From: Crossiella sp. CA-258035
Lineage (GTDB): Bacteria > Actinomycetota > Actinomycetes > Mycobacteriales > Pseudonocardiaceae
Direction of reading: 5' to 3'
Assembly: GCF_030064675.1 (NCBI RefSeq)
Contig: NZ_CP116413.1
Location: 1,954,001-2,018,000, forward strand
Length of the DNA stretch: 64,000 bases
The notes beneath the pieces are model-generated. The model saw only the letters and a list, made by a program, of their open reading frames with translations. It was not told the DNA's origin and searched no databases. The position numbers were made by a program, and so were the translations under genes. Shown here piece by piece: positions 1 to 64,000 of this stretch (positions are counted from its first letter, which is position 1; each line of letters opens with the position of its first letter).

Positions 1-133
1 GCACCAGCTCGCCGGAGACCCGGTCGTCCTCGGTGACCGCCATGGTCAGCGAGGCGCGCACGCAGCCGGAGAGGAACAACGCGCACAGCAGCCCGAGCAG
101 CGGCAGGGCGAGGAGTCGCCGTGACAGGGGCAC
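1..133 (-). CDS. LppM-like lipoprotein, N-terminal part (gene runs off the window)
   Basis: Only the first 44 codons are present. A GTG at 131-133 follows an AGGA ribosome-binding match and opens a lipoprotein signal peptide: basic start (SRR), a leucine-rich core and the lipobox LSGC with Cys24. After the cysteine the protein reads VRASLTMAVTEDDRVSGELV, which resembles the start of the actinobacterial LppM family. The protein should be exported and lipid-anchored. The family call rests on this short match; the signal peptide itself is clear. It is divergent from the DUF885 gene at 228. Confidence 0.6.
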   Translation of the reverse strand, partial: MPLSRRLLALPLLGLLCALFLSGCVRASLTMAVTEDDRVSGELV

Positions 134-227
134 CGGATCATCCTGCCAGCCATTCGGGTGACCTGTCCTTGCCAGCGCACAAGAATCCGAAAGCGACGCC
201 GCGGAGCCGCCAGGTAGCGTCCCGGTC

Positions 228-1913
228 ATGTCCGCGACCGAAGGCGTCCACCAGATCAGCGAGCGGTACGTGCGAGATTTCGCCGCGCTCGACCCGAACA
301 CCGCCACCTACCTCGGTGTCCCTGGTCATGACGACAAGCTCACCGACTACTCGCCAGAGGGCCACGCCGCCCGCGCCGAGCTGAACCGCGCCGCCCTGCG
401 CGACCTGCGCGCCGCCACCGCCGCGGACGCCGACGAGCAGGCCGCCAAGGACGTGTTCCTGGAGCGGGTCGGGCTGAGCGTGGAACGGCACGAGGCCGGG
501 CTGGACGCCAGCGAGCTCAACGTCATCGCCAGCCCGGTGCACGAGCTGCGGCAGACCTTCGACCTGATGCCCAGCGGCACCGCCGAGGACTGGGCGGTGA
601 TCTCGGCCCGGCTCGGCGGCATGCCTGCCGCGCTCGACCAGGTGCGCGCCGCGCTCAGCCACTCCGCGGCCAAGGGCCGCACCTCGGCAATCCGGCAGGT
701 CCGCCGGGTGGCCGAGCAGTGCGAGACCTGGGCGGGCCGCCGCGGCGGGGAGTCCTTCTTCAGCACCATGGTCGCCGCCGCCGACCAGGTCGACGGGGTG
801 TCCGCGGCGCTGACCGCCGACCTGCGCGCGCACGCCGAGGCCGCCTCCGCCGCCTACGCCGACTTCGGCCGGTTCCTGCGCGAGGAGCTCGCGCCCAGCG
901 CCCCGGAGAAGGACGCGGTCGGTCTCGAGGTCTACCAGCTGTCCTCCCGGTTCTTCACCGGCGCCGCCCTGGACCTGCAGGAGGCGTACGAGTGGGGCTG
1001 GGAGGAGTTCTCTCGGATCGAGTCGGAGATGAAGCAGGTCGCCGGCCGGATCAAGCCGGGGGCCACGCTGGCCGAGGCGGCCGCCGCGCTGGACGCCGAC
1101 CCGCGCTACCGGGTGCACGGCCAGGAGGCCTTCCAGCGCTGGATGCAGGAGCTCTCCGACCGGGCGCTGACCGACCTGCGCGGCGTGCACTTCGAGATCC
1201 CGGACCGGCTGATGGCCCTGGAGTGCCGGATCGCCCCGCCCGGCGGCACCGTCGGCGCCTACTACACCGGCCCCACCGACGACTTCTCCCGCCCCGGCCG
1301 GATGTGGTGGTCGGTGCCCGCGGACAAGGAGGACTTCTCCACCTGGCGCGAGGTCTCCACCGTCTACCACGAGGGCGTGCCGGGCCATCACCTGCAGATC
1401 GCCACCGCGGTGCACGAGGCCGAGCGGCTCAACACCTTCCAGCGCCTGCTGTGCTGGGTCTCCGGCCACGGCGAGGGCTGGGCGCTCTACGCCGAGCGGC
1501 TCATGCGCGAGCTGGGCTACCTCGACGACGACGGCAACCTGCTGGGCATGCTGGACGCGCACCTGTTCCGCGCGGCCAGGGTGATCGTGGACATCGGCAT
1601 GCACCTGGAGCTGACCATCCCGGCCGGTTCCGGCTTCCACCCCGGCGAGCGCTGGACCCCGGAACTGGGCCTGGAGTTCATGCTCACCAGGACCATCACC
1701 GACGCCACCCACGTGCGCGACGAGATCGACCGGTACCTGGGCTGGCCGGGTCAGGCGCCCTCGTACAAGCTCGGGGAGCGGCTGTGGCTGCAGGCGCGGG
1801 ACGAGGCCAAGCAGCGCGAGGGCGCGGACTTCGACCTCAAGCGCTTCCACGAACGCGCGCTGAAGATGGGCGCGATGGGGCTGGACCTGCTGAAGGAACG
1901 CCTCGGGGGCTAG
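228..1913 (+). CDS. DUF885 family protein, putative zinc metallopeptidase
   Basis: A 561-residue protein of the COG4805/DUF885 family. The family signature HEGVPGHH lies at residues 381-388, followed by a GEGWALYAERL segment about 30 residues later. In related gluzincins these histidines and the downstream glutamate are expected to bind zinc, so a peptidase role is plausible; the substrate is unknown. There is no signal peptide, so it should be cytoplasmic. Length is normal for the family. The ATG at 228 is the first start that matches the family N-terminus. Its TAG stop overlaps the stop of the convergent GNAT gene in a shared CTAG. Confidence 0.85.
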   Translation: MSATEGVHQISERYVRDFAALDPNTATYLGVPGHDDKLTDYSPEGHAARAELNRAALRDLRAATAADADEQAAKDVFLERVGLSVERHEAGLDASELNVIASPVHELRQTFDLMPSGTAEDWAVISARLGGMPAALDQVRAALSHSAAKGRTSAIRQVRRVAEQCETWAGRRGGESFFSTMVAAADQVDGVSAALTADLRAHAEAASAAYADFGRFLREELAPSAPEKDAVGLEVYQLSSRFFTGAALDLQEAYEWGWEEFSRIESEMKQVAGRIKPGATLAEAAAALDADPRYRVHGQEAFQRWMQELSDRALTDLRGVHFEIPDRLMALECRIAPPGGTVGAYYTGPTDDFSRPGRMWWSVPADKEDFSTWREVSTVYHEGVPGHHLQIATAVHEAERLNTFQRLLCWVSGHGEGWALYAERLMRELGYLDDDGNLLGMLDAHLFRAARVIVDIGMHLELTIPAGSGFHPGERWTPELGLEFMLTRTITDATHVRDEIDRYLGWPGQAPSYKLGERLWLQARDEAKQREGADFDLKRFHERALKMGAMGLDLLKERLGG

Positions 1914-2485
1914 GGCTCCAGCGGTAGCCGGCGGCCCAGGACCGCGAAGGGTCTTGGGTCGCCGGTGAAGGTGTAGTGCCGCAGCACGTCCTGGAAACCC
2001 AGGCGGCGGTACAGCTTCCACGCCCTGGACGGGCCCTCCGGGGTGGACAGCAGCACGGTGCCGGAGTCGGTGCGGGACATCAGCCCGCGCAGCAGCTGCT
2101 CGCCGAGGCCCCGGCCCTGGGCGTCCGGGCGCACGTGCAGCTCGGTCAGCTCGAAGTAGTCGCCCATCCACTGGTGCACCACGTTCGGCGGCGCGATCGC
2201 GGTCAGCCCGCGCCGGACCTGCTCATGCCACCACTGTCCGCTCGCGCCGCGGTAGCCGTAGCCGATCCCGGCCAGCGCGCCCTGCTCGTCGTAGGCCCCC
2301 ACGCAGCGCCAGCCCGCGCGGACCATGTGCGCCAGCCACATCGGGGCCCGCTGCTGCACGGTGCTCGGCGGGTACCGCATCGCCGCCACGTACAGCGCCA
2401 GGGCCTCACCCAGCCGCAGGCGGAGGTCGTCGGCGGTCAGCTCGACGACGGTCTCGCTGATGCCGGGATGCTCTGCTGCGCTCAC
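1910..2485 (-). CDS. GNAT family N-acetyltransferase
   Basis: A GNAT fold acetyltransferase that would use acetyl-CoA on an unidentified small molecule or protein. The acetyl-CoA loop is visible as VRPDAQGRGLGEQLL (the R/Q-x-x-G-x-G/A motif), preceded by the strand FELTELHV and followed by the typical KLYRRLGFQ segment near the C-terminus. I take the GTG at 2485 as start (191 aa). An in-frame ATG at 2551 would add 22 charged residues with no family support. The gene is convergent with the DUF885 gene and divergent from the HEPN pair; the SOS box at 2582-2597 lies about 100 bp upstream and could affect both directions. Confidence 0.8.
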   Translation of the reverse strand: MSAAEHPGISETVVELTADDLRLRLGEALALYVAAMRYPPSTVQQRAPMWLAHMVRAGWRCVGAYDEQGALAGIGYGYRGASGQWWHEQVRRGLTAIAPPNVVHQWMGDYFELTELHVRPDAQGRGLGEQLLRGLMSRTDSGTVLLSTPEGPSRAWKLYRRLGFQDVLRHYTFTGDPRPFAVLGRRLPLEP

Positions 2486-2581
2486 CGTCTCATCAGACCA
2501 TGACCCGTCCGCGCCGCGGTGTTCCGCCCCACGTCGAGATGGGTTGAGCATTGTCGGTCCCCCAGGCTAGTGTGGAGTCGT

Positions 2582-2597
2582 TCGAACGCATGTTCGA
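2582..2597. promoter_or_regulatory. Perfect actinobacterial SOS box (LexA site)
   Basis: TCGAACGCATGTTCGA is an uninterrupted match to the actinobacterial LexA consensus TCGAAC-N4-GTTCGA, with perfect 6-bp arms. It lies 119 bp upstream of the HEPN gene ATG (2716) and 97 bp from the divergent GNAT start. The recA promoter in this window carries a close relative of the same box. LexA control of the HEPN operon is inferred from the site. Confidence 0.85.
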
Positions 2598-2715
2598 TAG
2601 ATCGTGTGTTCGGGCCAAGCCGGGCGGCGGGGTGGGGGAAGCACCTCGCCGCCCGGCGCCGCCGGCTTCCCCTCGGCGGAGTCGTCCTTTGTGGTGACGT
2701 CTTGAGGAGGCCGTG

Positions 2716-3159
2716 ATGTCTGTCCCCGTCCACTTCCCGATCCAGCGGCGCAACTCCCCCGAGCTGCCCTACCGGCCGCGCACGGGTCCGGTGGCCGCGG
2801 CCGGTCTGCTCGCCCAGGCCCAGCGCGGCCTGGAGAACGCGCGCCGGGAGCCGCAGCCGGCCGAGCGCTACGCCGTGGCGCACCTGGCCGCACTGCGCGC
2901 CGCCGCCTCGGTGCTGGCCATCCGGGCGCGTCCGCGTCCCGGCAAGAACCGCCCGACCAGCGTGTGGGTCCTGCTCGCGCACGCAGCTCCTGAGCTGCGC
3001 GAATGGGCCGCCTTCTACGCCGCGGGCGCCAACCGCAGGGCGCAGGTGCAGGCCGGTATCACCCGGCTGGTCAGCCAGCGTGACGCCGACGACCTGCTCC
3101 GGCAGACCGAGGACTTCCTCGTGCTCGCCGAGCGGGTCCTGCACGAGGCAGACAGGTGA
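2716..3159 (+). CDS. SAV_6107-type HEPN domain protein
   Basis: A 147-residue all-helical protein that I recognise as the actinobacterial SAV_6107 HEPN family from its pattern AERYAVAHLAALRAAA followed by a second helical block ELREWAAFYAAGA. HEPN RNases use an Rx4-6H motif; here R51-YAVA-H56 is intact, so RNase or RNA-binding activity is possible but unproven. Start: the ATG at 2716 lies 5 nt after GAGGAGG; a GTG at 2713 would be too close to it. It is the first gene behind a perfect SOS box and its stop overlaps the next start by 4 nt (GTGA), so the two are translationally coupled. Confidence 0.8.
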   Translation: MSVPVHFPIQRRNSPELPYRPRTGPVAAAGLLAQAQRGLENARREPQPAERYAVAHLAALRAAASVLAIRARPRPGKNRPTSVWVLLAHAAPELREWAAFYAAGANRRAQVQAGITRLVSQRDADDLLRQTEDFLVLAERVLHEADR

Positions 3160-3926
3160 GCGGGCAGGCCCTCATCGATCCGGCCCGGCTGCTCGACACC
3201 CTGCGCGCCGAAGGAGAGCTGCTCGCCGTGTGCGCTGCCGGGGCCGACCTCGGCAGCGCCGTGCCGGCGTGGCCGCGGCGGACCCTCGGCGAGGCGGTCC
3301 GCGCGGCCGCGCACGGCTACCGGCTCGCCCTGAGCTGGCTGCGCACCGGGGCTCCGCCGCTGGTCACCCCGGCCGAGGAGGAACCGGCGGAGCCGCTGCC
3401 GGACCAGCTGCGCAGCGGGTTGCGCGAGCTGGCCGAGGAGCTGGCCGCGCACGATCCGTACGCGCCCTGTCCGACCTGGTGGCCGGCTGATGCCAGCTAC
3501 GGGTTCTGGCGGCGGCGGATCGCGCACGAGAGCACGCTGCACCGGGTGGACGCGCAGTCCGCCGCCGGTGAGGAGCTGCTGGAGATCGCGCCGGAGTTCG
3601 CGGTGGACGGCGTGGACGAGGCGCTGCTGCTGTGGCTGGGCTACCGGCTGGGGCGGCTGGGCATCACCGGTCCGCAGCGCGGCACGGTCGGCCTGCGCAC
3701 CGGCGGCCACGCCTGGCTGGTGCACACCGGCCCCGAGGGCACGGTGGCCGAGCGCGTCTCCGCCACCGAGGCGGCGGGCGCGGACGGGCTGGTCACCGGC
3801 GAGCCCATGTCGGTCTACCTGTGGCTGTGGGGCCGGGTGCCGGACCGCACGGTGACCCTGGCCGGCAGCAGGGACGCCACCGCCCAGCTGTGGGCGCTGC
3901 TGAGGCTGGCCACCACCGCGGGTTGA
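3156..3926 (+). CDS. Maleylpyruvate isomerase N-terminal (DinB-like) domain protein
   Basis: A 256-residue member of the mycothiol-dependent maleylpyruvate isomerase N-terminal/DinB-fold group. The hallmark RRIAHESTLHRVDAQ supplies the metal-binding histidines (usual HE-x3-HR-x-D pattern). Such proteins typically carry a four-helix bundle plus an SCP2-like C-terminal region, and many act as mycothiol-dependent thiol transferases. The exact reaction here is unknown. It starts with a GTG overlapping the HEPN stop, so it belongs to the SOS-controlled operon. Its own TGA stop overlaps the -35 box of the following merR promoter. Confidence 0.75.
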   Translation: MSGQALIDPARLLDTLRAEGELLAVCAAGADLGSAVPAWPRRTLGEAVRAAAHGYRLALSWLRTGAPPLVTPAEEEPAEPLPDQLRSGLRELAEELAAHDPYAPCPTWWPADASYGFWRRRIAHESTLHRVDAQSAAGEELLEIAPEFAVDGVDEALLLWLGYRLGRLGITGPQRGTVGLRTGGHAWLVHTGPEGTVAERVSATEAAGADGLVTGEPMSVYLWLWGRVPDRTVTLAGSRDATAQLWALLRLATTAG

Positions 3927-3953
3927 CATTGACGTTGCGTCAACTTCTACCGT
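3923..3953 (+). promoter_or_regulatory. MerR-type promoter with 19-bp spacer and operator dyad
   Basis: A -35 TTGACA (3923-3928) and a -10 TACCGT (3948-3953) are separated by 19 bp, the elongated spacing characteristic of MerR-activated promoters. The spacer contains a perfect dyad, TTGACG-TTG-CGTCAA (3929-3943), where a MerR dimer would bind. The gene downstream is itself a MerR/TipA regulator, so autoregulation is the natural reading. The -35 overlaps the stop codon of the preceding gene. Confidence 0.8.
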
Positions 3954-3988
3954 TGACCTCACCGAACGACAACGGGAGGTGAGCCGCG

Positions 3989-4738
3989 GTGGAGTGGTCC
4001 ATCCAGGACATCGCGCGCTCGGCAGGCACCACCAGTCGCACCCTGCGCCACTACGGCCAGCTGGGGCTGCTGCCGCCGAGCCGGGTGGGGAGCAACGGTT
4101 ACCGGTACTACGACCAGAGCTCCCTCGTGCGCCTGCAACGGATTCTGCTGTTGCGGGAGCTCGGCCTCAGCCTCCCGATGATCTCCGAGGTGCTCGACGG
4201 GCAGCGGGACACCGCCGCCGCGCTGCGCACCCACCTCGAACTGCTGGAGCAGGAGCGGCAGCGGATCGGGCGGCAGATCGAGTCGGTGCGGACCACGTTG
4301 CGGAAGACGGAAGAAGGTGAAGAACTGATGGCTGCCGAGGTTTTCGACGGTTTCGACCACACGAGGTACGAGCAGGAGGTGACCGAGCGCTGGGGCAAGG
4401 AGACCTACCAGCGCGGTGACCAGTGGTGGCGCGGGCTCGGCGAGGACGGCCGCAAGGCGCACATCGACGAGCAGGAGGAGATCGCCACCGGCCTGGCCGA
4501 AGCCGCGGCCGCCGGCCGGGACCCCGGGGACGAGGACGTGCAGGCGATCGTGGCCCGGCACTACGAGTGGGTGGTCGCGGGCTGGCAGGGCAGGCGGCCC
4601 ACCGCGGAGCAGTTCCGGGGGCTGGGCGAGATGTACGTGCAGGACGAGCGGTTCACCGCGAACTACGAGAAGTTCGGCACGGGCGTGGCCGCGTTCGTCA
4701 GGGACGCGATGGCGGTCTACGCCGACCGCCAGCTGTAA
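3989..4738 (+). CDS. MerR family regulator with TipAS antibiotic-recognition domain
   Basis: A 249-residue regulator with an N-terminal MerR winged helix (SIQDIARSAGTTSRTLRHYGQLGLL, wing with NGYRYY), a dimerisation coiled coil around residues 75-110, and a C-terminal TipAS-like domain (about 125-249, with YEQEVTERWG and a HYEWV helix). TipA proteins bind thiopeptides and other cyclic peptides and activate their own promoter. The GTG at 3989 is preceded by GGGAGGTGA. The promoter immediately upstream has the expected 19-bp spacer and dyad. The ligand cannot be read from sequence. Confidence 0.85.
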   Translation: MEWSIQDIARSAGTTSRTLRHYGQLGLLPPSRVGSNGYRYYDQSSLVRLQRILLLRELGLSLPMISEVLDGQRDTAAALRTHLELLEQERQRIGRQIESVRTTLRKTEEGEELMAAEVFDGFDHTRYEQEVTERWGKETYQRGDQWWRGLGEDGRKAHIDEQEEIATGLAEAAAAGRDPGDEDVQAIVARHYEWVVAGWQGRRPTAEQFRGLGEMYVQDERFTANYEKFGTGVAAFVRDAMAVYADRQL

Positions 4739-4744
4739 ATTCGG

Positions 4745-4773
4745 TTGGGGCAGCTGGACATTCCGGCTAATGT
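4745..4773 (+). promoter_or_regulatory. Predicted promoter of the Y RNA
   Basis: A -35-like TTGGGG (4745-4750) and a strong -10 TAATGT (4768-4773) are spaced by 17 bp. The predicted start near 4780 coincides with the first base of the terminal stem of the RNA described next, which supports both calls. Confidence 0.55.
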
Positions 4774-4779
4774 TCCTCA

Positions 4780-4928
4780 TGTGCCCGGTGCGCAGGCAAC
4801 GGTTACTTCCACTCGTAATGGCGATGTCGCGGGTTCGATTCCCGTCCAGGCTTCGGGCCTGGTAGCTCAGTCCGGTAGAGCACGCGTACCGTCGCCGACT
4901 CCGATCTCGGGCACACCTGATCTTTTTT
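4780..4928 (+). ncRNA. yrlA: Bacterial Y RNA (YrlA-like) with circularly permuted tRNA mimic
   Basis: About 149 nt that fold as tRNA parts in permuted order. In sequence: a T arm with stem 4829-4833/4841-4845 and canonical loop TTCGATT (4834-4840); an acceptor-like hairpin CCAGGC/GCCTGG (4846-4851/4857-4862) closed by a UUCG-type loop; the linker T4863-A4864 equivalent to tRNA U8-A9; then a D arm GCTC/GAGC (4865-4868/4878-4881) with loop AGTCCGGTA including the GG pair. The RNA ends are joined by a perfect 8-bp stem, TGTGCCCG (4780-4787) with CGGGCACA (4908-4915), followed by a T-run at 4923-4928 as likely terminator. Bacterial YrlA RNAs are known to mimic tRNA and bind Ro60, whose gene starts 36 nt downstream. 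Internal stems such as GGCGA/TCGCC need folding software. Confidence 0.85.
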
Positions 4929-4964
4929 CGTTACCACACAAGGGAAATCCTCGGGGGGTGTTCC

Positions 4965-6488
4965 ATGGGCAAGTTCAACCTGCTGACCCGGCTGCGTACG
5001 CGACAGGGTGGCAAGGCGTACCAGCGGGACGCTCGCACCGAGCTGTTCCTGTTGGCGGTCAGCAACTTCGTCGGTGAAGCCTCCTGCTACGAGCTCGCCG
5101 AGGACCGGGACAACCGTTACGCCGCACTGGTTCGGGCCAACACGCTGCTCGATCCGGAGTGGACGGCGCGGCTGCTCGGCTGGCTGCGCGGGTCGGCGAA
5201 CCTGCGTTCGGCGGCACTGGCCGGCGCGGTGGAGTTCGCGCGGACCCGGCAGGAGCACCAGCTGTCCGGGCTGACCCGGCAGGTGGTGGAGTCCGTGCTG
5301 CAACGGGCCGACGAACCCGGCGAGCTGCTGGCCTACTGGACCGCGCGCTACGGCCGCGCGATCCCGAAGCCGGTCAAGCGGGGTGTCGCGGACGCGGTGC
5401 GCAGGCTCTACGACGAGCGTGCCGCGCTCAAGTGGGACTCGGCCGCGCGTGGCTTCCGCTTCGCCGACGTGCTCGAGCTGACCCACCCGGCGCCCAGGGA
5501 TGCGTTGCAGGGCAGGCTGTTCCGCTGGCTCATCGACGCGCGGCACGACCGCGCCGGTGTGCCGGAAGGACTGCCGGTCCTGCTGGCCCGCCAGGCGTTG
5601 ACCGCGTTGCCGGTCGAGGCCCGGCGCGCCCTGCTGGTCCGCGACCCGGCCAAGGCCGTCACCGACCTGCACGAGGCCGGGATGACCTGGGAGGCGCTGG
5701 CCGGCTGGACGCAGGGTCCGCTGGACGCGGCGGCCTGGTCCGCGGTGCTCCCGGCCATGGGCTACATGGCGTTGCTGCGCAACCTGCGCAACTTCGACCG
5801 GGCCGGGATCAGCGACCAGGACGCCGCCCGGATCGCGGCGCGGCTGACCGACCCGGCCCAGGTGGCCAGGTCGCGGCAGTTGCCGCTGCGGTTCCTGGCG
5901 GCCCACCGGGCGGCCGGCGCGCGCTGGTCGGCCAGTCTGGACACGGCGCTGACCTGCTCGCTGGCCTCGGTGCCGAGGCTGGCGGGCCGCACCCTGGTGC
6001 TGATCGACACGTCCTACTCGATGACCGACTCGTTCTCCCGCGACGGCACGCTGAAGCGGTGGGACGCGGCGGTGCTGTTCGGCCTCGCCCTCGCGGCGCG
6101 GGCCGAGCACGCCACCGTGGTGTCGTACTCCGACCGCAGCACGGTTTTCCCGCTGCGGCCGGAGGAACCGGTGCTGCGGGGCGTGCGCAGGTGGAAGTCC
6201 GACGGCTTCTTCCTCGGCTCGGGCACGAACACCGTCGGCGCGCTGCGCAAGCACTTCCGCGGGCACGACCGGGTGGTGGTCCTGACCGACGAGCAGCACA
6301 GTGACGGCGACGTCAGCACCGCCATCCCGGCCAGGGTTCCGCTGTTCACCTGGAACCTGGCCGGCTACGCACCCGGCCACACCCCGGCGGGCCAGCCGAA
6401 CCGGCACACCTTCGGCGGCCTGACCGACCGCTCGTTCGAGCTGCTGTCCCTGGTGGAACGCGGCGAACGCGGCGAGTGGCCGTTCTAG
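4965..6488 (+). CDS. rsr: Ro60 ortholog, TROVE domain RNA-binding protein
   Basis: A 507-residue Ro60/Rsr protein. The N-terminal two-thirds is a TROVE HEAT-repeat ring (starting GKFNLLTRLRTRQGGKAYQRD) that binds Y RNA on its outer surface and single-stranded or misfolded RNA in its central hole. The C-terminal third is a von Willebrand A domain whose MIDAS motif D348-T-S350-Y-S352 is intact, with a later TDEQHSDG segment. In bacteria Ro60 works with Y RNA in RNA quality control, and in some species tethers PNPase; which partner applies here is not visible. ATG 4965 follows GGGGGGTG. The Y RNA is encoded directly upstream in the same direction. Confidence 0.92.
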   Translation: MGKFNLLTRLRTRQGGKAYQRDARTELFLLAVSNFVGEASCYELAEDRDNRYAALVRANTLLDPEWTARLLGWLRGSANLRSAALAGAVEFARTRQEHQLSGLTRQVVESVLQRADEPGELLAYWTARYGRAIPKPVKRGVADAVRRLYDERAALKWDSAARGFRFADVLELTHPAPRDALQGRLFRWLIDARHDRAGVPEGLPVLLARQALTALPVEARRALLVRDPAKAVTDLHEAGMTWEALAGWTQGPLDAAAWSAVLPAMGYMALLRNLRNFDRAGISDQDAARIAARLTDPAQVARSRQLPLRFLAAHRAAGARWSASLDTALTCSLASVPRLAGRTLVLIDTSYSMTDSFSRDGTLKRWDAAVLFGLALAARAEHATVVSYSDRSTVFPLRPEEPVLRGVRRWKSDGFFLGSGTNTVGALRKHFRGHDRVVVLTDEQHSDGDVSTAIPARVPLFTWNLAGYAPGHTPAGQPNRHTFGGLTDRSFELLSLVERGERGEWPF

Positions 6489-6493
6489 ACCCG

Positions 6494-6528
6494 GTGGACC
6501 GAGCGATCACGGGGATTGCTCGGTCCAC
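6494..6528. terminator. Bidirectional terminator between rsr and the FAD monooxygenase
   Basis: A perfect 11-bp inverted repeat, GTGGACCGAGC (6494-6504) and GCTCGGTCCAC (6518-6528), with a 13-nt loop. It sits in the 49-nt gap between two convergent genes. There is no strong T-run, as usual for high-GC actinobacteria. Confidence 0.7.
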
Positions 6529-6537
6529 TGTGGACGG

Positions 6538-8166
6538 TTACCGATCGGCCTCGCCGAACCAGGTGGCCAGCGCCCGGCGCAGCGCTTCCGCCGCGCCGGG
6601 CGCGTCCGCGGCACCCGCCCAGGCCACGTAGCCGTCGGGCCGCACCAGCACGACCTCGACCTCCCCAAGCCCGGCCCCGGTGCCTGTACGCGTACGCACC
6701 CCGGCTGAGGCGCCCAGTGCGGTCGGCTCCGGCGGTTCTTCCTGCCGGGCCGGCTCCACGTCCAGGCTGGCCCGCACCAGGTCGACCCGGTCCGCCCACC
6801 CCTGCGCCGCGGCCACCAGCTCCGGCGCGTCGGCCAGCGCCAGCAGCACCGGCCGGGCCGCGCGCATCAGCTCCGCCACCCTGGTCGGCCCGGCCGCGGT
6901 GCGCAGCGAGACATCCGGCAGCCAGCGGCCCACCAGCGGATGCGGGTCCGGCACGCCCATGTCGTAGCGGATGTCCGCGCCCGCCATCAGGTCCGCGATC
7001 CGCCGGATCACCACCTCCTCGCTGAGCAGCTCCTCCATCAGCTCGCGCAGCGCGGTCACGTTCGGCCCCGGCGAGACCAGCGCGGTCTGCGCCCTGGTGT
7101 GCATGATCACCCGCTCGCCGACCGGGAACCGTTCCCGCTCATAGGAGTCCAGCAGTTCCGCACCTGCCCGGCCGGTGAGCACCGCGGCCAGTTTCCAGCC
7201 CAGGTTCAGCGCGTCCTGCATGCCCAGGTTCAGCCCAGGGCCGCCGATGCCGGAGTGCACGTGCGCCGAGTCGCCCACCAGCAGCACCCGGCCGTCCCGG
7301 TACCGCTCGGCCTGCCGGGAGTTGATGCCCGCGGTGGTGCGGTCCGGCTCGTCCGCGCCCGCCACCACGCGCATCGGGATGTCCGTGCCGAGCACCCGGC
7401 CCGCCGCCGCGCGCAACCCGGCCAGCCCGGACTCCGCCTCGTCCCCGTGCCACTCCATCACGAACACCCGGTACTGGCCGGGGGTGAACATGCCGTAGGC
7501 GAACAGGCCGCGTTCGGTGCGCCGGAACGTGGCCGGGTACAGCCGTCCGATGCCGGGCACCTCCAGCTCGCCGGTGCCGGGCACGGCCACCGGCTCCTCG
7601 ATCACCACACTGCCGATCCAGCCGGTGAAGGAGTCGTCGGTGACCCCGGGAAAGCCGATGCCGCAACGCTTCCGGATCGTGCTGCGCCCGCCGTCCGCGC
7701 CGATCAGGTACCGGGCGCGGATCTCGCGTTCGCCCTCAGGCGTTCGGACCCGCACGGTGACCCCGTCGGCGTCCTGGCTGAAGTCGGCGACCTCGTGCTC
7801 ACGCCGGATCTCCACCCCGAGCTCCAGCGCCCGCTTGGTGAGCAGCTCCTCCATCCTGGCCTGCGGCACCGCGAGCGTGCCGAGCGCGTGTTCGTCCACA
7901 ATGGACAGATCTAGTACCAGCGCGCCGAACTGGAAGAACGGCGTGCGCGGCGGGCGGCCGGTCTGCCCGCTGAACACTTCGTAGAGGCCGCGGTGGTCGA
8001 GTGCCTCCAGCACCCGGCCGACCAGGCCGTTGGCCTTGGGTTCCAGCGAGGGTTCGGCGAGTCGTTCCAGCACCACCGGCCGCACCCCGCCCAGGGCCAG
8101 TTCGCTGGCCAGCAGCAACCCGTTCGGGCCGCCACCGGCGATGACCACGTCAAGCTGTTCTGCCAC
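6538..8166 (-). CDS. FAD-dependent aromatic monooxygenase
   Basis: A 542-residue class A flavin monooxygenase (PF01494 type). The FAD dinucleotide motif GGGPNG is at residues 11-16, a DG-type NAD(P)H motif (YLIGADGGRS) follows in the middle, and the second FAD motif GDSAHVHSG-GGPGLN begins near residue 300. The C-terminal 120 residues form the thioredoxin-like domain common in polyketide hydroxylases and rifampicin monooxygenase relatives. The GTG start at 8166 is preceded by AAGGAGGA. The TetR gene at 8831 is 65 nt upstream on the same strand, so a regulator-enzyme operon for drug or aromatic detoxification is likely; the substrate is unknown. Confidence 0.85.
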   Translation of the reverse strand: MAEQLDVVIAGGGPNGLLLASELALGGVRPVVLERLAEPSLEPKANGLVGRVLEALDHRGLYEVFSGQTGRPPRTPFFQFGALVLDLSIVDEHALGTLAVPQARMEELLTKRALELGVEIRREHEVADFSQDADGVTVRVRTPEGEREIRARYLIGADGGRSTIRKRCGIGFPGVTDDSFTGWIGSVVIEEPVAVPGTGELEVPGIGRLYPATFRRTERGLFAYGMFTPGQYRVFVMEWHGDEAESGLAGLRAAAGRVLGTDIPMRVVAGADEPDRTTAGINSRQAERYRDGRVLLVGDSAHVHSGIGGPGLNLGMQDALNLGWKLAAVLTGRAGAELLDSYERERFPVGERVIMHTRAQTALVSPGPNVTALRELMEELLSEEVVIRRIADLMAGADIRYDMGVPDPHPLVGRWLPDVSLRTAAGPTRVAELMRAARPVLLALADAPELVAAAQGWADRVDLVRASLDVEPARQEEPPEPTALGASAGVRTRTGTGAGLGEVEVVLVRPDGYVAWAGAADAPGAAEALRRALATWFGEADR

Positions 8167-8231
8167 GGTGTCCTCCTTGCTCTTGCCAGCTGGACGAGGG
8201 CAGGGCGGAGCGACCGTGGCGGGGAAAGTCG

Positions 8232-8831
8232 TTACGGGGCAGGCAGTCCGGCCGAAACCTGGGCCAGCGCCTCGGAGATCAGCGGGATCACCGGCCGCGG
8301 CGGGTCGGCGTGCATCCAGAGCTCGGTGGCCACCGCGATGGCCGAGCTGACCGAGCCGGCGACCAGCCGCGGGTACAGGTCCTGCTTCACATCGGTGCCG
8401 GTGCGCTCGGCGACCACCTCGGCGAACTCCTGGTCGGCCTGCGCGCTGGCCTTGAGGAACTCGCCGACCACGCTCGGCTCCGCGGTCATCAGCCGCACCC
8501 CGGCCTGCCAGGCCGGATCCGGCGGCGCCTCGGCCATGGCCCGGAAGTGCCCGAGCACGGCCTCGGTCACCGCGGTCCACAGCGGTTCGGCCGCGGGCCG
8601 CTCCCGCAGCCGGACCCCGATCTGCCTGGCGCGCTCCAGGTGCCGGTAGGCGATCGCCTCGGCCTTGCTGCCGAAGTAGTTGTTGAAGGTCCGCGCGGAC
8701 ACCCCGGCCGCCGCCGCGATGTCCTCGACCAGCACGTTGTCCAGCCCGCGCTCGACCGCCAGCCGCACCGCGGCCCAGCTGAGCGCCTGCCGGGTGGCCG
8801 CCTTCTTGCGTTCGCGCAGACCGGGTTCCAT
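8232..8831 (-). CDS. TetR/AcrR family regulator of the FAD monooxygenase
   Basis: A 199-residue TetR repressor. The N-terminal helix-turn-helix is clear (TRQALSWAAVRLAVERGLDNVLVEDIAAAAGVSARTFNNYF in overlapping helices, with NYFGSKAEAI closing it), and a divergent ligand-binding domain follows. The ATG at 8831 gives the usual short leader; an in-frame upstream start would run through the operator region. It lies upstream of the monooxygenase gene on the same strand and divergent from the GntR-acdS operon. An AGAAAA-centred dyad just upstream is a candidate autoregulatory site. Confidence 0.85.
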   Translation of the reverse strand: MEPGLRERKKAATRQALSWAAVRLAVERGLDNVLVEDIAAAAGVSARTFNNYFGSKAEAIAYRHLERARQIGVRLRERPAAEPLWTAVTEAVLGHFRAMAEAPPDPAWQAGVRLMTAEPSVVGEFLKASAQADQEFAEVVAERTGTDVKQDLYPRLVAGSVSSAIAVATELWMHADPPRPVIPLISEALAQVSAGLPAP

Positions 8832-8846
8832 GCCGCCACCGTAGCG

Positions 8847-8874
8847 AGAAAAGTTCGCGCCCCGCAAGTTTTCT
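8847..8874. promoter_or_regulatory. Candidate TetR operator
   Basis: AGAAAAGTT (8847-8855) and AAGTTTTCT (8866-8874) form 9-bp arms with one mismatch around a 10-nt spacer. A related direct repeat, CGCAAGTTTT then CGCAACTTTT, extends toward 8890. These AT-rich blocks stand out in the GC-rich gap between the tetR and gntR genes. Confidence 0.5.
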
Positions 8875-8922
8875 GGCCACGCAACTTTTGCGCTTGGCGG
8901 GGAACCGCGTTAGCGTGCCGGT

Positions 8923-9576
8923 ATGCAATATATTAGTCGGGTGGACCGGTCGCTGCTGCGAGACCGCGCGCTGACCGCCATCCGCCAGGCCATCGTGGTC
9001 GGCGACCTGCCACCCGGTTCACCGGTGCGCGACGTCGAGCTCGCCGAACGCCTTGGCCTGTCCCGCACGCCGGTCCGGGAGGCGCTGGCCCGCCTGACCG
9101 ACGAGGGGCTGATCGAGAGCAAACCGCACTCCTACACCAGGGTCACCGCCGTCGACCCGGAGGCGGTGCGGGACGCGCAGGTGGTGGTGCAGGCCATGCA
9201 GTCGGTGGCCGCGCGGCTGGCGGTGCCGAGGATGGGGGAGCCGGAGCTGGCCGCGATGCGGGCGGCCAACGAGCGGTTCGCGACGGCGCTGGCCGCCGGT
9301 GACCCGCTGGCGGCGCTGACCGCGGACCAGGAGTTCCACGCGATCGCGGTGCGGGCCTGCGGCAACGCCGCGGTCGCCGCGACCATCGGGCGGTACCTGC
9401 CCGCCCTGCACCGCCTGGTGCTGCTGCGCTTCGACACCCTCGCCGCGCGGGACTCGGTGCGCATGCACGAGGAGATCATCGCCGCCTGCCGCGCGGGCGA
9501 GGCCGACCGCGCCGCGCGACTGGTCGAGACCAACTGGGCCACCCTCACCACGCACGAGGACAGGAGCAGCACGTGA
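8923..9576 (+). CDS. GntR family regulator with FCD domain, beside ACC deaminase
   Basis: A 217-residue FadR-subfamily GntR protein: winged helix at the N-terminus ([24 protein letters not shown], then [26 protein letters not shown]) and an all-helical FCD ligand domain with the metal-site histidines in [13 protein letters not shown] and [10 protein letters not shown]. The ATG at 8923 is used; a GTG at 8941 would spare the palindrome AATATATT (8928-8935), which could be an operator. Its stop overlaps the acdS start by 4 nt. In actinobacteria acdS is often next to a GntR gene rather than the Lrp-type acdR, which fits. Confidence 0.82.
8928..8935. promoter_or_regulatory. AATATATT palindrome, possible GntR operator
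   Basis: An 8-bp AT-only perfect palindrome in otherwise GC-rich sequence, at the very start of the gntR gene. If it is the operator, the true start is more likely the GTG at 8941. No second copy was seen. Confidence 0.3.
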
Positions 9577-10580
9577 GCCTGGCGAACTTCCCCCGCTACC
9601 CCCTGCTGTTCGGCCCTTCCCCGGTGCACGAGCTGACCCGGCTGACCCGGCACCTGGGCGGCGCCCGGATCTGGGCCAAGCGCGAGGACTGCAACTCCGG
9701 CCTGGCCTACGGTGGCAACAAGGTGCGCAAGCTGGAGTACCTGGTGGTGGACGCGCTCGCGCAGGGCTGCGACACGCTGGTCTCCATCGGCGGCGTGCAG
9801 TCCAACCACACCCGCCAGGTGGCCGCGGTCGCCGCGGTGACCGGGATGCGCGCGGTGCTGGTGCAGGAGGACTGGGTCGAGCACGACACCCCCGGCTACG
9901 CCCAGGTGGGCAACCTGCAGCTGAGCAGGCTGCTGGGCGCGGACATCCGGCGCTCGTCGGCCGGTTTCGACATCGGCTACCGGCCCAGCTGGGAGCAGGC
10001 CCTCGCCGAGGTCAGGGCCGAGGGCGGCACCCCGTACGCCATCCCGGCCGGAGCCAGCGACCATCCCCTGGGCGGCCTCGGCTTCGCCCGCTGGGCACAG
10101 GAAGTCATGGAGCAGGAACGAGAGCTGGGCATCTTCTTCGACACCGTCGTGGTCTGCTCGGTGACCGGCTCCACGCAGGCGGGCATGATCGCCGGCTTCG
10201 CCGCCGCGGGCGGCCCACCGCGCCGGGTGATCGGCATCGACGCCTCGGCCGCTCCCGAGACCACTCGCGAACAGGTCCGCCGCATCGCCGAGAACACCGC
10301 GACCCTGCTGGAAACCGAGCTCCCGCCCGACGCGCTGATCCTGGACGAGCGCTACCACGCAGGCGCCTACGGCATCCCGGACGAGCAGACCCTGGCGGCG
10401 ATGCGCGTCGCGGCCCGGACCGAGGGCATGATCACCGACCCGGTGTACGAGGGCAAGTCCATGGCCGGGTTGCTGGACCTGGTCTCCCGCAAGGAGATCG
10501 GCCCGGACTCGACGGTGCTGTACGCGCACCTGGGCGGCCAGCCCGCGCTGAACGCCTACCCGGAGCTGTTCGCCAGCTGA
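9573..10580 (+). CDS. acdS: 1-aminocyclopropane-1-carboxylate (ACC) deaminase
   Basis: A 335-residue PLP enzyme closely matching bacterial ACC deaminase, which converts the ethylene precursor ACC to 2-oxobutyrate and ammonia. The PLP lysine is K50 in [11 protein letters not shown]. Residues that separate true ACC deaminases from D-cysteine desulfhydrases are kept: Y292-E293 in DPVYEGKS and L320 in AHLGG. One deviation is QSNHTRQ, where the Pseudomonas enzyme reads QSNQTRQ. Cytoplasmic. It begins with a GTG overlapping the gntR stop, so it is co-transcribed with its probable regulator. In plant-associated bacteria this activity lowers plant ethylene. Confidence 0.9.
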
Positions 10581-10596
10581 CCCAGCCGCGCGGTCG

Positions 10597-11310
10597 CTAG
10601 CGCAGCCTGGTGGCCAGCCCGTCCAGGATCCGGGCCAGTCCGTAGTCGAACCGGTGGTCGCGGGGCTGGTCCTGGCGCTCGTAGGCCGCGGTCAGCTCGC
10701 TCAGCCGCGGATAGGGCGCCATGGCCTGCGCCGCGGTCTCCCGCAACCGTTCCGCCCAGTCCGCCTCGTCCTGTCCGCTGCGCGCCAGCGTGGTCAGCCA
10801 GGCCGCCTCGCTGGTGCTGATGCCGATCACGTACGCGGCCACCACGCTCAGCGCCTGGTCCGCCTCCAGCAGGTCGAAACCGGCGGCCAGGTAGACCGCG
10901 AGCATCCGGTCGTTGAGCCGCATCACGTTGGGGCCCAGGTAGGACAGCCCGGCTTGGCCGAGCACCGAGGCCATCCACGGGTGCCGCAGGATCATCGCGC
11001 GCATGCTGTGCGCGCAGGCCGTCGCGCCCGCCCGCCAGTCCTCGTCCGGGTCCGGGATCTCGATCTCGCCGTAGACCTCGTCCACCACCAGCTCGATCAG
11101 CTCGTCCTTGTTGGCCACGTGCCGGTACAGCGAGGTCGCGCCCGCGCCCAGCCGCGCGCCCAGGTTGCGCATGCTCAGCGTCTCCAAGCCGTCGGCGTCG
11201 AGCAGCCGGACGGCCTCGGCCACGATCTGCGCCCGGCTCAGCGCGGGTTGTTCGCGGGTGCGGCGCGGACGGGTCCACACCGACAGGTTCGGCTTCTGCT
11301 CAGCGGCCAT
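10597..11310 (-). CDS. TetR/AcrR family regulator with TetR-class C-terminal domain
   Basis: A 237-residue TetR protein. After a basic leader (WTRPRRTREQPALSR) comes the helix-turn-helix IVAEAVRLLDADGLETLSMRNLGARLGAGATSLYRHVANKDEL in overlapping segments, with the LYRHV signature of the tetracycline-repressor type, and a long C-terminal effector domain. It is divergent from the serine hydrolase at 11414, and TGTGCGCA repeats lie in the shared promoter region. Repression of itself and the hydrolase gene is the simplest inference. The effector is unknown. Confidence 0.85.
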   Translation of the reverse strand: MAAEQKPNLSVWTRPRRTREQPALSRAQIVAEAVRLLDADGLETLSMRNLGARLGAGATSLYRHVANKDELIELVVDEVYGEIEIPDPDEDWRAGATACAHSMRAMILRHPWMASVLGQAGLSYLGPNVMRLNDRMLAVYLAAGFDLLEADQALSVVAAYVIGISTSEAAWLTTLARSGQDEADWAERLRETAAQAMAPYPRLSELTAAYERQDQPRDHRFDYGLARILDGLATRLR

Positions 11311-11330
11311 GCCCGAAGGCTAGCGCACGA

Positions 11331-11376
11331 TGTGCGCAGTTGCGTCCCTTCTAGCCGTCTGCGTACAGTGTGCGCA
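11331..11376. promoter_or_regulatory. Divergent promoter/operator between tetR and serine hydrolase
   Basis: TGTGCGCA occurs twice, at 11331-11338 and 11369-11376. Between them a -35 TTGCGT (11340-11345) and a -10 TACAGT (11364-11369) with an 18-bp spacer could drive the hydrolase gene. GTTGCG/CGCAAC (11339-11344/11373-11378) form an additional dyad. The duplicated octamer is a good candidate for the TetR site. Confidence 0.5.
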
Positions 11377-11413
11377 ACAGCGAAACATCGTTCGCAACTC
11401 TGGGGAGAATCCG

Positions 11414-12802
11414 ATGACCTTCGACCTCGCGCACTGTCAGACCCGGCTCGACCAGCTCCGCGCCCAGCACCACGTGCCCGGCGCGACCCTGGCGGTGCTG
11501 GCCGACGGCCGGATCCACGAGCTGGCCAGTGGCCTGCTGCACCGCGGCACCGGCGTGCCCGCGACCACCGAGTCGGTGTTCCAGCTCGGCTCGGTCGCCA
11601 AGGTGTACACGGCCACCCTGGTCATGCGGCTGGTCGAGGCGGGTGACCTGGAGCTGGAGGCGCGGGTCGTGGACCTGCTGCCGGAGTTCCGCGTCGCCGA
11701 TCCCGAGGCGACCAAGACGATCACGGTCCGCCAGCTGCTCAACCACACCAGCGGCCTCAGCGGCGACTTCAGCCTGGACACCGGCCGCGGCGACGACGCG
11801 CTGGCCAAGTACGTCGAAGCCTGCGCCGACCTGGGCCAGGACTTCCCGCCCGGCGCGGCCTTCGCCTACAGCAGCAGCGGCTACAGCCTGCTCGGCCGGA
11901 TCATCGAGGTGGTCACCGGCCAGACCTGGGAGGAAGCGCTGCGCACCCGGCTGCTGGAGCCGCTGGGCCTGACCCACTCGGTCACCCTGCCCGAGGAGGT
12001 GCTGCGCTTCCGCGCCGCCATCGGCCACGAGGGCCCCTCCGGCCAGGACCCCGCGCCCGTCCCGGTGTGGAACCTGATGACCCGCAACGCCGGCCCCTAC
12101 GGCGGCGCCCTGTGCGCCAGCGCCGGTGACGTGGTCCGTTTCGCCCGCCTGCACCTCGACGGCGGCCGAACCCCCGAGGGCGAGGCCCTGCTCACCGCCG
12201 GGACGGTCGCCGCGATGCAGCACCGCGAGGTCGAGGTCCCGGACAAGTGGACGGTCAGCTCCGACGCCTGGGGCCTGGGCTGGACCCTGTACGACTGGCA
12301 CGGCACCCCCGGCTACGGCCACGACGGCGCCGCCACCGGCCAGTTCGCCTACCTGCGCGTCATCCCGGGCGCCAGGGTCGCGGTCGCCCTGCTCACCAAC
12401 GGCGGCGACGCCCGCCTGCTGTACGCCGACCTGTTCCGCGAACTACTGGCCGAACTCGCCGACGTCGCCATGCCCGCCCCCTTCGGCCCCCCGGCCCAGC
12501 CCATCGCGGCGGACCTGGCCCGCTTCGCCGGGACCTACCGCCGCGAGGGCGTGGAGATCACGGTGACCGAACGGGAGGGCGTGACCCGGCTGGTGTACCG
12601 GTTCGTGGGCGGGATGGCGGTGTACTCGGACGCGCTGGAACTGGAGCTGACGGCGGTGTCGGTGTCCGAGCGGGTGACGGTGTGCGCGGGGCCGGGGACG
12701 GGGACGTTCAGCGGCGACTGGATGCCGGTGGTGTTCACGGAGCTGCCGGATGGGACGGGGTGCGTGTACGTGGGTGCGCGGGCAACGCCGAAGGTCGCCT
12801 GA
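11414..12802 (+). CDS. Serine hydrolase of the class C beta-lactamase/esterase family
   Basis: A 462-residue PF00144 protein. The catalytic SxxK is S60-VA-K63 (QLGSVAKVYT) and the second motif is Y152-S-S (FAYSSSGYSLLGR); a GYGHDG motif near residue 300 serves as the third. No signal peptide is visible, so an intracellular esterase, amidase or D-aminopeptidase is more likely than a secreted beta-lactamase. A C-terminal beta domain of about 90 residues follows. ATG 11414 is preceded by GGGGAGA; upstream in-frame starts would run into the promoter. It is divergent from a TetR gene. Confidence 0.82.
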   Translation: MTFDLAHCQTRLDQLRAQHHVPGATLAVLADGRIHELASGLLHRGTGVPATTESVFQLGSVAKVYTATLVMRLVEAGDLELEARVVDLLPEFRVADPEATKTITVRQLLNHTSGLSGDFSLDTGRGDDALAKYVEACADLGQDFPPGAAFAYSSSGYSLLGRIIEVVTGQTWEEALRTRLLEPLGLTHSVTLPEEVLRFRAAIGHEGPSGQDPAPVPVWNLMTRNAGPYGGALCASAGDVVRFARLHLDGGRTPEGEALLTAGTVAAMQHREVEVPDKWTVSSDAWGLGWTLYDWHGTPGYGHDGAATGQFAYLRVIPGARVAVALLTNGGDARLLYADLFRELLAELADVAMPAPFGPPAQPIAADLARFAGTYRREGVEITVTEREGVTRLVYRFVGGMAVYSDALELELTAVSVSERVTVCAGPGTGTFSGDWMPVVFTELPDGTGCVYVGARATPKVA

Positions 12803-13032
12803 CCGGGTGGCCGATCCGCCACCCGCGCCCGCAGCCCACGTACCCGCGCCCGCGCCCGCCGCCGCGTTCCGCGCCAGCGCTCGCTGCCCGCTGCCCGCCC
12901 ACACGCTTGCCGTCCGCGCAGGCAGCCCGCAGTCCGCAACCCGCGGCTCACCGCCCGTGCCCGCTGCTCGCGGCGTCGCCGCACGCGATCCGCTGCCCGC
13001 TGACCGCTGCCCGCGCTCGCCGCGTCCGGGGT

Positions 13033-13548
13033 TCAGCCCGTGGGCTGGACGTTCTGGCGGAGGTCGGGTGCCGTGGTCGGCGCGGGGAAGGTCAGCGGGC
13101 TGGCCTCCACGCAGGCGGTGGGGTTCGCGGCTCCGTCCGGGCGGCCCGGCTTGCCGAACTCCAGGGTGAAGCAGCGGGTGGCGGTGGCTTCCGGCGGGCC
13201 GGAGCGGCGGTCGCCCGTCATCCAGTTGCTGCGCCAGCCCTCTCCGGTGATCCGCACCAGCAGCGACACCCCGCCCAGCGCCCGTTCCACGCCCTCGGTG
13301 CGCAGCACCTGGACGCCGGCCTGCTCGGTGGCGAGCCGGGCGTGGTCGGTGACACCGGACAGGCGCAGGCGCGCCAGGTGGTCGCCGAGGGCGTTGGCCC
13401 GGCGGGTGGCGTCGGTCTCGGCGTTCTCCTGCGCGCCGGTGCCGTCGAACAGCCCGGTGAACAGCCACACCGGTACCGCCAGCAGCGCCGCGGCCACCCC
13501 GAAGATCGCCAACCCCCCGGCGACCGAACTGGTCCTGCGTATCCCCAT
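13033..13548 (-). CDS. Single-pass membrane-anchored protein of unknown function
   Basis: A 171-residue protein I do not recognise. It starts at ATG 13548 with a short basic N-terminus (MGIRRTSS), one hydrophobic segment at about residues 9-32 (AGGLAIFGVAAALLAVPVW) and an extracytoplasmic domain of about 135 residues with two cysteines (TRCFTLEF and PTACVEA) that may form a disulfide. It starts 17 nt after the secreted phosphodiesterase gene stops, on the same strand, so the two are probably co-transcribed. Confidence 0.65.
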   Translation of the reverse strand: MGIRRTSSVAGGLAIFGVAAALLAVPVWLFTGLFDGTGAQENAETDATRRANALGDHLARLRLSGVTDHARLATEQAGVQVLRTEGVERALGGVSLLVRITGEGWRSNWMTGDRRSGPPEATATRCFTLEFGKPGRPDGAANPTACVEASPLTFPAPTTAPDLRQNVQPTG

Positions 13549-13565
13549 GGGGAAATCTTGGCGGC

Positions 13566-14516
13566 TCAGGCGGTGAAGCGGAAGGTGCTCACCACCGCAG
13601 CGTGATCGGAGGTCCACTCGTTGTCGCCGTGGTGGGGCACCGGCTTCGGCGTGCCGACGACCACCGTGCGCGAGTCCAGCACCCGCAGCGACCCCTTGAC
13701 GTCGATGAAGTCGATGCGGTCCTGGGGTTCCGGCTTACCCGCCTCGTCGTTCCAGGGGTAGACCGGGGACCAGGTGTTGCCGGGGCCGCGGGCCGGGTCG
13801 GGGTGCACGGCGCGGTAGGAGTCGGTCAGGCCTGCCTTGGCGACCTCCTTGGTGGTGGGCCAGTCGATGGTGTAACCGCAGTGGGACTTCCGGGTGGCCG
13901 CGGTCCAGTCCAGGTGCGAGGGCGTGTTGAAGTCACCGGCCAGGATCACCGGCGTGCGCTTGGCATCGGCCAGTTCCTCGCGCAGCTCGGCCAGGATGTC
14001 GCGGATCTCCTGGGGGCGCTGGGACTCCTCCTCTCGGCGCAGGATCTGCGCGGTGCTCATGCCCGCGTGGCAGGCGTCGTAGGGGCCGTACGGGGTGTAG
14101 TTCAGGTGCGCCGACCACACCACCGTCTCCTTGCCCTGGGGCAGCCGGATCCGGATTCCGGCTCCCTTGAGGGTTTTCCCGGTCGCGCTGGTCGGGGCGT
14201 ACCTGGCGGTGATCGGGTACCGGCTGATCAGGCCGAGGCTGTAGCTGGCCTGGTAGTGGTGCCAGCCGAGCTCGGCCGCCAGTTCCTTGGCCGCGACGCT
14301 GTAACTCTCCTGCATGGCCACCACGTCCACGGCCTGCTCCCGAAGAAAGCGGACCTGCTTGGCGCGGTAGTCGTTGACCTTGGTGCCGCCGTACCAGAGG
14401 TTGACCGACATGACTTTCAGCTGTCCCGGCGCGGCGGGCGCCGCCACCGCGGGCACTGCGGCGCCCAGCGGCAGAACGGCACTGGTCAGCAGGGCGAGCA
14501 GTCTGGTGAGTCGCAC
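13566..14516 (-). CDS. Secreted endonuclease/exonuclease/phosphatase family protein
   Basis: A 316-residue exported protein with a signal peptide (RLTRLLALL core, cleavage near AVAAPA) and an EEP fold. Metal and catalytic residues are visible: N39 in VMSVNLW, E70 in VVAMQES, the GDFN motif (ILAGDFNTPSHLDW) and the C-terminal SDHAAV. Members include DNases, sphingomyelinases and inositol phosphatases; the substrate cannot be assigned. It is extracellular. The gene lies between the lhr gene and a small membrane-protein gene, all on the minus strand. Confidence 0.85.
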   Translation of the reverse strand: MRLTRLLALLTSAVLPLGAAVPAVAAPAAPGQLKVMSVNLWYGGTKVNDYRAKQVRFLREQAVDVVAMQESYSVAAKELAAELGWHHYQASYSLGLISRYPITARYAPTSATGKTLKGAGIRIRLPQGKETVVWSAHLNYTPYGPYDACHAGMSTAQILRREEESQRPQEIRDILAELREELADAKRTPVILAGDFNTPSHLDWTAATRKSHCGYTIDWPTTKEVAKAGLTDSYRAVHPDPARGPGNTWSPVYPWNDEAGKPEPQDRIDFIDVKGSLRVLDSRTVVVGTPKPVPHHGDNEWTSDHAAVVSTFRFTA

Positions 14517-14582
14517 CAGGGCACGCTGACAGCCGGAGGTGTCCGGCAGGCAGCCGCCGATCGACTGGCGGGTATCAGTTTT

Positions 14583-17500
14583 TCAGGCTCGTAGTCGTAG
14601 TCCCTTCGGTGTGGCCCGGAAACCGGCCTCGCGCAACACATCGGCCAGGTGCGAGGTCAACGCGACCTCGCCGTCGGCCCGCTGCACCGCGAGCTGCCCC
14701 AGCCAGCCGTCGTGCACCGCCTGGGCCAGTGCGGCCGCGGCGCTGCGCAACGCGCCGTCCTCGTCGGTGAAGGACAGCAGCGACCGCCCACCCCGCTCCA
14801 CGTACAGCGCGGGCACCCCGTCGACGAGCACCGCCAGCGCACCGGCCTTGCGGCCAGGCCGGTGTTTGGTGTCGCCGACCGCGGCCGGCCAGGGCAGCGC
14901 GGCGCCGTAGGGCTGGGCCGGGTCGGCCGCGGCCAGCACCACGGCGATGGGCTGGCCGGGTAAGGGCTCGCCGCCGCGGGCGTTGGCGCGGAGCTGGTCC
15001 ACCGCGCCGCGGACGGCGAACTGGGCCGCGCCAAGGCCGTCGACCACGTAGCCGCGGACCACCTGGCCGGAGTCCTCCATCGCGCGCAGCACCCGGTAGA
15101 CCGCGCTGAAGCCGCCGGTGACCCGTTCGGTCTCCAGCGCGCCCCTGGTGAGCACGCCGTGGCGTTCCAGGAATGCCTCGGCGCGGGCGTGCGCGCGTCG
15201 GGTGGGATCGGTTGCCCTGGCGGGCACCAGGGTCCAGCGCCCGGCGGCGGTGGGCGGGCCGCCGCGACTGGGCAGGGCCGGACGGGCTGCGCGCAGGCGC
15301 GCGTAGCGGCCACGCGGGGTGCTCGCCCGGGGTTTGTGGGTGGCGCCGCGGCCCGCGACCAGGGCGCGCAGCGGCGTCAGGGTGTCGTTGCTGACCAGAC
15401 CTGCCCACACCAGGTCCCACAGGGCGGCGAGCACCGCCTGGTCGTCGGGGGCCGGTTCCGCCTGGGAGAGCAGGACTTCGCCCGCTCGGTCGGCCAGCTG
15501 GCGGAAGAACAGCGCTCCTCCGTCCAAAGTGGACAGAACGGCGTTGTGCAGCGGGGTCGCGGGCGGGTCGTCCTCAGGATCGGGCAGCAGCAGGTCGGCC
15601 ACCTCGGTGGGAGCCAGCACGAGCCAGCCGTCGCCCCCGGCCAGCGCGCCGCTGCCGGTCCAGGTGACCTCGCCGCTGGCGGTGAGCTGGTCGAGCAGCG
15701 CGGGGGAGTAGCCGGGCAACCGGGCGGGCAGGATCAGCGACTCCAGTGCGCTGGCCGGTAGTGGCACACCGGCCAGCTGCTCCACCACGGAGAGCACGTC
15801 GTCCACGGTCGGCGCGAACCGCATCCGCCGGGAGACCCCGTGCCAGGCGGGCAGGAATCGGCCCAGCGCGGCGGGTTCCACCGGTTCGACCTCGGCGCGC
15901 AGCCGGGCCAGCGAGGCCCGCCGGAGCCTGCGGAGCACGTCGGCGTCGCAGTACTCCAGGCCGCCGGCGGGCGCGTGCGCCTCGGCCAGCGGGCGCAACT
16001 CGCCCTTGACCAGGCGGCCGAGGCCGGTCTGGCGTTCCAGTACGGCGGTGACCACGGCCACGCCCAGTCCGAACCGGGCCGCGGCGTCGGCGGCGGTGAA
16101 CGGGCCCCGGCCGCGGGCGTAACGGGACAGCAGGTCGCCGAGCGGATCGGGCACCGGCTCGGTGAACACCTCGGGCACACCCACCGGCAGGGCCGCGCCC
16201 AGCGCGTCCCTGACCCGGCCCGCGTCCTCGATGGCCAGCCACCGCGTCTCCCCGGCGATGCGCACCTGGATGGCCCGGCGGGTGGCGGCCAGCTCGGTCA
16301 GCCACGCCAGCTGGATACCGCGGGCGGCGGCCTCCTCGGTGGACAGGTCGCCGAGGAAGCGCAGCAGGTCGGCCGCACCCTCCAGGTCGCGGACCTGGCG
16401 GTCCGGGCTGAGGCGTTGCAGCTGCTGCTCGATCTCGGCGAGCACCTCGGGGTCGAGCAGTTCGCGGATCGCCTCCGCGCCGAGCAGTTCGGCGAGCAGG
16501 GTGGTGTCCAGGGACAGCGCGGCCGCGCGGCGTTCGGCCAGCGGCGCGTCGGTCTCGTAGAGGAACATGCCGACGTAGCCGAACAGCAGGCTGCGCGCGA
16601 ACGGCGACGGCGAGGGGGTCTCGACCTCGACCACCTTGACCTTGCGCCCGCGCACCTCGGTCATCAGCGCGCGCAGGCCGGGCAGGTCGTAGACGTCCTG
16701 CACGCACTCGCGCATGGCCTCCAGCACCACCGGGAACTGCTCGTAGCGCGCGGCCACGGCCAGCAGCTGGGCCGAGCGCTGGCGTTGCTGCCACAGCGGG
16801 ACCCGGCGTTTCGGGTCGCGGCGGGGCAGCAGCAGCGACCGAGCGGCGCACTCCCGGAACCGGGCGGCGAACAGCGCGGAGGAGCCCAGCTCGGCGACCA
16901 CGACCTGTTCGACCTCCTCCGGGTCGAGCAGCACGTCCTCCGCGGTGGGCAGCACCTCCCCGCCATCGCTGTCCCAGGCGTCCGGCAACCGCAGCACGAT
17001 CCCGTCGTCGGAATGCGCGACCTGTGCCTCCAGTCCGCGCCGCTCGCGCAGCCGGGCGGCCACCGCCAGCGCCCACGGCCCGTTGACCCTGGCCCCGAAC
17101 GGGGAGTGCACCACCAGCCGCCAGTCGCCCAGCTCGTCCCGGAACCGCTCCACCACGATGGCCCGGTCGTTGGGCACGTGCCGGGTGGCCGCGCGCTGTT
17201 CGGCGAGGTAGCTCAGCAGGTTGTCGGTCGCCCACTCGTCCAGCCCAGCCGCCGTGGACCGCGCCCTGGCCGCCTGTTCGTCCATTGTGGACAGTTCGCG
17301 GACGAACTTGCCGAGCGCCCTGCCGAGTTCGAGTGGCCTGCCGGGGGAGTCGCCCTTCCAGAACGGCATCCGCGCGGGCTGGCCGGGCGCCGGAGTGACG
17401 ATCACCCGGTCGTGGGTGATGTCCTCGACCCGCCAGGCGGAGGTGCCGAGCAGGAAGGTGTCGCCGACCCTGGACTCGTAGACCATCTCCTCGTCCAGCT

Positions 17501-19166
17501 CGCCGACCCGCGATCCGGAGCTCTCGGCACTGGCCGGGGTCATCACGGTGAACAGGCCGCGGTCGGGAATGGTGCCGCCGGAGGTGACCGCGAGCCGCTG
17601 CGCGCCTGGGCGACCGCGGAGCTCGCCGGTGATCCGGTCCCAGGTGATGCGGGCGCGCAGCTCGCCGAAGTCCTCGCTGGGATAGCGCCCGGCGAGCATG
17701 TCGAGCACGGCGTGCAGCGCCGAGTCGGGCAGCGCGGCGAACGGCGCGGCCCGCCGCGCCAGCGCGGCCACCTCGGGCACGGTCTTGGGTTCGAGCGCGA
17801 CCATGGCCACGATGTGCTGGGCCAGCACGTCCAGTGGGTTGCGCGGGTACCGCACGGCCTCGATGGCGCCCTCGGCCATCCGTTCGGCGACCACCGCGCA
17901 GGCCACCAGGTCGCCGCGGAACTTGGGGAACACCACGCCCTTGGACACCGCGCCGACCTGGTGCCCGGCCCGGCCGACCCGTTGCAGCCCGGCGGCCACC
18001 GAGGGCGGCGCCTCCACCTGGACCACCAGGTCGACCGCGCCCATGTCGATGCCCAGTTCCAGCGAGGAGGTGGCGACCACGCAGGGCAGCACGCCGGACT
18101 TCAGCTCCTCCTCGACCAGGGTGCGCTGCTCCCGCGACATCGAGCCGTGGTGCGCCCGCGCGATCACCGGGTGCGCGCCGGTGGTCAGCCCGGACTGGCC
18201 GATCGCCTCGGCGGGGAACTCATCGAGCTCGACCCGGTCGTCGGGTTCGGTGGCGAGCTCGTTGAGACGGGCGGTGAGGCGTTCGGCCAGGCGGCGGGAG
18301 TTGGCGAAGACGATGGTGGACCGGTGCGCGCGGACCAGCCGCAGCACCCGCTCCTCCACCGCGGGCCAGATCGAGGTGCGCTTCTCCGCGCCCGCGGCCG
18401 ACCCGCTGACCTCCCCGGTCGGCTCGCCGAGGGTGGACATGTCCGCCACCGGCACCTCGACCCTGACCTCGATCGTCTTGGGCGTCTTCGGCTGCACCAC
18501 CTCGACCGGGCGGCCGCCGGCCAGGAAGGCGCTGACCTCCTCGATCGGCCGCACCGTCGCGGACAGCCCGATCCGCTGGGCGGGCGCCGCCAGCAGCTCG
18601 TCCAGGCGTTCCAGGGACAGCGCGAGGTGCGCCCCGCGCTTGCCGCCCGCCATCGCGTGCACCTCGTCCACGATCACCGTGTGCACCCCGCGCAGCGAGT
18701 CCCTGGCCGCTGAGGTGAGCAGCAGGAACAGCGACTCGGGGGTGGTGACCAGCACGTCAGGCGGTTTCCGGCCGAAGGCGCGCCGCTCGTCGGCCGGGGT
18801 GTCGCCGGTGCGCATGCCGACCGCGATCGCCGGTTCGGGCAGGTCCAGCCGGTGACTGGCCTGGCGGATGCCCGCGAGCGGTCCGCGCAGGTTGCGCTCC
18901 ACGTCCACGGCCAGGGCTTTCAGCGGCGAGACGTAGAGGACCCGGCAGCGGCGGCGGGCGTCCTCTGGCGGTGGGTCGGTGGCCAGCCGGTCCAGCGCCC
19001 ACAGGAAGGCGGCAAGGGTCTTGCCCGATCCGGTGGGTGCCACGACCAGGGCATGCTGACCAGCGGCGATGGCCCGCCAGGCGCCCAGCTGGGCCGCGGT
19101 GGGCTCAGCGAAGGCGCCCCGGAACCAGTCCCGGGTGGCGGGGGAGAACATCGGCAGGTCGGCCAT
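14583..19166 (-). CDS. lhr: Lhr-type ATP-dependent DNA helicase (long form)
   Basis: A 1527-residue superfamily 2 helicase. Motif I is APTGSGKT and motif II VDEVHAM; SATVRP (motif III), the SLELGIDMGAVD block and the QRVGRAGHQ motif VI are all present, followed by the winged-helix and Lhr-specific domains and a C-terminal extension, giving the usual length of the bacterial long Lhr. It translocates 3' to 5' on single-stranded DNA and is linked to DNA repair. ATG 19166 (9 nt after GAGG) is preferred; ATG 19175 would abut the GAGG. Two DnaA-box 9-mers lie 44-82 nt upstream. Confidence 0.92.
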   Translation of the reverse strand: MADLPMFSPATRDWFRGAFAEPTAAQLGAWRAIAAGQHALVVAPTGSGKTLAAFLWALDRLATDPPPEDARRRCRVLYVSPLKALAVDVERNLRGPLAGIRQASHRLDLPEPAIAVGMRTGDTPADERRAFGRKPPDVLVTTPESLFLLLTSAARDSLRGVHTVIVDEVHAMAGGKRGAHLALSLERLDELLAAPAQRIGLSATVRPIEEVSAFLAGGRPVEVVQPKTPKTIEVRVEVPVADMSTLGEPTGEVSGSAAGAEKRTSIWPAVEERVLRLVRAHRSTIVFANSRRLAERLTARLNELATEPDDRVELDEFPAEAIGQSGLTTGAHPVIARAHHGSMSREQRTLVEEELKSGVLPCVVATSSLELGIDMGAVDLVVQVEAPPSVAAGLQRVGRAGHQVGAVSKGVVFPKFRGDLVACAVVAERMAEGAIEAVRYPRNPLDVLAQHIVAMVALEPKTVPEVAALARRAAPFAALPDSALHAVLDMLAGRYPSEDFGELRARITWDRITGELRGRPGAQRLAVTSGGTIPDRGLFTVMTPASAESSGSRVGELDEEMVYESRVGDTFLLGTSAWRVEDITHDRVIVTPAPGQPARMPFWKGDSPGRPLELGRALGKFVRELSTMDEQAARARSTAAGLDEWATDNLLSYLAEQRAATRHVPNDRAIVVERFRDELGDWRLVVHSPFGARVNGPWALAVAARLRERRGLEAQVAHSDDGIVLRLPDAWDSDGGEVLPTAEDVLLDPEEVEQVVVAELGSSALFAARFRECAARSLLLPRRDPKRRVPLWQQRQRSAQLLAVAARYEQFPVVLEAMRECVQDVYDLPGLRALMTEVRGRKVKVVEVETPSPSPFARSLLFGYVGMFLYETDAPLAERRAAALSLDTTLLAELLGAEAIRELLDPEVLAEIEQQLQRLSPDRQVRDLEGAADLLRFLGDLSTEEAAARGIQLAWLTELAATRRAIQVRIAGETRWLAIEDAGRVRDALGAALPVGVPEVFTEPVPDPLGDLLSRYARGRGPFTAADAAARFGLGVAVVTAVLERQTGLGRLVKGELRPLAEAHAPAGGLEYCDADVLRRLRRASLARLRAEVEPVEPAALGRFLPAWHGVSRRMRFAPTVDDVLSVVEQLAGVPLPASALESLILPARLPGYSPALLDQLTASGEVTWTGSGALAGGDGWLVLAPTEVADLLLPDPEDDPPATPLHNAVLSTLDGGALFFRQLADRAGEVLLSQAEPAPDDQAVLAALWDLVWAGLVSNDTLTPLRALVAGRGATHKPRASTPRGRYARLRAARPALPSRGGPPTAAGRWTLVPARATDPTRRAHARAEAFLERHGVLTRGALETERVTGGFSAVYRVLRAMEDSGQVVRGYVVDGLGAAQFAVRGAVDQLRANARGGEPLPGQPIAVVLAAADPAQPYGAALPWPAAVGDTKHRPGRKAGALAVLVDGVPALYVERGGRSLLSFTDEDGALRSAAAALAQAVHDGWLGQLAVQRADGEVALTSHLADVLREAGFRATPKGLRLRA

Positions 19167-19710
19167 GGCACCCATCCTCACCCCATACCCCGACAATCGG
19201 CCTAATCGGTTGTCCACAGGCCCCGGATCGGGGCGGAGTTATCCACAGGGCGGCGGGGTGCCGGTTGCGGGCCTGGGCCGGGGCGGCGCAGAGTGGCGTG
19301 GCCGGGAGCTCCGGCATCGCTCGGACCGCGAGGACCGGTTCGGAGGTGTCGCGGAGTCGAGGCTCGTGACGGGCGATGACGGCCGTGCGCGTGCTGTCGT
19401 CGGTGTGGTCAGGAGAGCGCTGGTTCGGTTCGGACGGGCAGCGCACCTGGGCGGACCGGCGGACCGGAGCAGTACCGGTGCGGACCGGGGCGTGGCCGTG
19501 ACGGTCATGGACTGGATCGCCCACGCCCGTGTGGGCGGCCGGAGCGGCCGGAGCCGCGCTGGTTGGCCGCGTGCGCGACCGGCCGGGCCAGGTCCAGGCC
19601 GGGACCGGACCGGACCGGACAGGCCGGGTCCAAGCCGAGGCTGGCCCGGACTGTCCTGGGCCGGGGACTGGACCGGGTCGCGGTGTGGTCGCCGACGTGC
19701 CGCGGACCGG
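19167..19710. other. Gene-free 544-nt region between lhr and a methyltransferase
   Basis: No coding sequence with a credible start and family match was seen. It contains the lhr leader, two DnaA-box-like 9-mers (see separate entry), a short GGACC tandem repeat around 19602-19620, and a GCCCAC/GTGGGC hairpin near 19520-19540. The rest is GC-rich low-complexity sequence built from GGACC, GGCCGG and CCGGG words. Confidence 0.6.
19210..19247. promoter_or_regulatory. Pair of DnaA-box-like 9-mers upstream of lhr
   Basis: TTGTCCACA at 19210-19218 (the high-GC actinobacterial DnaA box) and TTATCCACA at 19239-19247 (the E. coli consensus), same orientation, 20 nt apart. They are within 82 nt of the lhr start. 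A similar pair precedes recA at 38948-38974. Confidence 0.5.
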
Positions 19711-20538
19711 TTACGGCTTGCGGCCGTAGTGGACCGTTCGGGCGGTCAGGAAGAACAGGTCCTGGCGCTGGTCGACGCTCGCCGGGTCGGCCGGGTCGAG
19801 CAGGCGGTCCATGGTGGCGAGGTCCTCGGCGTCCAGGACCTCGGTGGCCATGTGGCGCTGGCGTTCCAGGCTGTGTCGGATGAACTGGCGATGGGAGGTG
19901 GACAACGGAGCTGGGTGATCGATCAGGAAGGTCTTGCTGCGAACCGCGGTCAGGCCGGCGTTGGCGAGCAGAGTCCGCCAGTCCTCGGCCACGGTGACCG
20001 AGCCGGGCAGGTCGGCGCGCATCGCGTTGAAGCGGTCGGCGATGGCCGCATCAAGGCGGGCGGCCAGGCCGGGACGGCCGAAGCCCAGGTCGCGCGGGAA
20101 CGCGCGGATGGGCAGGCCGCCTTCGGTGATGGCCAGTTCGCCGCCGGGGTTGAGCAGCGCGGTGAGGCGGTTGAGCGCGTCCTGCTGGTCGCCCACGTGG
20201 TGCACGACCTGGCTGGACCACACCAGGTCGGCTGGGCCCAGCTCGGCCAGGCCGTCGGGGAACTCGGCGACCTGGGTGTGCAGGGTGACGCCCAGGCGCT
20301 TGGCGCGCTGCTCGGCGCGGTCCAGCAGGCCGGGGGCGCCGTCGACCGCGATCACGTCGGCCTCCGGGAAGGTCGCGGCGAGCTGACAGGCGGCCACGCC
20401 GGGGCCGCTGCCGATGTCCAGGACGCGGTTCGGGCTGAGGTGGCTGAGCTCGGCCAGGGCCTGCGTGACGTACGGGGCGTTGGTCTCGCCCTCGCGTTCC
20501 AGCAGGTCGGCCATGGCGGTCCAGTCGATGTCGGTCAT
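19711..20538 (-). CDS. Class I SAM-dependent methyltransferase
   Basis: A 275-residue Rossmann-fold methyltransferase. Motif I is VLDIGSGPGVAACQLA, the acidic residue ending strand 2 is in VIAVDGAP, and motif IV-like LVWSSQVVHHVGDQ follows with the usual ELAITEGG motif VI strand. Substrate unknown; a small-molecule methyltransferase is likely. The ATG at 20538 (TDIDWTAMADLL) fits the family start and is preceded by AGTCAGGAC. It is divergent from an XRE/cupin regulator, with 64 nt between the two starts. Confidence 0.82.
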   Translation of the reverse strand: MTDIDWTAMADLLEREGETNAPYVTQALAELSHLSPNRVLDIGSGPGVAACQLAATFPEADVIAVDGAPGLLDRAEQRAKRLGVTLHTQVAEFPDGLAELGPADLVWSSQVVHHVGDQQDALNRLTALLNPGGELAITEGGLPIRAFPRDLGFGRPGLAARLDAAIADRFNAMRADLPGSVTVAEDWRTLLANAGLTAVRSKTFLIDHPAPLSTSHRQFIRHSLERQRHMATEVLDAEDLATMDRLLDPADPASVDQRQDLFFLTARTVHYGRKP

Positions 20539-20567
20539 GTCCTGACTGTGCGCGCCGAGGGGACAAC

Positions 20568-20581
20568 TTGACAAACTTTGT
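20568..20581. promoter_or_regulatory. Promoter/operator of the XRE-cupin gene
   Basis: A TTGACA hexamer (20568-20573) overlaps the interrupted palindrome ACAAA-C-TTTGT (20571-20581) in the short divergent gap. The overlap of a -35 box with a dyad suggests autorepression by the adjacent XRE protein. The -10 is not clear (CAATAG at 20593 would give a 19-nt spacer). Confidence 0.4.
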
Positions 20582-20602
20582 TGCTGTTTCTGCAATAGGA
20601 AC

Positions 20603-21169
20603 ATGGACGATGTGCTTGCCGAGGTCGGCCCCCGGCTCAAACGGATCCGCCAGCAGCGCAGGTGCACCCTGGCCGCGCTGTCCGAGACCACCGGCATCTC
20701 GGTCAGCACGCTGTCCCGGCTGGAGTCCGGGCAGCGCAAGCCCAGCCTCGAACTGCTGCTGCCGATCGCGCACGCGCACCAGGTGCCACTGGACGAGCTG
20801 GTCGGGGCGCCGCCGGTGGGTGATCCGCGGGTGCGGCTCAAGCCGGTCCGGCACGGCGACCGCACGGTGGTGCCGCTGACCCAGCAACCGGGCGGGCTGC
20901 AGGCGTACAAGATGGTCATCGGCGTCAGCCAGAGCGAGCCGGACCCGCGCACGCACGAGGGCTACGAGTGGCTGTACGTGCTCGCCGGGAAGCTGCGGCT
21001 GGTGCTGGCCAACCACGACGTGGTGCTCAAGGTCGGCGAGGCCGCCGAGTTCGACACCCGGCTGCCGCACTGGTTCGGCAGCACCGGCGAGGCGCCGGTG
21101 GAGATCCTCAGCCTGTTCGGCCCGCAGGGCGAGCGCATGCACGTCCGGGCCAAGCCGCGCGGGGACTGA
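20603..21169 (+). CDS. XRE family regulator with C-terminal cupin domain
   Basis: A 188-residue two-domain regulator: helix-turn-helix at residues 8-63 (LKRIRQQRRCTLAALSETTG then VSTLSRLESGQRKPSLELLL) and a cupin beta-barrel at about 100-180 (THEGYEWLYVLAGKLRLVL, then GEAAEFDTRLPHWFGS). The cupin probably senses a small metabolite. The divergent methyltransferase is the likely regulated gene. ATG 20603 has only a weak AGGA 5 nt upstream. Confidence 0.85.
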   Translation: MDDVLAEVGPRLKRIRQQRRCTLAALSETTGISVSTLSRLESGQRKPSLELLLPIAHAHQVPLDELVGAPPVGDPRVRLKPVRHGDRTVVPLTQQPGGLQAYKMVIGVSQSEPDPRTHEGYEWLYVLAGKLRLVLANHDVVLKVGEAAEFDTRLPHWFGSTGEAPVEILSLFGPQGERMHVRAKPRGD

Positions 21170-21255
21170 CACCCCTCAATTAGGGGATCCGCCCACGTTG
21201 CTCCGTTCGGACATGGCAGCATCAGCCTCCGCTGAAGGAAGGCGAGGGGAGAGCT

Positions 21256-23502
21256 GTGCGCGTCCTGTCCGTTGACCTGGGCACGTCCAACACCGTGGCG
21301 GTGCTGTCCGCACACGGCCTGCCGCCGCGGGTCATCGAGGTGGACGGTTCCGCGACCATGCCCTCGGCGGTCTACGCCAACGAGGACGGCACCCTGCTGG
21401 TCGGCCGGGACGCCGAACGGCAGGCGCGGCTGGACCCGTCCCGGTTCGAGCCGAACCCGAAGCGGCGGATCGACGAGACCACGCTGCTGCTGGGCACCGA
21501 CGTCATCACCGTCACCGACGCGCTGGCCGCGGTGCTGGAGCGGGTGGCCAAGGAGACCGCGCGGCAGCTCAACGGCGTGCTGCCGGACGAGGTGCGGCTG
21601 ACCCACCCCGCGCAGTGGGGCTCGGTGCGGCGCAACGCGCTGATCTCCGCGGCCCGGCTGGCCGGGCTCGGGCCGAACCTGGTGCTGGTGCCGGAACCGG
21701 TTGCCGCGGCCGCGCACTTCGCCTCCTTCCCGGACCGCGAGCTCAGTCCCGGGCAGGCGCTGGCCGTCTACGACCTGGGCGCGGGCACCTTCGACGTCGC
21801 CGTGGTCGGGGTCACGCCCACCGGGTTCACCGTGCTCGCCGAGGACGGCCTGCCCGACCTCGGTGGCCTGGACGTCGACCACGCGCTGCTGGTGCACGTC
21901 GGCCGCGAGGTCTCCTTCCGCGACCCCGGTCGCTGGCAGCGGCTGCTGCGCCCGGAGTCCACCGCGGACCGCCGCGCGCGCCGCACCCTGCTGGAGGACG
22001 TGCGCGAGGCCAAGGAGGCGCTGTCCCGGCACCAGCAGACCGAGGTGCCGATGCCGGAGGAGTTCTCCGACGTGCTGGTCACCCGGACTGAGCTGGAGGC
22101 GCTGATCCGGCCCAGCCTGCTGCGCAGCGTGGACGTGCTGGCCAAGACGATCCAGCGCGCGGGCATGGCTCCGGAGCAGCTGGCCGGGATCTACCTGGTC
22201 GGCGGGTCCAGCCGGATTCCGTTGGTGGCGCAGCTGATCGCCGACCGGCTGCGGGTGGTGCCGGCGAGCCTGGACCAGCCTGAGACCGCGGTCGCCAAGG
22301 GCGCGCACGACGTGCCGCAGGACGACAACCCGCTGCGCACCCAAGACGTGGCGGCCGCGACGGCCCAGGGCGCGCACGCCGCGGACGGGCAGGCGCAGGA
22401 CGGGTACGCCCAGGCCGGGCAGAGCGCGGCGGGACACGGCCAGGCAGGGCACGGCGCAGCAGGGCAGGGTGCGGCGGGACACGGCCAAGCGGCGTACGAC
22501 CAGAGCGGGCAAGGCCAGGGCGCGTACGACCAGGCGGCCCACGGTCTTCACGCAGCGCACGGGCAGGCGGCGCAGGGCACGCAGACCCCGCCGGGCCTGT
22601 ACTCGCCGCAGGACGTCCACGCGACGGGCGGCTATGCGCCGGGCGGCCATGCGGCAGGCGCCCACGCGACGGGCAGCCACGCGACAGACGGTCACGCGAC
22701 GGGCAGCCATGCGACAGGGAGCCACGCGACGGGGAGCCACGCGACGGGCAGTCACGTGGCGTGGGGCGGGCAGTCGCCGTATGCCGCGCAGTCTGGTGCC
22801 ACACCGGCCGCTGGACTGTCGAACCAGTCGCAGTACCCGGGGCAGCAGCAACCTTACGGCTCGCAGCAGCAGTACCCGGGTGGTTATCCACAGGGGTACC
22901 AGCAAGCGCAGCAGGGTGCGGGCAAGAAGAAGAACAAGACGTTGCTGATCGGGATCGCCGCGGCGGTGGTGGTCGTGGTGGGCGTGGTGTTCGGGATCAT
23001 CGCGCTGAGCGGGTCGAGCCTGCCCAGCGCGCAGGACTGCCAGGCGGTCGGCACGGCCGATGACAAGGGGTTCACCGACTGCACGCGTCAGCTCGCGGGC
23101 GCGGTGGCCGACAGCGCGAAGTGCGCCAAGGGCGCTGGGTCCAGCAACCTGCCTGCCGAGATCACCAAGCTGGTCGGGGCGCAGGCCAGTTGCAGTCTCA
23201 CCGCGGACGGGCAGCAGGTGCAGGTGATCTACCAGCACGCCTCCTCCCAGCAGTCGGCCGACCTGGCCGCGGCCTTGACCAAGCAGCTCGCGGGCAAGGG
23301 CGAGAAGGTCGAGGCCCAGTGGGAGGGCAATGGTCTCAAGGGGCGGTACTCGGCCGCGGTGAACAACAACACCGGCTGGGTGGTGTTCACCGTGGAGGGG
23401 CGGCCGCTGTTCGGTGTGGTCAACCTGAGCGGCAAACCGGGCAGCGCCAACGCGATGGCCGACCTGTTCGAGCAGAAGATCCAGCCCGGCACCACCAGCT
23501 GA
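21256..23502 (+). CDS. Membrane-anchored Hsp70-like ATPase with histidine-rich repeat linker
   Basis: A 748-residue protein with an Hsp70/actin-type ATPase at residues 1-350 (LSVDLGTSNTVAVL phosphate-1, VYDLGAGTFDVAVVG phosphate-2, YLVGGSSRIPLV adenosine motif). The usual substrate-binding domain is missing. Residues about 358-555 are a low-complexity Gly/Ala/His/Gln linker including HATGS repeats at 470-500. A basic KKKNK stretch precedes one transmembrane helix (about 562-585), then a 160-residue extracytoplasmic domain with four cysteines. The ATPase should face the cytoplasm. Similar Hsp70-TM proteins occur in actinomycetes; function unknown. GTG 21256 follows GGGGAGAG. A shared terminator separates it from the convergent subtilase. 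Confidence 0.82.
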   Translation: MRVLSVDLGTSNTVAVLSAHGLPPRVIEVDGSATMPSAVYANEDGTLLVGRDAERQARLDPSRFEPNPKRRIDETTLLLGTDVITVTDALAAVLERVAKETARQLNGVLPDEVRLTHPAQWGSVRRNALISAARLAGLGPNLVLVPEPVAAAAHFASFPDRELSPGQALAVYDLGAGTFDVAVVGVTPTGFTVLAEDGLPDLGGLDVDHALLVHVGREVSFRDPGRWQRLLRPESTADRRARRTLLEDVREAKEALSRHQQTEVPMPEEFSDVLVTRTELEALIRPSLLRSVDVLAKTIQRAGMAPEQLAGIYLVGGSSRIPLVAQLIADRLRVVPASLDQPETAVAKGAHDVPQDDNPLRTQDVAAATAQGAHAADGQAQDGYAQAGQSAAGHGQAGHGAAGQGAAGHGQAAYDQSGQGQGAYDQAAHGLHAAHGQAAQGTQTPPGLYSPQDVHATGGYAPGGHAAGAHATGSHATDGHATGSHATGSHATGSHATGSHVAWGGQSPYAAQSGATPAAGLSNQSQYPGQQQPYGSQQQYPGGYPQGYQQAQQGAGKKKNKTLLIGIAAAVVVVVGVVFGIIALSGSSLPSAQDCQAVGTADDKGFTDCTRQLAGAVADSAKCAKGAGSSNLPAEITKLVGAQASCSLTADGQQVQVIYQHASSQQSADLAAALTKQLAGKGEKVEAQWEGNGLKGRYSAAVNNNTGWVVFTVEGRPLFGVVNLSGKPGSANAMADLFEQKIQPGTTS
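22663..22755 (+). repeat. 15-nt tandem repeat coding for HATGS pentapeptides
   Basis: About six 15-nt units of the type CACGCGACGGGCAGC, encoding HATGS/HATDG, in the linker of the Hsp70-like gene. Third positions and single residues vary (GGC/GGG, AGC/AGT), so the array is older than a fresh slippage event. Confidence 0.85.
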
Positions 23503-23533
23503 GGCGGCGACGTCCCTTGACCGGGACGCCGCC
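23503..23533. terminator. Bidirectional terminator between Hsp70-like gene and subtilase 1
   Basis: GGCGGC plus GTCCC on the left pair with GGGAC plus GCCGCC on the right, with a 3-nt bulge and a TTGACC loop. It fills the 40-nt gap between the two convergent stops. Confidence 0.75.
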
Positions 23534-23542
23534 GCGTCGTAC

Positions 23543-26500
23543 TCAGCCGATCTCGTAGGCCTTCAGCACCGTCTGCTCGACCGTGCGGCTGCCGTCGACG
23601 GCCTTGGCGCGCAGGGACACGAAGCCCTTGGCCGGGTTGCGCACGGTCACCGTCCAGCCTGCCCCGGTCTTGTCGACCTTGGCCTGCTGCCAGGTGGCGC
23701 CCTCGTCGGTCGAGTAGTCCACGGCGAGGCTGGTCGCCTCACCAGGGCCGTCCTGCCGCGGCACGGTGACCGGGATGGCGAAGTCCCGGTCGCCGGGCGC
23801 CAGGTTGCGCAGGTCGACCGGTGGCGCGTACCGCACGCTCAGCAGGGACAGCGGCGCGGTGGCCGCATTGGGCTGCGGGAAGGTCCAGGTGGCGCTGATC
23901 TTCGTCGAGGTGCGCCACCAGGGGGCGTCCCTGGTCACGTCGGCGACCAGGCGGTATCCCTGGGACACGCCCCTGGCGAACACGCCGCGGCCGGGCGCGT
24001 TGTGCCGGCCGATCTCCTGGCCGTTGCCGTCGTAGAGCGTGGTGGTGCCCTTGTCCAGGCTCCAGCCGGGGCCAGCCTCCCTCGGGTGCCCTGCCGCGTC
24101 GGACCACCAGGGCACGATCACGTCGATCTTGTCGTTCTTCGCCCAGGCCCACGGGTGGTCCTTGCCCAGCTCGTTGCTGGTGGTGCCGACGAAGCCGGGG
24201 CCGTTGACCGCCTTGTTCCACTCCTGGCGGTAGGACTTGCCCGCCTCCAGCCGCAGCCTGCCCAGCAGGTGGCCCGACTCCGCCCGGTAGCTCCTGACCG
24301 CCAGCTCCCAGTCGCCGGGGGTGAAGTGCTCGACCCGCTCGGCCGAGGCCACCGCGGCGCTGCTCCACTCCGCGCCGATGCGGCCGACGGGAGTGTCCAC
24401 AGTGGCCTCCACGCTGGGCGGTTCGGTCGCGCCGTAGCCGTAGTAGGCGTTGGTCACCGCGGCCAGGTCGGCCGTCCTGACCTGGTGGTCGAGCTTGGCG
24501 GGAACCTTGCCGGTGGCGGGGAAGGCCAGCTCGTAGCGGTGTTTGCTGGACAGCCGCCAGGTCAGCGACACCGCTGCGCCGGTCTTGGCGTGCTGGACCA
24601 GCTTCGGCCCGTGGCTGCCGTAGAGGACCAGCGCGGGCAGCTCGTCCTGATCCGCCGCGGCTGCCCGGCCGCGCAGGCTCGCCCCGTCGTCGAGGGCGAT
24701 CGCGGCGGCCTTGCCACCGGCGGCCTTGACGTTCGCGACGCGCTGGAGCGCCTCCTGGTAGCTCGTGCCGTTGGGCATGCTGATCACCACGAACTTGCCC
24801 TTGGCGTCCACCTTCGCCAGGTCCGCCGCCGTGCCGCTACCCGCGTGGACCGAGGCCAGCTTGACCTCGAGCGGTTCCTGCGGGGAGCCGAAGGCCCAGC
24901 GTGCGTCCAGTTCGCTCCGCTGCGCGCCCTCGGTGAACAGTTCCAGGCCGGGCTCGGTCAGCTGGGCGGTGTTGGCGTAGCCGAAGGCGGGGGAGCTGAT
25001 CCCGGGGGTGGAGTAGCTGGAGACGTGCGCGAACCGGGGGTCCGCCTGCACGCCGGCGGAGAAGTGCTCGCCGGTGTCCTTGATCCGCAGGCGCATCTGC
25101 GCGAGCACGGTGCCGCCACGCGCGGCCGGTTGGTCAGTGCTGATCTTGACCTGCTTGGCCTGCCGGGCGTCGAAGTTCAGCGCGGTCGCCTTGGTGATCT
25201 TCACTTCGGGATTGGCGAAGGTGGCGACGGAGGGTTCGGCGCCGGGGCGGGGCGTGTGCACCCAGCCCATGACGCTGTAGGTGCCCGGTGGCACGCGGGC
25301 GCCGGTGCCGGGCGCGATGGACAGGTTCAGCCCATCCTGTTGCCGCACCAGGAAGATCTGGCCGTCGGCAGGGGTGGCGGGTGCGCCGTCCTGCCGCAGG
25401 ACCTTGGTGCTGACGTCGTAGTGCTCGCCCTCCTCGTGCGCGCCGACCAGGGAGCGCACGGTGGTGGTGCCGTCGGTGGCGGTGAGCACGCCGCCGTAGC
25501 TGCCCTGGTTGGCCGTGCGCGGGGTCAGCGTGATGGTGACGGCGGCCTGGCCACCAGCGGGGATGGTGAGCGTGTTCGCGGACAGCTTGGCCAGGGCGGC
25601 CGGAGCGGGCGCGCCCGCGGTGTCGGCCAGGTCCAGCTTGAGGTTCAGCGTCAGCGGGGTGCTGCCCGGGTTGGTGTAGGTCACCGTGCGGGTCTGCGTC
25701 GTGGTGCTGGGCCACTTCAGGAAGGCGTTGACCGCGCTGGGCGAGGCCAGCACCTTGGCGGCGACCGCCTTGGCCAGGTCCATCCGGCCGCCGCCGACGG
25801 CGAAGACGCCGTTGCCGGAGACCGGGACCGAGGTGGAGACCAGTGCCGACTTGAGCTGCTCGGCGGTCCAGCCCGGGTGCTGCTGGGCCAGGATGGCCGC
25901 GCCGCCCGTGACGTGCGGGGCGGCCATGGAGGTGCCGGATGCCTTGGTGTAGCGGTCGTTCACCGGTTCGCCCATGGTGGTGCCGGTGGCGCGGGCGGCC
26001 ACGATGTCGCTGCCGGGCGCGGAGATCTCCGGCTTGACCGCCCCGTTGCCTGCCCGCGGTCCCTGGCTGGAGAACTCCGAGCGGCTGCCGGACTTGGTCA
26101 CGCTGCCGACGGTCAGGGCCAGGTCCGCGGCCCCGGGAGAGCCGATCGAGCCGGACGAGCCCGAGTTGCCCGCGGAGATCACGAACAGCGCGTTGTGCTT
26201 GCGGCTCAAGGTGTTCACCGCCTGTGACAGCGGGTCATCGCCGTCGGTGGGGCCGCCGCCGAGGCTCATGTTGATGACCTTGGCCTTGACCTCGGCCGCG
26301 GCCCACTCCATCCCGGCCAGCACGGCGTCGAAGGTGCCCCGGCTGTCGTCGCCGAGCACCTTGCCGATGGCCAGGTCGGCCTCCGGGGCGACGCCCTTGA
26401 GCTTGCCGCCGTCCGCGGCTCCGGTGCCGACCGTGGTGGCGGCGACGTGGGTGCCGTGGCCGTTGCCGTCCTTGACGTTGCCCTTGCCGCTGAAGTCCTT

Positions 26501-27238
26501 GCTGTGCTTGACCTTCCCGGCGAGGTCCGGGTGCGTGTCGTCGACGCCGGTGTCCAGCACGGCCACCGTGACGCCCTTGCCGGTGAACCCGGCCTGCCAC
26601 GCGGCGGGTGCGCCCACCTGCGGCACGCTCTGGTCGAGCGAGGCGGAAACCTTGCCGTTGAGCCAGATCTTGCGCGCGCCACCGGACAATGCGGCTGGAC
26701 CCTGGTGGGTGAGCTCGCGCCAGAAGTCGGTCGCGCTCGCCTTCTTCTCTGCCACCGCGGCCAGTCCCAGTCCGGGCAGCTCGCGCTGGGCGGTCGTGCC
26801 GGGAAGTTCGCGGGACCGGCCGGTGAGACCGCCCTCGGGATACTGCACCAGCAGCGGCACGGTGTCGCTGCGCGCGTCGTCGTAGCCCTGCCGGATCAAG
26901 CCGGTGATGTTGAACAGCTCGCGGTCCAGCAGCCCCTCGGCGACCAGGCGGGTGGCCCGGTCCGGCACCAGGTACCAGTCGGTGCGGCCGTGGCGGGTCA
27001 CCGGGAACTGCTGGAAGGCAAACGGAGTTCCGCCTCGCACCGGGTCGACCGTCAGCCGCCACCGGCCGTCGGCTCGCTGGGTCGCGCGCACCCGGTCCCC
27101 GGTGAGCAGGGTGACCTGGTGCCCGCCGGCGCCGCCCGGCGCGTGCTCCGGTGCGGCGGCGGATGCCGGTGCGACGGTCAGCGTTGCGGCGGTGGCCATG
27201 GTCATCAGACCGGCCAGCGCCCGTGTTCTTCGGTTCAT
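23543..27238 (-). CDS. Secreted S8 family serine peptidase (subtilase 1 of a tandem pair)
   Basis: A 1231-residue exported subtilase. It has a signal peptide (NRRTRALAGLMTMATAATL, cleavage near ASA at 25-27), a propeptide to about residue 200, and a catalytic domain with D229 (VLDTGVD), H261 (GHGTHVA), oxyanion N358 (SAGNSG) and S437 (GTSMAAPH). A very long C-terminal region (about 750 residues) of beta-rich modules follows and ends in VEQTVLKAYEIG. It should act outside the cell on proteins, after removal of its propeptide. ATG 27238 follows an AAGGG match. It is a clear paralog of the next gene, sharing even the last residues, and both stand alone with their own promoter and terminator. Confidence 0.9.
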   Translation of the reverse strand: MNRRTRALAGLMTMATAATLTVAPASAAAPEHAPGGAGGHQVTLLTGDRVRATQRADGRWRLTVDPVRGGTPFAFQQFPVTRHGRTDWYLVPDRATRLVAEGLLDRELFNITGLIRQGYDDARSDTVPLLVQYPEGGLTGRSRELPGTTAQRELPGLGLAAVAEKKASATDFWRELTHQGPAALSGGARKIWLNGKVSASLDQSVPQVGAPAAWQAGFTGKGVTVAVLDTGVDDTHPDLAGKVKHSKDFSGKGNVKDGNGHGTHVAATTVGTGAADGGKLKGVAPEADLAIGKVLGDDSRGTFDAVLAGMEWAAAEVKAKVINMSLGGGPTDGDDPLSQAVNTLSRKHNALFVISAGNSGSSGSIGSPGAADLALTVGSVTKSGSRSEFSSQGPRAGNGAVKPEISAPGSDIVAARATGTTMGEPVNDRYTKASGTSMAAPHVTGGAAILAQQHPGWTAEQLKSALVSTSVPVSGNGVFAVGGGRMDLAKAVAAKVLASPSAVNAFLKWPSTTTQTRTVTYTNPGSTPLTLNLKLDLADTAGAPAPAALAKLSANTLTIPAGGQAAVTITLTPRTANQGSYGGVLTATDGTTTVRSLVGAHEEGEHYDVSTKVLRQDGAPATPADGQIFLVRQQDGLNLSIAPGTGARVPPGTYSVMGWVHTPRPGAEPSVATFANPEVKITKATALNFDARQAKQVKISTDQPAARGGTVLAQMRLRIKDTGEHFSAGVQADPRFAHVSSYSTPGISSPAFGYANTAQLTEPGLELFTEGAQRSELDARWAFGSPQEPLEVKLASVHAGSGTAADLAKVDAKGKFVVISMPNGTSYQEALQRVANVKAAGGKAAAIALDDGASLRGRAAAADQDELPALVLYGSHGPKLVQHAKTGAAVSLTWRLSSKHRYELAFPATGKVPAKLDHQVRTADLAAVTNAYYGYGATEPPSVEATVDTPVGRIGAEWSSAAVASAERVEHFTPGDWELAVRSYRAESGHLLGRLRLEAGKSYRQEWNKAVNGPGFVGTTSNELGKDHPWAWAKNDKIDVIVPWWSDAAGHPREAGPGWSLDKGTTTLYDGNGQEIGRHNAPGRGVFARGVSQGYRLVADVTRDAPWWRTSTKISATWTFPQPNAATAPLSLLSVRYAPPVDLRNLAPGDRDFAIPVTVPRQDGPGEATSLAVDYSTDEGATWQQAKVDKTGAGWTVTVRNPAKGFVSLRAKAVDGSRTVEQTVLKAYEIG

Positions 27239-27300
27239 CGTGGACCCTTCATCAGGAACGGGCATGGCAGCCCGCTCCGTCTGTTGCCGTTGCCCCGAAG

Positions 27301-27332
27301 GTGTTCCGCTTTTTCCTACGACCGGCCGACAA
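27301..27332 (-). promoter_or_regulatory. Conserved upstream block of subtilase 1 (copy in subtilase 2)
   Basis: This 32-nt block, about 60-95 nt upstream of the start, aligns without gaps to 31181-31212 upstream of the paralog, with about three-quarters identity and a shared CTTTTTC core and CCGACAA end. Conservation of non-coding sequence between the two copies suggests a shared promoter or regulator site. Confidence 0.45.
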
Positions 27333-27355
27333 GGCACTGTGGGTTGACACAGAAA

Positions 27356-27383
27356 GGCGGCGCCCCGCTTCCGGGACGCCGCC
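27356..27383 (-). terminator. Terminator of subtilase 2
   Basis: GGCGGCG and CCCG pair with CGGG and CGCCGCC around a CTTC loop, with a single C-A mismatch, 21 nt beyond the stop of the gene at 27405. On the transcribed strand it is followed by a short T-run. Confidence 0.75.
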
Positions 27384-27404
27384 TCCTTCTGCTATCCGAG
27401 CGGA

Positions 27405-30400
27405 TCAGCCGATCTCGTAGGCCTTGAGCACGGTCTGCTCCACCTTGCTGGACCCGTCGGCGGCCTTGGCCCGCAAGGACACGAAGCCCTTGGCCGGGTT
27501 GCGCACCGTCGCCGTCCAGCCCGCCTCGGTCTTGTCCACCTTGGCCTGCTGCCAGGTGGCGCCGTCATCCACCGAGTAGTCCACGCTCAGGCTGTCCGGC
27601 TGGGCCGGGCCGTCCTGCCGCGGCACGGTCACCGGGATGGCGAACTCACGGTCGCCGGGGGCCACGTTGCGCAGGCTCACCGGCGGCGCGAACCGCACGG
27701 TGTACAGCGGCAGCGGCCCGGCCTCCACCCTGGGCGCGGCGAAGGTCCACACCGAGCTGACCTTCGTGGAGGTGGTCCACCACGGCGCGTCCCTGCTGAC
27801 GTCGGACTCCAGCCGGTACTCCTGCGCCCTGGGCCGGACGAACACGCCGCGGCCGGGCAGGTTGTGCCGCGCCACCTCCTGGCCGTCGGCGAACAGCGTC
27901 GTGCTGCCCTTGTCGATCTCCCAGCTCGGGTCGGCCACCCTGGGGTGCCCGGCCGCGTCGGACCACCAGGGCACGGTCACGTCGAGCAGGTCGCCCTTGA
28001 TCCAGGCCCACGGGTGGTTCTCGCCGAGGGTGCTGCTGGTGGTGCCGTGGAACGCGGGCCCGTTGACCGCCTTGTTCCACTCGTGCCGGTAGGACTTGCC
28101 CGCCTCCAGCTTCGCCTTGGCGATCAGGTCGCCGGAGGCGCCCCACCAGCCGCCGACGCTGAGGTCCCAGTTGCCGGGGGTGAAGTACTCGACCCGTTCG
28201 GCGGAGGCCACGCCCTCGGTGAAGCTCTGGGTGCTGATCCAGCCGCTGGGCGTCTGGTAGTAGCCGCCGATGATGGGCGGCTCGTTCCGGCTGTAGCCGT
28301 AGTAGACCGAGGTCACCGTGGCCAGCTCGGCGGGCTTGGCCTGGTACTCCAGCTTGGCCGGGACCTTGCCCGCGGCGGGGTAGGCCAGCTCGTAGCGGAA
28401 CTTGCTGCCCTTGCGCGCGATCAGCGACACCTGGCCGCCGGTCTTGGCGAACTCGGCCAGCTTCGGCCCGTACTGGCCGAAGGCCCGCACCGAGGGCAGC
28501 ACCGCCGGATTCTCCTCCTCGGCGAGCTTGGCTGCCGCGCGGAAGGGCTGCTCGTCGCTGACGTAGAGCCCGGCGACCAGGCCACCGGCCGCCTTGATGT
28601 TGCGGATCCGTTGGTACACCTCGTCATAGGTGGTCTGGCCGGGCAGGCCGATCACCACGAACTTGCCCTTGGCGTCGACCTTGGCCAGCTCCTCCACCGT
28701 GCCGCTGCCCGCGTACACCGACGGCAGCTTGGTGTTCATCGGATCGTCGGCGGAGCCGCGCAGCCAGCCGACGGCCAGCTCCTGGCGTTGCGCGCCTTCG
28801 GTGAACAGCTCCAGCTCCGGCTCCTCCAGCCGGAGGTTGTTGGCGAAGCTGAACGACGGGGAGCTGACCCCTGCGGTGGAATAGGCGGAGAAGTGGGAGA
28901 ACTGCGGGTTGAGGAACCAGCCGAAGCTGTGCGTCTGCCCGGTGTCCTTGATCTGCTGCCGCATCTGCGCCAGCCAGGAACCACCCCGCGCGGCCGCCTG
29001 GTCGGTGCTGACCTTGACCTGCTTGGCCTGCCGGGCGTCGAAGCTCACCGTGGCCGACTTGCTGATCTTCACCACGGGGTTGGCCACCATCGCGATGGTC
29101 GGCTCGCCGTCCGGCCGGGGTGTGGTGATCGAGCCGATCGCGCTGTAGGTGCCGGGCGGCACCCTGGCGCTGCCGCCGGGCGGCATCCGGTAGGCCTCGC
29201 CGTCCTGGTGGCGGGTCAGGGTGACCTGGCCGTTGTCCGCGGTGCCGGGCTTGCCGTCCTGCAACAGGACCTTGGCGGTGACGTCGTAGTGTTCGCCCTC
29301 CTCGTGCGCGCCGACCAGCGAACGCACCGTGGTGGTGCCGTCGGTGGCGGTGAGCACGCCGCCGTAGCTGCCCTGCTTGGCCGCGCGCGGGGTCAGCGTG
29401 AGCGTCACCGAGGCCTGACCGCCGGCGGGCACGGTCACCGAGTTCGCGGACAGCTTGGCCAGGTTCGCCGGAGCCGGCGCGCCCGCGGTGTCGGTCAGGT
29501 CCAGCTTCAGGTTCAGGGTGAGCGGCGCGGTGCCCGGGTTGCTGTAGGTCACCGTGCGGGTCTCTGCCTTGGTGCTGGGCCACTTCAGGAACGCGTTGAC
29601 CACGCTCGGCCCGGCCAGCACCTTGGCCGCAACCGCCTTGCCCAGGTCCATCCGGCCGCCGCCGACGGCGAACACGCCGCTGCCCGCGACCGGGACCGAG
29701 GTGGACACCAGCGCCGACTTCAGCTGCTCGGCGGTCCAGTCCGGGTGCTGCTGGGCCAGGATCGCCACTCCACCGGCCACGTGCGGAGTGGCCATCGAGG
29801 TGCCGGATGCCTTGGTGTAGCGCTCGTTCACCGGCTCACCCATCGCGGTGCCGGTGGCGCGGGCGGCCACGATGTCGCTGCCGGGCGCGGAGATCTCCGG
29901 CTTCACCGCGCCGTCGCCGACGCGCGGACCCTGGCTGGAGAACTCCGAGCGGCTGCCGGACTTGGTCACGCTGCCCACGGTCAGCGCCAGGTCGGCGCTG
30001 GACGGGCTGGACACCGAACCGGGCGAGCCGTAGTTGCCCGCGGCGATCACGAACAGCGCGTTGTGCTTGCGGGTCAACGTGTTCACCGCCTGCGCCATCG
30101 GGTCGCTGCCGTCGGTCGGGCCGCCGCCCAGGCTCATGCTGATGACCTTGGCCTTGACCTCGCCCGCGGCCCACTCCATGCCCGCGATGATGTCGTCGAA
30201 CTGGCCGCTGCCGTTGTCGTTGAGCACCTTGCCGACCGCGAGGTCGGCCTCCGGGGCGACCCCCTTGAACTTGCCGCCCTCGGCCGCGCCCGAGCCCACG
30301 GCGGTCGCGGCCACGTGCGTGCCGTGCCCGTCGCCGTCCTTGACGTTGCCCTTGCCGCTGAAGTCCTTGCTGTGCTTGACCTTCCCGGCCACATCGGGGT

Positions 30401-31109
30401 GCGTGTCGTCGATCCCGGTGTCCAGCACCGCGACCGTGACGCCCTTTCCGGTGAACCCGGCCTGCCAGGCAGCCGGTGCGCCGACCTGCGGCACGCTCTT
30501 GTCCAGCGAGGACTTCACCTTGCCGTTGAGCCAGATCTTGCTGGCCCCACCGGCCAGCGCGGCCGGGCCCTGCTGGGTCAGCTCACGCCAGAACTCGGTC
30601 GCCGCCGCCTTCTGCCCGTCCACCGCGGCCAGGTTCAGGCTGGGCAGCTCACGTTGCGCGGTGACGCCCGGCAGTGCCGCGGCACGGCGGGTGGCCGCGG
30701 CCTCCGGGTACTGCACCAGCAGCGGCAGCACCTTGCTGCGCGCGTCGTCGTAGCCGTGCCGGATCAGGCCGGTGATGTTGAACAGCTCGCGGTCCAGCAG
30801 CCCCTCGGCCAGCAGCCGCTCGGCCCGCTCCGGCACCAGGTACCAGTCGGTCTGGCCCTCACGGGTGACCGGGAACTGCCGGAAGCCGAACGACGTTGAG
30901 CGTTGTGCCGGGTCGACGTTGAGCTGCCAGCCGCCGTCGGCGCGCTGTGCCGCGCGCACCTTGTCGCCGGTGATCAGGGTGACCTGGTGCTGCGTGCCCG
31001 CGCCGGGTGCGGGGGCGGGTGCCGCGGTGGCCTGTGGCGAGACCGCCAGCGTGGCGCTCGCGGTGGCCAGCGCCACCAGCCCGGCCAACGTCCGTGATCT
31101 TCGGTTCAT
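27405..31109 (-). CDS. Secreted S8 family serine peptidase (subtilase 2 of a tandem pair)
   Basis: A 1234-residue paralog of the preceding subtilase. Signal peptide (NRRSRTLAGLVALATASATL, cleavage near ATA at 27-29), propeptide, catalytic residues D230, H262, N359 and S438, and the same long C-terminal region ending VEQTVLKAYEIG. The catalytic domains are nearly identical, whereas the middle of the C-terminal region differs more (for example around the VYYGYSRNEPPIIGGYY segment), which suggests divergence in substrate or surface binding. Extracellular. The pair looks like an old tandem duplication that included the upstream region. Confidence 0.9.
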   Translation of the reverse strand: MNRRSRTLAGLVALATASATLAVSPQATAAPAPAPGAGTQHQVTLITGDKVRAAQRADGGWQLNVDPAQRSTSFGFRQFPVTREGQTDWYLVPERAERLLAEGLLDRELFNITGLIRHGYDDARSKVLPLLVQYPEAAATRRAAALPGVTAQRELPSLNLAAVDGQKAAATEFWRELTQQGPAALAGGASKIWLNGKVKSSLDKSVPQVGAPAAWQAGFTGKGVTVAVLDTGIDDTHPDVAGKVKHSKDFSGKGNVKDGDGHGTHVAATAVGSGAAEGGKFKGVAPEADLAVGKVLNDNGSGQFDDIIAGMEWAAGEVKAKVISMSLGGGPTDGSDPMAQAVNTLTRKHNALFVIAAGNYGSPGSVSSPSSADLALTVGSVTKSGSRSEFSSQGPRVGDGAVKPEISAPGSDIVAARATGTAMGEPVNERYTKASGTSMATPHVAGGVAILAQQHPDWTAEQLKSALVSTSVPVAGSGVFAVGGGRMDLGKAVAAKVLAGPSVVNAFLKWPSTKAETRTVTYSNPGTAPLTLNLKLDLTDTAGAPAPANLAKLSANSVTVPAGGQASVTLTLTPRAAKQGSYGGVLTATDGTTTVRSLVGAHEEGEHYDVTAKVLLQDGKPGTADNGQVTLTRHQDGEAYRMPPGGSARVPPGTYSAIGSITTPRPDGEPTIAMVANPVVKISKSATVSFDARQAKQVKVSTDQAAARGGSWLAQMRQQIKDTGQTHSFGWFLNPQFSHFSAYSTAGVSSPSFSFANNLRLEEPELELFTEGAQRQELAVGWLRGSADDPMNTKLPSVYAGSGTVEELAKVDAKGKFVVIGLPGQTTYDEVYQRIRNIKAAGGLVAGLYVSDEQPFRAAAKLAEEENPAVLPSVRAFGQYGPKLAEFAKTGGQVSLIARKGSKFRYELAYPAAGKVPAKLEYQAKPAELATVTSVYYGYSRNEPPIIGGYYQTPSGWISTQSFTEGVASAERVEYFTPGNWDLSVGGWWGASGDLIAKAKLEAGKSYRHEWNKAVNGPAFHGTTSSTLGENHPWAWIKGDLLDVTVPWWSDAAGHPRVADPSWEIDKGSTTLFADGQEVARHNLPGRGVFVRPRAQEYRLESDVSRDAPWWTTSTKVSSVWTFAAPRVEAGPLPLYTVRFAPPVSLRNVAPGDREFAIPVTVPRQDGPAQPDSLSVDYSVDDGATWQQAKVDKTEAGWTATVRNPAKGFVSLRAKAADGSSKVEQTVLKAYEIG

Positions 31110-31180
31110 CTCGTTGGACCCCTCGGTAGGAACGGGGGCAGGAAGGAAGCCCCTTTTCCTTAGTGGCCGAAACCTGGTGA

Positions 31181-31212
31181 GAGTTCCACTTTTTCGTGCG
31201 ATCCACCGACAA
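31181..31212 (-). promoter_or_regulatory. Conserved upstream block of subtilase 2
   Basis: Gap-free counterpart of 27301-27332, located 72-103 nt upstream of the start codon. It shares GTTCC, CTTTTTC and CCGACAA blocks. Read on the minus strand it starts with TTGTCGG, a possible -35, but the -10 is uncertain. Confidence 0.45.
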
Positions 31213-31223
31213 CGATCGGCGGG

Positions 31224-32027
31224 TCAGACCTCATCCCAGGGAGCGAGCTCGTAGGCCCGGCGGAGCAGATCCATGAGCTCGGCGTCCACCGCGAACTCGA
31301 CCTCGTCGATGCTGCTCAGGGCACGGGCGCCGGTGGGCGCGTTGGTGAAGAAGGCGGCCCGGAAACCGGGCAGCTGAGCCGGTTCGACCGGCCGGTCCAG
31401 CTCGGGCACGCCCAGCTCGGCCAGACCGCGGCGCAGCAGCTGGTAAGCGATGCCGGGCAGCACGGCCGCCGCCGGCCACACCACGTGCTCGCCGTCGAAG
31501 AGGCCGAGGTTCCAGATCGAGCCCTCGCTGAGCCTGCCGCGCTCGTCCAGGAACACCACGTCCTGATAGCCGTCCAGCCGGGCCAGCCGCTGCTGCTGGA
31601 ACAGGCCGAAGGTGCCCACGTGCTTGAACTCCGGCGCGTCCCTGGAGTACCGCGCGGTGCGGGTGCGCAGGGGAGTGGTCACTGGCTCCGGCGCGGGGCG
31701 GATGAGCACCAGCACCCTCGGCTCGATCGGCGCGCCGAGCCCGTCCCAGGTGAGCGCGGCCGGGAAGACGTTGATCCTGGCGCTGACCGGGCCGGACAGG
31801 CCGGAGAGTGCCTGCCGCAGCAGCGCGCGGACCCGGTCGAGGTCCAGGGTGGTGCCGAACAGCGCGCTGGTCGCCGCGCCGAGCCGGGCCAGGTGCAGGT
31901 CGAGGCCGCGCACCCGGCCGTCCACCGCGGTCATGCCGGTGAAGTGGCCGTAGTTGACCGTGGTCGTGGTCAGCAGCTGCTCTACCGTGGCCGGTTGTCC
32001 GTCGATCTCGGCACGCAACACGCTCAT
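31224..32027 (-). CDS. Class IV aminotransferase family protein
   Basis: A 267-residue fold-type IV PLP enzyme related to branched-chain/D-amino acid aminotransferases and aminodeoxychorismate lyase. The PLP lysine is K135 (EFKHVGTFG) and the cofactor glutamate is E168 (RLSEGSIWNLG). The residues around them differ from IlvE and PabC, so the substrate is open. Cytoplasmic. Its ATG lies 10 nt after the stop of the sigma-factor gene on the same strand, suggesting an operon. Confidence 0.8.
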   Translation of the reverse strand: MSVLRAEIDGQPATVEQLLTTTTVNYGHFTGMTAVDGRVRGLDLHLARLGAATSALFGTTLDLDRVRALLRQALSGLSGPVSARINVFPAALTWDGLGAPIEPRVLVLIRPAPEPVTTPLRTRTARYSRDAPEFKHVGTFGLFQQQRLARLDGYQDVVFLDERGRLSEGSIWNLGLFDGEHVVWPAAAVLPGIAYQLLRRGLAELGVPELDRPVEPAQLPGFRAAFFTNAPTGARALSSIDEVEFAVDAELMDLLRRAYELAPWDEV

Positions 32028-32037
32028 GCCGCCGAGA

Positions 32038-32709
32038 TTAGGGCGAGGGGCGCTTCGACCTGGTCAGCAGGGTGCGCAACCGGCTGATCGCCCGGTGCTG
32101 GGCCACCCGCACCGCGCCCGGCGTGGACCCGACCGTGCTGGCGGTCTCCTCGGCGGACAGCCCCACCACCACGCGCAGCACCAGGATCTCCCGCTGCTTC
32201 GGCGGCAGCACGTCCAGCAGCTTGCCCATCTCCGTGGACAGCTCGCGGTAGAGCGCCTGCTGCTCCGGCCCGCCCTCGGTGATCACGGTGTCCGGCACCT
32301 CGGGCACCGGCTCGGAGATGTTGCGCGCGGCGTGCCGGTAGGCGTCGGCCACCTTGTGCCCGGCGATGCCGTAGACGAAGGCCAGGAACGGGCGGCCCTG
32401 CGAGCGGTAGGTGGGCAGCGCGGTCAGCACCGCCAGGCAGACCTCCTGGGCCACGTCGTCGGCGGAGGCGAAGGAACGCTCCTGGCGACCGATCCGGGTG
32501 CGGCAGTAGCGGACCACGATCGGCCGGATGTAGCCGAGCAGCCAGGACACCGACTGCCGGTCCCCCGCGATGGCCGCGGACACCACCCCGTCGAGCTCGG
32601 CGTCCCTGGACTCCGGTCGGACCGGGGTGAAGATGGCGGACGTGCGCTTGGCGATGTCCCGGCGTAGCACCCCACCGAGTCCCCCTAGGGAATGCGCCTG
32701 TGCGGACAC
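32038..32709 (-). CDS. shbA: ShbA/SigD-type RNA polymerase sigma factor
   Basis: A 223-residue group 4 sigma factor. Region 2 includes VRYCRTRIGR and DDVAQEVCLAVLTALPTYRSQGRPFLAFVYGIAGHKVADAYR in overlapping blocks; region 4 carries PPKQREILVLRVVVGLSAEE and TPGAVRVAQHRAISRLR. This matches ShbA of Streptomyces, which controls the principal sigma gene, and SigD of mycobacteria. GTG 32709 follows GAGAGGGG at a longer than usual distance. No anti-sigma gene adjoins. It is divergent from the acyl-CoA dehydrogenase with about 240 nt between. Confidence 0.82.
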   Translation of the reverse strand: MSAQAHSLGGLGGVLRRDIAKRTSAIFTPVRPESRDAELDGVVSAAIAGDRQSVSWLLGYIRPIVVRYCRTRIGRQERSFASADDVAQEVCLAVLTALPTYRSQGRPFLAFVYGIAGHKVADAYRHAARNISEPVPEVPDTVITEGGPEQQALYRELSTEMGKLLDVLPPKQREILVLRVVVGLSAEETASTVGSTPGAVRVAQHRAISRLRTLLTRSKRPSP

Positions 32710-32951
32710 TGTGTCGTCCCCTCTCTAGTCGCCCCAGCCGACACGGATTCCTGCGTTCGGACGAACTCTTGCTTCAACTTTCGACTTGTTCTGTGACGCA
32801 ACGCACGGTGTGACGGGGACGGAGACGGAATGTGATGTCGCCGGGCCAAACCGTTACCTGAATGGCGGTCTTCGGTTGCCCGTTCGGTCGCCCACCGCGA
32901 GTGATCCACTGAGCGGTTCCGCCGGGCAGAACCCCATGTCACGATCGAGGC

Positions 32952-34109
32952 ATGGAGCGTCAGCTGTACGGGGACGAGCACGAGGCGTTGCGGGCGACGG
33001 TGCGGGAGTTCCTGGCCAGGTCCGTGCTGCCGCACCACCAGCAGTGGGAGCGGGACGGCATCGTGGCGCGGGAGGTGTGGGAGGAGGCCGGGAAGCTCGG
33101 CCTGCTCGGCATCGACATGCCGGAGCGCTACGGCGGCGGGGGCGAGCCGGACTACCGCTTCTACGCGGTGCAGGACGAGGAGGTGGTGCGGGCCGGGGCC
33201 TCCGGGCTGGGCTTCGGGCTGCACAACGACATCGTCGGGCCCTACCTGCGCGAGCTGACCACCGAGGAGCAGAAGCAGCGCTGGCTGCCGGACTTCTGCG
33301 CGGGCAGGCTGATCACCGCGATCGCCATGAGCGAGCCCGGCGCGGGCTCTGACCTGCAGGGCATCCGCACCCACGCGCGGCGGGACGGCTCGGACTGGGT
33401 GCTCTCCGGGGCCAAGACCTTCATCACCAACGGCATCCTGTCCGACCTGGTCATCGTGGTCGCGCGCACCGACCCGGCGGCCGAGGGCAGCAAGGGGCTG
33501 AGCCTGCTCGCGGTGGAGCGGGGCATGCCGGGGTTCGAGCGCGGGCGGAACCTGGACAAGATCGGGCAGAAGGCGCAGGACACCGCCGAGCTGTTCTTCG
33601 ACGAGGTGCGGGTGCCCGCGGCGAACCTGATCGGCGAGCAGAACCGCGGCTTCTACCACCTGATGCGGTTCCTGCCGCAGGAACGGCTGTCCATGGCGGT
33701 CGGCTCGGCCGCGGCGGTGCGCGCGATGCTCGACCTCACCGAGGACTACGTGCGCGAGCGCAAGGCCTTCGGCCGCGCCATCGGCGCCTTCCAGAACACC
33801 CGGTTCGAGCTGGCCGAGATGGAGACGCAGTACTGGGTCACCCAGACCTTCGTGGACCGCTGCGTGCTGGACCTGGTCGCGGGCCGGCTCACCGCGGAGG
33901 ACGCGGCCATGGCCAAGTGGTGGGCCACCGACATCGACCGCAGGGTGGCCGACCGCTGCCTCCAACTGCACGGTGGCTACGGCTACATGAGCGAGTACCC
34001 GATCTCCAAGTACTTCCTGGACGGCCGGGTGCAGGCGATCTACGGCGGCACCAACGAGATCATGAAGGAGATCATCGGCCGGTCGCTCCGGCTGGACGGC
34101 AAGCGGTGA
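32952..34109 (+). CDS. Acyl-CoA dehydrogenase (long-chain type)
   Basis: A 385-residue FAD enzyme of fatty acid beta-oxidation. Signatures AIAMSEPGAGSDLQG (substrate/FAD loop) and LHGGYGYMSEYPISKYF are present. At the usual medium-chain catalytic position it reads IYGGTNEIM without the glutamate, but LPQERL at residues 241-246 carries E244, which matches the catalytic base of long-chain and isovaleryl-type enzymes. ATG 32952 is used. Its stop overlaps the start of an MFS transporter by 4 nt (GTGA), so the two are coupled. Confidence 0.88.
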   Translation: MERQLYGDEHEALRATVREFLARSVLPHHQQWERDGIVAREVWEEAGKLGLLGIDMPERYGGGGEPDYRFYAVQDEEVVRAGASGLGFGLHNDIVGPYLRELTTEEQKQRWLPDFCAGRLITAIAMSEPGAGSDLQGIRTHARRDGSDWVLSGAKTFITNGILSDLVIVVARTDPAAEGSKGLSLLAVERGMPGFERGRNLDKIGQKAQDTAELFFDEVRVPAANLIGEQNRGFYHLMRFLPQERLSMAVGSAAAVRAMLDLTEDYVRERKAFGRAIGAFQNTRFELAEMETQYWVTQTFVDRCVLDLVAGRLTAEDAAMAKWWATDIDRRVADRCLQLHGGYGYMSEYPISKYFLDGRVQAIYGGTNEIMKEIIGRSLRLDGKR

Positions 34110-35347
34110 CCCCGGTCGCCGCCCAGCGCCGGGTGCTCGGGGTGCTGACCGCGACCCAGGTGCTCGGCGCGGGCGGGGTGGCCGCCGGGGTGGCGGTGAG
34201 CGCGCTGGCCGGGGCCGCGCTCTCCGGCAGCGCGGCGGTCGGCGGGATGGCCGCGACCGCCTCCACCATCGGCTCGGCGCTGCTCGCGGTGCCCGCGGCC
34301 AGCCTGGCGCAGCGGCGCGGACGGCGGCCGGCGCTGGTGCTGGGCTACGGGACCGGCGTGCTCGGCTCGGTGCTGGCGGTGCTCGCGCTGGTGCTGGGCA
34401 GTTGGCCGCTGCTGCTCGGCGCGCTGGTGCTCTTCGGCGGCGGCGCGATGGCCGGACTCGCCGCCCGGTACGCCGCCACCGACCTCGCGCTGCCGGCACG
34501 CCGGGCGCGGGCGCTGTCGGTGGTGGTGTGGGCCAGCACCGCGGGCGTGCTGGTCGGTCCGAACCTGGCCGGACCCGCCGGGCAGGTGGCCGGTGAGCTC
34601 GGGCTGCCCGCGGCGGCGGGGGCGTACCTGGTGGCGGCGCTGGTGTTCCTGGCCGCCGCGCTGTGCGCCGGCCTCGGCCTGCGCCCCGACCCGCTGGTGC
34701 TGGCCAGGTCCTTCGCGCCGGCCGGGGTGAGCTGCCCGGCGCACGGCGGCGCGCCGGTGGTGCCGCCGGGGGCCTGGTCGGCCTGGCGGCACCTGCGTGG
34801 GCAGGCCGGGCTGGCGCTGGCCGGGATCGTGCTCTGCCACGCGGCCATGGTCGGCCTGATGGCGATGACCCCGGTGCACCTGGACCACGGCGGCCACTCG
34901 CTGGCCGTGGTCGGCGTGGTGATCAGCCTGCACGCGGCCGCGATGTACGTGGCCAGCCCGGTCTTCGGCTGGCTGGCCGACCGGCACGGCCGGGTGCCGG
35001 TCCTGGGACTCGGCGCGGCCCTGGTGGTCGCCGCGGCCGGCATCGCGGGCACCGCGGCCGGGCAGGACGCGCCACAGCTCGCGCTGGCCCTGACCGTGCT
35101 GGGGTTCGGCTGGTCAGCGGGCGTGGTCGCGGGGTCGGCACTGCTCACCGAGAGTGTGCCCGCCGCCGAGCGGCCCGCCGTGCAGGGCCTGTCGGACCTG
35201 CTGATGAACGCCGGTGGCGCCTGCGGCGGGGTGCTGGCCGGGGTGCTGGTGACCGCCGGGTCCTACGCCGCGCTCGGGCTGGTGGTCGGCTTCGCCGCGC
35301 TGCCGCTGCTGGTGGTCTGCGCGCTCACCGCGCTGCGACCGGCCTAG
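34106..35347 (+). CDS. MFS transporter
   Basis: A 413-residue major facilitator with about 12 hydrophobic segments. The loop 2-3 motif is AQRRGRRPALVLGYG and the symmetric loop 8-9 motif is WLADRHGRVPVLGLG. A cytoplasmic loop of about 50 residues separates the two halves. Export of a small molecule is likely; the coupling to an acyl-CoA dehydrogenase gene gives no firm substrate. The GTG start overlaps the upstream stop. Its TAG shares CTAG with the stop of the small convergent membrane-protein gene. Confidence 0.85.
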   Translation: MTPVAAQRRVLGVLTATQVLGAGGVAAGVAVSALAGAALSGSAAVGGMAATASTIGSALLAVPAASLAQRRGRRPALVLGYGTGVLGSVLAVLALVLGSWPLLLGALVLFGGGAMAGLAARYAATDLALPARRARALSVVVWASTAGVLVGPNLAGPAGQVAGELGLPAAAGAYLVAALVFLAAALCAGLGLRPDPLVLARSFAPAGVSCPAHGGAPVVPPGAWSAWRHLRGQAGLALAGIVLCHAAMVGLMAMTPVHLDHGGHSLAVVGVVISLHAAAMYVASPVFGWLADRHGRVPVLGLGAALVVAAAGIAGTAAGQDAPQLALALTVLGFGWSAGVVAGSALLTESVPAAERPAVQGLSDLLMNAGGACGGVLAGVLVTAGSYAALGLVVGFAALPLLVVCALTALRPA

Positions 35348-35478
35348 TCCTCGTCGCGGCCGCGCGAGTTCCGCAGGTAGCGCAGGTAGAGCACGATCAT
35401 GGCCACCAGCGCGCCGATGGTCGCGATGGTGGCGATCGGGGAGGACAGACCGGTGGGGTCGTCGCCGAAGTCGAACAC
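35344..35478 (-). CDS. 44-residue single-pass membrane protein
   Basis: A small ORF with GTG at 35476-35478 and stop in the CTAG shared with the MFS gene. The protein starts VFDFGDDPTGLSSP, has one hydrophobic helix (PIATIATIGALVAMIVLYL) and ends in a charged tail LRNSRGRDED. The helix plus positive/charged cytoplasmic tail looks like a genuine small membrane protein rather than a chance ORF. Function unknown. It is divergent from the DUF3046 gene, 39 nt apart. Confidence 0.6.
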   Translation of the reverse strand: MFDFGDDPTGLSSPIATIATIGALVAMIVLYLRYLRNSRGRDED

Positions 35479-35517
35479 GCGCCGAGCCTACCGGCCGGGG
35501 CCGTAGTCTGGTCCCCG

Positions 35518-35712
35518 ATGAGAAACACGGTGTTCCGCAGTCTGATGGCCGAGGAGTTCGGCGAGGTCCGCGCCGACATGCTGGCTCGTGACCACGTCTT
35601 CTCCGCACTCGGCGGCCGGACCCCGAACCAGGCGCTGGACGCGGGATTCCCGGCCAAGCAGGTGTGGCGCGCGGTGTGCGAGGACTTCGACGTGCCGCCA
35701 GAACGGCGCTGA
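35518..35712 (+). CDS. DUF3046 family protein
   Basis: A 64-residue DUF3046 protein, recognised by the pattern F-x3-M-x2-EFG, ARDHVFSALGGRTPNQALDAG and KQVWRAVCEDFDVP. The family is actinobacterial, small, cytoplasmic and of unknown function, and in mycobacteria and relatives it is encoded next to recA-recX. Here a subtilase and a LuxR-type gene (3.1 kb) separate it from recA. Its stop codon is the first base triplet of a strong terminator hairpin. Confidence 0.85.
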   Translation: MRNTVFRSLMAEEFGEVRADMLARDHVFSALGGRTPNQALDAGFPAKQVWRAVCEDFDVPPERR

Positions 35713-35741
35713 CCCGCCCGGAGCAGGGACCGGGCGGGTCA
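35710..35741. terminator. Bidirectional terminator between DUF3046 gene and subtilase 3
   Basis: A perfect 12-bp inverted repeat, TGACCCGCCCGG (35710-35721) and CCGGGCGGGTCA (35730-35741), around an 8-nt loop. It begins at the DUF3046 stop codon and precedes the convergent subtilase stop. Confidence 0.8.
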
Positions 35742-35762
35742 GCATTCACCTCAACCGGGTGG

Positions 35763-37589
35763 TCAGAAGGTCAGGCTCCAGGAGTCGATCTTGCCGGTGT
35801 CGTAGCTGGCGACGTCCTGCACGCGCAGCTTCCAGGTGCCGTTGGCGACCTCGCTGGAGGCGTTCACGGTGTAGGTGGCCAGCACGTCGGCCGCCGAGTC
35901 ACTGGCCGAGGAGCGCTTCAGCGGGTAGACGGTGCCGTCCGGGGCGAGCAGGTCGACCACCAGGTCGCCGCGGAAGGTGTGCTTGATGTCCACCGCGACC
36001 TTCAGCGCGCTGGAGGCGTTGCCGGTGCGACCGCTGACGGTGATCGCGGAGGTCACCGCGGCGCCGCGGTCCGGGATGGCCACGTCCTCGGTGTTGCTGA
36101 AGGTGCCGGCCGGCGGGGGAGTGGTGCCGCCGACCGCGGCCACCGTCTTGGTGGCATCGGCCAGGCCCGCGCCGCAGCCGCCGGTGCAGGTGCCGGGCAG
36201 CGCCCGCGCGTTGTCCTTGATCAGCTGCTCCACCGAGGCCGGGGTCAGCGCCTTGTCCTTGCCCACCATCAGCGCGGCCAGGCCGGCGATGTGCGGGGCG
36301 GCCATGCTGGTGCCCTGGTACGGCTCGTAGTTCTCCGCGCCGGGGGTGCTCGCGCCGTTGTTCAGCGTGGCCCAGATGCCGTTCTCCGGGGTGGTGATGG
36401 TGCCCGGGGTGTCGTTGGCCCTGCGGGTCTCGCCGCCCGGCGCGGCCACGTCGATCTTGGCGCCGTAGTTGGAGTACCAGGTCCGGTTGCCCTCACGGCT
36501 GCTCGCGGCGACCGAGATGACGTTGTTGCAGCTGGCCGGGGTGTAGCCGGAGACCTCGTCGTTGCTGTTGCCGGCGGCCACGACCACCGTGGTGCCGCGG
36601 GAGACCGCGGCGTTGATCGCGTTCTGGTAGGTGCTGGAGCAGCTGGACTTGCCGCCCAGGCTCATGTTGATGACCTTGGCCGGGTTCTGGTTGGCCGGCA
36701 CGCCGGTGACCGAGCCGCCGGAGGCCCAGTTGATCGCGTCGGCGATGTCGGAGGTGGCGCCGCCGCACTTGGCCAGCACCCGGATCGGCTGGATCTTGGC
36801 GTTGTAGGCGATGCCCGCGATGCCCTTGCTGTTGCCGGTGCTGGCCGCGATGGTGCCCGCCACGTGCGTGCCGTGCCAGCTGGAGTCGGTGTCCTTGGCC
36901 GGCACCGGCTGGCCGCTGGCGTCGGTCCCGCACTCGCCGCGCTTGACCCAGTCACCCTCGTCGGCCGGGTTGCTGTCCCGGCCGTTGCCGTCCCTGGCGC
37001 GGGCGGCGTCGGCCACGAAGTCGTAGCCGCTGACGATGTTGCCGGCCAGGTCGGAGTGCGCGACGTAGCCGGTGTCGATCACCGCGACGGTCACGCCGGT
37101 GCCGGTGGCGGAGTCCCAGGCGCCCGGCACGTTCATGCCGGCGTTGGCCTCGAACAGGTCCCACTGCCGGTGGTACTCGGTGTCGTTGGGCGCGGCCAGC
37201 GGCTGCATCATCAGGTCGGGCTCGACGTAGGCGACCTTCGGGTCGGCCCGGAACTCCTCGATGGTGCGCGCGGCCTCGGCCTTGGTGGTCTTGCCACCGA
37301 GGTCGACCACGGCCGCGCCGGTGGACATCCGGCGGTGCAGCCGCAGGTCCTTGCCGACCTTCGCGGCCTTGCCCCGGGCGTCGCTGGCGGCCGCGTCGTC
37401 GGAGCTGGCCTCCAGCGAACTGGACTGGTAGCCCACGATCAGTCGCTCGAACGGGCGCTCGGTCACCGGCTGGCTGGGCTGGGCGCCGCTGGGGGCGGCC
37501 TGGGCGGTCACGGGCAGCAGCATCAGGCTGCTGACGAGGGCGGCGGGCACGGACGCCGTGGCCAGCGCCGTGCGGAACACACGGTTCAC
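35763..37589 (-). CDS. Secreted S8 family serine peptidase with C-terminal P domain
   Basis: A 608-residue exported subtilase unrelated in architecture to the tandem pair. Signal peptide (cleavage near AQA at 29-31), an inhibitor-I9-like propeptide (YIVGY-type LIVGYQSSS, ending about residue 130), catalytic D172 (AVIDTGY), H239 (WHGTHVAG) and S428 (QGTSMAAPH), and after about residue 495 a proprotein convertase P domain (IPDRGAAVTSAITVSG, DLVVDLLAPDG, WKLRVQDVASYDTGKIDSWSLTF in parts). Several cysteine pairs suggest disulfides. It should cleave extracellular proteins. The gene is flanked by a strong terminator. Confidence 0.92.
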   Translation of the reverse strand: MNRVFRTALATASVPAALVSSLMLLPVTAQAAPSGAQPSQPVTERPFERLIVGYQSSSLEASSDDAAASDARGKAAKVGKDLRLHRRMSTGAAVVDLGGKTTKAEAARTIEEFRADPKVAYVEPDLMMQPLAAPNDTEYHRQWDLFEANAGMNVPGAWDSATGTGVTVAVIDTGYVAHSDLAGNIVSGYDFVADAARARDGNGRDSNPADEGDWVKRGECGTDASGQPVPAKDTDSSWHGTHVAGTIAASTGNSKGIAGIAYNAKIQPIRVLAKCGGATSDIADAINWASGGSVTGVPANQNPAKVINMSLGGKSSCSSTYQNAINAAVSRGTTVVVAAGNSNDEVSGYTPASCNNVISVAASSREGNRTWYSNYGAKIDVAAPGGETRRANDTPGTITTPENGIWATLNNGASTPGAENYEPYQGTSMAAPHIAGLAALMVGKDKALTPASVEQLIKDNARALPGTCTGGCGAGLADATKTVAAVGGTTPPPAGTFSNTEDVAIPDRGAAVTSAITVSGRTGNASSALKVAVDIKHTFRGDLVVDLLAPDGTVYPLKRSSASDSAADVLATYTVNASSEVANGTWKLRVQDVASYDTGKIDSWSLTF

Positions 37590-37884
37590 AGGGGCTTCCT
37601 TCCAAAGCAGGGGACTCGGAAGGTAGGCATTGGTGTGATCGCAGGCACAGGGTTCGCGGCGGCTGTTTTACGTCAGCACCGTGTTCACGCCATTACTCGG
37701 TCACGTTTCCGTCATCAGCTGACTACGATGCGTTCACGACCTGCGGCGAATGGTCTAACCGATTGCCGACCTGATGGCCGCACAGTCGGATAATCACTTG
37801 AATACCGGTGAGCCGGACAATCGGCTTCGACAGTGCCTTTTCGCTTTCCGGGAGTCACAATGACCGGCACAGGCGGGAGGTCGA

Positions 37885-38844
37885 GTGTTCGCAAACCTCG
37901 GGGTCGACCCGGCCCAGTCGGCGGTCTACGAGCTGCTGCTGCGCGGCGGCACGAGCAGCGCCGCGGAGTTGGCCATGGCCGGGTCGGAACGTGATCCGCG
38001 CAGGTTGGCCGAGGTGCTGCTGGAGCTGGAGAGCCGCGGCCTGGTCCGCAGGGTGACCGGTGCGACGCCCCGCTGGTGCGCGGTCGCGCCCGATCTCGCG
38101 GTGGAGCTGCTCATCGCCGACCGGGAGAACGAGCACCGCCGCGCCCGCGCCGGGACCGCCCGGCTGATGGAGCTCTACCGGCAGTCCGGCAACGGTTGTC
38201 CGGATGACGACTCCATTGTCGAGGTGGTGAAGGGCGCGGATGCCGCGCTGTCCCAGTGGCGGGCCCTGTTGCTCAGTGCCAGGGACGAGGTCCGCGTTCT
38301 CGACAAACCGCCTTATCTGTCCCATTCCGAGGAGTTCATCGGGCTGGAGAACGACAGCAGCGAACGCGATGTCTGCTGGCGCGTGGTCTATGAAAGGTCC
38401 AGTTTTGAGCTGCCGGGGCGGCTGGCGGAGGTGCTGAGCCTGGTGGCCGGCGGCGAGAAGGCCAGGGTCACCCCGGACCTGCCGTTCAAGCTGGGCCTGG
38501 TGGACCGGCGCGGCGCGGTGCTGCCGGTGGTCGGCGCGACCGGCATCGACAGCGTGCTGGTGATCCGCCCGTCGCCGCTGCTGGACGTGCTGCACTCCAC
38601 CTTCGACCTGTACTGGGACCGGAGCATCCCGTTCACCGGCGCGGCCGCGGCCGAACCCGAGCCGGAGGTGGACCCGCAGCTGCTCGCGCTGCTGGCCGCC
38701 GGGCTGACCGACGAGAGCATCGCCCGGCAGCTGGGCATGGCGCCGCGGACCGCGCAGCGCCGGGTCCGGCAGCTGATGGACCGGTGCGGCGCGCAGACCC
38801 GGTTCCAGGCCGGCGTGCAGGCGATCCGGCACGGCTGGCTCTGA
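37885..38844 (+). CDS. TrmB/LuxR-type transcriptional regulator
   Basis: A 319-residue regulator with a TrmB-like winged helix at the N-terminus (DPAQSAVYELLLRGGTSSAA) and a LuxR-family helix-turn-helix at the C-terminus (LLALLAAGLTDESIARQLGM then RTAQRRVRQLMDR). The central 200 residues are a sensor-like region without catalytic motifs. Such proteins are common and poorly studied in actinomycetes. GTG 37885 follows GGGAGG. It is divergent from subtilase 3, with about 295 nt between, so control of the subtilase gene is possible. Confidence 0.82.
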   Translation: MFANLGVDPAQSAVYELLLRGGTSSAAELAMAGSERDPRRLAEVLLELESRGLVRRVTGATPRWCAVAPDLAVELLIADRENEHRRARAGTARLMELYRQSGNGCPDDDSIVEVVKGADAALSQWRALLLSARDEVRVLDKPPYLSHSEEFIGLENDSSERDVCWRVVYERSSFELPGRLAEVLSLVAGGEKARVTPDLPFKLGLVDRRGAVLPVVGATGIDSVLVIRPSPLLDVLHSTFDLYWDRSIPFTGAAAAEPEPEVDPQLLALLAAGLTDESIARQLGMAPRTAQRRVRQLMDRCGAQTRFQAGVQAIRHGWL

Positions 38845-38923
38845 CGCCCTCAAGTGTGGCCGCGGCCTGGTCGAAACCCTCTCGGGGCGCGGCACCGTAC
38901 CAGGCGGCGTGTCGGTTTTCGGA

Positions 38924-38939
38924 TCGAACACCTGTTCGG
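38924..38939 (+). promoter_or_regulatory. SOS box (LexA site) of recA
   Basis: TCGAACACCTGTTCGG matches TCGAAC-N4-GTTCGA with a single change at the last base. It lies 130-145 nt before the recA ATG and just upstream of TAGCCT (38941-38946), a possible -10. LexA binding here would block the promoter until DNA damage. Confidence 0.85.
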
Positions 38940-38947
38940 TTAGCCTG

Positions 38948-38974
38948 TTGTCCACATCGGGCCGGTTATCCACA
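38948..38974. promoter_or_regulatory. Pair of DnaA-box-like 9-mers in the recA leader
   Basis: TTGTCCACA (38948-38956) and TTATCCACA (38966-38974) lie in the same orientation exactly 9 nt apart, just downstream of the SOS box. The pair repeats the two sequence versions seen upstream of lhr. DnaA control of recA is possible but unproven. Confidence 0.5.
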
Positions 38975-39068
38975 GACGGCGACTACCTCGCGGAGGATTG
39001 TCGGTCCTGCCCGCTAGCGTGAGCGCGACCCACAAAGACCAGCCCGGACGAGAAGGCGGACCACAGCG

Positions 39069-40112
39069 ATGCCACCCGCAGCACCCGACAGAGACAAGGC
39101 CCTCGAACTGGCGCTGGCCCAGATCGACAAGCAGTTCGGCAAGGGCTCGGTGATGCGCCTCGGCGAAGAGGGGCGCCCGCCGATCGAGGTCATCCCGACC
39201 GGCTCCATCTCCCTGGACGTGGCCCTGGGCATCGGCGGCCTGCCGCGTGGCCGGGTCGTGGAGATCTACGGTCCGGAGTCCTCCGGTAAGACCACGGTCG
39301 CCCTGCACGCGGTGGCCAACGCGCAGAAGAACGGCGGCATCGCCGCCTTCATCGACGCCGAGCACGCGCTCGACCCCGACTACGCCAAGGCCCTCGGCGT
39401 GGACACCGACGCGCTGCTGGTCTCCCAGCCGGACACCGGCGAGCAGGCGCTGGAGATCGCGGACATGCTGATCCGCTCCGGCGCGCTGGACGTGCTGGTG
39501 ATCGACTCGGTGGCCGCGCTGGTGCCCCGTGCCGAGATCGAGGGCGAGATGGGTGACAGCCACGTCGGCCTCCAGGCCCGGCTGATGAGCCAGGCGCTGC
39601 GGAAGATCACCGGTGCGCTGCACAACTCCGGCACCACCGCGATCTTCATCAACCAGCTGCGCGAGAAGGTCGGCGTCATGTTCGGCAGCCCGGAGACCAC
39701 CACCGGTGGCAAGGCGCTGAAGTTCTACGCCTCGGTGCGCCTGGACGTGCGCCGCATCGAGACGCTCAAGGACAGCGGCGACGCGGTCGGCAACCGCACC
39801 CGCGTCAAGGTGGTCAAGAACAAGGTGGCCCCGCCGTTCAAGCAGGCCGAGTTCGACATCATCTACGGCGTCGGCATCAGCCGCGAGGGCTCGCTGATCG
39901 ACGTCGGCGTCGAGCAGGGCATCGTGCGCAAGTCCGGCGCTTGGTACACCTACGAGGGCGACCAGCTGGGCCAGGGCAAGGAGAACGCCCGCAAGTTCAT
40001 GCGGGAGAACCCGGACGTGGCCAACGAGATCGAGAAGCGCATCAAGGAGAAGCTGGGCATCGGCGCCAAGCTCGACGCCGACGACACCGCGCCCGCTCCG
40101 GTCGACTTCTGA
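39069..40112 (+). CDS. recA: RecA recombinase
   Basis: A 347-residue RecA, full length and without an intein. Walker A is GPESSGKT (68-75), the [22 protein letters not shown] block carries Walker B and loop L1, and [30 protein letters not shown] covers loop L2 in parts. It forms filaments on single-stranded DNA, catalyses strand exchange and activates LexA self-cleavage. It is preceded by an SOS box and followed 2 nt later by recX. ATG 39069 fits the family start [12 protein letters not shown]. Confidence 0.98.
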
Positions 40113-40114
40113 CC

Positions 40115-40654
40115 GTGCGCTCCGAACAGGGCAGGCAGGAGCAGCCGCAGGATCCCGTGGCCTACGCCAGGGATGTGTGCCTGCGGCTGCTCACCGCCCG
40201 CCCGCGCACCAAGGCGGAGCTGGCGCAGAGCCTGGCACGCAAGGGAGTGGAGCCGGAGGTCGCGGAGACGGTGCTGGCCCGCCTGGACGAGGTGGGCCTG
40301 GTCGACGACGCCGCCTTCGCCGAGGTCTGGGTCCGCTCCCGGCACGCCTACCAGGGCATGGCCCGCCGCGCCCTGAGCGTCGAGCTCCGCCGCAAGGGCG
40401 TCGCCGACGAGGTGGCCGCCGAAGCGGTGGCCGCGGTGGACCCCGAGGCCGAGGAAACCCGAGCCAGGGACCTGGTCCGCAAACGCCTCCGCGGCGGCAG
40501 CCTCCAGTCCGCCGACGAGCAAACCCGCATCCGCCGCCTGGTCGGCATGCTGGCCCGCAAGGGCTACTCCGAGGGCCTGGCCTTCCGCGTAGTCCGCGAA
40601 GAACTCCGCGAAGCCAACCTGGACGCCCCCCTCCTGGACAACCCCCCAGACTGA
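40115..40654 (+). CDS. recX: RecX regulator of RecA
   Basis: A 179-residue RecX protein of three-helix repeats, with family segments RPRTKAELAQSLARKGV, EVGLVDDAAFAEVWVRSR, GMARRALSVELRRKGV and a C-terminal RLVGMLARKGYSEGLAFRVV. RecX binds inside the RecA filament and limits its activity. The GTG at 40115 follows the recA stop by 2 nt, so it is co-transcribed and SOS-controlled. Upstream in-frame starts would lie inside recA. Confidence 0.93.
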   Translation: MRSEQGRQEQPQDPVAYARDVCLRLLTARPRTKAELAQSLARKGVEPEVAETVLARLDEVGLVDDAAFAEVWVRSRHAYQGMARRALSVELRRKGVADEVAAEAVAAVDPEAEETRARDLVRKRLRGGSLQSADEQTRIRRLVGMLARKGYSEGLAFRVVREELREANLDAPLLDNPPD

Positions 40655-41606
40655 CCCCACCCCCGCCCATGCCGCCACCCCGCGCCACACCGCGACTGCC
40701 GCAAAACCCGGCGGCATGGCCAACACCGGCACGACGACCCACGTTGGCACGGCGGGTTGTCCGGCACGGCCGGTCGTCTCGGCGAACGGCTTGCGCTGGT
40801 GGGTGAGTTGCGTTTGTGGGCGGCTCGCGTTGCCGGGGCGGCGCTCCTGGGCGACCAGCGGCACCGGCGGTGAGTCCGGTGAGTCCGGTGAGGATCGTGC
40901 GACTCCAGCCGCCGCTGAGGAAGCCATGTCGGCCGGGAAGCCGTGCCGCCGGGGAAGCCGCGTTGCCGAAGCCGCTCGCGCCGAACGTCACCCGCCCCGC
41001 CGTGCCAGCCCTGCCTCGACTTGCCGCAGCCCCGTTCCCCGCTCGAGCCGCTATCCCCCCACCGCCCGCGACTCGCCGCGACTGCCGGAAGCCCTGGCGG
41101 CGTGGCTGGCCCCGGCACGGCGGATCGCGTCGGCGGGACGGGACCGCCTTGGCGGCCAGAACACGCGGGCGGAGCGGATCGCGCGGGCGGAGCGGATCGC
41201 GGGCGGTCGGATCGTGTGGGCAGAGCGGATCGCGTGGGCGGTCGGATTGCGTGGGCGGTCGGATTGCGTGGGTGCGCGGTTTGCGTTGGCGGAGCGGCGA
41301 TTCCGGCACGGATCGAGCCGCCCTCACCCGGAGTCCGGGAAGCCGCGCCGCCCGGGAACCGCGCTGCCGAATCCGCTGCCACCGAACACCGCCCGTCCCG
41401 CCTCCGACTCGCCGCAGCCTCGTTCCCGCTGCACCGCGCCCACTGCCGCCGCGCCTCGCCTCACGGCAGTCCGCCCCAGTCGCACTCATTCCAGCCGCAC
41501 TCGCCCCAGCCGCATCCCGCGAAACCCCGCATCCCGCGAAACCCCCGCCGTCCGCCCCACCCCGCCACCGGAACCACCCACCGACCGGAACCCGGGAGCC
41601 GCCCCC
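40655..41606. repeat. 952-nt non-coding region with diverged tandem duplication
   Basis: No convincing gene is present. Two blocks repeat at the same spacing: 40691-40733 resembles 41077-41119 (386 nt apart) and 40933-41040 resembles 41335-41428 (402 nt apart). This implies an old tandem duplication of a unit of about 390-400 nt. Long open frames exist on both strands because of high GC content, but they lack starts, ribosome sites and family matches. The second unit contains a 17-nt minisatellite. Confidence 0.6.
41165..41300. repeat. Degenerate 17-nt minisatellite
   Basis: About eight units of 16-18 nt of the type TGGGCGGTCGGATTGCG; two neighbours at 41235-41251 and 41252-41268 are identical. 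Other units change GTCGGATTG to AGCGGATCG. It sits within the second copy of the larger duplication. Confidence 0.75.
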
Positions 41607-41987
41607 ATGCCGAAGCCGCCACAGCCGCCCGACCCCCTCGAGTCCCTGCGCGCCCTGTGCCTCGCCCTCCCCGAGACCACCGAGCGCCTGAGCCACGGCG
41701 AGCCGACCTGGTTCATCCGCGGCAAGAAGACCTTCGTCATGTACGCCAACCACCACCACGACAACCGCCTCGCCTTCTGGTGCGCGGCCCCGCCCGGCGC
41801 CCAGGAAGCCCTGATCGGGTCCGATCCGGAGCGCTACTTCCGGCCGCCTTATGTCGGGCACCGGGGGTGGCTCGGCGTCTACCTGGATGTGGACGGGCTG
41901 GACTGGGCCGAGATCGGCGAGCTGGTCGAGGACGCGTTCCGGGTGGTGGCGCCAAAAACTCTGATCGCTCGGCTGGATGGGGCGTAG
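41607..41987 (+). CDS. MmcQ/YjbR family protein
   Basis: A 126-residue MmcQ/YjbR-fold protein: LALPETTERLSHGEPTWFIRGKKTFVMY, then DNRLAFWCAAPPG, and the ending YVGHRGWLGVYLD-VDGLDW-EIGELVEDAFRVVAPK in parts, all typical. The family has a double-wing DNA-binding-like fold but no established biochemical role. ATG 41607 lies 8 nt after GGGAG. It is followed by a TetR gene 55 nt downstream with its own probable operator. Confidence 0.85.
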   Translation: MPKPPQPPDPLESLRALCLALPETTERLSHGEPTWFIRGKKTFVMYANHHHDNRLAFWCAAPPGAQEALIGSDPERYFRPPYVGHRGWLGVYLDVDGLDWAEIGELVEDAFRVVAPKTLIARLDGA

Positions 41988-41994
41988 CGGCAAC

Positions 41995-42023
41995 TACTGT
42001 TCCCGCAGTACTATGCCTGTAGT
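41995..42023. promoter_or_regulatory. Promoter and dyads upstream of the TetR gene
   Basis: TACTG-TTCCCG-CAGTA (41995-42010) is a perfect dyad, overlapping a -10-like TACTAT (42009-42014); ACTA-TGCCTG-TAGT (42010-42023) is a second dyad with the same 6-nt spacer. Overlap of dyads and -10 suggests autorepression. It also rules out starts at 41977 and 42013 for the gene. Confidence 0.5.
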
Positions 42024-42042
42024 GGTTAGCGGGGGAGGCTTG

Positions 42043-42618
42043 GTGGTTCAGAACCCGGCTCGGCGGGCGGCGCTGGTCAACGCGGCGGTGGAGGTGCTGG
42101 CGCGGGAGGGGGCCAGGGGGTTGACGTTCCGGGCCGTGGACGTTGAGGCCGGGGTGCCGAACGGGACCGCGTCCAACTACTTCGTCAACCGGGACGACCT
42201 GCTCAACCAGGTCGGCGGGCAGATCCACCTGCGGCTGGGGCCGGATCCGGCGCAGCTGGCCGTCACCATGCGGGCGCCCAGGAAGCGGGAGCTGGTGGAG
42301 ACCTTGATGCACCAGCTGATGGCGCGGATCGAGCGCGATCCGGCCGGGTACCTGGCGTTGCAGGAGCTGCGGCTGGAGGCGACCCGGCGGCCGGAGCTGC
42401 GGGCGGCGCTGACCGGGACGTTGCAGGCCAACTTCGACGCCTCCGTCCAGTTCCACGTGGACAGCGGGCTGCCGGGCGGGGCGGAGACGGTGGCCCTGCT
42501 CTACCTGGCGATGACCGGACTGGTGATCGAGCACCTGACCCTGCCGGAGGCGATGCGGCCGTTCGCGGCCAAGGACCTGGTCCCGGAGCTGGTGCGGCGG
42601 ATCGTGCCGGAGGAGTGA
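42043..42618 (+). CDS. TetR family regulator
   Basis: A 191-residue TetR protein: helix-turn-helix LVNAAVEVLAREGARGLTFRAVDVEAGVPNGTASNYFVNRDDLL in overlapping segments, and a C-terminal domain with VALLYLAMTGLVIEHLTLPEAM. I chose GTG 42043, 4 nt after GGGGGAGG. Earlier in-frame starts fall within the promoter dyads. The target beyond itself is unknown; the neighbours are an MmcQ protein and a convergent aminoglycoside kinase gene. Confidence 0.82.
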   Translation: MVQNPARRAALVNAAVEVLAREGARGLTFRAVDVEAGVPNGTASNYFVNRDDLLNQVGGQIHLRLGPDPAQLAVTMRAPRKRELVETLMHQLMARIERDPAGYLALQELRLEATRRPELRAALTGTLQANFDASVQFHVDSGLPGGAETVALLYLAMTGLVIEHLTLPEAMRPFAAKDLVPELVRRIVPEE

Positions 42619-42625
42619 CCGGTTC

Positions 42626-43399
42626 TCAGAAGAACTCGTCCAGCAGGCGGTGGAAGCGGATCCGGGACGGGTCCAGGCCGGTGAAGCCGTAGCGGGCCAG
42701 GAAACGCGCCGGGTCCAGGCCCGCGCGGGTCAGGCTCCGGGTGGCCAGGGCCAGGTCCAGGTGGCGGTCGGCCACGCCGAGGCGGCCCAGGTCCAGCACG
42801 CCGGTCACGGCGAGGGTGTCCGGGTCCAGCAGGACGTTCGGGGTGCACAGGTCGCCGTGGCAGACCACCGGGTCCTCGGCGGCCGGGAGGGTGCGGTCGA
42901 GCTCGGCCACCAGGTCCGCGGCGGACCAGCCCGCGTACTCGGGCGCCAGGTCGGTCAGGTCGACCAGGTCCGCTGCGGCGGCGGCCTTGGCCAGCGGCAC
43001 GGTGACCGCGTGGCGGCGGTCGAACGGGCAGTCGGCGACCGGCAAGGCGTGCAGCGCGCGGGCCAGGTCGGCCACCGCGTCCACCACGCCCGCGGCCCGC
43101 TCGACCGGCCACGGGTCGCTGACCGGGCGGCCCGGTAGCGCCCGGGTCACCAACCAGGAGAAGCCGTCGCGGTCGCCGTGCTCCACCACCTCCGGGGCAG
43201 GCCAGCCCTGGGCGGCCAGCCAGGCACAGCGGGTGGCCTCGGCGGCGGGGGCGGCGGCCGGGTCGGGGTGCGGCGGGGTGCGGGCGACCTTGAGGTAGAC
43301 CTGGCCGGCCCGCCAGACCTGGGCGCCGGACTCGCCGAGGGTGACCGGCGTCCAGTCCCGGCCGTACCGCCTGCCCAGTTCGGTGAGTGGCTCAGCCAC
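42626..43399 (-). CDS. APH(3')-like aminoglycoside O-phosphotransferase
   Basis: A 257-residue kinase of the APH(3') type. The Brenner motif CHGDLCTPNVLLDPD carries catalytic D183 and N188; the magnesium aspartate is D203 in GVLDLGRLGVADRHLDLALA; the ATP lysine is K37; and the end RLLDEFF is the classical APH(3') C-terminus. It probably phosphorylates the 3'-hydroxyl of kanamycin/neomycin-type compounds, although a self-resistance or housekeeping role is possible since no mobile element is near. Its start overlaps the end of the PPOX gene by 8 nt, so the two are coupled. Confidence 0.88.
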   Translation of the reverse strand: MAEPLTELGRRYGRDWTPVTLGESGAQVWRAGQVYLKVARTPPHPDPAAAPAAEATRCAWLAAQGWPAPEVVEHGDRDGFSWLVTRALPGRPVSDPWPVERAAGVVDAVADLARALHALPVADCPFDRRHAVTVPLAKAAAAADLVDLTDLAPEYAGWSAADLVAELDRTLPAAEDPVVCHGDLCTPNVLLDPDTLAVTGVLDLGRLGVADRHLDLALATRSLTRAGLDPARFLARYGFTGLDPSRIRFHRLLDEFF

Positions 43400-43802
43400 T
43401 GCGGTCGGGGCCGGCGCGGGTCGGCTCGATGCGCACCAGCACCCGTCGCTCGGCGGTCATCGCGGCGCGGTACTCCGCCCAGTCCGGGTGCTCGCCGGAG
43501 ACGCGGCGGTAGTAGTCCTCCAGGCCGGGCATCGCCTCGGGCAGCTCCAGCACGCTGGCCGTGCCCTCGACCTGGATCCACCGCCCGAAGAAGGCATCCG
43601 GCAGCACGCACAGCCACACCCGGGGATCACGGCGCAGGTTCTTCACCTTGAACGCGGTGGTGCGGCTGCTGACCACGATCGCGCCGTCCTCGGCGACCGC
43701 GGCCAGCACCGGCGACATCTGCGGGCTGCCGTCGGCGCGGGTGGTGGCCAGCACCGCGCGCGGCTGCTCCCGGATGATCTGGCGTGCCTCAGCGAGATCC
43801 AT
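43392..43802 (-). CDS. PPOX/pyridoxamine 5'-phosphate oxidase family protein
   Basis: A 136-residue split-barrel protein of the type that binds FMN or F420. Recognisable segments are RAVLATTRADGSPQMSPV, VVSSRTTAFKVKNLRRDPRVWLCV and WIQVEGTASVLELPEAM. Many actinobacterial members are F420-dependent. The ATG at 43802 matches the family start. It is the first gene of a two-gene operon with the aminoglycoside kinase and is divergent from the HAD hydrolase. Confidence 0.8.
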   Translation of the reverse strand: MDLAEARQIIREQPRAVLATTRADGSPQMSPVLAAVAEDGAIVVSSRTTAFKVKNLRRDPRVWLCVLPDAFFGRWIQVEGTASVLELPEAMPGLEDYYRRVSGEHPDWAEYRAAMTAERRVLVRIEPTRAGPDRSG

Positions 43803-43871
43803 CACCCCATCATGCCCCCAGGGCCGGATAATCGCGCGAGCGTTGTCAGGGCGACCGCTTACCATCCGGCC

Positions 43872-44543
43872 GTGACGACTCGGGACCACACACTTCGCGC
43901 CACCCACGTTGTCTGGGACTGGAACGGCACCCTGCTGGATGACAACCAGGCCGTGCTCGACTCGGTGAACCAGGTCTGCGCCGGGTTCGGGCGGCCCTCG
44001 ATCACCATGGACTTCTGGCGGGACACCTTCTCCCGGCCGCTGGTCGCCTGCTACGAGCGGCTGCTGGAACGGCAGCTGAGCGCGGAGGACTGGGTCCGGC
44101 TGGACAAGACCTACCACGAGGCCTACCGCGCGGTGCTGGACACCTGCGCGCTGGCCACCGGGGTGCCGACGGCCTTGCACGGCTGGGCGGCCACCGGCGG
44201 CACCCAGTCACTGCTGTCCATGTGGTTCCACCACGAGCTGGTCCCGCTGATCACCCAGTTCGGCCTGCTGGAGCTGTTCGCCAGGGTGGACGGGCTGCGG
44301 GTGGACACCGGCGGCGGGTCCAAGGCCGAGCACCTCATCGAGCACCTGGCCGCGCTGCGGCTCGACCCGGCCGAGGTGGTGCTGATCGGGGACGTGGTCG
44401 ACGACTCCGATGCCGCCGAAGCGGCCGGCGCCGCCTGCGTCCTGGTCACCACGGGAATGATGAGCCGACGGAAGCTGGCAGCCACCGGCCGCCCGGTGGT
44501 GGACTCGATCCCAGAGGCGCTGGCCCTGCTCCAGCGGCCCTAG
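43872..44543 (+). CDS. HAD family hydrolase, phosphoglycolate phosphatase-like
   Basis: A 223-residue HAD phosphatase. Motif I is VWDWNGTLLDD with nucleophile D16; the usual second aspartate is replaced by N18 (DWNGT), as in a recurrent actinobacterial subgroup. Motif II serine/threonine lies in GTQSLLSM, the lysine in GGGSKAEHL, and motif IV is VVLIGDVVDDSDAA. A small sugar or metabolite phosphate is the expected substrate. The GTG at 43872 is preferred because the family starts near motif I. Cytoplasmic. Confidence 0.82.
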   Translation: MTTRDHTLRATHVVWDWNGTLLDDNQAVLDSVNQVCAGFGRPSITMDFWRDTFSRPLVACYERLLERQLSAEDWVRLDKTYHEAYRAVLDTCALATGVPTALHGWAATGGTQSLLSMWFHHELVPLITQFGLLELFARVDGLRVDTGGGSKAEHLIEHLAALRLDPAEVVLIGDVVDDSDAAEAAGAACVLVTTGMMSRRKLAATGRPVVDSIPEALALLQRP

Positions 44544-44559
44544 GTCCGAGCCCGGTTCC

Positions 44560-45087
44560 TCACCGCACCGCAACGAAGCCCGGGGCGTCGTTGCGGTGCA
44601 GTGAGACGCGGGTGGCGACGCTGTCGTCGTTCACCGCGAAGGTGTAGCTCGCGTGCTCGCTGCCCGGCACCGGCGTCCGGAACAGGTGGTGCTGCCGCTC
44701 GTCCTGGGCGAGCCGAGGGTAGATCGCCTTGACGTCGCTCAGCGGCATGTTGTTCCAGGCGCCCTCGCGGGTGAGCGCCCGCGCGGTCGCGCTGATGGAC
44801 TGGATCCGGCCGTCGCGCCCGATGACCACGTCACCGGACTCGCAGCCGGTCCCCTCGCCCGCGACGAACCGGTAGGTGACGCAGCCGTCCGCCACCCGCC
44901 GCCCGGTGAGCAGCCCGGTGGCCACCGCCTGCGCCTCGGTCATGTTCAGCTTGACCGACTTGTAGCCGTCCGGACCGAGATAGGGCAGTGCGGACCGGGT
45001 CGCCGACAGCGCGGAGAAGCTGCCCAGCACCTTTGCCGCTGCCGGGAGTGCGACATCCGACACGAGCTTGCGCGCGAGCGCCTTCAT
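44560..45087 (-). CDS. Small unrecognised family, paralog A
   Basis: A 175-residue protein I cannot assign. It shares with the next two genes a GYKSVKLNMTEAQAVATGLLT helix block, a C-x-TYRFVAGEGTG strand, an RALTREGAWNN motif, VKAIYPRL, and a C-terminal beta strand (SYTFAVNDDSVATRVSLH). The N-terminus MKALARKLVSDVALPAAAKVLG is weakly hydrophobic and may be a signal peptide. The start is preceded by GGGGGGACAA, a leader motif also found before paralog B. All three lie on the minus strand. Confidence 0.65.
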   Translation of the reverse strand: MKALARKLVSDVALPAAAKVLGSFSALSATRSALPYLGPDGYKSVKLNMTEAQAVATGLLTGRRVADGCVTYRFVAGEGTGCESGDVVIGRDGRIQSISATARALTREGAWNNMPLSDVKAIYPRLAQDERQHHLFRTPVPGSEHASYTFAVNDDSVATRVSLHRNDAPGFVAVR

Positions 45088-45226
45088 GAACTTGTCCCCC
45101 CAGAGGGTTTCAGTTGTGCCCGGCACCCCCCTGGCACCGGCCCCACCATGAAACACGTTCGGACACCGCCGGAGGTTGCCCCGGGAGCGAGAACTATTTC
45201 ACCCTCATTCGGGGGACATCGGCCGG

Positions 45227-45745
45227 TCAGGCGCCGCAGCCGGGGTCCTCGTCCTTCTGCAGCGAGATGTCGGTCGCGATGCCCTGGTCGTTGTTCACCG
45301 TGAACACGTAGATCGCGGCGCGGTTGCCGGGGACCGGGGCCCGGTACAGGGCGGGCCGCGGGTCCCGGACCAGCTCGGGGTAGATCGCCTTGACGTCGTC
45401 GAGGTGCATGTTGTTCCAGGCGCCCTCGCGGGTGAGCATCCGCGAGGTGGCGCTGATCGAGTGCACCTTGCCGTTCAAGCCGATCACCACGTCGCCGTAC
45501 TCGGAGCCGGTTCCCTCACTGGCCACGAACCGGTAGGTGGTGCAGCTGCCCATCCGCTGCTTGTCGGTGAGCAGACCGGTGGCCGCCGCCTGCGCCTCGG
45601 TCTGGTTCAGCTTCAGGCTCTTGTACCCGTTCGGTCCGAGGATGGGCAGCGCGCCCGGGGCGGCCGAGGCGGTGGCGCCACCCAGGACGGTGAGCGCCGC
45701 GGCCGTGGCGACCGCGGGCGCGAGCGTACGCAGGAGCTTGTTCAT
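45227..45745 (-). CDS. Small unrecognised family, paralog B, secreted
   Basis: A 172-residue paralog with a clear signal peptide (NKLLRTLAPAVATAAALTVLG, cleavage near ASA at 27). The mature part keeps the family blocks GYKSLKLNQTEAQAAATGLLT, SCTTYRFVASEGTG, RMLTREGAWNN, VKAIYPEL and YVFTVNND. Two cysteines (SCTTY and the C-terminal PGCGA) could pair outside the cell. GGGGGACAA lies 3 nt before the start codon, as in paralog A. No function is known to me. Confidence 0.7.
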   Translation of the reverse strand: MNKLLRTLAPAVATAAALTVLGGATASAAPGALPILGPNGYKSLKLNQTEAQAAATGLLTDKQRMGSCTTYRFVASEGTGSEYGDVVIGLNGKVHSISATSRMLTREGAWNNMHLDDVKAIYPELVRDPRPALYRAPVPGNRAAIYVFTVNNDQGIATDISLQKDEDPGCGA

Positions 45746-45855
45746 TCCGTTGTCCCCCAACAGGATTGATGATTCTCCGGCGCTTCCTGCGCTGGATACG
45801 TCATCAAGACGTGCCGCCCTCCCCCTCGGTTGCGCGGATAAGTGAGGAACTTCTC

Positions 45856-46305
45856 TCAGAGCTCGCTGGCCTGCAGGCCGAAGTCGGTGACCCGGCCGCC
45901 GTCCACGGTGAACCAGTAGTGCGCGCGCGGATTCCCCGGCGCGGCCGCGCGGTAGATCCAGTCGCACAGCCGGTCGCGGCGCAGCACCGGGTAGGCGTCG
46001 CGCAGGTCGGCCAGCTCGCTGCCGCGCCAGATGCCTTGCGGGGTCAGCATCTTGGACGTGCCGCCGATCATGACCACGCCGTTGGTGGGGGAGATGAACA
46101 CCCCGCTGGTCTTCGGCTGGCTGCCCTCGGAGCCGGCGAACCGGTAGAAGCGGCACACCCCGCTGGTGTCGTCTGAGGTGAGCAGCCCGGTGGCCACCGC
46201 GTCCGCCTCGCTCATGCCCAGTCGCAGCGCCCGGTAGCCGTGCGCGTGCAGAAGTCGTTGAGCGAGGTCCGTGCTTGCCGCTACGGACTCCGCGAGCTCG
46301 GTCAT
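45856..46305 (-). CDS. Small unrecognised family, paralog C
   Basis: A 149-residue, more divergent paralog without a signal peptide (MTELAESVAASTDLAQRLL). The family blocks are GYRALRLGMSEADAVATGLLT, VCRFYRFAGSEGS, KMLTPQGIWRG, LRDAYPVLRRD and HYWFTVDG. Absence of a leader suggests a cytoplasmic form or a protein exported by another route. It is the first of the three on the minus strand and is divergent from the flavin monooxygenase. Confidence 0.65.
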   Translation of the reverse strand: MTELAESVAASTDLAQRLLHAHGYRALRLGMSEADAVATGLLTSDDTSGVCRFYRFAGSEGSQPKTSGVFISPTNGVVMIGGTSKMLTPQGIWRGSELADLRDAYPVLRRDRLCDWIYRAAAPGNPRAHYWFTVDGGRVTDFGLQASEL

Positions 46306-46495
46306 GGTCCACCCCCGTGGCAGAAGAAAGGCGCTGACACTTCTGACACGTCCCGGCGGCGCGACTGGTTGCCGATCTTCCGGACCTTTTTTGCCGCTTC
46401 GCCCGATCAGGTGACCCTCGGCGCGCGCGAACCTCGACCGGCCGCCGCTCGTTGCGGAAGTGGGACGGCAGCTGTCTGGAATGAGGTGTCAGCGC

Positions 46496-47995
46496 ATGAC
46501 GAACCGGTTGACCAGGGACTTCCCCGTGATCGTGGTGGGCGCGGGCGCCTCGGGCATCGGGGCCGCGGTGCGGCTGCGCGGGAGCGGCTTCACCGACTTC
46601 GCGGTGCTGGAGAAGGCCGCCGAGCTGGGCGGCACCTGGCGGGACAACACCTACCCCGGCTGCGCCTGCGACGTGCCCTCGGCGCTGTACTCCTACTCCT
46701 TCGCGCCCAACCCGGAATGGCACAGGGCCTTCGCCACCCAGCCGGAGATCCGCCGCTACCTGGCCGACGTGGCGGTGCGCTACCGGGTCACCGGGCACCT
46801 GCGGTTCGGCGTGGAGGTGCTGGCCGCGCGCTGGGACGGCGCCCGCTGGGTGCTGGAGACCACCGGGGGCCGCTACACCGCGCGGGTGCTGATCGCCGGG
46901 GCCGGGCCGTGGCACGAGCCGAAGCTGCCGGAGATCCCGGGGCTGGCGGACTTCCCCGGCGAGAGCTTCCACTCGGCGCGCTGGAACCACGACTACGACC
47001 TCACCGGCAAACGGGTCGCGGTGGTCGGCAGCGGGGCCTCCGCGGTGCAGTTCGTGCCCAAGATCGCGCCCGAGGTGGCCGAGCTGCACCTGTTCCAGCG
47101 GACCGCGCAGTGGGTGCTGCCCAAGCCCGACCACTACGTGCCGCGGCTGGAACGCTGGCTGCTGCGCACCTTCCCGCGCGCGCAGCGGGCGCTGCGGGCG
47201 GCCGAGTACGCCGGGATGGAGGCGCTGGGCGTGGGCTTCCGGCATCCCTGGCTGCTGCGGATCGTGCAGCGAGCCGGGCGGCTGCACCTGCGCGCCACGG
47301 TGCCGGACCCCGCGCTGCGGGCGGTGCTGACCCCGGACTACACGTTGGGCTGCAAGCGGTTGCTGCTGTCCAACACCTACTACCGGTCGCTGACCAAGCC
47401 CAACGTGACCGTGCACCCGACCGAGCTGAGCCGGATCGAGGGCAACGTGGTCATCGGCGCGGACGGGCGGCGCAGCGAGGTGGACGCGATCATCTTCGGC
47501 ACCGGCTTCCACATCACCGACATGCCGGTGGCCGACCGGGTCTTCGACGCCCAGGGCCGCAGCCTGGCCGCGGTGTGGGGCGGCAGCCCCCGGGCCTACC
47601 TCGGCACCTCGGTGGCCGGGTTCCCGAACCTGTTCCTGTTGCTGGGCCCCAACCTCGGCACCGGGCACTCCTCGGCGATGGCCATCATCGAGGCGCAGCT
47701 GGCGCACGTGCTGGCCGCGGTGCGGCTGCTGGCCGAGCGGGACTGGCCCGCGCTGTCGGTGCGGCCGGAGCTGCAGGAGCGGTTCAACGCGGCGGCGCAG
47801 CGGGCGCTGGCCGGCACCGTGTACAACGCGGGCGGCTGCTCGAGCTACTACCTGGATGCCAACGGGCGCAACAGTTTCTCCTGGCCGTGGTCAACCGGGG
47901 AGCTGACCCGCAGGGTGGGGGAGTTCGACGTGGCGGACTACCTGGTGCACGAGACCGCCGCGGAGACCCAGCCTGGGCCTCGGCTGAGCAGCTGA
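46496..47995 (+). CDS. Baeyer-Villiger-type flavin monooxygenase
   Basis: A 499-residue FAD/NADPH enzyme. The FAD Rossmann motif is VVGAGASGIGAAV near the N-terminus, the NADPH motif is VVGSGASAVQFV near residue 180, and between them FPGESFHSARWNHD matches the Baeyer-Villiger fingerprint FxGxxxHxxxW. It probably inserts oxygen into ketones or hydroxylates; substrate unknown. ATG 46496 lies 9 nt after GAGG. It is divergent from paralog C. Confidence 0.85.
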   Translation: MTNRLTRDFPVIVVGAGASGIGAAVRLRGSGFTDFAVLEKAAELGGTWRDNTYPGCACDVPSALYSYSFAPNPEWHRAFATQPEIRRYLADVAVRYRVTGHLRFGVEVLAARWDGARWVLETTGGRYTARVLIAGAGPWHEPKLPEIPGLADFPGESFHSARWNHDYDLTGKRVAVVGSGASAVQFVPKIAPEVAELHLFQRTAQWVLPKPDHYVPRLERWLLRTFPRAQRALRAAEYAGMEALGVGFRHPWLLRIVQRAGRLHLRATVPDPALRAVLTPDYTLGCKRLLLSNTYYRSLTKPNVTVHPTELSRIEGNVVIGADGRRSEVDAIIFGTGFHITDMPVADRVFDAQGRSLAAVWGGSPRAYLGTSVAGFPNLFLLLGPNLGTGHSSAMAIIEAQLAHVLAAVRLLAERDWPALSVRPELQERFNAAAQRALAGTVYNAGGCSSYYLDANGRNSFSWPWSTGELTRRVGEFDVADYLVHETAAETQPGPRLSS

Positions 47996-48025
47996 GGCCC
48001 GCGGCGGGCGGCAGGGCGGGGCGGG

Positions 48026-48796
48026 TCAGCGCAGGGCGTGCGCCATGCGGGTGATCAGCTCGCGGGACCTGTTCTGGCACAGGGAGATCTCGTCCAGGTC
48101 GGTCAGGATGCGGCGGTAGGTGGCCAGGTCCTCCTCGGACTCCAGGTACAGGTCCTGGGTCTCCTGGGGCAGGTGCACCACCGGGCGGTCGTCACCGTAG
48201 TGCAGCAGGGTGAAGGCGCCGGCCAGGCCGGGATGGGCGCCCGCGGACAGCGGCACCACCCGGATCGTCACGTGCTCCCAGTTGCCCAGGGAGACCAGGC
48301 GGCGCAGCTGGTCGTTCATCACCTTGGCGTCGCCGACGGTGCGGCGCAGCGCGGACTCGTCCAGGTGGAACAGCGCGGTCGGTGGATAGGCCCTGCGCAG
48401 CGGCGATGGTCGTTCCGGCGGCTGGCCGAGCACCGCGGCGTAGGCATCGGTGCGCAGCAGCGGCGGGATCAGCGCCGGGGCGTAGGTCTGGATCGAGCGG
48501 GCCTGGTTCTCCTGCGAGGTGCGCGGGCGGGGGCAGGCCCACACGCCGTCGGGAGCGTCCCGCAGCAGGTCGAGCAGGCGGGTGGTCTCGGTGTCGTTGG
48601 CGCCGTAGAAGCCGAGCACGTAGGCCACGTCGGCGATGGTGGTGCCGCGGTCGCCGGTCTCCAGCCGGGAGATCTTGCTGTGCGACCAGCCGGTGCGGCG
48701 GGCCAGGTCCATGCCGGTGTACCCGGCCTGTTCGCGCTTGCGGCGCAGTTCGGCGCCGAGGGCGCGGGCGCGGATGGAGGGGGGTTGGGAGGGCAT
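48026..48796 (-). CDS. XRE family regulator with DUF5753 (Scr1-type) domain
   Basis: A 256-residue actinobacterial regulator: helix-turn-helix LGAELRRKREQAGYTGMDLARRTGWSHSKISRLETGDRG in overlapping parts, then a DUF5753 domain with IQTYAPALIPPLLRTDAYAAVL and a C-terminal VVHLPQETQDLYLE. Such genes are usually paired with a small DUF397 gene; none is seen within 1 kb, so this one appears to be an orphan. ATG 48796 is used; the upstream in-frame extension is a proline-rich artefact. Confidence 0.85.
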   Translation of the reverse strand: MPSQPPSIRARALGAELRRKREQAGYTGMDLARRTGWSHSKISRLETGDRGTTIADVAYVLGFYGANDTETTRLLDLLRDAPDGVWACPRPRTSQENQARSIQTYAPALIPPLLRTDAYAAVLGQPPERPSPLRRAYPPTALFHLDESALRRTVGDAKVMNDQLRRLVSLGNWEHVTIRVVPLSAGAHPGLAGAFTLLHYGDDRPVVHLPQETQDLYLESEEDLATYRRILTDLDEISLCQNRSRELITRMAHALR

Positions 48797-49116
48797 GGGA
48801 TCGAATCTATTGGGGGGTGGGGGCGGGGGGTGGGGTGGCGCGGGGGAATCGCTGAAAGGTGTGGGGGTGTGCCGGGGTGGCACAGCGAGAAGCGGGAAAA
48901 CAGTCACTGCGCGTGCCGGGGTGCCGGGGGCGGGGCGGGGTGGTCGCCGCCGCGGGTGGCGCTACGGGCGCTGGGTGGCGCGAAGTTGTTGGCGGGCAAG
49001 GCTTTGCCGCCGGTGACCGAGGTGCGGCGGCCACCCGAACCGGTGAAGTGTCCGGGCTCGCCGGGGACTGGCCCCGGCGAGAACCCGGACTGGGCAACAA
49101 CATCAGCCCAACAACA
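48797..49116. other. Gene-free 320-nt region
   Basis: Sequence between the XRE gene start and the eda stop. It is G-rich on the plus strand and holds no credible gene, dyad or repeat that I can support. Confidence 0.5.
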
Positions 49117-49740
49117 TCAGCCCAGCGCCGCGGCCTCCGCGGCCAGCTTCTCCACCGCGGCCCAGTCACCGGCGGCCAGCGCGGCCTTCGGGGTCAGCCA
49201 GGAGCCGCCGACGCAGGAGACGTTCGGCAGTGCCAGGTAGCCGCGGGCGCTGGTGACGGTGATGCCGCCGGTCGGGCAGAACCGCAGCTGCGGCAGCGGA
49301 CCGGAGAGCGCCTTGAGGAAGGTGGTGCCGCCGGACTGCTCGGCCGGGAAGAACTTCAGCGTGTCGTGCCCGCGCTCGGCCAGCTTCAGCGCCTCGGAGA
49401 TGGTGGCCGCGCCGGGCAGGAACGGCACGCCGGCGCCCTCCAGCGCGGTCAGCAGGCTGTCCGTGGTGCCGGGGGTGACCAGGAACCGGCTGCCCGCCTT
49501 GAGCGCGGCGTCCACCTGGTCCGGGGTGATCACGGTGCCCGCGCCGACCAGGATCTCCGGCACCTCGGCCGCGATCCGCTCGATCGCGGGCAGGCCGGCC
49601 GCGGTGCGCAGGGTCACCTCGATGACGCCGATCCCGCCGCGCGCCAACGCCTTCGCCAGCGGCACGGCGTGGTCGACCTCGTCGATGACGACGACCGGGA
49701 TGACGGGGGAGACGGCGAGAAGCTCCCGTGCGGTGGTCAC
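49117..49740 (-). CDS. eda: KDPG aldolase
   Basis: A 207-residue class I aldolase that cleaves 2-keto-3-deoxy-6-phosphogluconate to pyruvate and glyceraldehyde 3-phosphate. The Schiff-base lysine is K129 ([12 protein letters not shown]), the general base E41 and R45 lie in VIEVTLRT, and the phosphate site GGIT is in [12 protein letters not shown]. Its GTG overlaps the edd stop by 4 nt, so it is coupled to the dehydratase. Together they complete the Entner-Doudoroff route from 6-phosphogluconate. Confidence 0.93.
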
Positions 49741-51596
49741 TGAACTACCTCCATCGGCAGGCCCGGGGTCGCGGGCAGGGGGAAAACACTGGCGCCCTGG
49801 CTGGCCGGGCCGACCGCGGTGCGCAACGCGCCGAAGAGCTCCCGGCCGACGCCGACCCACTCCTCCTCGGCGGGCGGGCCGTCCACGACCGCGCGGGCGG
49901 CCAGCTCGTCGTCGGGCACCAGGACCTCCAGGATGCCCGCCTCGGCGTCCAGGCGGATCATGTCGCCGTCGCGGACCCTGGCCAGCATGCCACCGACCGC
50001 GGCTTCCGGGGTGAGCTGGATGGCGGCCGGGATCTTGCCGGAGGCGCCGGACATCCGGCCGTCGGTGACCAGGGCGACCCGGTGGCCGCGGTCCATCAGC
50101 ACGCCCAGCGCCGGGGTCAGCCCGTGCAGCTCCGGCATGCCGTTGGCGCGCGGGCCCTGGTTGCGCACCACCACGACCACGTCGCCGTCCACCTCGCCGG
50201 CGGCGAAGGCGGCGGTGACGGCGTGCTGGTCGGTGAAGACCCGCGCCGGCGCGTGCACCACCCGGTGCTCGGGCGCCACCGCGGACACCTTGATCACCGA
50301 AGTGCCCAGGTTGCCGTGCAGCACGCGCAGCCCGCCGTCGGCGGCGAACGGCGCGCGCACCGAGGTCAGCACCTCCGGCGCCTGGCTGTGCGCGGGCGCG
50401 TCCCGCCAGGTCAGCTCGCCGTCGAGCAGGGTCGGCTCCTGCCGGTAGCGGTGCAGGCCGGGACCGGCGATGGTGCGCACGTCGGCGTGCAGCAGACCGG
50501 CCGCCAGCAGCTCGCCGACCAGGTAGGGCACCCCGCCCGCGGCGTGGAAGTGGTTGATGTCCGCGCTGCCGTTGGGGTAGACCCGCGCCAGCAGCGGCAC
50601 CACCCGGGACAGGTCGCTGAAGTCGTCCCAGGTCAGCTGGATGCCCGCGGCCGCGGCGATGGCGGGCAGGTGCAGGGTGTGGTTGGTGGACCCGCCGGTG
50701 GCCAGCAGCGCGACCACGCCGTTGACCACGCTGCGCTCGTCCACCACCTCGCCGATCGGGGTGTACTCGCCGCGCCCGTGCGCCAGCTCCACCACCCGGC
50801 GGCTGGCGTGCTCGGTCAGCGCCCGGCGCAGGCCGGTGTCCGGCGGCACGAAGCTCGCGCCGGGCAGGTGCAGGCCCATCACCTCGACGACCAGCTGGTT
50901 GGAGTTGGCCGTGCCGTAGAAGGTGCAGGTGCCCGGCGAGTGGTAGGAGGCGGACTCGGCCTCGAGCAGGTCCTCACGGGTGGCCTTGCCCTCGGCGAAG
51001 AGCTGCCGGACCCTGGCCTTCTCCTTGTTCGGCAGCCCGGAGGCCATCGGCCCGGCCGGGATCAGCACGGTCGGCAGGTGCCCGAAGGCCAGCGCGCCGA
51101 TCAGCAGCCCCGGCACGATCTTGTCGCACACGCCGAGCAGCAGCGCGCCGTCGAACATCTCGTGCGAGAGCGCCACGCCGGTGGCCATCGCGATGACCTC
51201 CCGGCTGAACAGGGACAGCTCCATGCCGCCCCGGCCCTGGGTGATCCCGTCGCACATGGCGGGCACGCCACCGGCGAACTGGGCCACCCCGCCGGCCTCG
51301 CGCACCGCGGCCTTGATGATCTCCGGGTAGTCGGCGAACGGCTTGTGCGCGGAGAGCATGTCGTTGTAGCTGCTCACGATGGCCACCCCGGGCGCCCGGT
51401 TGGCCCGCAGCAGCGCCCGGTCCGGGCCGGTGATGCCGGCGAACCCGTGCGCCAGGTTGCTGCAACCCAGGCCGCCGCGGGCCGGTCCCTCACCCGCCGC
51501 GGTGGCGAGTCGCCGCAGGTAGGCCGCGCGGGAACGCGCACTGCGGGCGGCGATCCGGGCGGTCACATCCGCTATCACGGGATGCAGCTGGCTCAT
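49737..51596 (-). CDS. edd: 6-phosphogluconate dehydratase
   Basis: A 619-residue IlvD/Edd family dehydratase. Iron-sulfur cluster cysteines are in [23 protein letters not shown] and [15 protein letters not shown], and the Edd-type segment [19 protein letters not shown] near the C-terminus separates it from IlvD. It converts 6-phosphogluconate to KDPG. Length is normal for Edd (about 600). The ATG at 51596 matches the family start ([14 protein letters not shown]). Confidence 0.93.
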
Positions 51597-51786
51597 GCCG
51601 TGGCTCCTCGTCGGTCACTGGGCCACCGGAGTGGCCCCGCGGAGACGACTTTGGCGCCGCGTAGCTGGCAGTCAGTACGGCTCACACGTTAGGCGTAACT
51701 CCCCGGTAACAGCAAAACCGATACAGAAGCGTGAGGCCGCCGAATTTCGCCCGTTTGAGGCCACTGGATGAAACCTGGCGTGTGGG

Positions 51787-51799
51787 CCTTGTCACAAGG
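51787..51799. promoter_or_regulatory. Palindrome upstream of the succinate dehydrogenase operon
   Basis: CCTTGT-C-ACAAGG is a perfect 13-nt palindrome 59 nt before the first gene of the operon. The TTGTCACAA centre is reminiscent of redox- or Crp-type sites but matches no consensus that I can name. It could serve as an operator. Confidence 0.35.
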
Positions 51800-51857
51800 T
51801 CCAGTTTCCAGGCAGAGTCTGCGAGACCACCACGACGCGTCGAGGGAGGTGTTCGGT

Positions 51858-52136
51858 ATGCCGGACACGGAACTGGCCGCCCTGCAGCGAGCGATCGGCG
51901 AGCTCCGCCAGAGCCTCACCCAGCTGCGGCTCCGCTATGGCGACACCACCGCGGTGCGGCGGATCGCCAACGATGTCGACCGGCTCGACATCGATGCCGC
52001 CGAACTGTCTTCCCTGCCGATCCCGCGCACCGCGGGCGAACGGGAGATGGTCGTCGTCTCCGACACCCCGTACGACCCCGACCTGTGGCGCGGGGCCGAT
52101 GACGAGGGCGTCGGCGGCTACCGGGCACACCGGTGA
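51858..52136 (+). CDS. Hypothetical protein preceding the sdh genes
   Basis: A 92-residue acidic cytoplasmic protein with a probable helical hairpin (LAALQRAIGELRQSLTQLRLRYGD, then AVRRIANDVDRLDIDAAELSSL) and a C-terminal VSDTPYDPDLW segment. No family is recognised. ATG 51858 lies 8 nt after GGGAGG. It is in the sdh direction with 81 nt to the next gene and may be part of the operon. Confidence 0.7.
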   Translation: MPDTELAALQRAIGELRQSLTQLRLRYGDTTAVRRIANDVDRLDIDAAELSSLPIPRTAGEREMVVVSDTPYDPDLWRGADDEGVGGYRAHR

Positions 52137-52217
52137 GGACGACCGGACCGTCTCGGTCGAGACGGGGCACCACCCGCTGACTCGCAACGACGCGGACTCC
52201 AGCGAACAAGGGACACC

Positions 52218-53018
52218 ATGACGGTTTCCGACAACGCCGCCGGTCGGGCGCGCATCGAGGCACGCACGTTGCGCACCGACCGGTGGTGGCTCTCCCCGCT
52301 GCTGACCTTCGCCGGACTGGCCACGTTCATCGTCTACGGGCTGGTCCGCACCTTCATGAACAGCGCGTACTGGGTGCCCCAGTACCAGTACCTGGCGCCG
52401 TTCTACTCACCCTGCCTGTCCGAGGCCTGTGTGGAGGGCTCGGCCCACTTCGGCCGCTGGTTCCCCGATCTCGGCTTCCTGGTCACCCCGCCGCTGTTCG
52501 TGCTGCCGTTCGTGCTGGGCTTCCGGCTGACCTGCTACTACTACCGCAAGGCCTACTACCGGGCGTTCTGGCTCTCGCCCCCGGCCTGCGCGGTCGCCGA
52601 GCCGCACGCGAAGTACACCGGCGAGACCCGGTTCCCGCTGATCGTGCAGAACATCCACCGCTACTTCTTCTACGCGGCCATCCCGGTGGCCAGCATCCTC
52701 ACCTGGGACGCGGTGATCGCCTTCACCGGCAAGGACGGCGGCTTCGGCATCGGACTGGGCACCCTGGTCCTGGTCACCAACGTGGTGCTGATCTGGGCGT
52801 ACACCCTGTCCTGCCACTCCTGCCGGCACATCATCGGCGGCAGGCTCACGCACTTCTCCAAGCACCCGGTGCGGTACTGGCTGTGGACCAAGGTGTCCAA
52901 GCTCAACAGCAGGCACATGCAGCTGGCCTGGGCCTCACTGGCCTCGGTCGGCCTGGCGGACCTGTACGTCTCGCTGGTCGCCAGCGGCGTGCTGACCGAC
53001 CTGCGCCTGTTCAACTGA
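52218..53018 (+). CDS. sdhC: Succinate dehydrogenase membrane subunit (Sdh1-type)
   Basis: A 266-residue membrane anchor with about five hydrophobic helices (WWLSPLLTFAGLATFIVYGL, FLVTPPLFVLPFVLGF, IHRYFFYAAIPVASILTW, LVLVTNVVLIWAY and LASVGLADLYVSLVAS). Histidines in NIHRYFF and CHSCRHI are candidate heme ligands. It resembles the anchor of the mycobacterial Sdh1 complex, a single long subunit, rather than separate SdhC and SdhD. It is followed by the flavoprotein and iron-sulfur genes. Confidence 0.85.
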   Translation: MTVSDNAAGRARIEARTLRTDRWWLSPLLTFAGLATFIVYGLVRTFMNSAYWVPQYQYLAPFYSPCLSEACVEGSAHFGRWFPDLGFLVTPPLFVLPFVLGFRLTCYYYRKAYYRAFWLSPPACAVAEPHAKYTGETRFPLIVQNIHRYFFYAAIPVASILTWDAVIAFTGKDGGFGIGLGTLVLVTNVVLIWAYTLSCHSCRHIIGGRLTHFSKHPVRYWLWTKVSKLNSRHMQLAWASLASVGLADLYVSLVASGVLTDLRLFN

Positions 53019-53058
53019 CCATCCCGGGCTTCTGACAACCGAGGGAATCTGACACGGC

Positions 53059-54984
53059 ATGAGTGAAGTCGAACGGCACAGCTACGACGTCGTGGTGATC
53101 GGTGCCGGCGGCGCTGGCCTGCGCGCGGCGATCGAGGCCAGGGAACACGGCATGCGGGTGGCGATCGTGTGCAAGTCCCTGTTCGGCAAGGCGCACACGG
53201 TGATGGCCGAGGGCGGTATCGCCGCGGCCATGGGCAACGTCAACTCCGGGGACAACTGGAAGGTGCACTTCCGGGACACCATGCGCGGCGGCAAGTTCCT
53301 GAACAACTGGCGGATGGCCGAGCTGCACGCCCAGGAGGCGCCGCAGCGGGTGTGGGAGCTGGAGACCTACGGCGCGCTGTTCGACCGGACCAAGGACGGC
53401 CGGATCAGCCAGCGCAACTTCGGCGGCCACGAGTACCCGCGGCTGGCGCACGTCGGCGACCGCACCGGGCTCGAGCTGATCCGCACCCTGCAACAGAAGA
53501 TCGTGTCCCTGCAACAAGAAGACTTCGCGGAGTCGGGTGACTACGAGGCCAGGCTGAAGGTCTTCGCCGAGTGCACGGTCACCGAGCTGCTCAAGGACGG
53601 CGACCGGATCTCCGGCGCGTTCGGCTACTGGCGGGAGTCCGGCCGGTTCGTGCTGTTCGAGACCCCGGCGGTGGTGCTGGCCACCGGCGGCATCGGCAAG
53701 TCGTTCAAGGTCACCTCGAACTCCTGGGAGTACACCGGCGACGGCCACGCGCTGGCCATGCGCGCGGGCGCCTCGCTGATCAACATGGAGTTCGTGCAGT
53801 TCCACCCGACCGGCATGGTCTGGCCGCCGAGCGTGAAGGGCATCTTGGTCACCGAGTCGGTGCGCGGGGACGGCGGGGTGCTGCGCAACTCCGAGGGCCG
53901 CCGGTTCATGTTCGACTACGTGCCAGAGGTCTTCAAGGACAAGTACGCCAAGACCGAGGAGGAGGGCGACCGCTGGTACACCGACCCGGACAACAACCTC
54001 CGCCCGCCGGAGCTGCTGCCCCGCGACGAGGTGGCCAGGGCGATCAACTCCGAGGTCAAGGCCGGTAGGGGCTCGCCGCACGGCGGGGTCTTCCTGGACG
54101 TCTCCAGCAGGCTGCCCGCCGAGGAGATCATCCGGCGGCTGCCGTCCATGCACCACCAGTTCAAGGAACTGGCCGATGTGGACATCACCGCCGAGCCGAT
54201 GGAGGTCGGTCCCACCTGTCACTACGTGATGGGCGGGGTGCAGGTCGACCCGGACAGCGGCCAGTCCAGGGTGCCTGGCCTGTTCGCCGCTGGCGAGGTC
54301 TCCGGCGGCATGCACGGCTCGAACCGCCTGGGCGGCAACTCCTTGTCCGACCTGCTGGTCTTCGGCAAGCGCGCCGGAGCCGGTGCGGCGTCCTATGTGG
54401 AGGGTCTGGGCGCGGTGCGCCCGGCCGTGCTCCAGTCCGATGTGGACGGTGCGGCGGAGGCGGCGCTGGCCCCGTTCACCGCGGCCGCCGTGGACGGCCC
54501 GGTGGAGAACCCGTACACCATCCACACCGAGCTCCAGCAGGTGATGAACGACCTGGTCGGCATCATCCGCAAGGGCGAGGAGATGACCCTGGCCCTGAAG
54601 AAGCTGGACGACCTGCGCCGCCGCGCGGCCCAGGCGGGCGTGGAGGGCCACCGCCAGTTCAACCCCGGCTGGCACCTGGCACTGGACCTGTCCAACATGC
54701 TGCTGGTCAGCGAATGCGTGGCCAGGGCGGCCCTGGAGCGCACGGAGAGCAGGGGCGGGCACACCCGCGACGACTACCCGGCGATGGACTCGGCCTGGCG
54801 CGACACCACCCTGGTGTGCACCGCGGACAGCTCCGAGCAAGGCCGCACCGTCGCGGTGACCAGGGAGCAGCCGCAGCCGATGCGCCCGGACCTGTTGGAG
54901 CTCTTCGACATCGGCGAGCTGCGCAAGTACTACACCGAGGCCGAGCTGACCGGGCATCCGGGCGGCCAGGAAGAGCGGAGCTGA
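53059..54984 (+). CDS. sdhA: Succinate dehydrogenase/fumarate reductase flavoprotein subunit
   Basis: A 641-residue flavoprotein. The FAD Rossmann motif is VVVIGAGGAGLRAA; the covalent FAD histidine is H46 in KAHTVMAEGG; substrate residues are in EFVQFHPTG and the HYVMGGV motif, with GGMHGSNRLGGNSLSDLLVFG near residue 415. It oxidises succinate to fumarate in the TCA cycle and feeds electrons to SdhB. It shares the Sdh1-type arrangement anchor-flavoprotein-iron-sulfur. Only 1 nt separates it from sdhB. Confidence 0.95.
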   Translation: MSEVERHSYDVVVIGAGGAGLRAAIEAREHGMRVAIVCKSLFGKAHTVMAEGGIAAAMGNVNSGDNWKVHFRDTMRGGKFLNNWRMAELHAQEAPQRVWELETYGALFDRTKDGRISQRNFGGHEYPRLAHVGDRTGLELIRTLQQKIVSLQQEDFAESGDYEARLKVFAECTVTELLKDGDRISGAFGYWRESGRFVLFETPAVVLATGGIGKSFKVTSNSWEYTGDGHALAMRAGASLINMEFVQFHPTGMVWPPSVKGILVTESVRGDGGVLRNSEGRRFMFDYVPEVFKDKYAKTEEEGDRWYTDPDNNLRPPELLPRDEVARAINSEVKAGRGSPHGGVFLDVSSRLPAEEIIRRLPSMHHQFKELADVDITAEPMEVGPTCHYVMGGVQVDPDSGQSRVPGLFAAGEVSGGMHGSNRLGGNSLSDLLVFGKRAGAGAASYVEGLGAVRPAVLQSDVDGAAEAALAPFTAAAVDGPVENPYTIHTELQQVMNDLVGIIRKGEEMTLALKKLDDLRRRAAQAGVEGHRQFNPGWHLALDLSNMLLVSECVARAALERTESRGGHTRDDYPAMDSAWRDTTLVCTADSSEQGRTVAVTREQPQPMRPDLLELFDIGELRKYYTEAELTGHPGGQEERS

Positions 54985-54985
54985 G

Positions 54986-55729
54986 ATGAGCTACCAGGCG
55001 CACTTCCGGGTCTGGCGCGGCGACAGCGCGGGCGGCGGCCTCACCGACTTCACCGTGGAGGTCAACGAGGGCGAGGTGGTCCTCGACATCATCCACCGCC
55101 TGCAAGCCACCCAGGCCCCGGACCTGGCCGTCCGCTGGAACTGCAAGGCGGGCAAATGCGGTTCCTGCTCCGCCGAGATCAACGGCAAACCCCGCCTGCT
55201 GTGCATGACCCGCATGTCCACCTTCACCGAGGACGAGACGGTCACCGTCACCCCGATGCGCACCTTCCCGGTGATGCGGGACCTGGTCTGCGACGTCTCG
55301 TTCAACTACACCAAGGCCCGCGAGGTCCCGGCGTTCAAGCCCCCGGAGGGCGTGGCCCCCGGCGACTACCGGATGCAGCAGGTCGATGTGCAACGCTCCC
55401 AGGAGTTCCGCAAGTGCATCGAGTGCTTCCTGTGCCAGAACACCTGCCACGTGGTCCGCGACCACGAGGAGAACAAGGAGTCCTTCTCCGGGCCAAGGTT
55501 CCTGATGCGGATCGCGGAACTGGAGATGCATCCGCTCGATGCGGCGGACCGGCACCAGGAAGCGCAGACGCAGCACGGGCTGGGACTGTGCAACATCACC
55601 AAGTGCTGCACCGAGGTTTGCCCGGAGCACATCCAGATCACTGACAACGCGTTGATCCCGCTGAAGGAACGGGTGGCGGACCGGCGGTACGACCCGCTAC
55701 TGAAGCTGTTCCGGCGGCGCAAGGATTAG
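54986..55729 (+). CDS. sdhB: Succinate dehydrogenase iron-sulfur subunit
   Basis: A 247-residue subunit with three clusters: [2Fe-2S] from C53, C58, C61 and C73; then C144, C147, C150, C154 and C202, C207/C208, C212 for the [4Fe-4S] and third cluster. It passes electrons from the flavoprotein to the membrane anchor. The last cluster motif CNITKCCTEVCP has two adjacent cysteines. It is the last gene of the operon; the hairpin block begins about 50 nt downstream. Confidence 0.95.
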   Translation: MSYQAHFRVWRGDSAGGGLTDFTVEVNEGEVVLDIIHRLQATQAPDLAVRWNCKAGKCGSCSAEINGKPRLLCMTRMSTFTEDETVTVTPMRTFPVMRDLVCDVSFNYTKAREVPAFKPPEGVAPGDYRMQQVDVQRSQEFRKCIECFLCQNTCHVVRDHEENKESFSGPRFLMRIAELEMHPLDAADRHQEAQTQHGLGLCNITKCCTEVCPEHIQITDNALIPLKERVADRRYDPLLKLFRRRKD

Positions 55730-55777
55730 CAGAGCGACGGGCTGGCTTTTCGGGTTGGCTTTAAAAACCTGTCCGAA

Positions 55778-55939
55778 GTCTTGAGGTTCCCCATGCCCGT
55801 CAACCTGGAGACATCACACCACATCCCAGCGAGCAGACGCTCACAGCAACCGCCGCCAAGGCCTCGCAGCGTGACGGCGGCTGCTCGCTGGGATGTGGTT
55901 TGATTTCGGAAGGTTGACGGGCATGGGGAACCTCAAGAC
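55778..55939 (-). repeat. Large nested hairpin, element copy 1 (inverted)
   Basis: A 162-nt foldback. Outer arms 55778-55806 and 55911-55939 are perfect 29-bp complements. Symmetric 11-nt internal loops follow, then perfect 19-bp inner arms 55818-55836 and 55881-55899, and a 44-nt apical loop. Read on the minus strand, the inner part aligns over about 100 nt with the plus strand of 56189-56299, sharing CCTTCCGA and TCTCCAGG on the two sides and GTCACG, TGCGA and GGCGGCGG in the loop. Stem differences between copies are compensated on both strands. Confidence 0.85.
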
Positions 55940-55942
55940 CCG

Positions 55943-56117
55943 CCTGCGTCTTGGCCTTTGACTTTGATTTTCCCCCCCATGCTTTGATTCCTGCCCGTCC
56001 GGCGAGGACGCTCTTGACTTTGATCTTCGCCTGAAACCCCGAAGATCAAAAGAATGTCCTCGCCGGACGGGCAGACCCCCGGAGGGGTGGGACAAGTCAA
56101 AAGCCGGGACAAGCAGG
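55943..56117. repeat. Large nested hairpin between the two element copies
   Basis: A 175-nt foldback unrelated in loop sequence to its neighbours. Outer arms 55953-55964 and 56094-56105 match at 11 of 12, with CCTGC/GCAGG at the outer ends. Inner arms 55991-56009 and 56056-56074 are perfect over 19 bp, and a further perfect 11-bp hairpin 56019-56029/56040-56050 closes a 10-nt loop. TTGACTTTGAT occurs twice (55959 and 56014). Confidence 0.8.
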
Positions 56118-56165
56118 TTGCGGGGTTGAGCAGGCTGCCGGGGCCGGTTCCAGCGTGCTCGCGAC

Positions 56166-56317
56166 CCTCTCGTCTTCTCCGCACGACCTTCCGACAGCAA
56201 ACCACATCTCATCGAGCGGCCCCGGTCACGTTGCGAAGCTAGGGCGGCGGCAGGTTGCAGGGGCCGCTCGATGAGATGCGGTCAGCAGTCTCCAGGCCGT
56301 ACGGAGAAGACGAGAGG
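56166..56317 (+). repeat. Large nested hairpin, element copy 2
   Basis: A 152-nt foldback. Outer arms 56166-56181 and 56302-56317 are perfect over 16 bp; GCTCGCGACC/GGTCGCGAGC may extend the pairing further out. Inner arms 56205-56223 and 56260-56278 are perfect over 19 bp. It is the same element as 55778-55939 in the opposite orientation: conserved internal-loop and apical-loop words, unrelated but paired outer arms, and covarying inner stem. It ends about 50 nt from the stop of the next gene. Confidence 0.85.
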
Positions 56318-56367
56318 CCCGCTTTGTGGGTTTTCACCCCCGGCTGGAGGCTGGTCGCGAGCCCCGG

Positions 56368-56766
56368 TCAGCGCTTGCGGGCCTGCGTGTGCGGCCCGAT
56401 GACCGTGATCGTGCCCTTGCCCGTCCCCGCCTGCTCCGGGGTGGCCAGCTTGGTCAGTTCGGCCAGGCTGATGCGGACTCCGGCCAGGTTCAGGGCCAGG
56501 CTGGCGTGCAGGGCGTCGCGGAGGTTGTCGTCGGTGATGGCTTCGATGGTGGCGCGGGCCTCGTGCAGCTGGGCCTGGCGCTGGTGGTCGCTGCGGCGCA
56601 GGAAGGTCAGGCCGAGCGCGACCGCGCCCAGGCCGGCCAGCGCGGTGGCGGCCGCGCCCGGGAGGCGGGACGGGTCGCCGAGGTAGAGCGCCAGGGCGAC
56701 CGCGATGGTGGCGGCGCCGACGAGCAGGCCTGCCTGGCCCATCGGGGTGTACCGGTCGGGACGCAT
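56368..56766 (-). CDS. Small membrane protein of unknown function
   Basis: A 132-residue protein with two transmembrane helices near the N-terminus (AGLLVGAATIAVALALYLG and AATALAGLGAVALGLTFL) and a soluble tail of about 75 residues that is helical (HQRQAQLHEARATIEAITDDNLRDALHASLALN in parts). No family is recognised. ATG 56766. It is convergent with sdhB across the hairpin block and downstream of the glutamate transporter cluster on the same strand. Confidence 0.65.
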   Translation of the reverse strand: MRPDRYTPMGQAGLLVGAATIAVALALYLGDPSRLPGAAATALAGLGAVALGLTFLRRSDHQRQAQLHEARATIEAITDDNLRDALHASLALNLAGVRISLAELTKLATPEQAGTGKGTITVIGPHTQARKR

Positions 56767-56842
56767 GCTTCCAGGGTCGCCCCTGGTCAGCCCGTTGTTA
56801 ACCCGGAAAGCCGCTGGTGATGAGTTCGAGAGCGGACCGTGA

Positions 56843-57688
56843 CTACTTCACGCTCGGCGGGGTGGGCGCGGGGATGCCGAAGCTCTCCTGGAACAGCTTC
56901 GCCCAGGACCCGTCGGCCATGGCCTTGGTCAGGATCTCGGTCAGCTTCGCCCGCAGCGCGCGGTCGCGGGCCGGGATGCCGATGAAGTAGCCCTCGCTGG
57001 TGAGCTCCCGGCCGAGCACGGTGAAGCCGCCCTTCTCCTCGGCCGCGTAGCCGCGCAGCACCAGGTCGTCACCGGAGAACGCGGTCACCGTGCCCGCGCG
57101 CAGGGCCGCGACGCAGGTGTCGCCGTTGCGTTCGGAGATCACCCGCGAGGTGACCGTCTCCGCCTTCGCCGCCGCGCTGGTGTTGGCCGCCACACACACC
57201 GGCTGGCCACTGGCCACCGAGCTGGTTCCCTTGCGCACCAACAGGTCCTGGTGCACCGGCAGGTACGGGCCGACCAGCCCGATCTGCGGCTGGGTGCTGG
57301 TCTTGACGCCGCCGAAGGCCAGGTCCACGTCGCCACTCTCCAAAGTGGACAGACGGGTGGCCTCGGTGGTGCTGCGGAAGCGGACCGAGTCCTTGGGCAG
57401 GCCGAGTCCGGTGGCGATCACCTCGGCCAGCTTGATGTCGAACCCGCTGTGCTTGCCGCCGTCCTGGTGGTACTTGCTCACCCCCGGCAGGTTGTCCGCC
57501 ACCCCGACCACCATCCGGCCCCGGGCCTTGATCTTGTCGATGGTGGGGGAGCCGCTGGCCTGCTCGGAGCTCGGCGGGATGGACACGCTGGTGCCGGGGG
57601 AGCCGGTGCCGCCGGGGGCGGGGTCCTCGCCGCCACAGGCGGTCAGGACGAGGAGACCGGTCAGGGCCAGGATGGCGATCCGCTGCAC
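56843..57688 (-). CDS. Second glutamate-type ABC substrate-binding lipoprotein
   Basis: A 281-residue family 3 solute-binding protein with a lipobox (LTAC, Cys18) and a type II binding fold (IKARGRMVVGVADNLPGVS, GFDIKLAEVIATGLGL, VDLAFGGVKTSTQPQIGLVGPYL in parts). Substrate should be an acidic or polar amino acid. It is the fifth gene on this strand after gluABCD, 65 nt from gluD, and is clearly diverged from the GluB-like protein, so it may give the same permease a second substrate range. Confidence 0.85.
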   Translation of the reverse strand: MQRIAILALTGLLVLTACGGEDPAPGGTGSPGTSVSIPPSSEQASGSPTIDKIKARGRMVVGVADNLPGVSKYHQDGGKHSGFDIKLAEVIATGLGLPKDSVRFRSTTEATRLSTLESGDVDLAFGGVKTSTQPQIGLVGPYLPVHQDLLVRKGTSSVASGQPVCVAANTSAAAKAETVTSRVISERNGDTCVAALRAGTVTAFSGDDLVLRGYAAEEKGGFTVLGRELTSEGYFIGIPARDRALRAKLTEILTKAMADGSWAKLFQESFGIPAPTPPSVK

Positions 57689-57753
57689 CAGGCCAGCCTA
57701 ACGGCGACGGCCCGCCCCCGGGGTGGGGACGGGTCGTCGGCGAGACCGGGGAA

Positions 57754-58668
57754 CTAGACGCCGTTGCCGGTGCGCATGCCGGTCGCGGCCATCGGGTCCG
57801 GGCCAACTGGCTCCAGGTGGTCGGCCTTGGCCCCGCGAGGCGGGCGGCTGCGGCGGGACAGCCGCTTCTCCAGCAGCAGGGCCACCCAGCTGAGCAGACT
57901 GTTGATCGCGATGTAGATGATCGCGATGACCAGCAGGGTCTGGATCAGGTTGTTGCCGTACTCGTTCGGCAAGATCCGGAACTGGCGCATCACGTCGGGG
58001 AAGGACAGCACCGCACCGCCGAGCGCGGTGTCCTTCACGATCACCGCGATCTGGCTGACGATCGCGGGCAGCATCAGCGTCACCGCCTGCGGCAGCAGGA
58101 TCATCCGCATGGTCTGCGTCTTGCGCATGCCCAGTGCCATGGACGCCTCGGTCTGGCCCTTGGGCAGGGACAGGATGCCCGCGCGCACCACCTCGGCCAG
58201 CACCGAGGCGTTGTACAGCACCAGGCCGGTGACCACCGCGAACAGCGGGCGCTCGTCCCGGCCCACGTCGGTGAAGGCCGCGTAGAACTCATTCGCGAAC
58301 ACCATCAGCAGCAGCACCGGGATGGCGCGGAAGAACTCCACCACGGTGGCCGCGGGCACCCGGATCCACGCGTGGTCGGACAGCCGCAGAATGCCGAACA
58401 GAGCGCCGATGGGCAGTGCGATCAGGATGGACAGCGCCGCGGCCTTGAGCGTGTTCAGCAGGCCGGGCAGCAGGAACACGGTCCACACCGTGCTCTCGGT
58501 GAAGAACGGCGTCCACAGCTCCGGGCGCAGCTGGTCCTTGGCGCCGAGCTGGACGAAGATCCAGTAGACCACCGCCAGCAGTACCACGACGAACAGGATC
58601 GTGTACGCGACGTTGCGGGCCTTGGCCTTGGGGCCGGGCGCGTCGTAGAGAACCGAGGGTGCGCTCAT
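57754..58668 (-). CDS. gluD: Glutamate ABC transporter permease
   Basis: A 304-residue HisM-type permease with a long N-terminal cytoplasmic part, five to six hydrophobic helices and the EAA loop ASMALGMRKTQTMRMILLPQA. FRAIPVLLLMVFANEF is typical of amino acid permeases. It forms a heterodimer with GluC in the membrane. Its start overlaps the gluC stop by 4 nt (ATGA). Confidence 0.9.
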   Translation of the reverse strand: MSAPSVLYDAPGPKAKARNVAYTILFVVVLLAVVYWIFVQLGAKDQLRPELWTPFFTESTVWTVFLLPGLLNTLKAAALSILIALPIGALFGILRLSDHAWIRVPAATVVEFFRAIPVLLLMVFANEFYAAFTDVGRDERPLFAVVTGLVLYNASVLAEVVRAGILSLPKGQTEASMALGMRKTQTMRMILLPQAVTLMLPAIVSQIAVIVKDTALGGAVLSFPDVMRQFRILPNEYGNNLIQTLLVIAIIYIAINSLLSWVALLLEKRLSRRSRPPRGAKADHLEPVGPDPMAATGMRTGNGV

Positions 58669-59351
58669 CGCTTCACCGCCACCTTCTTGCTGACCCAGCC
58701 GAGGAACAGTCCGGTCGGCAAGGTGAGCAGCACGAAGCCCAGTGCGAAGATCGCGAAGACCAGGATGATCTTGTCACTTTCCTTCTCGATCATGTCGTAC
58801 ATCAGCAGCCCCGCCTCGGCCACGCCGATCGCGCTGGCCACGGTGGTGTTCTTGGTGAGCGCGATCAGCACGCTGGCCAGCGGGGCGACCACGGCCCGGA
58901 ACGCCTGCGGCAGCACCACGATGCCCAGTGTCTGCCCGAAACCGAGCCCCAGTGCCCTGGCGGCCTCGGCCTGTCCGACCGGCACCGTGTTGATGCCCGC
59001 CCGGATCGACTCGCAGACGAAGGTCGAGGTGTAGATGACGAAGCCGAGCACCGCGAGCCGGAAGTTGTTGGTGTCGGTGAAGGTCAGGTCGCCGGGCAGT
59101 TCACGCGCCAGTTTCAGGCCGAGCACGCTGTAGAGCGCCAGCGACATCGCCACGATGATCAGCGTCAGCGGCGTGTTCCGGATGATGTTCACATAGGCCG
59201 TGCCGAACGCCCGCATGATCGGGACCGGGCTGACCCGCATGCCCGCGAGCACGGTGCCCCACACCAGGGAGCCGATGGCCGAGTACGCGGTGAGCTGCAC
59301 GGTGAGCCAGAAGGCACCGAGCACGTCGTACTCGCTCAGGAAGTCCAGCAT
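58665..59351 (-). CDS. gluC: Glutamate ABC transporter permease
   Basis: A 228-residue HisQ-type permease (LDFLSEYDVLGAFWLTVQLT start, IIRNTPLTLIIVAMSLALY, EAA loop AARALGLGFGQTLGIVVLPQA). I start it at ATG 59351 after GAGGAG, 19 residues shorter than the longest frame, whose extra N-terminus has no family support. It pairs with GluD. Confidence 0.88.
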   Translation of the reverse strand: MLDFLSEYDVLGAFWLTVQLTAYSAIGSLVWGTVLAGMRVSPVPIMRAFGTAYVNIIRNTPLTLIIVAMSLALYSVLGLKLARELPGDLTFTDTNNFRLAVLGFVIYTSTFVCESIRAGINTVPVGQAEAARALGLGFGQTLGIVVLPQAFRAVVAPLASVLIALTKNTTVASAIGVAEAGLLMYDMIEKESDKIILVFAIFALGFVLLTLPTGLFLGWVSKKVAVKR

Positions 59352-59431
59352 GGTCTCCTCGACCTGGGTAAACGAAGTGCCGGGCACGGGCTGCGCCGCG
59401 CCCGGCACTCCGGGCTCAACTAGAGGTCAGC

Positions 59432-60253
59432 TCACTTCTCGGTCAGGGCCGGGGGCTCGCCCGCCTTGAAGATCTCGCCGAGGTTCTTCTGGATGGCCTT
59501 CTTCCACTCGCCCGAGGAGTACATCTTCTCCACGGCCTTGGCGATGTCCGCGCGGCGGTTGTCGCCCTTCTTCAGGCCGATGCCGTAGTTCTCCGTGGTG
59601 AAGGTCTTGCCGACCAGCTTGTACTTGCCCGGCTGCTTGGCGGCCAGACCGGCCAGGATGGTGGCGTCGGTGGTGAGCACGTCGATGGTGCCGGTGTCCA
59701 GGCCGTTGAGGCACTGGGAGTAGCCGTCGACCTGCTGCAGCTGCGCCTGGTTGGCGAACTTGGTCTTCACCGTGTCAGCCGAGGTGGAGCCCTTCACCGA
59801 GCACAGCTTCTTGCCGTTGACCGACTCCGGGCCGGTGATGTCGGCGTTGTCCGCCTTGACCAGCAGGTCCTGGCCGGTGACCAGGTACGGGCCGACGAAG
59901 TCGACCTCGGCCTTGCGCTTGTCGGTGATCGAGTAGGTGGCGGCGATGAAGTCGACGTCACCCTTCTTCAGCAGGCTCTCCCGGTCCGCCGACTTGGCCT
60001 CGACCCAGTTGATGTTCTTGGCGTCGACACCAAGCTCCTTGGCGACGTAGGTCGCGACATCGACGTCGAAGCCCTCGTAGCCGGTGCCGGTCTTCTGGCC
60101 AAGGCCGGGCTGGTCGAACTTGATGCCGACCGTGAGCTTCTTGTCCCCGCCGCTGCCGCTGTTGCCGCTGTTGCCGCCCCCGCCGCAGGCGGAGAGGAGC
60201 GCGACCGCGGCGGCGACGGCCACGCCTGCCTGCAGGACTCGGGTAACGCGCAT
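59432..60253 (-). CDS. gluB: Glutamate-binding lipoprotein of the ABC transporter
   Basis: A 273-residue solute-binding protein. The signal peptide (RVTRVLQAGVAVAAAVALL) ends in the lipobox LSAC; a Gly/Asn/Ser linker follows, then the binding fold (KLTVGIKFDQPGLG, GFDVDVATYVAKELGV, DFIAATYSITDKRKAEVDFVGPY in parts). It delivers glutamate to GluCD outside the membrane. ATG 60253 lies 8 nt after AGGGA. Confidence 0.92.
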   Translation of the reverse strand: MRVTRVLQAGVAVAAAVALLSACGGGGNSGNSGSGGDKKLTVGIKFDQPGLGQKTGTGYEGFDVDVATYVAKELGVDAKNINWVEAKSADRESLLKKGDVDFIAATYSITDKRKAEVDFVGPYLVTGQDLLVKADNADITGPESVNGKKLCSVKGSTSADTVKTKFANQAQLQQVDGYSQCLNGLDTGTIDVLTTDATILAGLAAKQPGKYKLVGKTFTTENYGIGLKKGDNRRADIAKAVEKMYSSGEWKKAIQKNLGEIFKAGEPPALTEK

Positions 60254-60332
60254 CTGCTGTCCCTTTCGGATCATCTCAACTACTGCGAGGCGGGTGCCTC
60301 GACCATTCATCTCGCTGAGTCGCCGCGGCGTT

Positions 60333-61088
<756 letters not shown>

Positions 61089-61170
61089 CAAACCTCCAGA
61101 GTCGGCAGAGCACGGGGTGGTGGACGATGGCGGAAACCTAGGGGTCGGAAACCACCCCAGTCCAGGGCAC

Positions 61171-61193
61171 TTGAGTAAGACTTAGGGTCTCAA
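61171..61193. promoter_or_regulatory. Candidate GluR operator in the divergent gap
   Basis: TTGAG-N13-CTCAA is a perfect 5-bp dyad in the gap between gluA and the response-regulator gene, in a locally AT-rich stretch. Its position fits control of one or both directions. The binding protein is inferred from location only. Confidence 0.4.
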
Positions 61194-61234
61194 CTCTGTC
61201 ACGGATGAGCCACGTGAGTCGGGAGGCACCACAC

Positions 61235-61906
61235 GTGCGGGTACTGCTGGTCGAGGATGACGACCGGGTAGCGGAAGCGCTGGAGCCCGCGCTGACCAGG
61301 CGCGGCATGGCGGTCACCCGCCTGCCCTCTGGCAAGGGCGTGCTGGAGGCGGTCGGCAACGTCGACGTGGTGCTGCTGGATCTGGGCCTGCCCGACGTGG
61401 ACGGGTTCGTGCTGTGCCGGGCGATCCGCGCGGCCAGCGATGTGGCGGTGATCGTGGTGTCCGCGCGCGGGGAGGTCGACGACCGGATCCTCGGACTGCA
61501 CTCCGGGGCCGACGACTACCTGGTCAAGCCCTACGACATCGGCGAGCTGGTGGCGCGGGTGCACGCGGTGCGCAGGCGGCGCGGCGAGGGCGGGGCCACC
61601 CCTGGCGCGGCGCTGGCCTTCGGCGATGTCGAGGTCCACATGGGACGGTACGAGGTGACCGTGGCCGGCGCGCCGGTCGCGCTGTCCCGCAAGGAGTTCC
61701 AGATGCTGGCCATGCTGGCCCAGGCGCGCGGCACGGTGTGCACCAGGGAACGGATCATCGCCGAGGTCTGGGGCCGCACCTGGTCCGGGGCGAACCGGAC
61801 GCTGGACGTGCACATCGCCACCCTGCGCACCAAGCTGGGCCGCCCCGACCTGGTGGAGACCGTGCGCGGGGTCGGCTACCGCCTGGCCAGCCCGGCCGAG
61901 GGCTGA
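61235..61906 (+). CDS. gluR: OmpR-type response regulator, GluR-like
   Basis: A 223-residue response regulator. Receiver domain with acidic pocket E7-D8-D9, phosphoacceptor D49 (VVLLDLGLPD) and switch lysine in YLVKPYD; C-terminal OmpR winged helix with SRKEFQMLAMLAQ and RTLDVHIATLRTKLG. GTG 61235 lies 8 nt after GGGAGG and begins the domain exactly; ATG 61205 is an alternative 10 residues longer. The location divergent to gluABCD matches gluR-gluK of Streptomyces, a glutamate-sensing system. Confidence 0.88.
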   Translation: MRVLLVEDDDRVAEALEPALTRRGMAVTRLPSGKGVLEAVGNVDVVLLDLGLPDVDGFVLCRAIRAASDVAVIVVSARGEVDDRILGLHSGADDYLVKPYDIGELVARVHAVRRRRGEGGATPGAALAFGDVEVHMGRYEVTVAGAPVALSRKEFQMLAMLAQARGTVCTRERIIAEVWGRTWSGANRTLDVHIATLRTKLGRPDLVETVRGVGYRLASPAEG

Positions 61907-61909
61907 CGG

Positions 61910-63313
61910 GTGCGCTCCCGGCTGCTGGTGATCATGCTGTCGCTGCTGGTGCTCGTGCTGCTCGGCCTCGGCGTGCCGCTGGCGCTGAACGTCGCGGGCA
62001 CCGAGCAGCAGCGGCTGTTCCTGGACCGGGTCGGCGACACCAGCCGGTTCGCCAGCCTGGCGCAGAACCCGCTGCTGGCGGACAAACCGGACCTGATGCG
62101 GCCCGAGCTCCAGCGCTACCAGCAGGTGCACGGCATCTCGGTGCTGGTCACCGACCGGGAGAACCACTTCCTGGTCACCTCCGACGACTCGGTCAAAGTG
62201 GACGATCCGCGCATCGCCGAGCGGCTGAAGCTGGCCCTGGCCGGGCGGGTGCCGGAGACCGGCTCCACCCTGATGCCCTGGGACCGCACCCCGCTGGTGC
62301 TGGCCGAGCCGGTGCGGGTGGGCGGCGAGGTCCGCGGCGCGGTGGTCACCGTCTCGCCCACCGGCGCGAGCAGGCTGCGGGTGCTGGTCTGGTGGAGCGT
62401 GCTGGCGCTGGCCAGCGTGGCCGTGCTGAGCCTGGGCGTGCTGCTCGCGCTGCCCGTGGTGCGCTGGATCCTGCGCCCGGTGCGCCGCCTGGACGAGGCC
62501 ACCGGCCGGATGGTGGCCAGCGTGGTCAGCGGCCGCCCGGTGGAGGCCGTCGGCGGCGAGACCGGCCCGCCGGAGCTGCGGCACCTGACCCGCTCCTTCG
62601 ACCAGATGGCCGCCAGCGTCAGCGATGTGCTGGCCGCCCAGCGCGCCTTCGTCGCCGACGCCTCGCACCAGCTGCGCAACCCGCTCACCGCGCTCCGGCT
62701 GCGGCTGGGCAACCTCGAAGGGCACGTGCACGAGGACTCGGTGGAGCAGCACCACGCGGCCATGGAGGAGACCGTCCGGCTGAACCAGATCCTGGACGAG
62801 CTGCTGTCCATGGCGCGGGCCGAGGCCAGCTCGGTCGAGCCGGTGCCCGCCGAGGTGGACGGGGCGGTGGCCGAACGGGTGGACGCCTGGCGGGTGGTCG
62901 CGGCCGCGCGCGGCATCGCGCTGTCCACCCGCACCGAGCCGGACCTGTTCGCGCTGGCCCCGCCGCGCGGGGTGGAGACGGTGCTGGACGCGCTGCTGGA
63001 CAACGCGCTCAAGTTCAGCCCCGACCACTCCTCGGTCGTGGTCAGCGCGGAGCAGTCCGGCCAGCACGTGGTGCTCACCGTGCGCGACCACGGGCCGGGG
63101 CTCACCGCGGAGGAGCTGGAGCGGGCCACCGACCGGTTCTGGCGCTCGCCCAGCCACCAGAACATCACCGGCTCCGGCCTCGGCCTGGCCATCGTGCGCC
63201 GGGTGGTGGAACGGGCGGGCGGCGCGGTCCGCCTGGAGCTGCCCGAGGGCGGCGGCCTGGCCGTGGTGGTCGAGCTGCCGGTGATCGAGTTCGAGCCCCT
63301 GGAAGGCGACTAG
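61910..63313 (+). CDS. gluK: Sensor histidine kinase, GluK-like
   Basis: A 467-residue kinase: membrane helix at 5-25, an extracytoplasmic sensor of about 130 residues, a second helix at 158-182, a HAMP linker, dimerisation domain with H253 (DASHQLRNPLTAL) and ATPase domain (N box LDNALKFS, DHGPGL, GSGLGLAIV). Proximity to gluABCD suggests it senses external glutamate. It follows the regulator by 3 nt. The stop overlaps the convergent TAXI gene stop in CTAG. Confidence 0.9.
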   Translation: MRSRLLVIMLSLLVLVLLGLGVPLALNVAGTEQQRLFLDRVGDTSRFASLAQNPLLADKPDLMRPELQRYQQVHGISVLVTDRENHFLVTSDDSVKVDDPRIAERLKLALAGRVPETGSTLMPWDRTPLVLAEPVRVGGEVRGAVVTVSPTGASRLRVLVWWSVLALASVAVLSLGVLLALPVVRWILRPVRRLDEATGRMVASVVSGRPVEAVGGETGPPELRHLTRSFDQMAASVSDVLAAQRAFVADASHQLRNPLTALRLRLGNLEGHVHEDSVEQHHAAMEETVRLNQILDELLSMARAEASSVEPVPAEVDGAVAERVDAWRVVAAARGIALSTRTEPDLFALAPPRGVETVLDALLDNALKFSPDHSSVVVSAEQSGQHVVLTVRDHGPGLTAEELERATDRFWRSPSHQNITGSGLGLAIVRRVVERAGGAVRLELPEGGGLAVVVELPVIEFEPLEGD

Positions 63314-64000
63314 ACCTTCGTCCCCCGGTAGTAGCGCAAGGCCCCCTCGTGCAGGTCGATCGGGGCGGTCTCGATCGCCGAGCGGGTGTCCAGGGACAGC
63401 GCCACCTGGTTCGCCCTGATCAGGTCGTCCCTGGCGGCGAACATGCCCTCGGTGAGCGCGGCCGCGGTGTCGGCGGCCAGCGCCTCGGTGGTCAGCAGGA
63501 AGTTGCGCACCACCAGCGTGGTGATCGGGCCGTTGTGCATGCCGTAGGTGGAGGCGGGCACGGTGGCGCTGCCGTAGACGGAGGAATATTTGTCCAGCAG
63601 TCCGGGCAGCACATCGCTCAGGTCGATCATCCGCAGCGACAGGCTCGCCGCCGCCTCGCGCACCGTCGGGGTGGGCAGGCCGCCGGACCAGAAGAACCCG
63701 TCCAACTCGCCGCGCTTGAGCGCGATGATCGAGTCCTGGAGGTCGGTCGGCGACTGGCGCAGGTCCGCCGCGGAGAGTTTCGCCTGCTCGAGCAGCCGGT
63801 CGGCGATCAAGCGGGTGCCCGACTCGGCCGAGCCGGTGGCGATCCGCAGCCCGCGCAGGTCGGCCAGCCTGGTGGCCGGGATCTCCGCGCGGACGATCAC
63901 GTGGAAGAAGTCGTCGTGCATCCGGGCCAGCGCGCGCAGCCGCCGGTTCGGGCGCTGCTGGTCGAAGGCGCGCACCGCGGCGTCGGCGGCGGCGAAGGCC
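63310..64000 (-). CDS. TAXI family TRAP-type solute-binding protein, C-terminal part
   Basis: The last 229 codons of a gene whose start lies beyond 64000. The frame stays open to the edge (AFAAADAAVRAFDQ). Family segments are LRGLRIATGSAESGTRLIADRLL, DSIIALKRGELDGFFWSGGLPTPTV, and PASTYGMHNGPITTLVVRNFLLTT in parts. TAXI proteins bind dicarboxylates or glutamate-like ligands outside the membrane, feeding a TRAP permease or, as orphans, acting as sensors. No permease is visible within the window. Confidence 0.85.
   Translation of the reverse strand, partial: AFAAADAAVRAFDQQRPNRRLRALARMHDDFFHVIVRAEIPATRLADLRGLRIATGSAESGTRLIADRLLEQAKLSAADLRQSPTDLQDSIIALKRGELDGFFWSGGLPTPTVREAAASLSLRMIDLSDVLPGLLDKYSSVYGSATVPASTYGMHNGPITTLVVRNFLLTTEALAADTAAALTEGMFAARDDLIRANQVALSLDTRSAIETAPIDLHEGALRYYRGTKV

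Follow-up and report, generated by a model that had tools for sequence, protein, structure and literature searches.

The window, a 64,000-nt stretch of Crossiella sp. CA-258035 (positions 1954001-2018000 of the single-contig, 9.17-Mb genome G000), contains a 638-nt gene-free gap (55730-56367) between a 247-aa ORF ending at 55729, named sdhB in the original prediction, and a convergent 132-aa ORF beginning at 56368. Two mutually inverted foldbacks, A and B, had been described in this gap, and their coordinates, their shared motifs and the size of the gap were all confirmed here. Foldback A is 162 nt long with 63-nt arms that are 90% complementary, foldback B is 152 nt long, and the two are 75% alike over 111 nt (55804-55914 versus 56186-56296). 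As also claimed, the outermost 29 bp of A and 16 bp of B pair perfectly and differ in sequence between the two foldbacks. Folding stability relative to dinucleotide shuffles gave z = -12.9 for A and -10.3 for B, with 0 of 200 shuffles as good for either; a covariance model scored them at 127.7 and 120.8 bits, respectively, both belonging to the model's own training set. The two-copy description was correct as far as it went. It missed a third hairpin lying between the foldbacks, formed by two facing copies of a 19-nt box, and the organization of the stretch from about 55733/55751 to 56343 as a single composite repeat built of two units (Table 1). Judged from its sequence, the box is able to form a short hairpin, GUCC-GGCGA-GGAC.

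Table 1. Features of the composite repeat and its neighbours, in window coordinates.
Feature	Position	Strand	Basis or remark
Upstream neighbour, 247-aa ORF	54986-55729	+	Reads into unit 1
Whole composite repeat	55733-56345	.	BLAST against 25 own-genome loci and own-genome searches; left edge 55733-55753, right edge about 56339-56348, varying by copy
Unit 1 (foldback A, linker, box; foldback-to-box direction)	55778-56009	+	Hairpin also upstream of the box in other genera
Foldback A	55778-55939	-	Inverted repeat and fold; core 55804-55913
Box of unit 1, CTGCCCGTCCGGCGAGGAC	55991-56009	+	Identical 19-mer in 43 of 150 family genomes
Middle hairpin, two boxes facing	55991-56074	.	Inverted repeat with 25-nt arms, 92% complementary; fold of the + strand
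Box of unit 2, GTCCTCGCCGGACGGGCAG on the + strand	56056-56074	-	Sequence and inverted repeat
Unit 2 (foldback B, linker, box; foldback-to-box direction)	56056-56317	-	
Foldback B	56166-56317	+	Inverted repeat and fold; core 56187-56296
Downstream neighbour, 132-aa ORF	56368-56766	-	Convergent, reads into unit 2

Searches for further homologues recovered many, both in the same genome and across the family. The composite repeat, of about 610 bp, is present whole or in part at 25 loci of the Crossiella genome, besides which a few short matching fragments were found. When the 25 fetched loci were compared by BLAST with the window, 23 gave matches, several of them partial; the window's own copy is among the 23. 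Foldback A as query hit 15 full-length places at 88-100% identity together with many partial ones, region 55940-56400 retrieved additional copies, and the genome holds 25 + 23 exact 19-mer boxes. By eye, the left foldback carries either of two unrelated outer-arm pairs, some copies are truncated, and one (L057) has lost everything between both hairpin tips. Crude gene calling placed 11 of the 25 copies between convergent genes, 11 between tandem genes and 1 between divergent genes, with 2 unclear. Another copy (L056, in the region of G000:C1:6172307) is without foldback B, which is present at L260 (G086:C13:192699; both by eye); the loss lies near the foot of the stem, as expected of palindrome deletion between short repeats.

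Among the matches listed across genomes, 82 of 121 boxes had a foldback scoring at least 40 in the 330 nt upstream, versus 3 of 262 random windows from the same loci and 31 of 122 boxes on the downstream side; 11 of 132 boxes too close to a locus end were omitted. The distance from foldback to box is 45-58 nt for 58 of the 82 distinct foldbacks, and each of the 82 has 52-78 aligned stem positions. Since most boxes are thus preceded by a foldback at regular spacing, the building unit is a foldback of about 150 nt, a linker mostly of about 50 nt, the 19-nt box and often a T-rich tail, intergenic and either single or in inverted pairs. The order of these parts is constant wherever a foldback was found. 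The tail (at least 9 T in 20 nt) is not universal, following 44 of 76 hairpin-associated boxes compared with 15 of 54 other boxes. How units are joined differs between genera. In Crossiella, two are paired box-to-box with the boxes inside. At six Saccharothrix loci the boxes are outermost, where they make inverted repeats 33-58 bp long (four perfect, two at 98%); three of these loci have two foldbacks, and in the other three one foldback is truncated (partly by eye). Single units occur in other genomes, such as G113 and G129. The sequence that begins the outer arm (GGTCATCCCG) recurs in the linker just ahead of the box, and at some loci, L072 for example, the foldback has apparently been lost exactly between these direct repeats (by eye).

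Several loci depart from these arrangements. At L069 (G016:C1:8381996-8385100, about 1434-1685) the box-pair hairpin is flanked by other inverted arms, possibly a third composite type. In the g26 genomes (G113, G129) a second, nested palindrome family follows the box, with GACCTCCCCCGCCCCC ... GGGGGCGGGGGAGGTC around a GTCGCCGAGCAGGCGTGTCAAGG hairpin; it was seen at L068 (about 1600-1727) and at L080, and L085 and L070 are similar. Locus L239 has three copies of the 22-mer GTCCTCGCCGGACGGGCAGACC, which is the Crossiella box plus the next three bases, about 90 bp apart with the first near 1438 on the + strand of the locus; none has an upstream foldback, and the surroundings are unlike the family's composites.

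The reversed box, used as a control, was absent from the 150 family genomes of Table 1, and in a class-wide sample the box occurred in 2 of 394 genomes, both of the same family, and in 0 of 391 others. A scan of named records yielded at least 120 stretches, of which the 80 listed are a sample of the host genera; these include Crossiella, Saccharothrix, Amycolatopsis, Prauserella, Saccharomonospora, Lentzea, Actinophytocola and Pseudonocardia. Fifteen of the 80 listed matches fall outside the family or are unassigned, and they are probably chance occurrences because all 14 with enough flank have no upstream foldback (score below 40). The box is better conserved between genera than is the foldback. 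A covariance model of the Crossiella core, of the sort originally proposed, was built and matched 4 of 120 sampled family genomes, all of them Crossiella, with at most 32 candidates scored per genome; G016, one of the five sampled Crossiella genomes, is without the foldback core. As the model reaches that genus only, foldbacks of other genera are tied to the family by architecture and box.

The argument first made for this element was that stem pairs changed on both sides point to selection on structure. Such changes are real. Across 24 distinct hairpins of the Crossiella genome, 97.2% of main-stem cells are paired, versus 35-45% with the partner slid by 1-3 columns, and 89 cells are changed on both sides against a shuffle mean of 29. 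These changes affect 10 of 24 main-stem pairs, no excess over the shuffle mean of 9.1 (153 of 500 shuffles as high). A larger alignment from several Crossiella genomes comprised 99 matches fitted to the model, with 85 distinct rows; three rows of the alignment are the opposite strand of another row. Here, 18 of 24 main-stem pairs show both-side changes (22 pairs overall, versus 15.7), 95.5% of cells are paired versus 36.6-41.7% when slid by 1-3 columns, and 367 cells are changed on both sides against a shuffle mean of 101; the alignment leans towards structure because the model was built from 24 of its hairpins. In both alignments further pair types were fewer than in shuffles, 500 of 500 and 466 of 500 of which were as high.

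The origin of these paired changes was illuminated by a relative, G086, whose flanks are about 95% identical and in which the element occupies 21 of the 25 sites, plus one more. Divergence between the two genomes is 5.2% and 4.9% in the flanks and 1.5% and 4.7% in the outer arms, and reaches 13.5% and 17.2% in the hairpin cores and 13.5% in the middle part (one orthologue is counted twice in these percentages, as L265 and L266 overlap). After removal of that duplicate and of one G055 comparison, the 5' arms of 26 orthologous hairpins fell into 5 identical pairs, 4 with 1-2 differences and 17 with at least 3. For 14 of the 17 differing hairpins, the G086 arm is present exactly at another G000 site. 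Foldback B of site L047, for example, has its own stem in G000 and in G086 is the exact 110-nt core of the window's foldback B; that core is identical (110/110) to hairpins at two other sites of G086, the counterparts of L047 and L037. The pattern shown by these comparisons is one of replacement of whole hairpins, both arms together, by copies from a shared set at other sites.

Because whole hairpins are replaced from a shared repertoire, much of the apparent covariation is inherited by exchange, and because the units of exchange are stem cassettes, compensated stems between copies are by themselves no proof of repeated compensatory mutation. The shared set of stems still had to diversify with pairing kept. 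What stands of the original argument is a dispersed element that conserves its structure; the compensation on which it drew is in part whole-cassette exchange. We infer ectopic gene conversion as the simplest mechanism; for REPs, going by the title of a 1988 review, gene conversion was reportedly proposed earlier. A bolder and rather improbable idea is a dedicated exchange system, in which one copy, as folded RNA or as single-stranded DNA, would be used actively to replace the stem of another, for instance by cruciform strand exchange or cDNA copying. Cells would then carry a small shuffled repertoire of 3'-end hairpins, arms would always change together, and the outer arms and box would serve as fixed recognition sites.

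Mismatches within the stems distinguish the two strands. Main stems of Crossiella read on the outward strand contain 48 A.C mismatches versus 1 G.T, in 11 versus 1 columns, and the same 48 cells are G.U when read on the foldback-to-box strand, which is the strand an upstream co-directional gene would transcribe. Counting only isolated mismatches (three Watson-Crick pairs on each side) in hairpins scoring at least 50, with each distinct context counted once, ratios of G.T to A.C on the foldback-to-box strand were 13:1 in Crossiella (one-sided binomial, 0.0009) and 24:8 in other genera (0.0035), or 37 to 9 combined. Over all mismatches, other genera gave 64:57 distinct contexts, so outside Crossiella the wobble bias is limited to clean stems; several of these loci repeat C.A mismatches and have few G.T. 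Many G.U occur among the apical pairs predicted for the outward strand, which alone would favour that strand over the foldback-to-box strand. With these qualifications, the foldback-to-box strand is shown (STATISTICALLY) to behave as would be expected of RNA, with a weaker bias in other genera.

Gene context points in the same direction. Thirty of 40 single units in other genera lie behind a co-directional gene and 2 of 40 in a divergent spacing, versus 67 divergent spacers of 306 at the same loci; in Crossiella, 30 of 43 units are behind a co-directional gene and 3 of 43 are divergent. These counts, based on gene orientations from a home-made codon-position method and not on annotation, omit units that had no flanking gene (18 in other genera, 2 in Crossiella), and one of the 40 is inside a called gene. 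Since G.U accounts for nearly all Crossiella mismatches on the foldback-to-box strand and most single units lie behind a co-directional gene, the unit is probably a transcribed RNA. Taken as predictions from genome data, the two biases make a good case for the unit acting as RNA in 3' regions; they fall short of proving transcription. Transcription-coupled deamination could also skew the mismatches, and would itself need transcription of the foldback-to-box strand.

The same data bear on an account that assigns the element no RNA role, in which DNA-level palindromes, extruded as cruciforms or as hairpins at replication forks, are kept perfect by template-switch "palindrome correction". Such correction would suit outer arms that are perfect yet unlike between foldbacks A and B, the near absence of one-side G.U changes from outward-strand main stems (1 cell) and the loss of hairpins near the foot, as of foldback B at L056 (by eye), retained in the sister genome. 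However, it should leave G.T and A.C equal on either strand, which the counts of 48 to 1 and, for isolated contexts, 37 to 9 contradict, and 14 of 17 new stems at orthologous sites are cassettes existing elsewhere instead of newly mirrored arms. We regard this account as improbable and already disfavoured. If the unit is RNA, it might instead belong to a family of independent small-RNA genes with their own promoters, the box being a functional single-stranded or terminator segment. The wobble bias, the constant order of the unit where a foldback was found and the stronger conservation of the box would fit such genes. Nevertheless, a simple scan of the window region detected no promoter-like site (other promoter types were outside the scan), the location bias fits read-through from genes, and tens of copies with exchanged stems are unlike single dedicated genes, all of which makes this reading very doubtful. 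A simple terminator scan of the region found 1 candidate against a shuffle mean of 1.0, no excess.

The comparison of the region downstream of sdhB, likewise suggested at the outset, found the element absent at the window site in all three relatives in which both flanks are together. Between the flanks, G055 (L279) has a spacer of about 60 bp containing an ordinary 13-bp hairpin, G108 (L281) has 874 bp with a 282-aa ORF, and G086 (L280) has some 2.5 kb of different, ORF-containing sequence; neither a box nor any BLAST match to the element was found in these stretches. In G016 the window flanks are about 10 kb apart and inverted, and two stretches fetched there are without the element. As what follows the 247-aa ORF differs from one Crossiella genome to the next, this site is a small hot spot where sequence is gained and lost, and it shows gain or loss, not precise insertion. 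Elsewhere, site L060 has a single unit in two genomes and an unrelated spacer in two, and site L051 has the element in G055 and at least part of it in G108, the G086 contig ending there. The site of copy L050 is common to G055 with a flank identity of 83-88%, so some copies are old. An exact empty site with a target duplication was not obtained among the sites compared.

These site differences, together with the spread to 25 loci in one genome and the six Saccharothrix loci whose outermost boxes form inverted repeats, are what would be left by a non-autonomous transposon, either a MITE or a foldback element, that a transposase mobilizes in trans, with the box as terminal inverted repeat and the foldbacks as subterminal recognition hairpins. 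Against it, the boxes lie inside Crossiella copies and so cannot be their outer termini. No target duplication was visible by eye at the own-genome copies or the six Saccharothrix loci (ends are approximate, and an edge motif is present in part of the 25), the window site has no clean empty counterpart, its relatives holding an ordinary short hairpin or other genes, and most copies (21 of 25, plus one) occupy the same site in the sister genome. ORFs within 2.5 kb of boxes were clustered (120 stretches), and of 10 drawn from the larger clusters two were ABC transporters and the other eight matched no Pfam family; there was no transposase among them. We consider a transposon rather unlikely. The clustering and the Pfam scan of these 10 ORFs likewise gave no recurrent coding partner beside the box.

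With regard to known repeats, REPs of the GTAG/CGTC type are described in PMC3733652 as 20-40 bp palindromes with an unpaired tag, with 8-9-bp stems in the CGTC families. They lie after genes, between convergent or co-directional genes, and are paired in opposite orientation; G-T pairing in their stems was read as a sign of transcription (PMC3733652). On that description, the element studied here resembles REP/BIME sequences in its dispersed palindromes, inverted pairing, location behind genes and G-T pairing (PMC3733652), and it was indeed found dispersed, in high copy, mostly downstream of genes and in many cases as inverted dimers. It is unlike REPs as portrayed there in having a hairpin of about 150 nt, 50-odd or more aligned stem positions and a separate 19-nt box; by eye, the box contains CGTC, with no 8-9-bp stem following it. 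Mobilization as a REP by a RAYT was rejected, as the Crossiella genome is without a Y1 transposase: PF01797 gave 0 matches in G000, G086, G016, G064, G113, G129, G145 and G115 and was found in the Crossiella relatives G055 and G108, 2 of the 10 box-bearing genomes searched. None of actinobacteria, Actinomyc, Streptomyces, Frankia, Mycobacterium, Amycolatopsis or Saccharopolyspora is named in the main text of PMC3733652.

Small mobile sequences offer a second comparison, among them RUP and Correia elements. In being non-coding and dispersed, with inverted repeats and presence or absence at sites, the element is like MITEs and the small mobile sequences RU-1/2/3 (PMC2229807, PMC2759123). It is unlike MITEs in that no visible target duplication or partner transposase was found and its ends vary between genera; box-ended terminal repeats are seen at the six Saccharothrix loci, and boxes are internal in Crossiella. 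attC sites are long imperfect palindromes with conserved unpaired bases and GTTRRRY / RYYYAAC core sites. The foldbacks share the first two properties, and attC was rejected since GTTRRRY and RYYYAAC are absent from both strands of foldback A, foldback B and the middle hairpin. A phage origin was also discarded, the box having 0 exact matches in viral contigs.

In agreement with the claim that no named family has these motifs, no attC motif was present and Rfam 15 (4227 families) gave 0 matches at gathering score over the 64-kb window. The element is of the same general kind as the stem-loop families of a bacterial-genome survey, with which it was compared by description and not sequence by sequence (PMC2267715); that survey's genome table lists Corynebacterium and Mycobacterium among its high-GC Gram-positives. 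No description of this repeat was found in searches of the open-access literature. Three identities had been offered for the element, namely a structured RNA, a DNA cruciform target and a mobile foldback. Structured RNA is the best supported by the wobble bias and gene context: covariation and G.U tolerance on the foldback-to-box strand were both observed, with pair counts inflated by cassette exchange. With no mobilizing enzyme, visible target duplication or attC motif found, support for a mobile foldback goes no further than dispersal and site presence or absence.

Collectively, we favour, as moderately probable, a family of REP-like interspersed palindromic repeats of the Pseudonocardiaceae, far larger than classical REPs, that present as transcribed-looking giant hairpins with stems homogenized by recombination. 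The transcript of an upstream gene would run into the unit, where the foldback RNA, with at least 50 pairs, may act as a roadblock that 3' exonucleases do not pass; hairpins of such length are expected to stop these enzymes. The box and U-rich tail would end, or help end, the transcript, and in the window the composite would serve both convergent genes. Replacement of stems would occur by ectopic gene conversion, and spread to new sites would be rare.

In this element, part of the covariation among copies clearly comes from the swapping of entire hairpins, a pitfall for any tool that predicts structured RNA by comparing paralogues. Where expression data are lacking, the strand bias of wobble pairs is an aid in distinguishing RNA hairpins from DNA hairpins. 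Because the two genomes diverge by about 5% in their flanks and differ in most stems at shared sites, both how fast and by what mechanism exchange proceeds can be measured directly. Finally, the element adds to the antibiotic-producing actinomycetes a large, family-wide and apparently new class of non-coding repeat.
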